From assembly GCA_947624265.1 (NCBI GenBank), contig CANQJQ010000005.1, positions 1 through 36,885 on the forward strand: a stretch of 36,885 bases of DNA, given 5' to 3'. This document shows, piece by piece, positions 1 through 36,885 of the stretch. Every line of letters starts with the position of its first letter. The first letter of the stretch is position 1. This stretch comes from Candidatus Gastranaerophilales bacterium. Its GTDB lineage: Bacteria > Cyanobacteriota > Vampirovibrionia > Gastranaerophilales > Gastranaerophilaceae. Below the pieces are notes generated by a model. The model was not told where the DNA came from. It made no database searches and worked only from the letters and a program-made list of their open reading frames with translations. The translations under genes were made by a program, and so were the position numbers.

Positions 1-1126
1 GTGCAATAGTAATTAATCCTGCACCGGGGATACCGGCGCAAGTAGAAGATGCAATAATTACAAGAACCATAATCTGAATAATTTGAATAGGATCAAGTGC
101 AACTCCGTATGCTTGAGTTAAAAATATTACACAAACTGTTTGGAATAATGCAGTACCATCCATATTTAATGTAGCCCCGAGAGGCAGAACAAAACTGCAT
201 ACCTTGTGAGATATACCGCGTTTTTCACAACAAGCAATAGTTAAAGGTAATGTTGCGCTGCTGCTTGCGGTACCGAATGCAACAAGTAATGCTTCAATAA
301 TGGCGGTATAGAAATTACCAACCGGAACTTTACTGAATATTTTAAGCATTAAAGGATATACAATGAAGAATTGTATACAAAAACCAATAAATACTATTGC
401 AAAGAACTTAGATATTGTTGAAAATATTGCCAGTCCGAAAGAGGAAACGGCAACCGTAGTTAAAGCAAAAATACCGGGAGCCGCAAATATCATAATCCAA
501 TCAGTAATTTTCATTGTAGCGGCAAATACAGATTCAAAGAACGATACGATTGGTCTTGATATTTCACCCACTTTAGACAATGCCAAAGAAAATATCAAAG
601 CAAAGAATATAATCGGAACCATCTCTCCTTTTGCAAGAGATTCTAAAGGATTTTGAGGTATCATATTTAAGAATATATTACCTATATTACCTCTTTGTTC
701 AGCAAGTGCACTGCTTACGTTATTTTGAATTTCTAATGCGGCAGTTTGGCTGATATATTCTTGCACCCCATACCCCGGTTTAAATCCGAGCACGAGAGCC
801 GCACCGATAACAACAGCTAAAACAGTAATTATACCATAATAAATTACCATCTTTTTACCGAATTTACCTATTTGTTTGCTGTCGCCAATGCTTGAAATAC
901 CGACAACTATGGCACTGCATACCAAAGGAATAACAACCATCTGAATTATTCTTATAAAGGCTTGCCCGACAATATTTAGCAAGTATACAAACCTTTTAAA
1001 GCTTTCGGGATTTTCATGAATAAAATTACCGAATATAATACCTGCTATAATTGCTATAAATATATGCCAGTTTCTTTTAATTCCCAAACCTATTGCAACA
1101 AATAATGTCTGTAAGTGTAATTTCAT
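1..1126 (-). CDS. DAACS-family sodium/proton:dicarboxylate (glutamate/aspartate-type) symporter, C-terminus cut by window edge
   Basis: A secondary transporter of the GltP/GltT/DctA family, which imports dicarboxylates or acidic amino acids with Na+ or H+. I translated the minus strand from the ATG at 1126; the frame is open for 375 codons to the window edge, so the C-terminal end is missing. Family hallmarks are visible: the serine-rich hairpin motif TASSSATLP, the NMDGTALF motif of TM7, and SSTCAGIPGAG of hairpin 2. Hydrophobic helices recur along the whole length. A ribosome binding site (GAGGT) lies just before the ATG. The gene is divergent from murC, and its predicted promoter (TTGAAT-17-TACAAT) carries a perfect palindrome over the -10. 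The exact substrate (glutamate, aspartate, C4-dicarboxylate or serine/threonine) cannot be settled. Confidence 0.9.
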   Translation of the reverse strand, partial: MKLHLQTLFVAIGLGIKRNWHIFIAIIAGIIFGNFIHENPESFKRFVYLLNIVGQAFIRIIQMVVIPLVCSAIVVGISSIGDSKQIGKFGKKMVIYYGIITVLAVVIGAALVLGFKPGYGVQEYISQTAALEIQNNVSSALAEQRGNIGNIFLNMIPQNPLESLAKGEMVPIIFFALIFSLALSKVGEISRPIVSFFESVFAATMKITDWIMIFAAPGIFALTTVAVSSFGLAIFSTISKFFAIVFIGFCIQFFIVYPLMLKIFSKVPVGNFYTAIIEALLVAFGTASSSATLPLTIACCEKRGISHKVCSFVLPLGATLNMDGTALFQTVCVIFLTQAYGVALDPIQIIQIMVLVIIASSTCAGIPGAGLITIA

Positions 1127-1154
1127 ATATACCTCAATCCATTCTAAAGTGTAA

Positions 1155-1168
1155 TAATTGTACAATTA
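1155..1168. repeat. 14-bp perfect palindrome, possible operator
   Basis: TAATTGTACAATTA is its own reverse complement. It overlaps the predicted -10 of the minus-strand symporter gene and lies in the divergent region shared with murC. A dimeric repressor site is an inference; an AT-rich palindrome can also arise by chance. Confidence 0.4.
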
Positions 1169-1185
1169 ATTAAACAATAATTCAA
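1157..1185 (-). promoter_or_regulatory. Promoter of the DAACS symporter gene
   Basis: On the minus strand, TTGAAT (1180-1185) and TACAAT (1157-1162) are separated by exactly 17 nt, about 30 nt upstream of the symporter ATG. This is a good sigma-70-type match. A 14-bp perfect palindrome (1155-1168) covers the -10 element and is a likely operator. Confidence 0.5.
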
Positions 1186-1227
1186 CCATTTAATAAAATT
1201 TATCAGTAAAATTAAAAAAATTTTTTG

Positions 1228-1233
1228 TATAAT
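1228..1233 (+). promoter_or_regulatory. -10 element of the murC operon
   Basis: A perfect TATAAT lies 26 nt before the murC ATG. I see no convincing -35 hexamer at 16-18 nt upstream, where the sequence is A/T tracts. Confidence 0.4.
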
Positions 1234-1259
1234 AAATATATAGATTTGGGAATAAGTTC

Positions 1260-2660
1260 ATGGAAATTGAAAAAAATATCTATCATTTTATAGCTATCGG
1301 CGGAGTCGGAATGAGCGGTTTAGCAAAATACCTTGCTCAAAGAGGTGCACAAGTTTCAGGTTCGGATATTCAGGAAAGTAAATACACACATTTGCTTGAA
1401 GATATAGGCATTAAGGTTTTTATCGGGCACAACAAAGATTATATAAAAGACAATATGATTATTGTTGCAAGCAGTGCGGTGAAAAATTCTAATCCCGAAA
1501 TACAAAGAGCTAAAGAATTGGGATTAAAAATATACCATCGTTCGGATATTTTACAAATGATTTCGGATGAATTTTCAAAAGACAATAACTCTTATTTTAT
1601 TGGTTTTTCAGGTACTCATGGAAAAACTACAACATCAGGATTATGTTCTTATGTATTAGATAAAGCAGGTTTAAATCCTTCTTTTGTTGTCGGAGGAATT
1701 ATTCCCGATATTAATACAAATGCACAGTATAACCAAGGTAAATATTTTATAGCAGAACTTGATGAATCTGACGGTACAATTCAAAAATATTCAACTGATA
1801 TTTCCGTAATTAATAATATGGATGAAGATCATCTTGACTACTATACCAACGGATTTGATGATATTTCAAAAACATTTAATATGTTTTTATCTAATAAACC
1901 GGATCAAAAAGTACTTATTAACATTGATAATGAAGGCAACAGAAAGTTTATAAAGCTATATCCCAATTATAATTATATTACATACGGCTTTAATAATGCG
2001 GACTATACTGCTAAAAATATCATATATAACGGATTAAAAACAGAATTTGATATATATTATAATGATAAAAAAATTGATTCTCTTAAACTGTCAATATTAG
2101 GCAAACATAACGTGTATAATGCATTGGCTGTCTATGCCTCATTAAAAGAATCAAACATAAATGCTACTGATTTAAAAGAATATTTTTACTCTTTTACAGG
2201 CATGGGGCGCAGATTTCAAAAAGTTTGTGAATTTAACTGTATAACTGTTTATGATGACTATGCACATCACCCTAACGAAATAAAAACAACTCTTGAAAGC
2301 GTAAAAAAAGCTATAACCGATAAAAGAATTGTTGCAATTTTTCAACCTCACAGATATTCAAGACTGAAAAACTTGTGGAAAGAATTTTTAAATGCCTTCG
2401 ATTATGCGGATAAATTATTTATATTGGATGTATATTCAGCAGGAGAAGATAAAATAGATAATATTAACTCAGAAAATTTTTCTAAAGAGATAAATCATAA
2501 TAATGCTGAGTATATTTCGGGAGATATTATAGAGTGTGCAGAAAAGATATATCCGCTCTTAAATAAAGATGATATTATAATTACCCTTGGGGCGGGAAGC
2601 ATTACAAAACTTGGCAAATTATTGGAAGATAACAGTAAAAAAGGTGCAGTAATTGACTGA
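1260..2660 (+). CDS. murC: UDP-N-acetylmuramate--L-alanine ligase MurC
   Basis: Cytoplasmic Mur ligase that adds L-alanine to UDP-MurNAc with ATP, the first step of stem-peptide synthesis. At 466 residues it has normal length. The N-terminal Rossmann motif GGVGMSGLA (residues 14-22) binds the UDP-sugar. The ATP P-loop GTHGKTTT is at 118-125. ELDESDGT (166-173) and NMDEDHLDYY (186-195) are central-domain motifs, and HNVYNALA and the C-terminal YDDYAHHPNEI and FQPHRYSR follow. Only a weak purine-rich ribosome binding site (GGGA) precedes the ATG. It is the first gene of murC-murB-ddl-ftsQ, and its stop codon overlaps the murB start by 8 nt, which implies translational coupling. Confidence 0.97.
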   Translation: MEIEKNIYHFIAIGGVGMSGLAKYLAQRGAQVSGSDIQESKYTHLLEDIGIKVFIGHNKDYIKDNMIIVASSAVKNSNPEIQRAKELGLKIYHRSDILQMISDEFSKDNNSYFIGFSGTHGKTTTSGLCSYVLDKAGLNPSFVVGGIIPDINTNAQYNQGKYFIAELDESDGTIQKYSTDISVINNMDEDHLDYYTNGFDDISKTFNMFLSNKPDQKVLINIDNEGNRKFIKLYPNYNYITYGFNNADYTAKNIIYNGLKTEFDIYYNDKKIDSLKLSILGKHNVYNALAVYASLKESNINATDLKEYFYSFTGMGRRFQKVCEFNCITVYDDYAHHPNEIKTTLESVKKAITDKRIVAIFQPHRYSRLKNLWKEFLNAFDYADKLFILDVYSAGEDKIDNINSENFSKEINHNNAEYISGDIIECAEKIYPLLNKDDIIITLGAGSITKLGKLLEDNSKKGAVID

Positions 2661-3549
2661 AATATTTGAAAATTATGAAATAAAAAATGAATCTACATTT
2701 AAAATCGGCGGTAAAGTAAAAAAAATTGCCTTTCCTTCGTCAATTGATGACCTTGTTAACCTTTTAAATTCCAATGAATATGATATTGTGCTTGGCGGGT
2801 GTTCTAACGTACTTTTTAGCTCGGGTTATATAAATAAAAATATAATTATTACAAAGAACATAAACGAATTTAAAATAGAAGATGACAGAATATATGTTTC
2901 TTGCGGAACAAAAGGTCCTTTAGTTTCAAAAAGTGTTATGGATAAAACTTTAAGCGGATTTGAGTTTTTAATAGGTTTCCCCGGAACTTTCGGAGGGATG
3001 ATTACAATGAATGCATCAGCCCACAATCAGTCAATTTCGGATTGCTTTGTATGTGCTGATGTTTTTGATAAATATACAAAAAAAATATTGAAGCTAAAAA
3101 AGAATGATATGAACTTTTCATATAGAAATTCTGTACTAAAAGATAAAAGATATATAGTTATAAGTGCTGAATTTAAACTCAATAGAGGAAATAAAGAGCA
3201 AATTAATGAAATCATGAAAAGAAATATTGAATTCAGAAAAAAACATCAGCCTTCTTTATCCTTCGGTAACGCAGGAAGCATATTTAAGAATCCCACTAAT
3301 GATTCAGCAGGCAGACTCTTGGATTTATGTGAAATGAAAGGCGTATGTGAAGGCGGAGCTAAAGTATTTGATAAACACGCTAATTTTATATTAAATTTTA
3401 ATAATGCAACTTCAACTGATGTTCTAACTCTTATGTATAAAATGTATTCAAAAGTCAGAGAAAAATATACAATAGAATTAAAACCTGAAATTATATTTAT
3501 AGAAGGGGACAATATACAGGAAAATAAATTATGGGAAATAATGAATTAA
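2653..3549 (+). CDS. murB: UDP-N-acetylenolpyruvoylglucosamine reductase MurB (TTG start)
   Basis: FAD enzyme that reduces UDP-GlcNAc-enolpyruvate to UDP-MurNAc with NADPH in the cytoplasm. It has 298 residues, with the short MurB layout. Visible motifs are GCSNVLFSSG (FAD binding), GFPGTFGGMITMNA, SYRNS, and GSIFKNP at 208-214, whose Ser209 is the expected proton donor. KPEIIFIEG near the C-terminus contains the catalytic Glu279. The start is a TTG inside the end of murC, preceded by AAAAAAGGTG at a normal distance. No ATG fits the family N-terminus better. It overlaps murC by 8 nt and ddl by 19 nt. Confidence 0.96.
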   Translation: MTEIFENYEIKNESTFKIGGKVKKIAFPSSIDDLVNLLNSNEYDIVLGGCSNVLFSSGYINKNIIITKNINEFKIEDDRIYVSCGTKGPLVSKSVMDKTLSGFEFLIGFPGTFGGMITMNASAHNQSISDCFVCADVFDKYTKKILKLKKNDMNFSYRNSVLKDKRYIVISAEFKLNRGNKEQINEIMKRNIEFRKKHQPSLSFGNAGSIFKNPTNDSAGRLLDLCEMKGVCEGGAKVFDKHANFILNFNNATSTDVLTLMYKMYSKVREKYTIELKPEIIFIEGDNIQENKLWEIMN

Positions 3550-4484
3550 AAAAATACTCAACCGATACAAAAATTGGGGTTCTGTATGGAGGCTTATCCA
3601 GCGAAAGAGAAGTATCTCTCAGATCAGGGAAGAATGTATTTGAGGCATTAAAGAGACTGGGGTATACAAATGTTGTTCTTTTGGATGTTGATAAAAACAT
3701 TGCAGAAAAGCTTAAATCAGAAAATATAAAAGTTGCCTATAATGCGCTCCACGGCAAATTTGGCGAGGATGGCTGCATTCAGGGAATATTAGAACTTTTA
3801 AAAATAGAATATACGGGATGCGGAGTAATGGCAAGTGCTATTACAATGAACAAAGAATATACAAAGAGAATTTTATCGACCAATAAAGATATTATAATGG
3901 CAAAATCCGCCTTTATAAGACAGGGCGACGATATATATCAAAAGACTAAAGATTTAAAATATCCCTTATTTACAAAACCGGTCAGCGAAGGTTCAAGCTT
4001 TGGTATGACAAAAGTTAATACAAAAGAAGAACTTCAAGCCGCTTATAATACCGCAATTAAATATAATAATGATGTTTTAGCGGAAGAATTTATAGACGGA
4101 TTTTTTGTAACCGTCGGAGTGCTGGAAAAAGACAATAAACCGTTTGCCACCGAAATTCTTGAAATCAGACCAAAAACGGAATGGTACGATTTTGAAGCAA
4201 AATACACAAAAGGGATGACAGATTTTATTGTACCAGCCAATTTGAATGAAACTGTTACAAATAGGGTAAAAGATATGGCTGTAAAAGCTTTTGAAACAGC
4301 CGGCTGTCGTGGAGTTTCAAGGATTGATTTTATGATGAAGGATAATATTCCGTATTTATTAGAAATTAACACAAGCCCGGGTATGACTGATATAAGCGAT
4401 CTTCCCGCACAGGCAGCAGCTATGGGAATTGATTATGATAACCTTGTTTTATTAATTTTAAATAATGCAGGACTAAATAAATAA
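3531..4484 (+). CDS. ddl: D-alanine--D-alanine ligase Ddl
   Basis: ATP-grasp ligase that joins two D-alanines for the peptidoglycan stem. At 317 residues it has normal length. Motifs are GGLSSEREVSLRSG (20-33), HGKFGEDG (74-81), KPVSEGSSFGMTKV (149-162), FEAKY (221-225), RIDFM and LEINTSPGMT. The ligase keeps Tyr225 after Lys224, the position equivalent to E. coli DdlB Tyr216. Depsipeptide (D-Ala-D-Lac) ligases carry Phe there, so ordinary D-Ala-D-Ala synthesis is predicted. The ATG lies 19 nt inside murB behind an AGGAAAA ribosome binding site, and the stop shares one base with ftsQ (TAATG). Confidence 0.96.
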   Translation: MGNNELKKYSTDTKIGVLYGGLSSEREVSLRSGKNVFEALKRLGYTNVVLLDVDKNIAEKLKSENIKVAYNALHGKFGEDGCIQGILELLKIEYTGCGVMASAITMNKEYTKRILSTNKDIIMAKSAFIRQGDDIYQKTKDLKYPLFTKPVSEGSSFGMTKVNTKEELQAAYNTAIKYNNDVLAEEFIDGFFVTVGVLEKDNKPFATEILEIRPKTEWYDFEAKYTKGMTDFIVPANLNETVTNRVKDMAVKAFETAGCRGVSRIDFMMKDNIPYLLEINTSPGMTDISDLPAQAAAMGIDYDNLVLLILNNAGLNK

Positions 4485-5329
4485 TGAGTTTTGAATATTC
4501 CGTAGAAAGAAGATTAAGACAGCAAAAACTCCGCAGAAAAGCAAGACGCGGAGAAATTGCCCTTAGAAGATTATATAAATTCATAAGATTTTTATTTATT
4601 ATGCTCCTTTTTTATCTTGTATACAGAATATTTATCTGCCATTATTGGTATCTACCAAACAATATTTATAATGATAAAAGCGGCAAGCATCTTGAAATAT
4701 TAGGAAACTCAATAGTATCAAACGATAAAATATTAAATGAATTGAAAAAGTTCCCGTTTGAGAAAAAGCCTATTTACAGAATTAATCCCGATAAAATTGC
4801 AAATCAAATAGAACAGTTAACTCCCGTTAAAAGAGCTTACATAAGAAGATATTGGCTTCCTGCAAGATTAGTTATAATGGTGGAAGAAGTTACACCGGCT
4901 ATTGTGATTGCGCCAACGGAGAATGCACCGGTTATATTGGCATTTTCCCGAACGGGAGAAACAATAGGTAAAGAGTACCTTCCCATTAAGGATAATGATG
5001 TAATTAAAATACTGAGCTACGGAACTAAAGGTGATGATTATAAAGATTGGGATATTGAAAAAATCAATAGTTTATATAAATTAGGGAAATTAATAGAAGA
5101 ATATTCGGGAGAAAAAGTAGCGTATATTGACTTAAGAACACCGCATGATGCTTATGCTCAATTGCAAACAGTAAGGCTAAGATTAGGTGAAATCGATGTT
5201 TCGGTATTTGAGAGAATAAAAGCAATATATGATATACTTCCGGTTATAAAACAAAAACAATTAAAGGTTAAATATGTTGATTTATCCTGGAAAGAAACAA
5301 AGTACATAAAAGAAGATGTAGGCGGTTAA
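4484..5329 (+). CDS. ftsQ: Cell division protein FtsQ/DivIB
   Basis: Bitopic divisome protein that links early and late cell-division proteins in the envelope. Its 281 residues show the family layout. A strongly basic cytoplasmic N-terminus (1-30) comes first, then one membrane helix at about 33-53. A POTRA domain follows from about 67 (LEILGNSIVSNDKIL) to about 135 (RLVIMVEEVTPAIVI), and then the beta domain. It is coupled to ddl by a TAATG overlap. In many genomes ftsA and ftsZ come next; here the operon ends and the ribosomal block begins after 151 nt. Sequence conservation in this family is low, so the call leans on architecture and position. Confidence 0.88.
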   Translation: MSFEYSVERRLRQQKLRRKARRGEIALRRLYKFIRFLFIMLLFYLVYRIFICHYWYLPNNIYNDKSGKHLEILGNSIVSNDKILNELKKFPFEKKPIYRINPDKIANQIEQLTPVKRAYIRRYWLPARLVIMVEEVTPAIVIAPTENAPVILAFSRTGETIGKEYLPIKDNDVIKILSYGTKGDDYKDWDIEKINSLYKLGKLIEEYSGEKVAYIDLRTPHDAYAQLQTVRLRLGEIDVSVFERIKAIYDILPVIKQKQLKVKYVDLSWKETKYIKEDVGG

Positions 5330-5338
5330 TAATATTGC

Positions 5339-5369
5339 TTGCAAAAAAATATTTATGTATTAATATAAT
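5339..5369 (+). promoter_or_regulatory. Probable promoter of the rpsE operon
   Basis: TTGCAA (5339-5344) and a perfect TATAAT (5364-5369) are spaced by 19 nt, slightly long. Transcription would begin near 5376, before the leader hairpin at 5395-5437. Confidence 0.4.
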
Positions 5370-5394
5370 CTTGTCAGAAAATTTAAATCCAACC

Positions 5395-5449
5395 CATAAC
5401 AATAACAAACTTAAATAAAATTAAGCGTTTTGTTATGTTTTTTATTTTT
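5395..5449 (+). terminator. AT-rich terminator-like hairpin, either ftsQ terminator or rpsE leader attenuator
   Basis: CATAACAA (5395-5402) pairs with TTGTTATG (5430-5437), and inside it CTTAA (5410-5414) pairs with TTAAG (5421-5425). A T-rich tract runs 5438-5449. It would end murC-ftsQ transcription. However, the predicted rpsE promoter lies upstream of it, so it would also sit in the rpsE leader and might attenuate that operon. The internal loop makes the stem weak. Confidence 0.45.
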
Positions 5450-5480
5450 AAGGATTATTACTAAATGAAAGGTACTTAAA

Positions 5481-6020
5481 GTGGAAGAAACTAAGACTAA
5501 ATCTAAGAAAAAAAAGATTGAAACCGTAGCAGAACCGGTTCAAAGCGAATGGAAAGAACAGGTTATACAGGTAAGAAGAGTAACAAAAGTTGTAAAAGGC
5601 GGTAAAAAACTAAGCTTTAGAGCAATAGTTGTTGTAGGGAATAAGAACGGTCAAGTAGGTGTAGGCTGTGCAAAGGCAGCCGAAGTTATTATTGCGATAC
5701 AAAAAGCTGTTGCTGACGGAAGAAAAAATTTAATAAATGTACCGATATTTAAAACAACAATACCGCATCCAATTACAGGAAGAAGCGGAGCCGGCAGTGT
5801 AATGCTGAAACCTGCTTCACAAGGTACCGGAGTTATCGCGGGCGGTGCTGTTCGTGCAGTATTAGAACTTGCAGGGATTGAAAATATTCTAAGTAAATCC
5901 TTAGGGTCTAAATCACCTTTAAACGCTGCTAATGCAACTTTAAACGCACTTCAAGAGCTTAAATCATTTGATGTGGTTGCAAAAAGACGCGGATTATCAT
6001 TAAAAGATATGCTAAATTAA
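5481..6020 (+). CDS. rpsE: 30S ribosomal protein S5 (GTG start)
   Basis: Small-subunit protein at the mRNA entry and accuracy region of the ribosome. It has 179 residues with a charged, Lys-rich N-terminal extension. The S5 double-stranded RNA-binding domain covers about 30-95 ([31 protein letters not shown]). The conserved C-terminal half contains [18 protein letters not shown] and [12 protein letters not shown]. The GTG start follows GAAAGGT by 8 nt. A four-codon frame (ATG at 5465, stop at 5477) lies just upstream and is probably chance. In the classical spc operon rplR precedes rpsE; here the block starts at rpsE behind ftsQ. Confidence 0.97.
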
Positions 6021-6033
6021 GAGGATAACAACA

Positions 6034-6219
6034 ATGGCAAAAAATAAAAAAATAAAAATAACCTTAGTAAAGAGCCTTATAGGTTCAACAGAAAAACAAA
6101 GAAGAGTTGCTAAAGCTCTTGGTTTAACAAAAAAAGACCAAACAGTAGAACATGAAAATTCGGCAGTAATTATGGGTATGGTAAATTCAATTCCCCATTT
6201 ATTAAAAGTTGCTGAGTAA
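6034..6219 (+). CDS. rpmD: 50S ribosomal protein L30
   Basis: Small large-subunit protein of 61 residues. The L30 signature is visible in KIKITLVKSLIGSTEKQRRVAKALGL, with the usual hydrophobic ending around VMGMVNSIPHLL. The ATG follows an AGAGGATAAC ribosome binding site 14 nt after rpsE, and rplO starts 16 nt after the stop. The order rpsE-rpmD-rplO is conserved in the spc operon and supports the call. Confidence 0.95.
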   Translation: MAKNKKIKITLVKSLIGSTEKQRRVAKALGLTKKDQTVEHENSAVIMGMVNSIPHLLKVAE

Positions 6220-6235
6220 TTGGAAGGAAATAACA

Positions 6236-6688
6236 ATGACTGAAAGAATAAAATTAGAAGATTTAAGACCTCAAGAAGGCGCTACCGGCAAAGAAAAACG
6301 TGTAGGCAGAGGCAGATCCTCGGGACACGGCAAAACATCTTGCCGCGGTAATAACGGGGAAGGACAACGTTCAGGACGTTCTTCAAAGAGAGGATTTGAA
6401 GGCGGTCAAATGCCGGGCTACAGACAAATGCCAAAATTAAAAGGATTTAAAAACTTTAATGCAATATGCTGCGGAGAAATAAATGTTGGCGATTTGGCTA
6501 ATATGAAAGAAACAGAAATTACGTTAGAATCTTTAATTAAAGCAGGTAAAGTATCATCAAGGGCACAAGTATTAAGAGTACTCGGTAACGGTGAAATTTC
6601 AAAAGCAGTAAACGTTAGTGCAAGATACTTTACACAATCAGCAAAAGAAAAAATTGAAAAAGCAGGCGGAAAGGCACAGTTAGTATAA
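6236..6688 (+). CDS. rplO: 50S ribosomal protein L15
   Basis: Large-subunit protein, 150 residues from the chosen start. The N-terminal third is glycine- and arginine-rich and disordered (GRGRSSGHGKTS, GEGQRSGRSSKRGFEGGQMP). The globular C-terminal domain contains INVGDLANM and the VLGNGEISKAVNVSA segment. I chose the ATG at 6236 because GGAAGGAAA precedes it. The open frame extends to a TTG at 6209, but that would overlap rpmD and lacks a ribosome binding site. The stop shares a base with the secY start (TAATG). Confidence 0.96.
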   Translation: MTERIKLEDLRPQEGATGKEKRVGRGRSSGHGKTSCRGNNGEGQRSGRSSKRGFEGGQMPGYRQMPKLKGFKNFNAICCGEINVGDLANMKETEITLESLIKAGKVSSRAQVLRVLGNGEISKAVNVSARYFTQSAKEKIEKAGGKAQLV

Positions 6689-8031
6689 TGCAGCAATATA
6701 CACCGAGTCAGCAAAATTTGCAGACAATGTTATCAAACCTGAACATTGCAGGATTAAAGACAAAAATATTGTTTACCCTTGCAATGATATTGATATTTCG
6801 TTTTTGTGCACAACTTCCGTTATTTGGTATTGATGCTCAAAATTTTGCGAATTTAGCTGCAACAAATAATCTGATAGGATTTTTGGATATGTTTTCGGGC
6901 GGTGCGCTTGGAAATGTTTCCATTATAGCACTTGGAATAGGTCCATATATTACCGCTTCAATTATTATGCAGTTGTTAGCTGTTGTTATTCCTCAGCTTG
7001 AACAATTACAAAAAGAAGAAGGCGAAGCTGGAAGAAGAAAATTATCTCAATATACAAGGATTTTTACAATAATTATCGCGGCAGTTCAAGCCTTTGTGTT
7101 CGTTTTATATTTGGTTAAAACAGCAAGAGGCGCTATAATGCCTGATGTAAACCTTATTTCCTTCGCAGTTGGTTCAATTGTTATATTAACGGCAGGATCT
7201 GCATTTACTATGTGGATGGCCGAACTTATGACTGAGCGCGGTATCGGAAACGGTGCATCAATGCTTATCTTTTGCGGTATTATTTCAAAAATACCTTTTT
7301 ATACAGGTCAAACCGCAACTCTTGTCAGAGGTAATTCAGCCTTGCAGCCGGGTTTGGTATTATTACTTTTAATTTTCTTTGCAACAATGATATTTATTGT
7401 TATTATGCAGGAAGCATCAAGAAAGGTAATAATAGTCAACCCAAGACGTCAGGTTGGGAACAAGGTTTACGGAGGAACAAATACATATATTCCGTTTAAG
7501 CTTAATCCCGGTGGTGTTATGCCTATCATCTTTGCAATTGCTATTTTATTATTCCCGACAACCATTTTAGGACTTGTTGGTCAGGCAAATATCAGCAATG
7601 AAGTTTTAAGAAACATAATTGTTACAATATCAAACCTTTTAAGTCCTTCGGGAATTGTTTATAATATTGTATATTTTGTATTAATTGTTGCTTTAACATT
7701 TTTCTATGCATCTATTATACCTAATTTACAACCTAAAGAAATAGCAACTAACTTAAAGAAATACGGCTCATCAATTCCGGGGATAAAACCGGGTAAACCG
7801 ACAGCGGAAGCACTTGATAAGATTTTAAGCAAAACAACCTTTATCGGTGCATTCGGACTGGGTATTATTGCATTAATTCCCTCTATGGCGTGCCATGTTA
7901 CGGGAATTACAACTCTGCAAGGTATCGGAGCTACTTCTTTAATAATTATGGTCGGTGTTGCTCTTGACTTTATTAACCAAGTCAGAACAAACCTATTACC
8001 AAAAAATTATGAAAGCTTCTTAAAACAATAA
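6688..8031 (+). CDS. secY: Preprotein translocase subunit SecY
   Basis: Channel subunit of the SecYEG translocon in the inner membrane. It has 447 residues and about ten hydrophobic helices. Family motifs are visible: FRFCAQLPLFGID, GIGPYITASIIMQLL, the cytoplasmic EGEAGRRKLSQYTR loop, TERGIGNGASMLIF, and the conserved cytosolic segment NPRRQVGNKVYGGTNTYIPFKLNPGGVMPIIFA, which contacts SecA and the ribosome. It is coupled to rplO by a TAATG overlap and followed by a strong intrinsic terminator, which closes the rpsE-rpmD-rplO-secY unit. Confidence 0.97.
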   Translation: MQQYTPSQQNLQTMLSNLNIAGLKTKILFTLAMILIFRFCAQLPLFGIDAQNFANLAATNNLIGFLDMFSGGALGNVSIIALGIGPYITASIIMQLLAVVIPQLEQLQKEEGEAGRRKLSQYTRIFTIIIAAVQAFVFVLYLVKTARGAIMPDVNLISFAVGSIVILTAGSAFTMWMAELMTERGIGNGASMLIFCGIISKIPFYTGQTATLVRGNSALQPGLVLLLLIFFATMIFIVIMQEASRKVIIVNPRRQVGNKVYGGTNTYIPFKLNPGGVMPIIFAIAILLFPTTILGLVGQANISNEVLRNIIVTISNLLSPSGIVYNIVYFVLIVALTFFYASIIPNLQPKEIATNLKKYGSSIPGIKPGKPTAEALDKILSKTTFIGAFGLGIIALIPSMACHVTGITTLQGIGATSLIIMVGVALDFINQVRTNLLPKNYESFLKQ

Positions 8032-8033
8032 AC

Positions 8034-8062
8034 AAAAGAGCCTGTAGCAAGGCTCTTTTTTT
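8034..8062 (+). terminator. Intrinsic terminator after secY
   Basis: AAAAGAGCC (8034-8042) pairs perfectly with GGCTCTTTT (8051-8059) across an 8-nt loop, and the T tract runs to 8062. It separates secY from adk. Confidence 0.85.
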
Positions 8063-8066
8063 GTGC

Positions 8067-8072
8067 TATAAT
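8067..8072 (+). promoter_or_regulatory. -10 element upstream of adk
   Basis: A perfect TATAAT sits immediately after the secY terminator and 22 nt before the adk ATG. No clear -35 is seen, because the terminator stem occupies that position. Confidence 0.4.
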
Positions 8073-8094
8073 TTTACTGAAAAAAGGGCAAGAT

Positions 8095-8766
8095 ATGAAA
8101 CAGGAATATATATTTATAGGGCCGCCGGGCAGCGGAAAAGGAACTCAAACAATTATGTTATCAAAAGAAACAGGGTTCCCGCATATTGATACAGGCTCTT
8201 TACTTAGAGAAGAAATTGCTTCAGGCTCAGAGGAAGGCAAAATCGCAGACAGTTTTATAAGCAAAGGTCAATTAGCTCCTATTGAACTTGTAGCAAAAAT
8301 AATTAAAAACAGACTTAATAAAAATGACTGCAAAAACGGGTTTATCTTGGACGGATACCCAAGAAGCACGGAGCAAGCGGAAGCATTAGACAAAATACTT
8401 GAAGAATTAGACGGCAATAATCAAGTTAATTTTAAAGCATTTTACTTTGATGTTTCTGAAGATAAACTGATTGAAAGATTAGTTAACAGGCGTTCGTGTT
8501 CAAATTGCGGAGCTATTTTTAATCTTAAAACTATGAACATGAAAGAAACTGACAAATGTCCCAAATGCGGGGGCAATTTAATAAGACGTAATGATGATAC
8601 GGAAGATGTAGCAAAAAAGAGATTTGATACATATTTTAGTCAAACTGCACCTTTAGTTGACCTTTATAGAAATAGAGGTAAACTTGTCAGAATAGATGCA
8701 AGTTTAAGTATAGATGAAATACATAAAAATTTGACAGGAGCAATAAAAGAAAATGTCAATTCATAA
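8095..8766 (+). CDS. adk: Adenylate kinase, zinc-LID type
   Basis: Cytosolic enzyme that converts ATP + AMP to 2 ADP. It has 223 residues, the long-LID form. The P-loop GPPGSGKGT is at 9-17. DTGSLLREEI (32-41) contacts AMP, and GFILDGYPRS (82-91) is the conserved NMP/Walker B segment. The LID domain has four zinc cysteines, C135, C138, C155 and C158 (CSNC...CPKC). The gene overlaps map by 14 nt. A terminator and a -10 box lie just before it, so adk-map is probably a separate transcription unit from secY. Confidence 0.97.
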   Translation: MKQEYIFIGPPGSGKGTQTIMLSKETGFPHIDTGSLLREEIASGSEEGKIADSFISKGQLAPIELVAKIIKNRLNKNDCKNGFILDGYPRSTEQAEALDKILEELDGNNQVNFKAFYFDVSEDKLIERLVNRRSCSNCGAIFNLKTMNMKETDKCPKCGGNLIRRNDDTEDVAKKRFDTYFSQTAPLVDLYRNRGKLVRIDASLSIDEIHKNLTGAIKENVNS

Positions 8767-9505
8767 AAAGTCAAAACATGAAGTTAATATTATGAAAGAA
8801 GCCGGCAACATTGTGGCTCTTGTTCATGCGGCAATGAAAGAGACCGTTAAGGAAGGCATTACAACAAAAGAACTTGATGAACTTGCATATAAAATAATTA
8901 AAGAACATAAAGCTGACCCTACATTTTTAGGCTATCACGGATTTCCCGCAACTATTTGTGCATCGGTTAATGAGCAAGTAGTCCACGGGTTTCCTTCCGA
9001 AAATGTCATTCTAAAAGAGGGTGATATTATAAGCATTGATGTAGGAGCCACCTATAAAGGATTTGTCGGAGATAGTGCCTGGACATATCCTGTAGGCAAG
9101 ATTTTGGAAGAAAAACAAATGCTTTTAAAAGCGACAGAAGAAGCTTTATTCGCTGGTTTAGAGCACATGAGAACAAATGACAGACTGGAAAATGTTGCAG
9201 GCGCAATTGAAGATACCGCAAAAAAATATAATTTGGGAATAGTAAGAGAATACGGCGGGCATGGCGTGGGAAGACAAATGCACGAGGATCCCTTTGTATT
9301 CAATTACAGAACAAACAATAAATTGATTTTAGAAAAAGGTATGACTATTGCAATTGAACCAATGTTAAACCTTGGGGGAGATGCAGTATATGTCCTTGAA
9401 GATAATTGGACAGTTGTAACACAGGATAATAAACCGTCTGCACATTTTGAACATACTGTTCACGTAACTGACGACGGTCCCGAAATATTAACAAAACTAC
9501 TATAA
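8753..9505 (+). CDS. map: Methionine aminopeptidase, type I
   Basis: Removes the N-terminal methionine of nascent proteins. It has 250 residues, the type Ia form without an N-terminal zinc finger. The five metal ligands can be placed: D96 (IDVGATYKGFVGDSAWT), D107, H170 (GGHGVGRQMHEDP), E202 (IEPML) and E233 (FEHTVHVT). H79 (VVHGFP) is the substrate-side histidine. The ATG lies inside the 3' end of adk with a 14-nt overlap. The best ribosome binding site (ACAGGAG) is 12 nt away, so coupling to adk is likely. Confidence 0.96.
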   Translation: MSIHKKSKHEVNIMKEAGNIVALVHAAMKETVKEGITTKELDELAYKIIKEHKADPTFLGYHGFPATICASVNEQVVHGFPSENVILKEGDIISIDVGATYKGFVGDSAWTYPVGKILEEKQMLLKATEEALFAGLEHMRTNDRLENVAGAIEDTAKKYNLGIVREYGGHGVGRQMHEDPFVFNYRTNNKLILEKGMTIAIEPMLNLGGDAVYVLEDNWTVVTQDNKPSAHFEHTVHVTDDGPEILTKLL

Positions 9506-9516
9506 GGATTTTTAAT

Positions 9517-10026
9517 ATGATTGAAATGAAAGTTATGGGTATTGCTATTGATACAGCAAGCGGTTCACCGATAATAGTATTAAATGATAAAGAAAACCGA
9601 AAGGCACTTCCTATTTGGATTGGCTCAGCTGAAGCAAGTGCTATTATCAGAAAAATCGAAAATATTAAAGTTTTAAGACCTATGACACATGATTTAATTA
9701 TTGATATTATTGAAAAAACGGGTTATACGGTTGACAGAGTTGAAATAAATGATGTTGAGCAAGACACATATTTTTCTACAATATATTTATCTGATACTAA
9801 CGGAAACGAAGTAACTATTGATTCAAGACCGTCTGATGCCATTGCAGTTGCAATAAGAGTTGATGCACCTATTTTTGTCAGTGCAAAAGTACTTGCGGAT
9901 GGAAGTGTTTCCTGCGATAGCGAAAAAGATGAAGCGGAATCTCAAGAGTTTAAAAACTTTATACAAAGTATTAAACCCTCTGATTTTGAAAAATTACTTA
10001 GAGACGACAAGCAATCGGATCAGTAA
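9517..10026 (+). CDS. Bifunctional nuclease (BFN/DUF151) family protein
   Basis: Member of the DUF151/BFN family, which includes plant and bacterial proteins reported to have RNase and DNase activity. It has 169 residues. The family core covers about 1-125: MKVMGIAIDTASGSPIIVLND, LPIWIGSAEASAI, then RPMTHDLI, and the strongly conserved IDSRPSDAIAVAIR at about 107-120. The acidic C-terminal tail (about 130-169) is unrelated to the core. The gene starts 11 nt after map behind AAGGA, so it is probably co-transcribed with adk-map. Its substrate and cellular role are unknown. Confidence 0.88.
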   Translation: MIEMKVMGIAIDTASGSPIIVLNDKENRKALPIWIGSAEASAIIRKIENIKVLRPMTHDLIIDIIEKTGYTVDRVEINDVEQDTYFSTIYLSDTNGNEVTIDSRPSDAIAVAIRVDAPIFVSAKVLADGSVSCDSEKDEAESQEFKNFIQSIKPSDFEKLLRDDKQSDQ

Positions 10027-10177
10027 ACGGATTAATAAATCTTACTTTATTTTTGCGTTTTAAACTGAATAAATTATTATATTTATTTTTGTATATCCGA
10101 TTTGGTCTGATATCAGCAAAATCTGATAAACCTATAATAGTATCTTTACAAAATATATCAATGATAAATTTAAACAT
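9998..10177 (-). CDS. Possible small protein of 59 residues, unknown
   Basis: A minus-strand frame that fills the otherwise gene-free gap between the DUF151 gene and the DUF1858 gene. It starts at an ATG preceded by AAGAAAGGTG, a good ribosome binding site. The product is basic with a short hydrophobic start (MFKFIIDIF) and no family I recognise. It ends 29 nt inside the 3' end of the DUF151 gene, in tail-to-tail overlap. It could be a chance frame in AT-rich DNA. The binding site and the location are the only support. Confidence 0.3.
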   Translation of the reverse strand: MFKFIIDIFCKDTIIGLSDFADIRPNRIYKNKYNNLFSLKRKNKVRFINPFTDPIACRL

Positions 10178-10247
10178 ATACACCTTTCTTACTCTTGATG
10201 TATAATTTTTAATGATAATGTTAAAAAAATCAAGGAAAGGAATAAAT

Positions 10248-10448
10248 ATGAGTAAAATTACAAAAGATATGGGAATAATTGAAGTTATACAAAATCATCC
10301 CGAGACAATTGAAGTATTTCAAAAATTAGGGTTTGGCTGTATCGGATGTGCTGCTGCAAGATTTGAAAACTTAGAAGCAGGTGCAAAAGTTCACGGGATT
10401 GACCCTGATAAAATGGTAGAAGACCTTAATGCCGTTATTGGTGAATAG
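10248..10448 (+). CDS. DUF1858-domain small protein, redox-disulfide type
   Basis: A 66-residue protein matching the DUF1858 fold (hybrid-cluster-protein-associated redox disulfide domain, also the N-terminal part of ScdA/YtfE-like proteins). The hallmark is the helix-turn after an 'EVFQKLGFGC' segment, with C31 and C34 forming a CxxC. The family is usually linked to Fe-S or nitric-oxide stress proteins, but no hybrid-cluster gene lies nearby, so its partner is unknown. I chose the ATG at 10248 because AAGGAAAGG lies 7 nt upstream. The frame extends to 10212, but no binding site supports that start. A TATAAT at 10201-10206 may be its -10. Confidence 0.82.
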   Translation: MSKITKDMGIIEVIQNHPETIEVFQKLGFGCIGCAAARFENLEAGAKVHGIDPDKMVEDLNAVIGE

Positions 10449-10491
10449 TATAGACTTTTAATTTTGTTTTTATTATTATTTTAATACTTGA

Positions 10492-10497
10492 TACAAT
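10492..10497 (+). promoter_or_regulatory. -10 element upstream of rplI
   Basis: TACAAT lies 22 nt before the rplI ATG, with AAGGAG between the two. The -35 region is a T-rich tract without a clear hexamer. Confidence 0.35.
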
Positions 10498-10519
10498 AAT
10501 ACATTTAAGGAGACATACA

Positions 10520-11017
10520 ATGGAAGTTATTCTAAAAAAAGACGTACAAAATATAGGTGAAGCAGGTGATATCGTTAATGTAAAAGACGGTTACGCAAGA
10601 AATTATCTTTTCCCTCAAAATTTTGCCGAAGTTGCTACAAAAGGCGCTAAAGAAAACAGAGAAAAGAATTTGGCAAGAATTAAAGCAAAACAAGAAAAAT
10701 TACATGCTGAAGCACTTGAAACAGCTAAAAAAATTGAAGAACTTAAAGTTCTTGAATTTAGTGCAAAAGCAGGTGAAAGCGGTAAATTATTCGGTGCTAT
10801 TACTACAAAAAAACTTGCTGAAGAAATTAAAGCTAAAACAGGTATCGAAGTTGACAGAAAAACGATTTCACTTGATGCACCCGTTAATAAACTCGGAAGC
10901 TTCAATATGCAGATAAAATTAACTTCTAAAGTTAAGGCGACATTAGGAATTAATGTTACCGCATCAGAAGTTTTAAAAGAAGAAATTGAAGAACCTGTTG
11001 AAGAAACCGCAGAATAG
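10520..11017 (+). CDS. rplI: 50S ribosomal protein L9
   Basis: Large-subunit protein at the base of the L1 stalk. It has 165 residues: the conserved N-terminal domain (MEVILKKDVQNIGEAGDIVNVKDGYARNYLFPQ), a long charged connecting helix rich in Lys and Glu (about 45-80), and the C-terminal domain (SGKLFGAITTKKLAEEI). An acidic tail (EEIEEPVEETAE) extends past the usual end. The ATG follows AAGGAG by 8 nt. It stands alone rather than in the usual rpsF-ssb-rpsR-rplI cluster. The promoter of the following leader lies in its last codons. Confidence 0.96.
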   Translation: MEVILKKDVQNIGEAGDIVNVKDGYARNYLFPQNFAEVATKGAKENREKNLARIKAKQEKLHAEALETAKKIEELKVLEFSAKAGESGKLFGAITTKKLAEEIKAKTGIEVDRKTISLDAPVNKLGSFNMQIKLTSKVKATLGINVTASEVLKEEIEEPVEETAE

Positions 11018-11026
11018 TTATATAAT
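10998..11026 (+). promoter_or_regulatory. Promoter of the leader/attenuator region
   Basis: TTGAAG (10998-11003) and a perfect TATAAT (11021-11026) have an exact 17-nt spacer. The -35 lies within the rplI coding end. Transcription would start near 11033 and yield a leader of about 130 nt before the terminator at 11131-11162. Confidence 0.5.
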
Positions 11027-11048
11027 AATTAAAAAGGGAAAATTACTT

Positions 11049-11105
11049 ATGCATATACAAAATCGACGCCAATTAAATAAAGGAGGCTTTACGTTAAAAT
11101 CGTAA
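11049..11105 (+). CDS. 18-codon ORF in the leader, possible leader peptide or prepilin remnant
   Basis: An ATG preceded by AAAGGGAAAA opens an 18-codon frame encoding MHIQNRRQLNKGGFTLKS. It lies wholly inside the predicted leader transcript. Its stop codon occupies the loop of a small hairpin (AAAATCG/CGATTTT), and its codons cover the AGGAGGCTTT arm that can pair with the terminator stem, as in leader-peptide attenuation. The ending KGGFTL also resembles the processing site of type IV prepilins (GFTL-x-E), but no hydrophobic helix follows. A truncated prepilin start is the alternative. Expression is not shown. Confidence 0.35.
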   Translation: MHIQNRRQLNKGGFTLKS

Positions 11106-11162
11106 CGATTTTGTTATGTCAATATTTTATAAAGCCTTCTAATTTTGTTAGAAGGCTTTTTT
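11081..11162 (+). promoter_or_regulatory. Candidate attenuator with mutually exclusive RNA helices
   Basis: AGGAGGCTTT (11081-11090) can form ten pairs (one G-U) with AAAGCCTTCT (11131-11140). AAAGCCTTCTAA (11131-11142) is also the 5' arm of a terminator that pairs with TTAGAAGGCTTT (11148-11159). The two helices cannot coexist. A third hairpin, AAAATCG/CGATTTT (11096-11112), lies between them. This arrangement is typical of attenuators and some riboswitches. I recognise no known riboswitch core. Confidence 0.5.
11131..11162 (+). terminator. Strong intrinsic terminator upstream of the radical SAM operon
   Basis: A perfect 12-bp stem, AAAGCCTTCTAA/TTAGAAGGCTTT, has a 5-nt loop and a T tract to 11162. 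It ends rplI and leader transcription. Because no promoter is obvious between it and the next ORFs, it may control their expression. Confidence 0.85.
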
Positions 11163-11184
11163 AATGCAAAAAAAGGAGAAAAGA

Positions 11185-11244
11185 ATGTATAGCTTACGAA
11201 GAAACAGTTTAAAAAAATTTATGAATTTAATATGGGGCTTATAA
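11185..11244 (+). CDS. 19-residue basic peptide ORF with strong ribosome binding site
   Basis: A 20-codon frame including the stop, with AAGGAG 6 nt before its ATG, one of the best ribosome binding sites in the window. The product MYSLRRNSLKKFMNLIWGL is basic and amphipathic, with an aromatic C-terminus. It lies between the terminator and the 437-residue membrane-protein gene, which starts 13 nt after its stop. It could be a coupling peptide for the downstream gene, a small membrane-active peptide, or a substrate of the downstream radical SAM enzymes. There is no direct support for any of these. Confidence 0.4.
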   Translation: MYSLRRNSLKKFMNLIWGL

Positions 11245-11257
11245 AAAGGAAAAGGAA

Positions 11258-12571
11258 ATGAATATAAAACCGGTAACATCAAAAATTATATCCACTCTTG
11301 GAAATAAAGAATCGCTTGTCCCGATAATGATAAAGGACGGCGTAGACAGTGCAAGTCTAACTTATAAATCATATAAAGAAGGCGGAAGCATTGAAGGATT
11401 AGATAGGGCAATTGATGAATTTGGGACTCAGGCAATATGGATAGGCGGAATACCGTTTTATAAAAAATTAATTGATTTAACCATATACAAATTTGCAAAA
11501 ATTAATCCGCAAGTTGACCCAAGAATTTTAACAGATAAAGAATATTCAAAATGGGCGCTTGAAAACGCTTCAGGGTTAATGAACAACACTAAAAACCAAA
11601 GCGTAAAAGACGCAATACTAAAATGTCTTAAAGATGGCGGAAAAAAAACAAAAAATTTATATGGAAGCAAAGTTATAACAGCTACTGCACTAACCTTAGC
11701 AACATATTTTTTATTGACAAAAGCTAAACAAAATAACACAAAAACAAAAGTTCTTAAAGATATGAAAAATAAAACAAATGAGAAAAACATTGAGATATAC
11801 AAAAAGAAAAATAACATATTTAATGACATAGAAAATCATTCAATATCATTTAAAGGAACTTTTAATAAAGCTGCAGAAGCCGTCATGTTTAATCCAGTCC
11901 ATAATATGAAGCTTATTGATGCGGGAATAACAGGAGAAAGACTTGCCTGTTCAAGAAACAAAACGGAATTTACCGAACACGCAATAAAAGAAGGCGGCTT
12001 TCTGTTTTTTATATACGGATTTGGAAATTTAATCGAAAAAGGAATAAATAAAATTTCAGATAAACTATTAAATATGCCTATTGATTTATCAATTGATGTA
12101 TTAACTGATAATAGCTTTAAAAAAGCTTTGGAAGAAAATATAATTTTACAAAATGTATTTGAAATAAAACAATCTGGAAAAAGTTTAACGGATAAATTGA
12201 ATTTTCTTATAAATAATCCCGATAATATTGTTGTAAAAGCCGCAAAAAAATCAAAACTTATACACACAACTAAAACAAAAACAGGGCAATATGTAACGGA
12301 TACATCAAAATATATTGATTTAAAAGCATTGGATACATTAGCTGATAATCTTATGGAATTTGAAAAGAAATTTAAAAGTTCTAAAAAAAGCGCAAGTTCA
12401 TACTTAAAAAAGACCTGCGGACTTAAAGTTTTATCCGTATGTGCCAATATCGGTATATCATGTCTATTTTTGGGTTATATTATACCAAAATTAATATATA
12501 AATACAGGAAATTAAAAACAGGTACAACAAAATTTCATGTAGAAGAAGACATAAAAAATAATAAAAATTGA
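11258..12571 (+). CDS. Uncharacterised membrane protein, 437 residues
   Basis: I do not recognise a characterised family. The style resembles proteins found repeatedly in Gastranaerophilales genomes (motifs such as LDRAIDEFGTQAIWIGGIPF and DAGITGER), but that is recollection rather than a search. Hydrophobic segments lie at about 55-66, 137-154, 246-258 and 388-413. The last is followed by a basic stretch (KLIYKYRKLK) and so is a likely C-terminal anchor. Between them are Lys/Asn-rich soluble regions. There is no signal peptide and no catalytic motif. The ATG has an AAAAGGAAAAGG binding site. It lies between the 19-residue ORF and the radical SAM genes, all on the same strand. Confidence 0.8.
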   Translation: MNIKPVTSKIISTLGNKESLVPIMIKDGVDSASLTYKSYKEGGSIEGLDRAIDEFGTQAIWIGGIPFYKKLIDLTIYKFAKINPQVDPRILTDKEYSKWALENASGLMNNTKNQSVKDAILKCLKDGGKKTKNLYGSKVITATALTLATYFLLTKAKQNNTKTKVLKDMKNKTNEKNIEIYKKKNNIFNDIENHSISFKGTFNKAAEAVMFNPVHNMKLIDAGITGERLACSRNKTEFTEHAIKEGGFLFFIYGFGNLIEKGINKISDKLLNMPIDLSIDVLTDNSFKKALEENIILQNVFEIKQSGKSLTDKLNFLINNPDNIVVKAAKKSKLIHTTKTKTGQYVTDTSKYIDLKALDTLADNLMEFEKKFKSSKKSASSYLKKTCGLKVLSVCANIGISCLFLGYIIPKLIYKYRKLKTGTTKFHVEEDIKNNKN

Positions 12572-12595
12572 TTTTCCTTTTTATACTGTTATGCT
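12568..12595 (+). promoter_or_regulatory. Possible extended -10 promoter before the radical SAM genes
   Basis: TTGATT (12568-12573) and TGTTATGCT (extended -10, hexamer TATGCT at 12590-12595) have a 16-nt spacer. If real, the three radical SAM genes and the dehydrogenase can be transcribed separately from the 437-residue protein gene. Confidence 0.35.
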
Positions 12596-12621
12596 AAAAT
12601 TAAACTATAAGAGGGATAAAC

Positions 12622-13599
12622 GTGCGTTATAAGAGTTGTTATTGGATAGAATCGGGAATTAATTTTGATATAGATGCATATAAAGTATGCTGTCTTTACA
12701 GTGCAAAGGGCGGCGGTAACACCATAGTAAAAGATAATTATAAAGGAGAACCCGTAGACTGGGATAAATTCTTTGAATTTAAAAAAATGATGAAGGATAT
12801 GCATAAAAGAGGAGAAACATACCCAAAGTGTGAAGGCTGCATATTCTTAGAAGAACAAGATTGGCCGGACGACCATAGCAAAATAAGTATGATTAACCTT
12901 GATTATTGGACAAAATGCAATTCCAGATGTTCATACTGCCACACAATGCTTGATAAAGATAAATATAACAAATTTAAAAACTATAACTTTTTACCGATAT
13001 TAAAAGACATGATAAAGCGAGATATTTTAAGACCTAACGGACACGTTAGCTTCGGAGGCGGAGAAGTTACACTGTTAAAGGAATTTGATAAACTGCTTAA
13101 TATATTTATGGATTTTGGATTTCCTTTAACAAGAATTCATTCCTCCTGTATAAAGTATTCAAAAGCCGTAGAAAAGGGATTAAAAAACGGATGTGTTGAT
13201 TTAATTGTATCTGTTGACTCCGGCTCTAAGCAAATGCACGAAAAAGTAAAACAAGTTAAATCTTATGACAAAGTATGGAAAAATTTAAAAAGATACGCAT
13301 CTCATCAAAAAGATCCTTATGCAGTCAAAAGTAAATATATAGTTATTCCGGGAGTTAATGATTCAAAAGAAGAAATGGAACTTTGGCTTTTAAAATCAAA
13401 AGAAAACGGAATTAACTGCGTATTTCACGAAATTGAATCAAAATGGTTTTATGCACGAAGAGATAATGTTCCTTCTGAAATTATTGAACTATTTCTATGG
13501 GCAAAAAGTAAAGCTGAAGAATTAGGATTAAAATACGAATTATATGAAAGAGCGGAACATATGATGAGCTTTTATCACGAGAAAGAGGCAAAAATATAA
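12622..13599 (+). CDS. Radical SAM protein, tandem paralog 1 (GTG start)
   Basis: A radical SAM enzyme of 325 residues. The cluster-binding CxxxCxxC is C99, C103, C106 (CNSRCSYC), and the SAM-contact GGE-like motif is in SFGGGEVTLL. Before the core is an N-terminal domain with C6, C23/C24 and a CxxC at C70/C73, enough for one auxiliary Fe-S cluster. There is no C-terminal SPASM extension. The protein is clearly paralogous to the next two genes. The GTG start follows GAGGGA. Its stop shares a base with the next ATG. The reaction and substrate are unknown. Related enzymes modify peptides, lipids or sugars, and nothing in the sequence selects among these. Confidence 0.88.
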   Translation: MRYKSCYWIESGINFDIDAYKVCCLYSAKGGGNTIVKDNYKGEPVDWDKFFEFKKMMKDMHKRGETYPKCEGCIFLEEQDWPDDHSKISMINLDYWTKCNSRCSYCHTMLDKDKYNKFKNYNFLPILKDMIKRDILRPNGHVSFGGGEVTLLKEFDKLLNIFMDFGFPLTRIHSSCIKYSKAVEKGLKNGCVDLIVSVDSGSKQMHEKVKQVKSYDKVWKNLKRYASHQKDPYAVKSKYIVIPGVNDSKEEMELWLLKSKENGINCVFHEIESKWFYARRDNVPSEIIELFLWAKSKAEELGLKYELYERAEHMMSFYHEKEAKI

Positions 13600-14585
13600 T
13601 GCGCGAATATACAAGCTGTCATTGGATACAACACGGATTAAGTTTTGAAAACGATCATATAGAAATGTGCTGTTTATGCTGCCACAAAGGGGGAGGCAGG
13701 CTGTATATTAAAGAAAATTATAACGGCAAAGGACTTAAATGGGATGATATATTTAAGTTAAAAGAAAGATTTATTTCAGATAACTCAAACGGTATTATTG
13801 ATCCCAGATGTGAAGGGTGTTTTAACTTGGTCAATAAAGGTTGGGATGATGATGAAAAATATATAAACTATATTCACTTTAATCATTGGACACATTGCAA
13901 CAGTGACTGTATATACTGCTATACAAAGTGGGATAAAAAGGCATTTAACTCACGACCCCATTACAAAGTAATGCCGATATTAAAAGAATTATTTAAGAAA
14001 AAACTGTTTCGCCCCGGAGGCGAAGTAACATTTGCAGGCGGTGAGCCAACTATTCTTAATGAATTTGATGACATTATAAATTGTCTTTTAAAAAACGGGG
14101 TTGAAAGAATTACCGTACATTCTTCAGGGATTAAATACTCTAAAGCTATAGAAAAGGGTATAAAAGAAAAGAAGCTTTCTGTATGTTTGTCGGCAGACTG
14201 CGGTTCAAGAGATACTTTTATGGCGGTAAAAAGAGTTGATAAGTTTGATAAATTCTGGCAGAATGTCGAAAAATATGCAAAGGCGCAAGATGAAAATTCA
14301 GATAAACTTTTAGTTGAAACGAAATATATATTAATTCCCGGGGTAAATGACAACAAAGAGGAAATTGAAAAGTGGTTTAGTCTTAATATTGCCTGCGGAA
14401 TAAAATCAATAGTTATCGATATTGAAAATGATTATTGTAAAGAGTTAAGAGCTGAAAATAAAGAAAAACCTCAACATTTGGTTGAATTATGTAATTATAT
14501 AATAAAACGCGCAAAAGAACTGAATTTTAATCTCGTGGATTACAATAATTTCAGATATTTAACAACGGAATTCAATTTATTATAA
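13599..14585 (+). CDS. Radical SAM protein, tandem paralog 2
   Basis: Second of three paralogs, 328 residues, starting in a TAATG overlap with paralog 1. CxxxCxxC is C100, C104, C107 (CNSDCIYC), and the glycine motif is FAGGEPTIL, the more typical form. N-terminal cysteines C7, C24/C25, C71 and C74 match the sister proteins in spacing, with two extra cysteines (C27, C28) directly after. The C-terminal half is the most divergent of the three (VKRVDKFDKFWQNV against VKQVxSYDKVWKNL). No SPASM domain follows. The divergence suggests a different substrate position or partner. Function is not recognised. Confidence 0.88.
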   Translation: MREYTSCHWIQHGLSFENDHIEMCCLCCHKGGGRLYIKENYNGKGLKWDDIFKLKERFISDNSNGIIDPRCEGCFNLVNKGWDDDEKYINYIHFNHWTHCNSDCIYCYTKWDKKAFNSRPHYKVMPILKELFKKKLFRPGGEVTFAGGEPTILNEFDDIINCLLKNGVERITVHSSGIKYSKAIEKGIKEKKLSVCLSADCGSRDTFMAVKRVDKFDKFWQNVEKYAKAQDENSDKLLVETKYILIPGVNDNKEEIEKWFSLNIACGIKSIVIDIENDYCKELRAENKEKPQHLVELCNYIIKRAKELNFNLVDYNNFRYLTTEFNLL

Positions 14586-14595
14586 GGGGTAAGTG

Positions 14596-15591
14596 GTGGA
14601 AGGATTTGAAAGCTGCAGTTATATAGAGCACGGAATGGTTCTTGACCATTGCAACAGAATTCGTTCATGCAATAATTTTAACCCCAGGTATGGCGGAAGA
14701 CCGATAATATACGAAAATTATCACGGCGAAAAAATAAATTGGAAAGAATTTTTTGATATTAAAAGAAAAGAACGCCAAAAATACAGAGAAAATTCCTGTC
14801 CTGATTTGTGCAAAGATTGCGTAAATACTTCATTTAAAAATTGGGATGATGAGGATTATATAGATTATTTGCTTTTAACCCCTTGGGTGCCTTGCAATTC
14901 AAACTGTATATACTGCCAAGCGCCAAGAGATAAAGAAGTTTTAGATAATACAAAAGTATATAAAGTTTTGCCTCTTGTAAAAGATATGATTAAGAATAAC
15001 ATTCTAAAAAAAGACGGCACAATTGATTTCGCAGGCGGAGAACCCACTATTTACAGAGAATTTGAAGCTCTTCTAAAAGAGTTTATAAATAACGATTTTA
15101 CTAAAATTATAATTCATACAAATGCAATCAAAAAGAGTCCCGCAATTATAAAAGGACTTAAAAAAGGAGTAATCAGGGTACTTGTTTCAATAGATGCGGG
15201 TTCAAAAGAAATACACAAAAAAGTAAAACAAGTTAATTCTTATGATAAAGTTTGGAAGAACTTAGAAGAATATGCAAAAATTCAACCTGAAGGCGCTGAC
15301 TGGGTTAAAGCTAAATATATTATAGTTCCCAAGCTTAACGATTCAGAGGAAGAAATTAATCTTTGGCTTGAAAAATGTAAATCAATAAATATAAAAAGCG
15401 TCGTATTAAATTTGGATTTTAATTGGATTATGCAAAATGTTGATAACGATTTAATGCCAATATATAATCTAATGAAATATACTCAAAACAGAGCATGGGA
15501 GCTTGGTATAAATTGCGAGCTTTACGGACAAATTTTTCAAGTAAAATGTGAAGTAGAAAAAACAAGAGAAGAAAATATAGCCGGATTCTAA
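14596..15591 (+). CDS. Radical SAM protein, tandem paralog 3 (GTG start)
   Basis: Third paralog, 331 residues from the chosen start. Two GTG codons lie in tandem (14593 and 14596). The second gives better spacing to AAGGGG and places the first cysteine at residue 7, as in paralog 2. C100, C104, C107 (CNSNCIYC) bind the SAM cluster, and FAGGEPTIY is the glycine motif. N-terminal C7, C25, C72 and C75 match the sisters. The CC pair of the sisters is replaced by a single C25, which points to the second cysteine as the real ligand. Part of its C-terminal half is nearly identical at DNA level to paralog 1. The dehydrogenase gene follows after 1 nt. Confidence 0.87.
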   Translation: MEGFESCSYIEHGMVLDHCNRIRSCNNFNPRYGGRPIIYENYHGEKINWKEFFDIKRKERQKYRENSCPDLCKDCVNTSFKNWDDEDYIDYLLLTPWVPCNSNCIYCQAPRDKEVLDNTKVYKVLPLVKDMIKNNILKKDGTIDFAGGEPTIYREFEALLKEFINNDFTKIIIHTNAIKKSPAIIKGLKKGVIRVLVSIDAGSKEIHKKVKQVNSYDKVWKNLEEYAKIQPEGADWVKAKYIIVPKLNDSEEEINLWLEKCKSINIKSVVLNLDFNWIMQNVDNDLMPIYNLMKYTQNRAWELGINCELYGQIFQVKCEVEKTREENIAGF

Positions 15592-15592
15592 T

Positions 15593-16573
15593 ATGAAAAT
15601 AACAATTTATGAAAAAAGACCATACGAAAATAATATAATACAAGAATATAAAAATTTAAAAGATATTGAATTTGTTACAACAGAGGAAATACTTGATAAT
15701 AATACAATTGACTTGTGTAAAGGTTCAGACGGCATAACCATTCTGGGATACAGTTGTTTAGATACGAATTTATTAGATAAAATAAAAGAAAACGGAGTCA
15801 AATATATTTCAACAAGAACGATTGGTTTTAATCACATAGATATTGAATATGCAAAGAAAATTGGATTAAAAGTCAGTAATGTAACTTATGCTCCAAACGG
15901 TGTTGCAGACTTTACCATAATGTTAATGCTTATAAGCATCAGGAAATATAAACCTGCAATGTGGCGGCAAAATGTTAATGATTACACTCTTAACGGATTA
16001 ATGGGCAGGGAAATGCGCAATTTAACTGTTGGTGTAATCGGTACGGGCAGGATAGGCGCAACTGTAATAAAAAACTTATCAGGATTCGGATGCAAAATTC
16101 TAGCATTTGATAAGTATAAAAATCCGGCTGTTGAAAATTATGCAAAATATACAAGTTTTGATGAATTGCTTAATAATAGTGATATTATAACAATTCATGT
16201 GCCTCTAACTCAAGAAAACAGGGGAATTATTAATAAAAATAATATTTCCAAGATGAAAACAGGCGTAGTTATAATAAATACGGCAAGAAGTGAACTGGCC
16301 AACATCCAAGATTTAATTGAAGGAATAGAAACAGAAAAAATAGGTGCACTTGCGCTTGATGTCTTTGAAAATGAAGATGAAATATATCATCATTATTTAT
16401 CTACAGATATTATTAAGAACAAAGATATGGCTTATTTAAGACAATTTCCGAATGTGGTTTTAACTCAACACATGGCTTTTTTTACAGACGGAGCAACGGA
16501 AGAAATGATAAGAAACTCCATTGAAAGTTTAATAAGCTTCAAACAAACAGATACATGTAAAAATGAATTATGA
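15593..16573 (+). CDS. VanH-like D-2-hydroxyacid (D-lactate) dehydrogenase
   Basis: NAD-dependent dehydrogenase that interconverts a 2-oxo acid and a D-2-hydroxy acid, probably pyruvate and D-lactate. It has 326 residues. The substrate-domain segment VKYISTRTIGFNHID and the nucleotide motif GTGRIG (150-155) closely resemble VanH and fermentative D-lactate dehydrogenases. The catalytic triad can be placed at R232, E261 and H293. The usual Gly after the catalytic Arg (NTARG) is Ser here (NTARS). The gene follows the third radical SAM gene after 1 nt with only a weak binding site, so it is probably translationally coupled. No VanA-type ligase or VanX is seen. A role tied to the radical SAM genes is inference. 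Confidence 0.88.
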   Translation: MKITIYEKRPYENNIIQEYKNLKDIEFVTTEEILDNNTIDLCKGSDGITILGYSCLDTNLLDKIKENGVKYISTRTIGFNHIDIEYAKKIGLKVSNVTYAPNGVADFTIMLMLISIRKYKPAMWRQNVNDYTLNGLMGREMRNLTVGVIGTGRIGATVIKNLSGFGCKILAFDKYKNPAVENYAKYTSFDELLNNSDIITIHVPLTQENRGIINKNNISKMKTGVVIINTARSELANIQDLIEGIETEKIGALALDVFENEDEIYHHYLSTDIIKNKDMAYLRQFPNVVLTQHMAFFTDGATEEMIRNSIESLISFKQTDTCKNEL

Positions 16574-16607
16574 TATAAAAATTTCCGTTACATATCAACA
16601 TGTTTGA

Positions 16608-16648
16608 TTTACATTTAAATTCCAAATGATGTAAAATACTAATATAAT
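16608..16648 (+). promoter_or_regulatory. Promoter region of dnaE
   Basis: TTTACA (16608-16613) and TAAAAT (16632-16637) are spaced 18 nt. A second, perfect TATAAT lies at 16643-16648. A start from either supports the dnaE ATG at 16674; the second would place the transcript start downstream of the upstream ATG at 16650. Confidence 0.45.
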
Positions 16649-16673
16649 AATGTCAGGATTAAGGGATTTTGTG

Positions 16674-19600
16674 ATGCGGTATGTACCATTGCATGTACAC
16701 TCAGAATACAGTTTACTTGATGGGGCAATAAGGAATAAAGAACTTATAAAATTTGCTCAGGACAATAATTTTGAAGCCGTTGCCGTTACAGACCACGGAG
16801 TTATGTACGGAGCAATTGAGTTATACAGGCTGGCAAAAGAAAATCAATTTAAAGTGCTTCTTGGTTGTGAATTTTATGTCCTGCACGGAGATATAACTCA
16901 AAAAGATTCAACAAACAGAGAACTTTATCACTTGGTTTTATTGGCAAAAAATAATGAAGGATATCAAAATCTTGTTAAGCTTGTATCTATAGCTCATATA
17001 GAAGGCTTCTATTATAAACCGCGTATTAACAGAGAAATATTAGAACAGCACTCGGAAGGCCTTATATGTTTATCTGCATGCCTTCAGGGAGAGTTGGCTC
17101 AGGATATATTAAACGGAAATAAACAAGGTGCCCGTGAAACTGCAAAATGGTATAAAAATCTTTTTAAAGATGATTATTATATCGAACTTCAAGACCACAG
17201 ACTGGAAGATCAAAAGAAATCCAATCCTGAATTGATAGCAATCGCAAAAGAACTTGATATTCCGCTTGTTATTACTAATGACAGCCACTACCTGAGAAAA
17301 GAAGACGCATCTTGGCATGACACTTTACTTTGCATACAAACTAACGCTTTAAAAGAAGAAGAAAACAGATTTAGATTTCCTAATAATGAATTCTACGTAA
17401 AAACGGTTGATGAACTTAGAGAAGCGTTTAAATGGCTTGACTCTGAAACATTTGAGGAAGCAATTGAAAATACTGCAAGAATTGCAGATAAATGCCACGT
17501 AATAATTAAAATGGGAGAAAATATTCTTCCCTCTTTTGATGTTCCGGCTAATCATACAATTGCATCATATTTAAATTACCTTGTGCGAAAAGGATTGGAT
17601 GAAAGATATAAAACCGTTACTCCCGAAATTGAAGAGCGCTACAAGTATGAATTAGATGTTATAAACAAGATGGGATTTGATGCATACTTCTTAATTGTAT
17701 GGGATTTTATAAATTACTCAAAAACGCACGGTATTCCTGTAGGTCCGGGCAGAGGTTCAGCTGCAGGCAGTCTTGTTGCTTATGCACTTGGCATAACAGA
17801 TCTTGACCCTATTGCCCACCACTTATTGTTCGAAAGATTTTTAAACCCCGAACGTATAAGTATGCCTGATGTCGATATTGATTTTGGCGACGGCAGAGAA
17901 AAAGTTATTGATTATGTAACGGATAAGTACGGAAAAGACAAAGTATGCCAAATAATTACATTTGGCACTTTATCCGCTAAAGCTGCAATAAAAGCAGTTG
18001 CAAGAGTTATGAATCTCCCGTTTGAAATATCCAACAGAGTAAGCCAATATGTTCCCTCCGAAGTCGGAATGACTATTGATAAAGCACTTGAAGTTTCTGT
18101 TGACTTTAAAAAGGTATATGAAGAAGATGCTCTTATAAGACAAATTATTGATGAAGCCCGAAATATTGAAGGTTTAAAACAAAATACGGGCATGCATGCC
18201 GCAGGTGTTATTATTTCACACCAGCCTCTGGATGAAATAGTTCCCGTTCAATACGCAAAAGAAGGTAATGTTATTACCGAATATCCAAAAGAAGACTGTG
18301 AAAAAATCGGCCTTTTAAAAATGGACTTCCTTGGCCTTAAAAACTTAACTATTATTATGCAGACTCTTGAATTAATAAAAGAACGGCATGGAATTGATAT
18401 TGATATAAATAATATTCCGTTAGATGACCCTGATGTATATAAAATGCTGATTAACGGAAATACAGACGGAGTATTCCAGTTAGAATCGTCAGGTATGAAA
18501 AAATTGGTAAGAGATTTAAAACCTTCAGTATTTGAAGATTTAGGTGCTCTTGTTGCCCTGTTTCGTCCGGGCCCGTTAGAATCAGGGATGATTACGGATT
18601 TTGTCGAAAGAAAACACGGCAGACAAAAAATTACATACGCACATCCTTTACTTGAAAAAGTACTAAAAGATACCTACGGAACTATAGTATATCAGGAACA
18701 GATTATGCAAATTTTCCAGGTTCTTGCAGATTATACTCTCGGCGAAGCTGATATGGTAAGACGTATGATGGGTAAGAAAAAACTGGAGGAGATGGCTAAA
18801 CAAAAAGTCCGTTTTGTTGAAGCGGCATCTAAAAAAGGTATGACAAAGCAAGCGGCGGATGAATTGTTCGGACAAATTGAAAGTTTTGCTAAGTACTGCT
18901 TTAACAGGTCTCACTCTGCTTGCTACGCATTTGTAGCTTATCAAACAGCATATTTAAAAGCACATTATCCTGTTGAATACATTTGTGCAATGCTATCTAA
19001 TTCCAAAGATGATTTGGAAAAAATTCAACTATATATCTCAGAAGCACAAAAGCAGGGAATTAAAGTTCTACCGCCCGATATTAATAAATCAAATGCAGAA
19101 TTTACTCCTGACGGAAACAATATAAGGTTTGGTTTAAATTCAATAAAAGGTATAGGGGAAGCAGTATTAAAAGACATATTGGAAGAACGCAAGAATAACG
19201 GAGAATTTAAATCAATTGCCGATTTTACGCAAAGAATAAACCCGAGAATTATTAACAGAAAAGCACTTGAAAACTTTACAAGAGCAGGTGCATTATGCTG
19301 TTTAGAACCTTGCAGAAAAAAAATATTCAATAATATAGATAATATATTGCAAGCTGCTGCAAAAGAAACCGAAGCTAAAGAATTAGGACAAGTAAGTTTA
19401 TTTGCGGGTTTAAATGAAAACTCGTCAGGTAACAGCTACCAAATGCGTTCTTTTGAATTATTCGGTTCGGATGAAGAATTTTCTGACAGAGAAATCCAAG
19501 AGTTTGAAAAAGAATATTTAGGTTTTTATGTTACCTCCCATCCTTTGGAATCTATAAAAGATAAACTTCCCTTCCTTACAACACATAATATTAGTGAGCT

Positions 19601-20117
19601 TTCGGATATAAAAAATGATTCATTTGTTACAATATGCGGTCTTTTAAGTTCAGTAAGACAAATAGCAACTAAAAAAGATCCTACCAAATTTTTAAAAGCC
19701 GGTGTAATTGAAGACTTAACAGGCGAAATTCCTTTTGTTGCATTCCATAAAACACTGCAAACTTGCAATTCTTTTTTAGAGCCCGAAAAAAAAGTTATTA
19801 TTTCAGGCAAATATCAAAAAAAAGATGAAGATAATACGCAAATTATCGTTGAGAATGTAAAACCTGTTGAAAATAGTAATATAGTATCAATATCATTCAA
19901 AAAAGAGCTGCCATTTGAAACGGTTATTGCAATCAAAGATGAATTATGCAATTTTAAAGGAACTGATCCTTTAATTATAAATACCTTAGATAACGGTCAA
20001 AAATCAAGAATATTGGCATCATCAAATTTTTGGCTTAATGCTTCAAATGATTTAGTTCAAGATTTAGAACGAAAATTTTCCGATATTATTAATATAAGTA
20101 TTAATTCGCTTGAGTAG
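16674..20117 (+). CDS. dnaE: DNA polymerase III subunit alpha (DnaE)
   Basis: Replicative polymerase of the C family, 1147 residues from the chosen start. The N-terminal PHP domain begins with PLHVHSEYSLLDG. The fingers/palm segment GPGRGSAAGSLVAYALG precedes the catalytic PDVDIDFGDG, with D399, D401 and D403. Further conserved blocks are TGMHAAGV, LFRPGPLESGMI, YQEQIMQI and FNRSHSACYAFVAYQTAYLKAHYP. A tandem helix-hairpin-helix (GLNSIKGIGE) and an OB domain (FVTICGLLSSVRQ) complete the DnaE1 layout. I chose the ATG at 16674 because AAGGGA lies 7 nt upstream; the in-frame ATG at 16650 has no binding site and overlaps the promoter. The 3' end overlaps the convergent HD-GYP gene by 17 nt. Confidence 0.97.
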   Translation: MRYVPLHVHSEYSLLDGAIRNKELIKFAQDNNFEAVAVTDHGVMYGAIELYRLAKENQFKVLLGCEFYVLHGDITQKDSTNRELYHLVLLAKNNEGYQNLVKLVSIAHIEGFYYKPRINREILEQHSEGLICLSACLQGELAQDILNGNKQGARETAKWYKNLFKDDYYIELQDHRLEDQKKSNPELIAIAKELDIPLVITNDSHYLRKEDASWHDTLLCIQTNALKEEENRFRFPNNEFYVKTVDELREAFKWLDSETFEEAIENTARIADKCHVIIKMGENILPSFDVPANHTIASYLNYLVRKGLDERYKTVTPEIEERYKYELDVINKMGFDAYFLIVWDFINYSKTHGIPVGPGRGSAAGSLVAYALGITDLDPIAHHLLFERFLNPERISMPDVDIDFGDGREKVIDYVTDKYGKDKVCQIITFGTLSAKAAIKAVARVMNLPFEISNRVSQYVPSEVGMTIDKALEVSVDFKKVYEEDALIRQIIDEARNIEGLKQNTGMHAAGVIISHQPLDEIVPVQYAKEGNVITEYPKEDCEKIGLLKMDFLGLKNLTIIMQTLELIKERHGIDIDINNIPLDDPDVYKMLINGNTDGVFQLESSGMKKLVRDLKPSVFEDLGALVALFRPGPLESGMITDFVERKHGRQKITYAHPLLEKVLKDTYGTIVYQEQIMQIFQVLADYTLGEADMVRRMMGKKKLEEMAKQKVRFVEAASKKGMTKQAADELFGQIESFAKYCFNRSHSACYAFVAYQTAYLKAHYPVEYICAMLSNSKDDLEKIQLYISEAQKQGIKVLPPDINKSNAEFTPDGNNIRFGLNSIKGIGEAVLKDILEERKNNGEFKSIADFTQRINPRIINRKALENFTRAGALCCLEPCRKKIFNNIDNILQAAAKETEAKELGQVSLFAGLNENSSGNSYQMRSFELFGSDEEFSDREIQEFEKEYLGFYVTSHPLESIKDKLPFLTTHNISELSDIKNDSFVTICGLLSSVRQIATKKDPTKFLKAGVIEDLTGEIPFVAFHKTLQTCNSFLEPEKKVIISGKYQKKDEDNTQIIVENVKPVENSNIVSISFKKELPFETVIAIKDELCNFKGTDPLIINTLDNGQKSRILASSNFWLNASNDLVQDLERKFSDIINISINSLE

Positions 20118-21228
20118 ATGCTTCTGACGTAATCTTAAAATCTATATTTTTAACCAAGAAAGAATATTTTTTATAAGCTTCTTCGGGATTTTTTCTGGCT
20201 TCATCTATTTTATCGGACAAACTGACAAAAAGTTTTGCTAAAGTAGGGTCAAATTGCGTACCTGCACACCTTTCTATTTCCGATATCGCATATTCGTGCG
20301 ACAAGGCTGTTCTGTAAGGTCTTGTTGAAGTCATAGCATCATAAGTATCGGCTAAGGCTATAATTCTTCCTGCAAACGGAATAGCTTCACCTTTTAATCC
20401 GTCGGGATATCCTGTTCCATCCCACTTTTCATGATGGGCTTTTACCCATTCGGATATCATTTGCAGTTTTTTAATATTAAATACTATCTTACCGCCGCGA
20501 ACCGGATGAGATTTCATTACCAGAAATTCTTCATCATTTAATTTTCCGTTTTTACATAATATACTTTTGGGCATTGCGATTTTACCTATATCATGCAATA
20601 AACCTGCTATTTCAATATCCTCCATAAAAGTTTCATCTAAGTTTAACTCTTTGGCTAAAATCATTGAATATAAAGTTACTCTTAACGAATGTCCGTTAGT
20701 ATATGCATCTTTCGTATCAAGAGCGTTGGATATAGCTCTAATAGTTTTATAGAATAATTCTCTCAGTTCATTATAATAAAGCTTGTTATTACTGCCCATA
20801 ATATATTTAGATATACCGCTTTCAACTGCAATCTTTAATTCTTCAGGCTCAAAAGGTTTTAATATATATTGGAATAAATCACAATCATTTATGGCAGATA
20901 CTAAAATATCAGTACCTACGTGACCTGTTAAAAGAATTTTAATTATTGAAGGATTTATATCTTTTACTTGTTTTAAAAATTCCGTACCTTCCATAACAGG
21001 CATTCTTTGGTCGCTAACAATAAGAGCAATTGAATCTTTATTTTGTTTAACCACCTCAAGTGCTTCAACACCATTATGCGCCGTTAAAAGATTGTATTGT
21101 CCCCTGAAAGTTCTTTTTAATAACTGCAGGTTATTTTCCTCATCGTCAACAATGAGAACTGTTTGTTTAGAATTATTTGATAAATTGAGAACACCGTCTA
21201 AATTGTCTTTTAAATCATCAACATTCAT
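20101..21228 (-). CDS. Response regulator with HD-GYP output domain (RpfG-like)
   Basis: Predicted cyclic-di-GMP phosphodiesterase controlled by phosphorylation. It has 375 residues from the chosen start. The REC domain (about 22-135) has acidic D28/D29, phospho-acceptor D73 (SDQRMP), T101 and K124. The HD-GYP domain (about 165-355) has HD at 212-213 (LLHDIGKI), HHE at 265-267 and GYP at 273-275, so the metal and GYP residues are complete. I prefer the ATG at 21228 with GGTGG upstream; a TTG six bases earlier is also in frame. The partner histidine kinase is not in the window. It has its own promoter and lies downstream of another HD-GYP gene on the same strand. Confidence 0.92.
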   Translation of the reverse strand: MNVDDLKDNLDGVLNLSNNSKQTVLIVDDEENNLQLLKRTFRGQYNLLTAHNGVEALEVVKQNKDSIALIVSDQRMPVMEGTEFLKQVKDINPSIIKILLTGHVGTDILVSAINDCDLFQYILKPFEPEELKIAVESGISKYIMGSNNKLYYNELRELFYKTIRAISNALDTKDAYTNGHSLRVTLYSMILAKELNLDETFMEDIEIAGLLHDIGKIAMPKSILCKNGKLNDEEFLVMKSHPVRGGKIVFNIKKLQMISEWVKAHHEKWDGTGYPDGLKGEAIPFAGRIIALADTYDAMTSTRPYRTALSHEYAISEIERCAGTQFDPTLAKLFVSLSDKIDEARKNPEEAYKKYSFLVKNIDFKITSEASTQAN

Positions 21229-21286
21229 TTTCAACTACCACCAAATATATATAACCTGTCGGAAGATATTAAATTAACTTTAGTAC

Positions 21287-21316
21287 ATTATAACATTATT
21301 TTACAAAAGTTAACAA
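21287..21316 (-). promoter_or_regulatory. Promoter of the REC-HD-GYP gene
   Basis: On the minus strand, TTGTTA (21311-21316) and a perfect TATAAT (21287-21292) are spaced 18 nt, about 60 nt before the start codon. The rest of the 229-nt gap (21235-21463) is AT-rich, with no gene seen and only an 8-bp CTTATAAG palindrome near 21385. Confidence 0.5.
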
Positions 21317-21463
21317 CTTAATATCATTTATTTATTAATATTCAAAATAATTTATTTCAATCTTAGAAGTACGATTTTGGGGACTTATAAGCCTAAAATA
21401 TTCAAGAAAAAATGCAAAAATTCTTAATTTAAATGAAAAATTGCCTTATTTCCATAAGAAAAT

Positions 21464-23326
21464 TTAGATTTTAGTAGCTAATGAAGGGGCAATTGAAATA
21501 AATTGTCTTACAAGTTCTTTATCCCATTGAGTGCCTGCGCCTTCTTCCAAAATAGAACAAGCCTTTTCCACACTTAAACCTTTTCTGTACGGTCTGTCGC
21601 TTATAAGTGCGTGATATGTATCAGCAATTGCAACAATTCTTGCAGCAAGAGGGATTTCTTCTCCTTTTAAACCGCATGGATACCCTTTGCCGTTCCATTG
21701 TTCGTGGTGATATTTAACAATAGGAATTAAATCATGTAAAAGCGGATTTGGTTCTAATATTTTTTGAACACCGATTGTAGGGTGTTGTTGTATTGTTTTA
21801 AATTCTTCATCCGTTAATTTATCAGGTTTTCTGAGAACATCTTCAGGTATACCTATTTTACCGATATCATGAAGTAAAGAGCCGAGTTTAATTCTTTCCA
21901 CTTCATTTTCCGGCAAATTAATTGCTTTCGCCAAGGCAACCGAATATCTGGATACAGAAGATGAATGATCTTTTGTATACTTATCCTTAGCATCAATCGC
22001 ACTTGCTAAAGAGGTTACAACTTCAATTAAGTGATTTCTTGATAAAATATTTTCATTTTGGAATTGGTCAACCAATGCTTCTTCAAAATTAATACCAAGC
22101 TGTGAATGTCTTTTTGCCATTACGGTAGCAAAAGAATTTAATGCCGTATCATCCCAGAAGTCATAATCCTGCGTGGATACTATTGTTGACCTGCCGTTTT
22201 TATATCCTTTTGTTTTAGAAACAAGCACTGCTTGCTCTGCCAATATAAGTAATTTTTCTTTATCCATTGAATCATCAGGATATGTTGAAATTCCGACAGA
22301 AACTTTATTTATAGGACCAATATCATCAATTAAACAGCAAGACAGTGAGTATGACAAATATTCTGCCATATATTTTGCTTCCTCTGCATTCATATTTTTG
22401 AAAATAACGGCAATCTTATCACCGCCATATCTTGCCGCAATATCATTCTTTTTCTTATTCTGATTTATAACGTGAGCAACAGTTTTTATTACTTCATCAC
22501 CCTTTGAGTGTCCGTATTCTCTGTTTATTTGCGACATATCATTTATATCAAGTATCATTACGGATACTTTTTGTTTTGCAGATTCAGCCGACTCCAATTC
22601 TTCGCTTAATACTTCGTGGAATTTTCTGTATGAATATAAATTTGTTAAGCTATCCATATTTGAACTTTGTGCAACTTTTTCATATAAAGAAGAATTTTGT
22701 ACAATTAAACCCAACTGGTATGAAGCTAATTCATATAAATTTATATGGTTTTGCACGTTATAATCACTTGCCAAACCTACACATATATTTTTACCTTGAA
22801 ATTTTATCGGAATAATTACACAAGGAAGTATATCCAAGGACGGTATTTTTAAGAAAGAGGAATTATTTATCGTTGTAATTTCACCGGAATTGAGTGCTTT
22901 TATAATTTCATTCTGGCTGTCATTCATAAATACTTTAAATGAATATACGCTTGAATTCTTATCTAAAAGTTTTATATTTATTGTATTGGATTTTTCATTT
23001 ATTATACCGAGTGCGGTATAAGTACAGTTTAAATAATTTACAAATAAGTTATGAAAACTGTTCAAACAATCTCTTAAATCTTTATGATTTTTAACGATTT
23101 CGTTTGTTTCTTTTATAAAACCGGCATAGTCAACTATTCCGTATGATTTATCCATATGGTGATTAATTATGTTATGAGGTTCTTTAACAGAGCTCACTCC
23201 ATTTCCAAGTACATTAATTTTTGCGATTAAACCCATATTATCAATGGGATTTGTAACAATTTTACTTGCGGGAGAGAGCTGTTTTTTCTGTTTATATGAA
23301 CTTTTTTCTTTCGTTTCTTTTTGCAT
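21464..23326 (-). CDS. GAF-GGDEF-HD-GYP signalling protein with degenerate GGDEF
   Basis: Multi-domain cyclic-di-GMP protein of 620 residues. The N-terminal 1-70 is low-complexity. A GAF-like sensor domain covers about 80-225. The GGDEF domain covers about 235-390, but its signature reads GGDKI (301-305). The catalytic Glu position is Lys, so cyclase activity is unlikely and a regulatory nucleotide-binding role is more plausible. The HD-GYP domain (about 440-610) is intact: LLHDIGKIGIPED, HHEQWNGKGYP. The net prediction is a phosphodiesterase, with GAF and GGDEF as sensors. The ATG follows AGGATTGG. No transmembrane helix is seen, so it is likely cytoplasmic. Confidence 0.9.
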   Translation of the reverse strand: MQKETKEKSSYKQKKQLSPASKIVTNPIDNMGLIAKINVLGNGVSSVKEPHNIINHHMDKSYGIVDYAGFIKETNEIVKNHKDLRDCLNSFHNLFVNYLNCTYTALGIINEKSNTINIKLLDKNSSVYSFKVFMNDSQNEIIKALNSGEITTINNSSFLKIPSLDILPCVIIPIKFQGKNICVGLASDYNVQNHINLYELASYQLGLIVQNSSLYEKVAQSSNMDSLTNLYSYRKFHEVLSEELESAESAKQKVSVMILDINDMSQINREYGHSKGDEVIKTVAHVINQNKKKNDIAARYGGDKIAVIFKNMNAEEAKYMAEYLSYSLSCCLIDDIGPINKVSVGISTYPDDSMDKEKLLILAEQAVLVSKTKGYKNGRSTIVSTQDYDFWDDTALNSFATVMAKRHSQLGINFEEALVDQFQNENILSRNHLIEVVTSLASAIDAKDKYTKDHSSSVSRYSVALAKAINLPENEVERIKLGSLLHDIGKIGIPEDVLRKPDKLTDEEFKTIQQHPTIGVQKILEPNPLLHDLIPIVKYHHEQWNGKGYPCGLKGEEIPLAARIVAIADTYHALISDRPYRKGLSVEKACSILEEGAGTQWDKELVRQFISIAPSLATKI

Positions 23327-23454
23327 TAACCAATCCTGATTACGTTTTATTATAAATCTATAAATGAAAAAATTTGCTTTTTTGTAATAAACTGTTACAA
23401 AATTATAATATCATGAGAATGGTTTCAACGGAGTAAAAATATAATAGATATATC

Positions 23455-24582
23455 TTAGATATTATTATTTATTATTATTGCAGTATTTTTTGCAGAGCCT
23501 TCCGAGTTTAACATTTGCTTAACATTATTTAATGAATTTATCATATTATTACGGTATTCTTCATCATTGAGAATTCTTAAAATATTTGATGCAATTAACT
23601 TTTTATTTGCATTAATCTGAATTAATTCCGGAACAATATCTTTATTAAGAATAATATTAACAAGACACACCCTTTTTATGCATCTTACAAGCCTGTATAT
23701 AAAATATAAGAACCAAGGACCTCTGTAACTGATAATCATCGGAGTTCCGTATAAAGAAGCCTCCAGTGCAACTGTACCTGATGCTAGCATTAATGCGTCT
23801 GAAACTGATAATAACTCATAATTCTTATTTTTTAACACTTTGATATTTAAATCAGAATATTCTTTCAATATTTTGCTTATCAGTTCATCTTTTATAGCCG
23901 GAGCCTGACAAAGTGCAAATTCAACATTCTCTTGTTTTGATTTTATTATTCTTGCACTATCTAAGAAAAGTTTTAACAAATTATTAATTTCAAATACTCT
24001 TGACCCGGGGAATATGGAAATAAGTTTTTTGTTTGTATCAAAACCGAAATCTTTAAAGAACATTTCTTTATCAGTTTTTGGTGGAATTTCTTCCAACAAG
24101 GGATGTCCGACAAACTCAACATCAATTCCTTCTTTTTGATACATCTCTTTTTCAAAAGGGAAAATAGTTAATACTTTATTTATATTTTTTTTAACTGTTT
24201 TAATTCGCCATTTCCTTGAAGCCCAAATTTGAGGAGGAATATAATAATATAACTTAAACCCGTATTTAGACAATACTTTCGACAAATTTAAGTTAAAACC
24301 GCCATAATCAATCATTAAAACCATATCAGGCTTATATACATCTTTAAGGTATTTTGCAAGTTTTTTCCCTAAATTTATATGGTCAATTATTATCTTAAAA
24401 TTAAATCCCATAGCCGACATTTTAGAGTGGTCGCAGTACAATTTCGCACCAACCTGCTTTAAATTTTCTCCCCCGACGGCTTCAATTTGAATTTCAGTAT
24501 TGATTTTCTTTAATTCTTGTACTACCGCAGCAGCATGTTTATCTGCCGAATATTCACCTGTTATGATAAATAATTTTTTCAT
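23455..24582 (-). CDS. lpxB: Lipid-A-disaccharide synthase LpxB
   Basis: Peripheral inner-membrane glycosyltransferase (GT19) that joins lipid X and UDP-2,3-diacylglucosamine in lipid A synthesis. It has 375 residues. The N-terminal GEYSADKHAAAVV is the LpxB opening (GExSGD in most homologs). SAMGFNFKII, LMIDYGGFNLNLS, YYIPPQIWASRKWRI and the donor-site FPGSR and ASGTVALEASLYGTPMIISYR segments match the family. It overlaps lpxI by 4 nt (ATGA), and both enzymes act in consecutive steps. It is the last gene of the DUF47-pit-TSCPD-lpxI-lpxB run. Its presence implies an outer membrane with lipid A. Confidence 0.95.
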   Translation of the reverse strand: MKKLFIITGEYSADKHAAAVVQELKKINTEIQIEAVGGENLKQVGAKLYCDHSKMSAMGFNFKIIIDHINLGKKLAKYLKDVYKPDMVLMIDYGGFNLNLSKVLSKYGFKLYYYIPPQIWASRKWRIKTVKKNINKVLTIFPFEKEMYQKEGIDVEFVGHPLLEEIPPKTDKEMFFKDFGFDTNKKLISIFPGSRVFEINNLLKLFLDSARIIKSKQENVEFALCQAPAIKDELISKILKEYSDLNIKVLKNKNYELLSVSDALMLASGTVALEASLYGTPMIISYRGPWFLYFIYRLVRCIKRVCLVNIILNKDIVPELIQINANKKLIASNILRILNDEEYRNNMINSLNNVKQMLNSEGSAKNTAIIINNNI

Positions 24583-25388
24583 ACCGCCATTACTACTATA
24601 TTATTCTTATCAGCATATTCAATTGTTTTTTCTCTGTCAACCAAAATTGTTTCATTAGCTTCAACTGCAATCAGTTTTGCCTTATATTTTTTCATCGTTT
24701 TTAAAGTATTCAAACCAAAAGCAGGTATATCAAAACGTTTGTCCTGCTGAGGTTTGGCTACCTTTACAATAACAGAATCTGTTTTCCCCAGTTTACATCC
24801 CCTTTTTATACACTTATCCGTACCTTCTATAGCTTCTATTGCCATAATCATACGGTCTTTTATTACTACAGATTGACCGATATCAAGTTCACCCATTTCT
24901 TTAGCAATTTTATATCCGTATTCAACATCGGATAATAAAGCTTCATCAGGCTGTACTTTTCCTAAAATACCTCTCGGTATCATCAGATTTTTTATAAAAA
25001 TAGTCTGATCTAACACAGTAATTCCGAGCTTTTTAAGTTCTTCAACAAGAAACAACATGATTGCATCATCATTTAATCTTTTGGCTTGCTTTAAAAATTC
25101 TATTGCTAAAGAATCAAATCTGGGGCGTTTTACAACAAGGCTTTTAGAAACTTTTCCTATAAAAGTAAGTTGTTTAATGCCTTCATCTTCAAGCACTTTT
25201 TTTATTTTTAAAACTTCTCCGGGGGCAAAATCATAAACTTTTGTACAATACTTTTTTAGTTCTTTTCTGTTGTCAGATGATAAAGATATTGCTATAACGC
25301 TAAATCCGTTTTCTTTTGCATTTTTAGCCAATTCTATAGGTAATTGACCGTTTCCTGCTATTAAACCTTGTTTATTATCTAATTCCAA
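24579..25388 (-). CDS. lpxI: UDP-2,3-diacylglucosamine pyrophosphatase LpxI (TTG start)
   Basis: Hydrolyses UDP-2,3-diacylglucosamine to lipid X and UMP, replacing LpxH in some bacteria. It has 269 residues. The opening LIAGNGQLPIELAKNAKENG, the central FIGKVSKS segment, and the C-terminal DIPAFGLNTLKTMKKYKAKLIAVEANETILVDRE match the LpxI (former DUF1009) family. The start is a TTG at 25388 preceded by AAGGATTAG; no in-frame ATG is available near the conserved N-terminus. It is coupled to lpxB by a 4-nt overlap and follows the TSCPD gene by 13 nt. Use of LpxI fits alphaproteobacteria and some other diderms, and is not lineage-specific. Confidence 0.94.
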   Translation of the reverse strand: MELDNKQGLIAGNGQLPIELAKNAKENGFSVIAISLSSDNRKELKKYCTKVYDFAPGEVLKIKKVLEDEGIKQLTFIGKVSKSLVVKRPRFDSLAIEFLKQAKRLNDDAIMLFLVEELKKLGITVLDQTIFIKNLMIPRGILGKVQPDEALLSDVEYGYKIAKEMGELDIGQSVVIKDRMIMAIEAIEGTDKCIKRGCKLGKTDSVIVKVAKPQQDKRFDIPAFGLNTLKTMKKYKAKLIAVEANETILVDREKTIEYADKNNIVVMAV

Positions 25389-25401
25389 ATTCTAATCCTT
25401 T

Positions 25402-25686
25402 TTATTTTATTGCCTGAGATTGAGTTTTTTCTTTATATTGTATTAAACTTTTAGCTAATTGATCGGGGCAGCTTGTAGGTTTTGAACCGCATTTAATTCC
25501 GTTTAAGCGTTCAATAACTTCATCAATTTTCATACCTTTAATAAGGTGTTTAATACCCTCTAAATTTCCTCCGCATCCGCCTAAGAACTCAACATCATAT
25601 ATTGTATTATTACTGTCCTCTATAATAATATTCATTAAAGCGCAGCATGTTCCTTGTGTTTGGTATTGTATTGTCTTTAGTGCCAT
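25402..25686 (-). CDS. TSCPD-domain protein (TIGR03905-like), unknown role
   Basis: A 94-residue protein with the cysteine pattern of the TSCPD family: GTCC near the N-terminus (C14, C15), GGCGGN (C38), and KCGSKPTSCPDQLA (C66, C73), which includes the family name motif. The same module occurs at the C-terminus of vitamin B12-dependent ribonucleotide reductases, where the cysteines may bind metal or act in redox; a stand-alone form has no known function. The ATG has AAAGGAG in front. It is 10 nt downstream of pit and 13 nt upstream of lpxI, so it is part of one operon. Confidence 0.85.
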   Translation of the reverse strand: MALKTIQYQTQGTCCALMNIIIEDSNNTIYDVEFLGGCGGNLEGIKHLIKGMKIDEVIERLNGIKCGSKPTSCPDQLAKSLIQYKEKTQSQAIK

Positions 25687-25696
25687 AATTTCTCCT

Positions 25697-26707
25697 TTAA
25701 TGAGGTATATGTTTTAAAACAGAATATATTATAATAGACATTATAACGCAGCAAGGAATAGTTAGCACCCATGCCGTAACAATATTTTTAATAATATTAG
25801 TTCTTACCCCTTTTCCGTTAATGGCTGTACCCACTCCCATAATAGAAGTTGATACTACATGAGTGGTGCTTAACGGAATGCCGAATACCGAAGCAAGAAG
25901 AACAATTGAAGATGCCGAAAAATCAGCGGCAGCTCCTGAGATTGGTTTTAATTTTATAATTTTACTTCCCATTGTTTTAATAATTTTCCATCCGCCTGTC
26001 ATGGTACCGCATGCCATTGTTATTGCACATATTATTTTTACATATATGGGTATATTAAACTCACCTTCCGGCATAACGAGAACTCCGCCTGTTACAAGCG
26101 CCATTGTAATAACACCCATTGTTTTTTGAGCATCATTTAAACCATGGCTTAATGCCATTAAACCCGAAGCTGCGATTTGAACACGTCTGAACCTTCTGTT
26201 AATAACATCTGGCTTCATCTTATAAAACAATCTTAGAAAAGAACACATTACGCAAAATCCGACCGTAAATCCTACTAAAGGCGAAGCAAACATAGGAATA
26301 ATTACTTTATCTATTAATATTACAAAATTTATTGTATTTAATCCGGCATGAATAAAAGCAGAACCTAATAACCCGCCAATGAGAGCATGAGACGAACTTG
26401 AAGGCAGACCGAACCACCAAGTTAATAAGTTCCATATAACAGCTGTTATAAGCGCACATAATATAACTTGAAGCGTAATTGTATCACTCGCAATAATCCC
26501 TGCACCTATAGTTTTTGCAACATTTACACCCAAAAGAGCACCTGTTGCCTCCATAATAGCACCATATAAAACTGCTTGTCTGGGAGAAAGGACTTTTGTT
26601 GATACAACTGATGCTATGGAATTTGCACAATCATGAAATCCGTTAATATAGTCAAACGCCAGTGCTACTATGATTACTGCGACTAATAATATTATTGATA
26701 GTGTCAT
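25697..26707 (-). CDS. pit: Inorganic phosphate transporter, PiT family
   Basis: Low-affinity phosphate symporter of the inner membrane, 336 residues with about ten hydrophobic segments. The duplicated PiT signature is visible as GFHDCANSIASVVSTKVLSPRQA in the first half and ALSHGLNDAQKTMGVITMAL in the second. GLPSSSSHALIGGLLGSAF and GIPLSTTHVVSTSIMGVG are the paired serine-rich motifs. AGAGGAAAA precedes the ATG. The DUF47 gene lies 13 nt upstream; such pairs are common, DUF47 proteins being PhoU-like regulators of Pit. The coupling to TSCPD and lipid A genes downstream is unusual. Confidence 0.94.
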   Translation of the reverse strand: MTLSIILLVAVIIVALAFDYINGFHDCANSIASVVSTKVLSPRQAVLYGAIMEATGALLGVNVAKTIGAGIIASDTITLQVILCALITAVIWNLLTWWFGLPSSSSHALIGGLLGSAFIHAGLNTINFVILIDKVIIPMFASPLVGFTVGFCVMCSFLRLFYKMKPDVINRRFRRVQIAASGLMALSHGLNDAQKTMGVITMALVTGGVLVMPEGEFNIPIYVKIICAITMACGTMTGGWKIIKTMGSKIIKLKPISGAAADFSASSIVLLASVFGIPLSTTHVVSTSIMGVGTAINGKGVRTNIIKNIVTAWVLTIPCCVIMSIIIYSVLKHIPH

Positions 26708-26720
26708 AATTTTTCCTCTG

Positions 26721-27365
26721 TTAACTTAGTTTTAATACAACACTAACAACTGCATCCGATACGCTGTAACATGAATCTAAAGCATTTTCTAAGTCTTTAT
26801 GTATATCTCTCAATTTTATAACATTAAGAGCATCATACTTGCCGGAGAATAAAACCTCTGTTGCTGCTATCAGTATTTCATCCCCTCTTGTTTCTATCTC
26901 TTTCATTTTCAGGTTTCGTGAAGTCATATCTGATATTGTTGGCTTTTTAAAATTAGCAAATATTTGTTCTAACTCGCTTGTCGCAGCAATAAGAGTTTGA
27001 GCTTGGTTTCTTAAATTATCGGTAACTTCTTCAAGTCTGTATATCTTAATATTTATACAAGACTTTGTTATTTTTTTTGTAATTTTATTTAATAATGATG
27101 CGATATTTTGAATATCCTCCCTGTCTATGGGAGTTACAAAAGAAGTATCTAACACTTCCAGCGTTTTCTTAATATTTTTACTGCTTGCATGTTTATATTG
27201 ACGAGCTAACGCAATATGTTCTTCCGTTATACCTGTTTCCAATATTTCTTTAAATAACTCGGCTGCTTTTTTACAACACGCCGTACCTTCTTCAAATAAC
27301 GAATAAAAAAGGTCATTCGAAGGAGGAAGTATATATGACATTATTCCGCTCATTAACTTTGACAT
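26721..27365 (-). CDS. DUF47 (PhoU-like) Pit-accessory protein
   Basis: A 214-residue, mostly helical protein of the DUF47 family, which resembles PhoU and pairs with PiT transporters, where it is thought to regulate uptake. Family features are the N-terminal PPSNDLFYSLFEEGTACCKKAAELF and the four-helix pattern with conserved charged residues (RETRGDEI-like: MKEIETRGDEILIAATE; KLRDIHKDLENALD). GGAGATACAG precedes the ATG at normal spacing. It is the first gene of the five-gene run and lies 46 nt after the sigma-factor gene, with a terminator in between. Confidence 0.88.
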   Translation of the reverse strand: MSKLMSGIMSYILPPSNDLFYSLFEEGTACCKKAAELFKEILETGITEEHIALARQYKHASSKNIKKTLEVLDTSFVTPIDREDIQNIASLLNKITKKITKSCINIKIYRLEEVTDNLRNQAQTLIAATSELEQIFANFKKPTISDMTSRNLKMKEIETRGDEILIAATEVLFSGKYDALNVIKLRDIHKDLENALDSCYSVSDAVVSVVLKLS

Positions 27366-27380
27366 CTGTATCTCCTTTTC

Positions 27381-27413
27381 TAAAAATAAAACAAGACCTT
27401 TACAGCCTTGTTT
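27381..27413 (-). terminator. Intrinsic terminator after the sigma-factor gene
   Basis: On the minus strand, AAACAAGGC (27405-27413) pairs with GTCTTGTTT (27389-27397; one G-U pair) across a 7-nt loop, followed by TTATTTTT. The stem begins inside the sigma-gene stop. Since I see no good promoter in the short gap before the DUF47 gene, it may act as a partial terminator between the two units. Confidence 0.6.
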
Positions 27414-28038
27414 ATACTAAATTCTGTTTTACTAATTCTTTTCTTATCCTGTTTAAACCGGACTGAATTATACGAGAAATTCTTGAAGGGGAAAGGTTAA
27501 ATTCTTCCGAAATCTCTCTTAATTTTTTATCATTAAAGAATTTACATTCAATTAATTCTCTTTCCCTGGGAGGTAAGTTTTTTATTGCCTGTTTTATACT
27601 TTCACTTAATTCTGAAAATAAAACAACTTCTTCAGGGTTTCTTTTTAAATCTTTAATTTGCGTCGGATTATCGCCTTCCGCCATCTCATCAACGGATAAA
27701 ATGGTTTTATAAACGGCTTCTCTAATATTATATTGATTTTCTTCATCAATAATTATATTTTCTTTTTGATTTTTTAATACATACCACTTATATCTTCTTC
27801 TGACTTCATTACGTATTGCCCATTTTATTGCCGTTGATAAATAAGATTTATTGTATTTATCAGGCTCGGAATTTGCACAAAGTTTGTGAATAACTTGAGT
27901 ACCGATATTAACAAGTTCTGAAAAATCTATAAGATGCTTTGCGGATAATTTTTTATACTCAACTTTTGCTAATGTATCTATCAGCTCCTGATAATCTTTT
28001 ATATTAAATTTATATGCAGTTTTGTTTGCGTCGTTCAT
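27412..28038 (-). CDS. RNA polymerase sigma-70 family factor
   Basis: A small sigma factor of 208 residues that directs core polymerase to a subset of promoters. Region 2 is recognised as DFSELVNIGTQVIHKL, followed by the -10-contact helix (SYLSTAIKWAIRNEVRRRYKW). Region 4 is LPPRERELIECKFFNDKKLREISEEFNLSPSRISRIIQSGLNRIRKEL, a clear helix-turn-helix. Its length and domain order resemble SigB/SigF/FliA-type group 3 factors, but I cannot assign a regulon. No anti-sigma gene is adjacent. The start ATG at 28038 has only a distant AGGGA. It ends at the terminator before the DUF47 gene. Confidence 0.88.
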   Translation of the reverse strand: MNDANKTAYKFNIKDYQELIDTLAKVEYKKLSAKHLIDFSELVNIGTQVIHKLCANSEPDKYNKSYLSTAIKWAIRNEVRRRYKWYVLKNQKENIIIDEENQYNIREAVYKTILSVDEMAEGDNPTQIKDLKRNPEEVVLFSELSESIKQAIKNLPPRERELIECKFFNDKKLREISEEFNLSPSRISRIIQSGLNRIRKELVKQNLV

Positions 28039-28094
28039 ATAATAAATTTATAAATCCCTACATGACTTATTTTACCTTAAATAAAATATTTTGC

Positions 28095-28138
28095 ACAAAG
28101 TTATATAATTAATTTAAAGTTTATTTAAATAACTTTGT
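28095..28138. repeat. 10-bp inverted repeat between sigma gene and HEAT-like gene
   Basis: ACAAAGTTAT (28095-28104) and ATAACTTTGT (28129-28138) are perfect reverse complements with a 24-nt spacer in the 268-nt divergent gap 28039-28306. This could be a protein-binding site for the divergent promoters or a hairpin. Confidence 0.35.
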
Positions 28139-28157
28139 TAAGAAATGTAAAACCTTG

Positions 28158-28191
28158 AAAATTCTTATTGATATTGAAATTTAAGAATTTT
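28158..28191 (+). repeat. 10-bp inverted repeat with a T tract
   Basis: AAAATTCTTA (28158-28167) pairs with TAAGAATTTT (28182-28191), followed by Ts. It is terminator-like but all A/T-rich. It lies in the same gap as the preceding repeat, upstream of the HEAT-like gene. A TATAAT at 28289-28294 sits directly before that gene's AAGGAG. Confidence 0.3.
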
Positions 28192-28306
28192 TTAAATTTA
28201 ATATAAAGGTAATTAAAGTTAAATTAGCAATTTTTAAAAATCAGGCGCATTAAATTTCATGTAAAATTGTTTATTTATGTATACAGATTATAATAAGGAG
28301 TAAAAA

Positions 28307-29335
28307 ATGATACAGTCCCCCCAAGTTCAATATATACCGGCTCAGCAGCCAATGACAACTGCTCAAGTGCCTGCAACAACTCCAATACAATATACACAAC
28401 AAACTCCCGGAGTAATATATAATTACCCTACAGCAAGCACATACATGCCGGCTCAACCGTATACGGGACAAAAATCACAATATAACGGTGTAAACATTGA
28501 AATTATTAATCCTCAGGGTCAAGCAGGTATGCCTCAAAATGCATGTCAAATGCCTGCACAATTTATGCCGGTTCAACAACCGGTTATGATTCCTCAATAT
28601 CCGGTACAATACCCTGCTTCACAAGCTATAGTTCAGGCACCGCAATATGATTATGCAGCTGTTACCCCACAGGCATCTGTGCCTGCTCCGGTCGTAACCC
28701 CTGCTGCCGCTCCTGTTGTCGAAAATTCAACTCCGGTAAATCCTGCAGTTAGTCCTGAAACATTCGCAGGTAAATTAGCTGTTTCTGATTTAGATTCACA
28801 AAAATCGGCTATTGAAGAACTTGCTAATACTATTAAAAACGGACAAGATGAGGCAAATTTATTATTAGATACTCAAATATTTGATGCTTTAACTGCAATT
28901 ATAGATAAAGATACTTCTGCTTTAGAATGTCCTTCTCCCGAAGTGATTGAATTAAGACAAAAACCGGAAGATCAATTATCTGAAGCTGATAAAGAAAAAG
29001 CTTCTACTCCTTCACCTTTGGAAAAAGCAGAAATTAATAAGCAATATGCTTTATATACAATAGCTTATATGCAGGAACGTTTAAATAATGAACTTGTTAA
29101 GAGAAATAATCAGGCTCTTGAATTAAAAGATTTACCTGCTATTGAAAAAGTTATTGATACCGTTAAATCTAATCCGAACCCGACATTAAGAGTAGCAGGT
29201 ATCGCAGCTTTATCATACATAGCTAAACCCGAATACAAATCAGATTTAACAACAATATTTGAACTTGCTAAAGCTGATGAAGATGACAGAGTTAAAGAAG
29301 CTGCAACAAAAGCTGCTCAAGATATAAACGCTTAA
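28307..29335 (+). CDS. Pro/Gln-rich protein with C-terminal HEAT-like repeats
   Basis: A 342-residue protein I cannot assign to a characterised family. Residues 1-140 are low-complexity, rich in Pro, Gln, Ala and Tyr (repeated PAQ, QPxM, PQYP). They have no charge clusters and look disordered and adhesive. Residues about 150-342 are helical and charged, with HEAT-like pairs of helices near the end (NPTLRVAGIAALSYIAKPEYKSDLTTIFELAKADEDDRVKEAATKAAQ). There is no signal peptide, so the disordered head is probably cytoplasmic. AAGGAG lies 7 nt before the ATG. A strong terminator follows. The layout suggests a scaffold or granule-type protein; this is inference. Confidence 0.8.
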   Translation: MIQSPQVQYIPAQQPMTTAQVPATTPIQYTQQTPGVIYNYPTASTYMPAQPYTGQKSQYNGVNIEIINPQGQAGMPQNACQMPAQFMPVQQPVMIPQYPVQYPASQAIVQAPQYDYAAVTPQASVPAPVVTPAAAPVVENSTPVNPAVSPETFAGKLAVSDLDSQKSAIEELANTIKNGQDEANLLLDTQIFDALTAIIDKDTSALECPSPEVIELRQKPEDQLSEADKEKASTPSPLEKAEINKQYALYTIAYMQERLNNELVKRNNQALELKDLPAIEKVIDTVKSNPNPTLRVAGIAALSYIAKPEYKSDLTTIFELAKADEDDRVKEAATKAAQDINA

Positions 29336-29351
29336 TTAAAACTTAATTTAT

Positions 29352-29387
29352 AAAAAAGGAAGTTACAATAATCTAACTTCCTTTTTT
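29352..29387. terminator. Bidirectional intrinsic terminator between convergent genes
   Basis: A perfect 14-bp stem, AAAAAAGGAAGTTA/TAACTTCCTTTTTT, with an 8-nt loop has A and T runs on both sides. It can stop transcription of the HEAT-like gene and of the convergent minus-strand 703-codon gene. Confidence 0.85.
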
Positions 29388-31498
29388 TATGAAATTTTTT
29401 CCAAACCTGATATTCTCGGGTCTAATATCCGTCTTCCGACATTTTCAAAATCTATCTGACAAAAAAGAATTTTGTTGCTGTAATTTGCAAATCCTTCTAT
29501 AACACCGTTACCATGTTTCGGATGATATACTTTATCACCAATTTTAAACGGTATATCATTTTGAGTGTACTCATTATTTGAATTATCCGTTTCATATATT
29601 GTAAGCTTTTTATTGCTATCATTAAACTGATTTTCTGTCTTTGTATTCTCCGTATTTACATTATCAGACTCAGTTTCATCTTCTGCTTCATTAATTTGTA
29701 TTGAAGTATCTGCTGTAATTTTTTCATCATTTGAAATAACGGTTTCAGTATTATTTTCTTGTATATTTTCTTCTGTATTAATATCTTGAATTAAAGTGTT
29801 TTCATTGTCATTTTCGTCATTTTTATCAACATTTATAATTTGCCGAACATCGTCAGTTTCTTCAACTTCAATATCAATTTTTTCTAATTCATTATTTTGT
29901 ATATCTTCTTTTAATTCATCATTTTCGACTGAAACTATAATTTCATTTTCTTCTTGATCTATTTCATTATCAGATGTAATTTCAGGTTCCTTAGCATCAA
30001 CATTATCTATGTCCGCAACAACCTTAGTTTCTTCCGATACATTCTCTATTTTGTTTTGTTCTGAAGAATTTATAGGCTCAAATATACCATAGTTTGTTTC
30101 TTTTTCATCTTTGTCAATGTTTATTTCGTCCAAAAAATCTAAATCTTCATCGGTAACATCATTAATATTATCTGTTTGACTTTCATCAATAAAATTTTCA
30201 TCTGCAATTGGCTTACTTTCCTGAGATAAAAATTTATCAACATCTTGTTTAATTTCATTTTGTATAACTTCCTGTTCCGTTGAATTATCAAAAGATTGTA
30301 ATTCTACTATCAAAGGCAGATATAAACTTGAATTTCCATATAAAATAAACTCACTTGAATTTATTTTATTTAATAAATTTGAATATACTTCATTATCGCC
30401 AATGTTATGTGCAGGTTTTAACAATATATTATTTTTACATAATTGTTTAAGTTTATCTCTGAATTTACTATCATAGTGTGAAGATACAATAGGAATTATT
30501 TTTTCGGAATTAAATATCATACTGATAATATCAGCATCCGTTTTTGTATCATTAAGGCAAACAGCAAAATATACCTGAATATCAATACTATTAACAATTG
30601 TATCCGTTAATAATTTATGCCATTTTTCATCAAGGTTAGATGCTTCAATTATTAATATATTATTTTGCAAAAGTTTATCGGAAATATTATTAAATTGGTA
30701 TTTATCTTCTGCAAAGATACCTTGTTGTAAATATTCCTGAAGTTTTTTATCAAGATACCTGATTCCCGTTTCAGAATTTGTATTTAATTCATCATCTATA
30801 ACAGATTTAAATACAGAAAAAGGTATAAATTTATCTTCCAAAGTTGAAATATAGTTTTTCAGTTCAAAAACAATATTTTCAATAGTTGATTTATCTTCAT
30901 TAGTACAAATACTTGTATCTTCATTAAGTATAGTATTAAAGGCAAGAATATTTAAAGGTAACTTATAATCTTCCGTTACAGTTAGTCTTTCTACATTAAC
31001 AATAGAGTTATATCTTCCGTCAAAATCAATAATTACAGTTTTTTTCTTTTTTGAATATAACTCGGATATAATATTTTGAAGAAGTATTTTTGTCTTATCA
31101 TCTCTATCCGACTGAATATATAATTTTTCGTTTAACACAGATAATGAAGTATTAACAAAACACTCTTTATGGTTGGATAAATTTCCGAAATAAATATTAT
31201 TTTCGGAATCTTTCATAAGTGCAATAATTTCTTCGGGTTTTACATAAATTACAATTGAATCATTAGACGGTGTATATCCGTTGTAGTATGATAAATTTTC
31301 ATCTTCATCTATAGAAAGAGAAAACTTAATCTCGGCAATATTCTTTGTAGTATTTTCCGCTGAATAAATATTCAAAATTTGAGCAACTATTTTTTGTTCA
31401 CCATCTTCAATAAGCAGGAAATCAGATGGAAACAAATTATTTTCCGAAGGATTATATTCAATTTTTGCAATATCCTTTTTTACTTCAAATAGCTGCAT
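29387..31498 (-). CDS. Large acidic HerA-like protein with degenerate P-loop and C-terminal UvrD/CarD-like Tudor domain
   Basis: A 703-residue protein of no characterised family. The N-terminus (1-75) resembles a HAS-barrel (SDFLLIEDGEQKIVAQILNIY). The next section (about 90-400) follows HerA/DUF87-type ATPases in layout, but the P-loop is lost: the expected GxxGxGKT reads SDRDDKTK, so ATP hydrolysis is doubtful. A Walker B-like IIDFDGRY follows. Residues about 415-630 are extremely acidic, dominated by Asp, Glu and Asn, and certainly disordered. The last 60 residues (FKIGDKVYHPKHGNGVIEG...) resemble the RNA polymerase-binding Tudor domain at the end of UvrD/PcrA and the CarD fold. AGAGG precedes the ATG. 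Confidence 0.75.
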   Translation of the reverse strand: MQLFEVKKDIAKIEYNPSENNLFPSDFLLIEDGEQKIVAQILNIYSAENTTKNIAEIKFSLSIDEDENLSYYNGYTPSNDSIVIYVKPEEIIALMKDSENNIYFGNLSNHKECFVNTSLSVLNEKLYIQSDRDDKTKILLQNIISELYSKKKKTVIIDFDGRYNSIVNVERLTVTEDYKLPLNILAFNTILNEDTSICTNEDKSTIENIVFELKNYISTLEDKFIPFSVFKSVIDDELNTNSETGIRYLDKKLQEYLQQGIFAEDKYQFNNISDKLLQNNILIIEASNLDEKWHKLLTDTIVNSIDIQVYFAVCLNDTKTDADIISMIFNSEKIIPIVSSHYDSKFRDKLKQLCKNNILLKPAHNIGDNEVYSNLLNKINSSEFILYGNSSLYLPLIVELQSFDNSTEQEVIQNEIKQDVDKFLSQESKPIADENFIDESQTDNINDVTDEDLDFLDEINIDKDEKETNYGIFEPINSSEQNKIENVSEETKVVADIDNVDAKEPEITSDNEIDQEENEIIVSVENDELKEDIQNNELEKIDIEVEETDDVRQIINVDKNDENDNENTLIQDINTEENIQENNTETVISNDEKITADTSIQINEAEDETESDNVNTENTKTENQFNDSNKKLTIYETDNSNNEYTQNDIPFKIGDKVYHPKHGNGVIEGFANYSNKILFCQIDFENVGRRILDPRISGLEKIS

Positions 31499-31513
31499 CC
31501 ATACCTCTTATTA

Positions 31514-31525
31514 GAATATATATTC
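31514..31525. repeat. 12-bp palindrome in a divergent promoter region
   Basis: GAATATATATTC is a perfect palindrome just upstream of the 703-codon gene on the minus strand. It lies next to the direct repeat at 31527-31570 and may be part of the same regulatory region. Confidence 0.3.
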
Positions 31526-31526
31526 T

Positions 31527-31570
31527 TGTTTAATATGCTAAATAATTATACTAAATTATGTTTAATATGC
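31527..31570. repeat. 12-bp direct repeat spaced 32 bp apart, possible operator pair
   Basis: TGTTTAATATGC occurs at 31527-31538 and again, identical, at 31559-31570. The start-to-start distance of 32 bp is about three helical turns, so both copies face the same side of the DNA. It lies in the 114-nt gap between divergent genes (703-codon protein and asparaginase). Confidence 0.4.
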
Positions 31571-31612
31571 AAATCATACGCACAATGGAAATGTTTTGTG
31601 TAAAATTATAAT

Positions 31613-32590
31613 ATGTTAAAACCGAAATACGCAGAATTAATTGAATATAAAAGAAACGGACTTATTGAACAAGTACACTACGGTCTGATTTTACATATAA
31701 ATAAAAACGGAATAATTACAAAGATAGGGCAGGACAATAATTACAAATTCTATCACCGTTCTTGTATGAAGCCCTTACAGGCATCAATTATAGCTGACAT
31801 AAATCTTGATTTTGATTTAAGCGAAATAGCCGTATGTTGTGCTTCTCATACGGGGGATTTAATTCATAGAGAAAAAGTACTATCAATATTAAATAAAACA
31901 GGCTGCAGCAAAGATGATTTATTATGTGCACCTCATGTCCCTTTAAGTAAAAAAGAACAGAAAAGATTAATATTGAACGGATTAAATCCTGATAAAATTC
32001 ATAATAATTGTTCCGGAAAGCATTCTCTTATGCTTGCCATATGTAAAAAAATGGGTTTTTCGATAAAAAATTATACGGATATAAATCACCCGCTATCCGA
32101 TTTAATTATTAATAAAGTATGTGAACTGTGTGAAGTTGATAAAAAGGAAATAATAATAACTAAAGACGGTTGCACTCTGCCTGTTATTGCCACATCTCTT
32201 TATTCTTTAGGAAAAGGATTTTTAAATTTATTCACTAATCCTAAGTACGAAAATATTAAGAACGCATTTTTAAAGTACCCTTATTTAATTGGCGGTGATT
32301 TCCGTCTTGACTCCGAGATTATTAATGCATCAGATAATCTTATTGCAAAAGTAGGCGCATGCGGGCTTTGTGTGATTATTAATCTAAAAAAAGAAGAAGG
32401 TCTTATTGTAAAAATAGCCGACTCAAACATGGAGGCAAGAACAATTGCGGTAATTGATGCTTTATTGCAAATAAAATGGCTGGATATACAAAGTATTAAT
32501 TCCAACCAAATAAAACAAATATATATGAAAGAAATAATTTCCCAAGATAATGAAGTTTTAGGCAGTATTTCATCCTCGTTTAGACTTTAA
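31613..32590 (+). CDS. Asparaginase II family protein (Rhizobium etli type)
   Basis: L-asparagine amidohydrolase of the asparaginase II (PF06089) family, unrelated to the E. coli enzymes. It has 325 residues. The active-site pair is S50/K53 (RSCMKPLQA), and the second serine lies in ASHTG (S78). The metal-site residues are C133 and K136 (NNCSGKH), and C187 (DGCTLP) corresponds to the third ligand known in the family. The opening AELIEYKRNGLIEQVHYG matches family N-termini, which fixes the start at 31613. No ribosome binding site precedes it, and a TATAAT abuts the ATG. It converges on the coiled-coil gene with a 1-nt gap. Confidence 0.9.
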   Translation: MLKPKYAELIEYKRNGLIEQVHYGLILHINKNGIITKIGQDNNYKFYHRSCMKPLQASIIADINLDFDLSEIAVCCASHTGDLIHREKVLSILNKTGCSKDDLLCAPHVPLSKKEQKRLILNGLNPDKIHNNCSGKHSLMLAICKKMGFSIKNYTDINHPLSDLIINKVCELCEVDKKEIIITKDGCTLPVIATSLYSLGKGFLNLFTNPKYENIKNAFLKYPYLIGGDFRLDSEIINASDNLIAKVGACGLCVIINLKKEEGLIVKIADSNMEARTIAVIDALLQIKWLDIQSINSNQIKQIYMKEIISQDNEVLGSISSSFRL

Positions 32591-32591
32591 A

Positions 32592-33461
32592 CTAAGCGAA
32601 TGTGCCAAAAGAATCTTCAATATTTTTACCTATTACATCTTTTATTGTATCAAGCTCTGTTTCAACGGCTTTTTGCTCTGTTTGAACCTGTTCAAGCTTT
32701 AATTCCAAAAGTTTATCCATTTTTTGTAATTCTTTTGTTTTTGTTTCATATTCAGCCTCAGCTGCGGCATCATCGGATTCATCGTAAATTTCCGTAATTG
32801 AACTTGAACCCTGCCAAACAGTATTTTCCCAGCCTTCTTCGCTTAAATTTGCCTGTTGTATAATCCATTGTCCGGTTGTTATCATTTCCTGCATATATTT
32901 AGGATCTAAGCAATTGTCATCCTGCAGAAAATGTTCATTTGGCTTTCTTAGATTATCGTTTCTTTTATTTTTAACAGTTATTGTATATTCATGATCCGGA
33001 TACTCGTTCAAATAGTATTGGCTTAATTCTTCTAAATTTTTATTTCTTAATTGACTTTTTTGATCATCATCTAATTTAGGCATATACTTTGTAATAAATT
33101 CATCAGCGGAAGTAACTGTATATTTTTTATTATTTCCATCTTCATCGGTGTATTCAACATCCAAAGTATATCCTTGCGTTGGCACTACAACATTACCGTC
33201 CGTATCAACAAGACGCATACATAAGCCGGTGAAAGGATCTTGACTTGTCAAAATTTCATAAGTTAACTGTTGTGTTGTACCTTCAGGCGTTCTTGCCTGC
33301 ATAATCCTATTGCTCATTGCATCATTATATTTTTCTGATGCATCTATTGATTGCTTAGCAATATTTAATCTCTGTTGAGAGATTTGTTGTCCTTCACGTA
33401 TTAAGTCACTGTTTCTTGCCGTTAGAGATAAATAACGACCTTGCGATGCTGCCAGTCCCAT
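32592..33461 (-). CDS. Uncharacterised coiled-coil protein (MGLAASQ family)
   Basis: A 289-residue protein with an N-terminal MGLAASQGRYLSLTAR and a C-terminal helical stretch (ELQKMDKLLELKLEQVQTEQKAVETELDTIKDVIGKNIEDSF). I recall similar N- and C-termini in many Gastranaerophilales proteins of unknown function, a resemblance to be checked. The middle third (about 75-215) is hydrophilic and acidic (TDEDGNNKKYTV, DPKYMQEMITTGQWI), with no enzyme motif. There is no membrane segment; the heptad-like tail suggests oligomers. GGAGCTATA lies before the ATG. Neighbours give no clear clue. Confidence 0.75.
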   Translation of the reverse strand: MGLAASQGRYLSLTARNSDLIREGQQISQQRLNIAKQSIDASEKYNDAMSNRIMQARTPEGTTQQLTYEILTSQDPFTGLCMRLVDTDGNVVVPTQGYTLDVEYTDEDGNNKKYTVTSADEFITKYMPKLDDDQKSQLRNKNLEELSQYYLNEYPDHEYTITVKNKRNDNLRKPNEHFLQDDNCLDPKYMQEMITTGQWIIQQANLSEEGWENTVWQGSSSITEIYDESDDAAAEAEYETKTKELQKMDKLLELKLEQVQTEQKAVETELDTIKDVIGKNIEDSFGTFA

Positions 33462-33561
33462 TATAGCTCCTTCATATATATTTTGTATTAACTATGTCGG
33501 ATTTTTATTCAATAATCTTAAGTAAACGGCAACAAAAATTTACATTACTTAATAATATAGT

Positions 33562-34557
33562 TTAACCTATATCCCATTTCCCGCAAGTTCCACCCCAGCG
33601 TGCAATAATATTATCACTTTTATTGTTTAACTCGTGAGTGGTTATTTCTCCTTCAACAATAGTAATAATTTCACAATTATTAGAACATCCGCTGCATTGA
33701 TTTGTATACGAGTTAAATGACATTTCTCCCACTTTAAAACCTTTAAAAGTTGTTTTTTTATTGTTATATTGATGATTTTCCATAGCTAAAAGAGCTGCAC
33801 CTATTGCACCCATGGTTTGATGATTTTCAGGTACAACAATTTTTGTATTGAGCGCATCTTCAAACGCCTTTACCATACCAATATTAGTTGCAACTCCGCC
33901 TTGGAAAACGACAATTGGAAGAATTTCTTTACCCAGTGCAAGGTTACTCAGATAATTTCGTACAAGCGCTTGGCATAATCCGTATAATAAATCCTCAACG
34001 GGATACCCAAGCTGTTGTTTATGTATCAAGTCGCTTTCCGCGAATACACCGCATCTCCCCGCAATTCTTGCCGGAGATTGAGATTTAAGTGCTATTTCAC
34101 CAAAATTTTGTATAGGAACATTTAATCTTGATGCCTGCTGGTCAAGAAAACTTCCCGTTCCTGCGGCACAAACCGTATTCATAGCAAAGTCAGTTACAAT
34201 GCCGTCTCTTAATATAATAATTTTACTGTCTTGCCCCCCGATCTCAAGAATTGTTTGCACTCCTTCAATATAAGTGCTGGCAGCTACGGCATGAGCAGTT
34301 ATTTCATTTTTTATTACATCAGCTCCAACTAATGCGCCTGCAAGATTTCTGCCCGAGCCGGTTGTTCCGACGCCCAATATGTTATATTCCTGTTTTGACT
34401 GTTCGATTAATTTATTTAATGATAATTGAACCGCATTTACGGGTTTCCCCGCCGTTCTGGTCATAAAACCATTTATAAATTTACCATTTTCATCAATAAT
34501 TGCTGCTTTTGTTGTAACTGAACCTACATCTATCCCTAAATATGAATTTAAAGTCAT
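33562..34557 (-). CDS. BadF/BadG-type acyl-CoA dehydratase activase with extra C-terminal cysteine domain
   Basis: ASKHA-fold ATPase of the BadF/BadG/BcrA/BcrD and HgdC group, which uses ATP to drive an electron into a (R)-2-hydroxyacyl-CoA dehydratase or related reductase. It has 331 residues. GIDVGSVTTKAAIID (8-22) is the phosphate-1 motif, EIGGQDSKII (105-114) the second, and C130 (NTVCAAGTGSFLDQQ) and C169 (GRCGVF) are the two cysteines that bridge a [4Fe-4S] cluster in homodimers. After residue 280 there are further cysteines C288, C291, C295 and C325, absent from the 260-residue HgdC. No dehydratase subunits are in the window. AGAGGATAA precedes the ATG. Confidence 0.88.
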   Translation of the reverse strand: MTLNSYLGIDVGSVTTKAAIIDENGKFINGFMTRTAGKPVNAVQLSLNKLIEQSKQEYNILGVGTTGSGRNLAGALVGADVIKNEITAHAVAASTYIEGVQTILEIGGQDSKIIILRDGIVTDFAMNTVCAAGTGSFLDQQASRLNVPIQNFGEIALKSQSPARIAGRCGVFAESDLIHKQQLGYPVEDLLYGLCQALVRNYLSNLALGKEILPIVVFQGGVATNIGMVKAFEDALNTKIVVPENHQTMGAIGAALLAMENHQYNNKKTTFKGFKVGEMSFNSYTNQCSGCSNNCEIITIVEGEITTHELNNKSDNIIARWGGTCGKWDIG

Positions 34558-34684
34558 TAATTTATCCTCTTTTTTTATTTTACTAAAAAAATGTAAATAT
34601 TAATAAAAATATGATAGATTTAATAACAAATTTAGATTATTTTAAACTTAAAGTATATGAAAGTGAAAGGTATTTTATGTTTAA

Positions 34685-36349
34685 ATGAGCGGTATTTTTT
34701 CATACTATACTAAATATTCAAAATATGCAGACGAATATAAAATCTGGTCTAAACAGCAGACAATATCCGATGCAAAAAATTTACCGCCTGAAATTAAAGA
34801 AAACATAAAAGCCCGAGCGAAAGCAATATCAGAGCCTATTTTACTTTTAGATAATTATGAACATGAAAAAGCAGAGGACTCGGAATCTTTTTATTTAACT
34901 TATAATATTGAGTTAATGTCCATAGCCACTTTATTGGCATCAATACCGATTGCTGTTACAAAATTATTACCTTCCCTAAATAAACATGCAGATAAAAGTG
35001 TGATACTACAAAAAGCCGCTCAGAGCATAGAAAAATATAAGAAGGCTAAGGTTAGCATTGGGGGAAAGAACGTACCCGTATCGGGGATTATAAGCATAGC
35101 TACATTTATCGGAAGTGCATTATTTTATGTAAACGGCATTAAAAAATCTATGCAGTCCCAGCTTGGTATTATCAGAAAAGCAAGTTTTGATGCCACAAAA
35201 AATATAACTAATGACCCTAAAATTTTCGCCGTTTTAACAAAAGAACAGCAAAAATCAGTAGACTCAGAAATGAATTTTGAAAAGAAAAATAAATCAGCTT
35301 TTGTTGATACTTTAAAAGATAAAGTAGGAATAGATTCTTCACTGCGCTCGGTTAAAGAGTATAAAATAAATAAACCGTTATATGAAAAGGAAAAGCAAGA
35401 ATATTTTGAAAATATAAAAAATAATATTCCTACAAACATAAGCAAACAGGAAGAAATTGATGCGGATATTAATAAAACTGTTTTAGACAGTTATTTAAGA
35501 AATGTTGAACATGCGGTTCTTGAACCTTTAAGAAGAGTTGAAACAATTGCTAATATTTCATATTCTTCTCTTTTTACGGGCGGTTTTTTGGAATATCTTT
35601 TAACCGATAAGTTTGTTAATGTACTGGGAGTAAAAAATAAATTACTAAGAGGCATATTAAAAATTGCTGTCCCGCTTATTTCGTATTTTATTTTAAATAA
35701 AAATATTTCTGATATAGAAAACAAAGCCATATTAGCAACAAAATATAAGTACTTAAAACACTTTACAGAAAATCCTCTTGAAAATGCAGAACAAGAGAAA
35801 AAGCAAAAACTTCCTGAATTTTTGAAATCCATATATAAAGATATGAAAGAATACGATAAGTTTGAAAAAAATGAGCTTCCGTATTTAAAAGAGAAAATGG
35901 ATATAAAGAAACACATAAATCTTTCTCCCGAGCAAATACAAGAGGCGGAACAACTTCAGTACAATACATCTATGATAATTAACAATCAGCGTGAAAAACT
36001 TTATGACCAATCTGTTGGCATCAAAGCACTGTCTGAAACACTACTTGGTCCTATAGATATAGTTGCAACAGCCATAGGAGGAAAACTCGGACACAGCTTT
36101 TCAAGAAAAATCAATAATAAAAAGTTATCCGGTTTATTAACGGGACTTGGGGCTGTTATTGCTTTTATTCCCGCTGCTATTGTTGAAGCAAAACTGACAA
36201 AACAACAAAAATTATCGGAAAAAATTGCTGCAATGCTTGCAGTTAAAGATATTCAGGATGTTAAAAAATTTGTTCATAAATCCGAAAAATCAAATGTATC
36301 ATATTCAGGTTCTAATGTATTTAAAGATATAACAACCAGATTTGAATAA
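34685..36349 (+). CDS. Uncharacterised membrane protein, 554 residues
   Basis: No recognised family. Hydrophobic segments lie at about 77-96, 131-150, 325-345 and 490-510, separated by long Lys/Glu-rich helices, some with heptad character. The layout recalls the 437-residue protein upstream of the radical SAM genes, but I cannot align them convincingly. The start is uncertain. GAAAGG is 14 nt before the ATG at 34685, but only 6 nt before an ATG at 34677 that opens a three-codon frame (ATG TTT AAA TGA) overlapping the chosen start. The 3' end overlaps the convergent aminotransferase gene by 76 nt. Confidence 0.75.
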   Translation: MSGIFSYYTKYSKYADEYKIWSKQQTISDAKNLPPEIKENIKARAKAISEPILLLDNYEHEKAEDSESFYLTYNIELMSIATLLASIPIAVTKLLPSLNKHADKSVILQKAAQSIEKYKKAKVSIGGKNVPVSGIISIATFIGSALFYVNGIKKSMQSQLGIIRKASFDATKNITNDPKIFAVLTKEQQKSVDSEMNFEKKNKSAFVDTLKDKVGIDSSLRSVKEYKINKPLYEKEKQEYFENIKNNIPTNISKQEEIDADINKTVLDSYLRNVEHAVLEPLRRVETIANISYSSLFTGGFLEYLLTDKFVNVLGVKNKLLRGILKIAVPLISYFILNKNISDIENKAILATKYKYLKHFTENPLENAEQEKKQKLPEFLKSIYKDMKEYDKFEKNELPYLKEKMDIKKHINLSPEQIQEAEQLQYNTSMIINNQREKLYDQSVGIKALSETLLGPIDIVATAIGGKLGHSFSRKINNKKLSGLLTGLGAVIAFIPAAIVEAKLTKQQKLSEKIAAMLAVKDIQDVKKFVHKSEKSNVSYSGSNVFKDITTRFE

Positions 36350-36885
36350 AAAATTTTTTCAGGGTAATTATCCGGTAGATTATTCCAATATTTGTAAATA
36401 CATATACCTTCTTGATTTAACTTTTTAACAAAATTATCAGCACTATTCACATCATACGCAAGAAACGGATACCCAAATGGCACCATATTTTTTTGAACAT
36501 TAATTTTTAATAAATTTTTACCGCATAATTGTTTATGTATTTTATAAAACAGCTCTTTACGAATTTCCTTTTCTTTACTAATGTTTATTTTAAAAAAATA
36601 TTCTTTTGTATTTTTTGAAATAAATTTTATATCTTCTTTATCAAGCCTGCTTTCGTTTTTACACAATTCTTCATAGTTTAAGGAATGACATTCATAAGTA
36701 TATGTATCAGTTAAAAAATTTTCATTTATGGTTTTTTGAGTATAAAGGAAAGCTCCGTCACGAAGATTGGGGAAAAATTTTCTCAAAGAATTGAACGACG
36801 CAATTCCTTTAGGGGCAGAATAAATTGCATGTGCATTATCAATAATCAGGTATTTGTATTTAAGTGAAAGTTTATCAACAATTTC
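36274..36885 (-). CDS. DegT/DnrJ/EryC1-type PLP-dependent aminotransferase, 5' end beyond window
   Basis: The frame stays open from the window edge to a TGA at 36274-36276, giving 203 residues of a longer protein. The start lies outside the window, so the internal TTG at 36786 is not the true start. The opening IVDKLSLKYKYLIIDNAHAIYS and SFNSLRKFFPNLRDGAFLYT match the region around the catalytic lysine of the DegT/DnrJ/EryC1/StrS fold (SFxxxRKxx-like; Lys of RKFF). It would act in nucleotide-sugar or surface-glycan synthesis. The remaining tail is family-like but weakly conserved, so the assignment rests on the first 45 residues. Its 3' end overlaps the 554-codon gene by 76 nt. Confidence 0.65.
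   Translation of the reverse strand, partial: EIVDKLSLKYKYLIIDNAHAIYSAPKGIASFNSLRKFFPNLRDGAFLYTQKTINENFLTDTYTYECHSLNYEELCKNESRLDKEDIKFISKNTKEYFFKINISKEKEIRKELFYKIHKQLCGKNLLKINVQKNMVPFGYPFLAYDVNSADNFVKKLNQEGICIYKYWNNLPDNYPEKIFYSNLVVISLNTLEPEYDTFDFSDL

Follow-up and report, generated by a model that had tools for sequence, protein, structure and literature searches.

Three paralogous radical SAM genes that lie back to back and are followed by a dehydrogenase gene raise the question of whether they form a working unit and on what their products act. They are found in a 36,885-nucleotide stretch of DNA (the window) from a Gastranaerophilales genome, i.e., from the non-photosynthetic Cyanobacteriota of the herbivore gut. 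The trio forms a genuine unit: the genes make up a small operon, and their products are radical SAM enzymes from one undescribed family, referred to here as family A. The reading favored below, with a probability of roughly one half, is that family A comprises carbohydrate-tailoring, twitch-like enzymes of surface-glycan biosynthesis and that the trio catalyzes consecutive steps.

Organization of the Locus

RS1 (12622–13599, + strand; 325 aa, GTG start), RS2 (13599–14585, +; 328 aa, ATG start), and RS3 (14593–15591, +; 332 aa) each encode a radical SAM enzyme with an N-terminal four-cysteine domain. The reading frames are intact and spaced as claimed in the original prediction: RS1 and RS2 overlap by one base, RS2 and RS3 are 7 nt apart, and the dehydrogenase gene (15593–16573, +; 326 aa) follows RS3 after 1 nt. 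All three proteins match the Pfam Radical_SAM model (PF04055; E-values of 6e-15, 7e-16, and 1e-20 for RS1, RS2, and RS3, respectively) with 56–75 bits against a cut-off of 29.5, and harbor the CX3CX2C and GGE motifs as well as the partial TIM barrel of the superfamily. In RS1, the cysteine motif reads CNSRCSYC and is accompanied by a GGGE motif.

The trio is preceded by an extended −10 promoter element, TATGCTAAAAT (12590–12600, +), conserved across homologous loci, and by the RS1 ribosome-binding site AGAGGG (12610–12615, +), of which a purine-rich AGAGGG-type version occurs in nearly all loci. The motif TATGNTA(A/G)AAT lies 20–26 nt 5′ of the RS1 start in 24 of 31 homologous loci, with the remaining 7 carrying TGNTAAAAT. 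The element is also found where the gene that precedes it in the window, encoding a 437-aa membrane protein, is missing.

Conservation and Divergence of the Trio

The order RS1-RS2-RS3 is kept in 32 of 33 homologous loci, and relocated copies (L053 and L056) still hold all three genes together. The genes are under strong constraint, with housekeeping-like dN/dS values of about 0.06 (0.060, 0.054, and 0.062 for RS1, RS2, and RS3, respectively). A quick tree, as opposed to a careful search, does not place the three in one clade; each is nearer to copies elsewhere, and RS2 is the sister group of proteins in which a radical SAM enzyme is fused to a MATE exporter (support of 97). The tree rules out a recent tandem triplication, and the paralogs are old. 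The divergence noted originally is borne out, the locus being a co-directional, promoter-headed, conserved operon of diverged paralogs.

The same tree, together with the scattered and diverse nature of the family, can be read to mean that the trio is a historical accident in which each enzyme has its own substrate and the family has no common substrate class. In one locus (L059), a GT2 glycosyltransferase gene takes the place of RS3 directly after RS2, which fits this explanation. It is nevertheless improbable given the order kept even in relocated copies and the one conserved promoter. Because the operon of diverged paralogs is conserved and promoter-headed, and because none of the profiles of characterized families is matched above its cut-off by the trio proteins, successive reactions on one substrate, among those originally proposed, are plausible, with the shared substrate itself presumed. 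Homologs that are single, scattered, and surrounded by unrelated genes had been named as the pattern that would speak against a system; this describes most other copies of the family but not the trio.

Neighboring Genes

The fourth gene falls in the D-2-hydroxyacid dehydrogenase (D-lactate-dehydrogenase/VanH) superfamily and is full-length (2-Hacid_dh_C, 161 bits, 1.7e-47). Its description as VanH-like holds at the superfamily level but not at the level of VanH: it reaches 305 bits against the vanH model, for which the cut-off is 540, lies below every VanH cut-off, and is flanked by RS3 and a gene read from sequence as dnaE rather than by van genes. Its best solved relatives are D-lactate dehydrogenases. 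In a four-gene pathway, the enzyme would reduce a 2-oxo acid, and the resulting D-2-hydroxy acid would be added to the product as a decoration. D-lactyl groups occur in bacterial glycans, and the spacing to RS3 is 0–1 nt in 21 of the 23 loci that have both (a 20-nt overlap is found in the other two). However, the trio is not followed by the dehydrogenase gene in 9 of its 32 loci, and in genome G019 the gene occurs without the trio beside thiC, a yccA-like gene, and eno (names read from sequence). These loci rule it out as an obligate partner and make its membership in the pathway very unlikely. The gene is probably a facultative rider on the operon that serves ordinary D-lactate metabolism.

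Two upstream features had also been brought into the proposed system. The gene for the 437-aa membrane protein (11258–12571, +; dN/dS of 0.22) sits between uL9 and uvrD (L099) in genome G008, which has no family-A enzyme, and is located elsewhere in G022, while it is missing upstream of the trio in L036, L042, and L057. It is thereby ruled out as an obligate partner and is a neighbor outside the unit. The 19-residue ORF is neither a gene nor conserved. The nearest candidates are a 20-codon ORF (12439–12501) that lies out of frame inside the membrane protein gene and a 13-codon ORF at 12591 that overlies the promoter and the ribosome-binding site.

N-Terminal Domain and Relation to Known Radical SAM Enzymes

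Family A is defined as the radical SAM family of the trio with four invariant N-terminal cysteines. Among the 196 aligned members, C7, C24, and C74 are present in all and C71 in 195, while C100, C104, C107, and G148 are found in all 196. In RS2, the domain with C7, C24, C71, and C74 (13617–13820, +) probably holds one auxiliary [4Fe-4S] cluster in a twitch-like manner, as judged from a cysteine set that is complete at the level of sequence. The domain is N-terminal, whereas SPASM and twitch domains are C-terminal. The Pfam SPASM model (PF13186) does not match family A; the one match in 42 rows has the same E-value as the family-B row, family B being a second family of radical SAM enzymes with an N-terminal SPASM domain. 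A profile alignment of the N-terminal regions of the two families places their cysteines in register, although the match is weak (P = 0.014). Since neither a SPASM nor a PDB match was obtained, the twitch-like assignment rests on the cysteine pattern and this alignment.

The AlphaFold2 model of RS2 has a mean pLDDT of 88.9, and the N-terminal domain modeled alone has a pLDDT of 82. For the latter, Foldseek returned no fold match in the PDB, and none was seen at Z = 2 among 11 re-aligned chains; the missing match is no proof of a new fold.

In BtrN, a twitch enzyme, a four-cysteine auxiliary cluster is present, and the substrate that is oxidized is an aminocyclitol (PMC9012708). Family A resembles BtrN and MoaA in combining a CX3CX2C core with one short cysteine-bearing extra domain for a single auxiliary cluster, but that domain is C-terminal in BtrN and MoaA, and there is no match at the equivalog level. 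The N_Twi_rSAM model ("twitch domain-containing radical SAM protein", NF033640) is related in that the N-terminal 60 residues of family B align to its start and the RS3 core matches it. All scores are far under its cut-off of 170 bits: the best in 42 rows is a family-B protein with 54 bits (E = 1.1e-14), and family A is matched only through the core of RS3 (27 bits).

Sub-threshold profile matches are most commonly to MoaA and viperin, which, together with an arsenal-like variability in copy number, could point to nucleotide or cofactor enzymes, e.g., makers of antiviral nucleotides in an expanded defense arsenal. These matches, all partial and confined to the core, amount to about 24–62 bits where the NCBIfam cut-offs are 180–325: 24–46 bits against 231–325 for the MoaA equivalogs, 37–50 bits against 180 for the viperin pVip model (NF038283), and a best value per protein of 38–62 bits for the PADLOC pVip models. 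Viperin does not have the four-cysteine N-terminal domain, nucleotide kinase genes were not noticed among the neighbors, and the dN/dS of 0.06 does not resemble an arms race. A tblastn search for RS3 returned no phage or plasmid homologs, and a phage or plasmid origin was rejected on this ground. A nucleotide or cofactor role, antiviral or otherwise, is accordingly most doubtful.

The core fold is also that of the nucleotide-sugar enzymes DesII (Z = 14.1) and BlsE (Z = 13.8, rank 1 in Foldseek), which match about as well as most other radical SAM enzymes. Identity is 13–18%, and they differ in having other accessory domains and in belonging to antibiotic pathways. The peptide-modifying SuiB and SkfB, as well as PFL-AE, give equal or slightly better values (Z of 15 versus 14).

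That SuiB and SkfB have the top Z-scores and that many characterized SPASM/twitch enzymes act on peptides suggest another role, in which the family matures peptides or proteins, the targets of cross-linking, epimerization, or thioether modification being ribosomal peptides or else abundant proteins with genes in other parts of the genome. Many copies without common neighbors could act in trans, and prepilin-like genes adjoin radical SAM genes in three contexts. Against this, no conserved or recurrent small ORF lies beside the family genes, where gaps are short. The 13 candidates found in gaps of at least 90 nt share no similarity between radical SAM groups, and relatives outside the genus are linked to glycans. 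A precursor encoded by an adjacent small ORF is thus ruled out, one with a more distant gene may exist, and peptide maturation in general is rather unlikely.

Expansion within One Genus

Family A is present in 11–42 copies per genome within the genus, with the exception of three genomes (G008, G019, and G266) that have none. Family B has expanded alongside it, such that the two together account for up to about 48 genes per 2 Mb genome. PF04055 matches number from 42 to at least 70 per genome in the genus versus 17–46 in the rest of the order. No named subfamily covers the expanded enzymes, and no description of the expansion was found in the open-access literature, to which the search was confined, subscription papers being outside its scope.

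Apart from some arrays and fusions to MATE exporters, most family-A genes of the genus stand alone among housekeeping genes, so that neighborhood is weakly informative here. A genus-restricted, SGNH-like "GCSxxxG" membrane family recurs beside radical SAM genes. It is ruled out as an obligate partner, as copy numbers do not correlate: G008 has three such genes and no family-A enzyme, and G002 has none alongside 36 family-A copies. An SF[K/S/T][G/A] motif was considered as a substrate tag and rejected because visual inspection also showed an NFKG variant in a G008 protein, although that genome has no such radical SAM enzyme.

Glycan Context of the Relatives

Outside the genus, in sister genera, relatives with the four-cysteine domain are nearly all single-copy, and 8 of 11 loci are linked to glycan genes by fusion or neighborhood, the other three (L108, L109, and L120) having no such context. 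In L110, the enzyme is fused to a GT2 glycosyltransferase. In L107, L115, and L116, it is fused to a hexapeptide O-acyltransferase and adjoins a PGA_cap gene (calls read from sequence for the last two). The other linked loci adjoin genes for GT2, polysaccharide pyruvyl transferase, NeuB, UDP-galactopyranose mutase, or Uxs/Ugd (the last names, in L114, also read from sequence). Since the nearest relatives beyond the genus are thus surrounded by genes for surface sugars, remodeling of such sugars is the probable task of the enzymes. A comparable context exists in the Campylobacter jejuni HS:19 capsule cluster, in which a radical SAM metalloprotein gene lies beside a putative glycosyltransferase gene (PMC8743553). 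The likeness is one of gene context, and no expansion is reported there.

Only some family-A genes of the genus itself are accompanied by GT2, MATE, or nucleotide-sugar genes. The GT2 gene that stands in for RS3 in L059 is one such case and favors a glycan role. Four MATE fusions have a radical SAM part that is sister to RS2, a MATE gene adjoins a paralog in the same genome as the trio (L065), and genes for GDP-mannose dehydratase, DegT aminotransferase, GT2-like, and PIG-L proteins lie in or beside radical SAM arrays. G008 and G019, which have neither family, encode 5 and 6 GT2 genes, respectively, compared to 15–37 in the other 21 genomes; the chance that both would rank lowest is 1/253. Among the family-positive genomes, copy number of family A and number of GT2 genes are not correlated (rho = −0.13). 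Taken together, a surface-glycan role of family A is moderately supported.

Proposed Function

For the carbohydrate-tailoring role favored here, we infer a sugar substrate and an occupied auxiliary cluster. The standard [4Fe-4S]/SAM core would cleave SAM to the 5′-deoxyadenosyl radical, which would abstract a hydrogen from a nucleotide sugar, a lipid-linked sugar, or a glycan. The four-cysteine cluster could then accept the substrate electron, as proposed for BtrN, and the reaction would presumably yield an oxidized, epimerized, or deoxygenated sugar. A single substrate would pass through the enzymes of the trio in consecutive steps, and the scattered single copies would act on other sugars. 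More tentatively, a single enzyme of a polysaccharide cluster may have given rise to dozens of carbohydrate-tailoring enzymes that diversify surface glycans combinatorially, with chemistry unseen in known glycan pathways.

An expansion of radical SAM enzymes of such size, confined to one genus, is unusual. The trio, conserved and strongly constrained, is a good starting point for biochemistry. If surface sugars are indeed the substrates, the family would represent a large untapped set of C–H-functionalizing carbohydrate enzymes and would show in what these uncultured gut bacteria invest.

Gene organization of the trio

RS1 (12622–13599), RS2 (13599–14585), and RS3 (14593–15591) are radical SAM (rSAM) genes followed by one D-2-hydroxyacid dehydrogenase gene (15593–16573), in exactly the arrangement of the original prediction. 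They lie on the forward strand of contig 5 of a 1.65 Mb draft genome (85% complete), whose closest named relatives are Gastranaerophilales MAGs, many of them labelled as rabbit ("Lapin") material and others as coming from rumen, goat, or deer. Each rSAM protein harbors CX3CX2C and GGE/GGGE motifs, and all three share an N-terminal region of ~90 residues with four invariant cysteines, characteristic of a family termed here family A. None of the NCBIfam equivalogs comes near its cut-off with RS1–3.

The trio is one unit. The three genes keep one fixed order across 33 orthologous loci (L062 and L064 excluded; L033 and L039 interrupted by contig ends), the sole exception being L059, in which RS3 is missing and a GT2-type gene (PF00535 match, G016:C82) lies directly behind RS2. 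RS1 and RS2 mostly overlap by one base (spacing −1), and the RS2–RS3 gap is short; the trio is complete in L056 and L053 though the chromosomal surroundings differ. Median dN/dS values of 0.060, 0.054, and 0.062 for RS1, RS2, and RS3 reflect purifying selection; ribosomal protein uL9 stands at 0.088 and the 437-residue membrane protein encoded upstream (11258–12571) at 0.218. In 24 of 31 loci, an extended −10 element, TATGNTA(A/G)AAT, precedes the RS1 start by 20–26 nt; the other seven carry TGNTAAAAT instead. Because this element is retained where the upstream gene is a different one, the operon has its own promoter.

The neighbors fall outside the unit. The dehydrogenase follows RS3 in 23 of the 33 loci (with a gap of 0–1 nt in 21), is missing in nine, and is not judgeable in L053. 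Its 74% identical ortholog occurs in G019, a genus genome devoid of family A, flanked by genes that we take from their sequences to be thiC-like and yccA-like/eno. The dehydrogenase is thus not upheld as a pathway partner, and its "VanH-like" label is valid for the D-LDH/VanH superfamily but not for VanH itself, as it scores under every VanH cut-off. Nor is the 437-residue protein part of the unit, since G008, with zero family-A genes, has it between uL9 and uvrD; the 19-residue ORF upstream matches nothing conserved. Prepilin-like genes (FTLSEVLITLVIIGVIS) replace the 437-residue protein gene directly upstream of the trio in L042 (6277–6924) and L057 (6276–6923), and another (L075:4766–5365) adjoins a different family-A member.

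Expansion of family A

The genome of the window encodes 21 family-A members, with a contig 1 copy (47% identical) being nearest to RS2. Among 23 genus genomes compared, 21 carry 11–42 members (median 27) and G008 and G019 carry none; a profile search of a further genus member, G266, gave no match. Of 15 genomes from the order's other families, a single one matched. PF04055 matches number from 42 to at least 70 per genome in family-A-positive genus members, 20 in G008, 18 in G019, and 17–46 in the rest of the order. Among the 196 members collected from all loci, C7, C24, C74, C100, C104, C107, Y106, G148, K211, and K242 (RS2 numbering) never vary, and C71 is lacking in a single member; the copies are therefore intact enzymes. 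The predicted divergence of the paralogs is borne out by their identity to RS2 (RS1 40%, RS3 36%) and by a quick tree in which RS1–3 form no single group: RS2 is sister to four rSAM–MATE fusion proteins (support 97), RS3 groups with array copies (98), and RS1 lies near a contig-24 copy (92).

These exporter fusions of ~760 residues (L078:5196–7484, L079:7507–9795, L080:6103–8379, and L081:7540–9819), encoded in four genomes with the MatE domain confirmed in one, are apparently undescribed so far. L065, a family-A paralog in the genome of the window, adjoins a MatE gene.

Long runs of family-A genes in both orientations occur in G006 (C4, 46–79 kb), G003 (C23), and G014 (C9 and C11). Such hot spots are interspersed with genes of family B, proteins of 330–370 residues with an N-terminal Pfam SPASM domain and an rSAM core. 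Family B (0–12 copies per genome) is restricted to the genus except for one match, is absent from G008 and G019, and correlates in copy number with family A in family-A-positive genomes (rho 0.66, P 0.001).

In hot spots L085–L089, the runs also contain nucleotide-sugar genes and genes for small TPR and SGNH-like membrane proteins, and orthologs reappear in altered order from genome to genome. The TPR proteins (~90–100 residues) recur beside family-A genes in separate arrays (L086:4106–4402, L086:8705–8974, L095:7295–7603). Nearly every genus member carries 3–22 copies of the membrane-anchored SGNH-like family, which has a GCSxxxG motif and no Pfam match; the rest of the order has none. The genes of this family, often tandem, recur beside rSAM genes including the trio (L050:10970–11851, L051, L058, L063:10119–11877, L085:9425–10342, L086:10141–12457, L092:2950–3873). 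In L072, an apparent tRNA gene lies upstream of 4854 with a family-A gene immediately behind it, an arrangement typical of sites where islands insert.

Close to their N-termini, many otherwise unrelated proteins bear a short [ISPN][ST]F[KST][GA]-like motif (e.g., L086:18185–18859, L087:429–1523, L072:1895–4732, L095:3166–3966), possibly a sorting or processing signal. It occurs within the first 70 residues of 14/260 non-redundant proteins versus a shuffle mean of 2.7 (maximum 7, 200 shuffles). The 437-residue protein has ISFKG further in, and inspection by eye showed an NFKG variant in a protein of G008, a genome that lacks both rSAM families.

N-terminal domain and fold

No family-A member matches the SPASM model, and the isolated N-terminal domain model has no match in the PDB. 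Because some family-B proteins align almost full-length to the family-A profile (at low score) and the N-terminal profile alignment of the two families pairs their first cysteines, the domain is best read from sequence as a probable diverged SPASM/twitch relative. rSAM enzymes with auxiliary-cluster domains are a kind already known. In the open literature searched, no description was found of the N-terminal four-cysteine family, its genus-level expansion, its MATE, GT2, and acyltransferase fusions, or the conserved trio.

The RS2 model (input of 69 orthologs plus paralogs; pLDDT 88.9, pTM 0.88) has a core (~88–328) matching SuiB and SkfB (Z 15.1), PFL-AE (15.0), Mmp10 (14.7), DesII (14.1), BlsE (13.8), and MoaA and viperin (~12.8). 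These matches to the predicted structure confirm the rSAM fold and do not discriminate between substrate classes. Peptide or protein maturation, nucleotide chemistry, and unrelated substrates for the individual rSAMs are less probable rivals to a sugar substrate.

Probable link to surface glycans

Since most genus copies sit among housekeeping genes, the informative context lies outside the genus. A profile search of 292 phylum genomes yielded relatives including the four-cysteine region in ten non-genus genomes, and one more was found afterwards. In L110, a GT2 domain is fused in front of one relative and a second relative comes just after a GT2 gene; their cluster also encodes NeuB, polysaccharide pyruvyl transferase, UDP-galactopyranose mutase, and an epimerase, and those of L111, L112, and L113 are comparable. 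L107, L115, and L116 each combine the relative with a hexapeptide acyltransferase in one fusion protein (the best models, of the WbbJ/WcaF type, score sub-threshold) with a PGA_cap gene adjoining, and in L114 it follows what, judging by sequence, are presumably nucleotide-sugar genes. Glycan context is absent at L108, L109, and L120 among these 11 loci.

G008, G019, and G266 belong to the same genus and all lack family A; the first two are far poorer in GT2 matches (5 and 6, versus 15–37 across the 21 family-A-positive genomes of the genus), a pattern suggesting that an entire surface-glycan programme has been lost. Among family-A-positive genomes, GT2 and family-A numbers do not correlate. 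An established precedent is the twitch enzyme BtrN, which has four Cys ligands and acts on an aminocyclitol (PMC9012708), and a capsule cluster with an rSAM gene, its role there not known, has been reported (PMC8743553).

Proposed mechanism

The analysis shows that the rSAM core is intact and accompanied by four further invariant cysteines, and that the operon is promoter-headed and under purifying selection. The N-terminal cysteines would hold an auxiliary [4Fe-4S] cluster; the 5′-deoxyadenosyl radical would abstract hydrogen from a sugar, with the auxiliary cluster taking up the electron. RS1–3 may work successively on one substrate, and the MATE-fused sister of RS2 would couple such a product to export.
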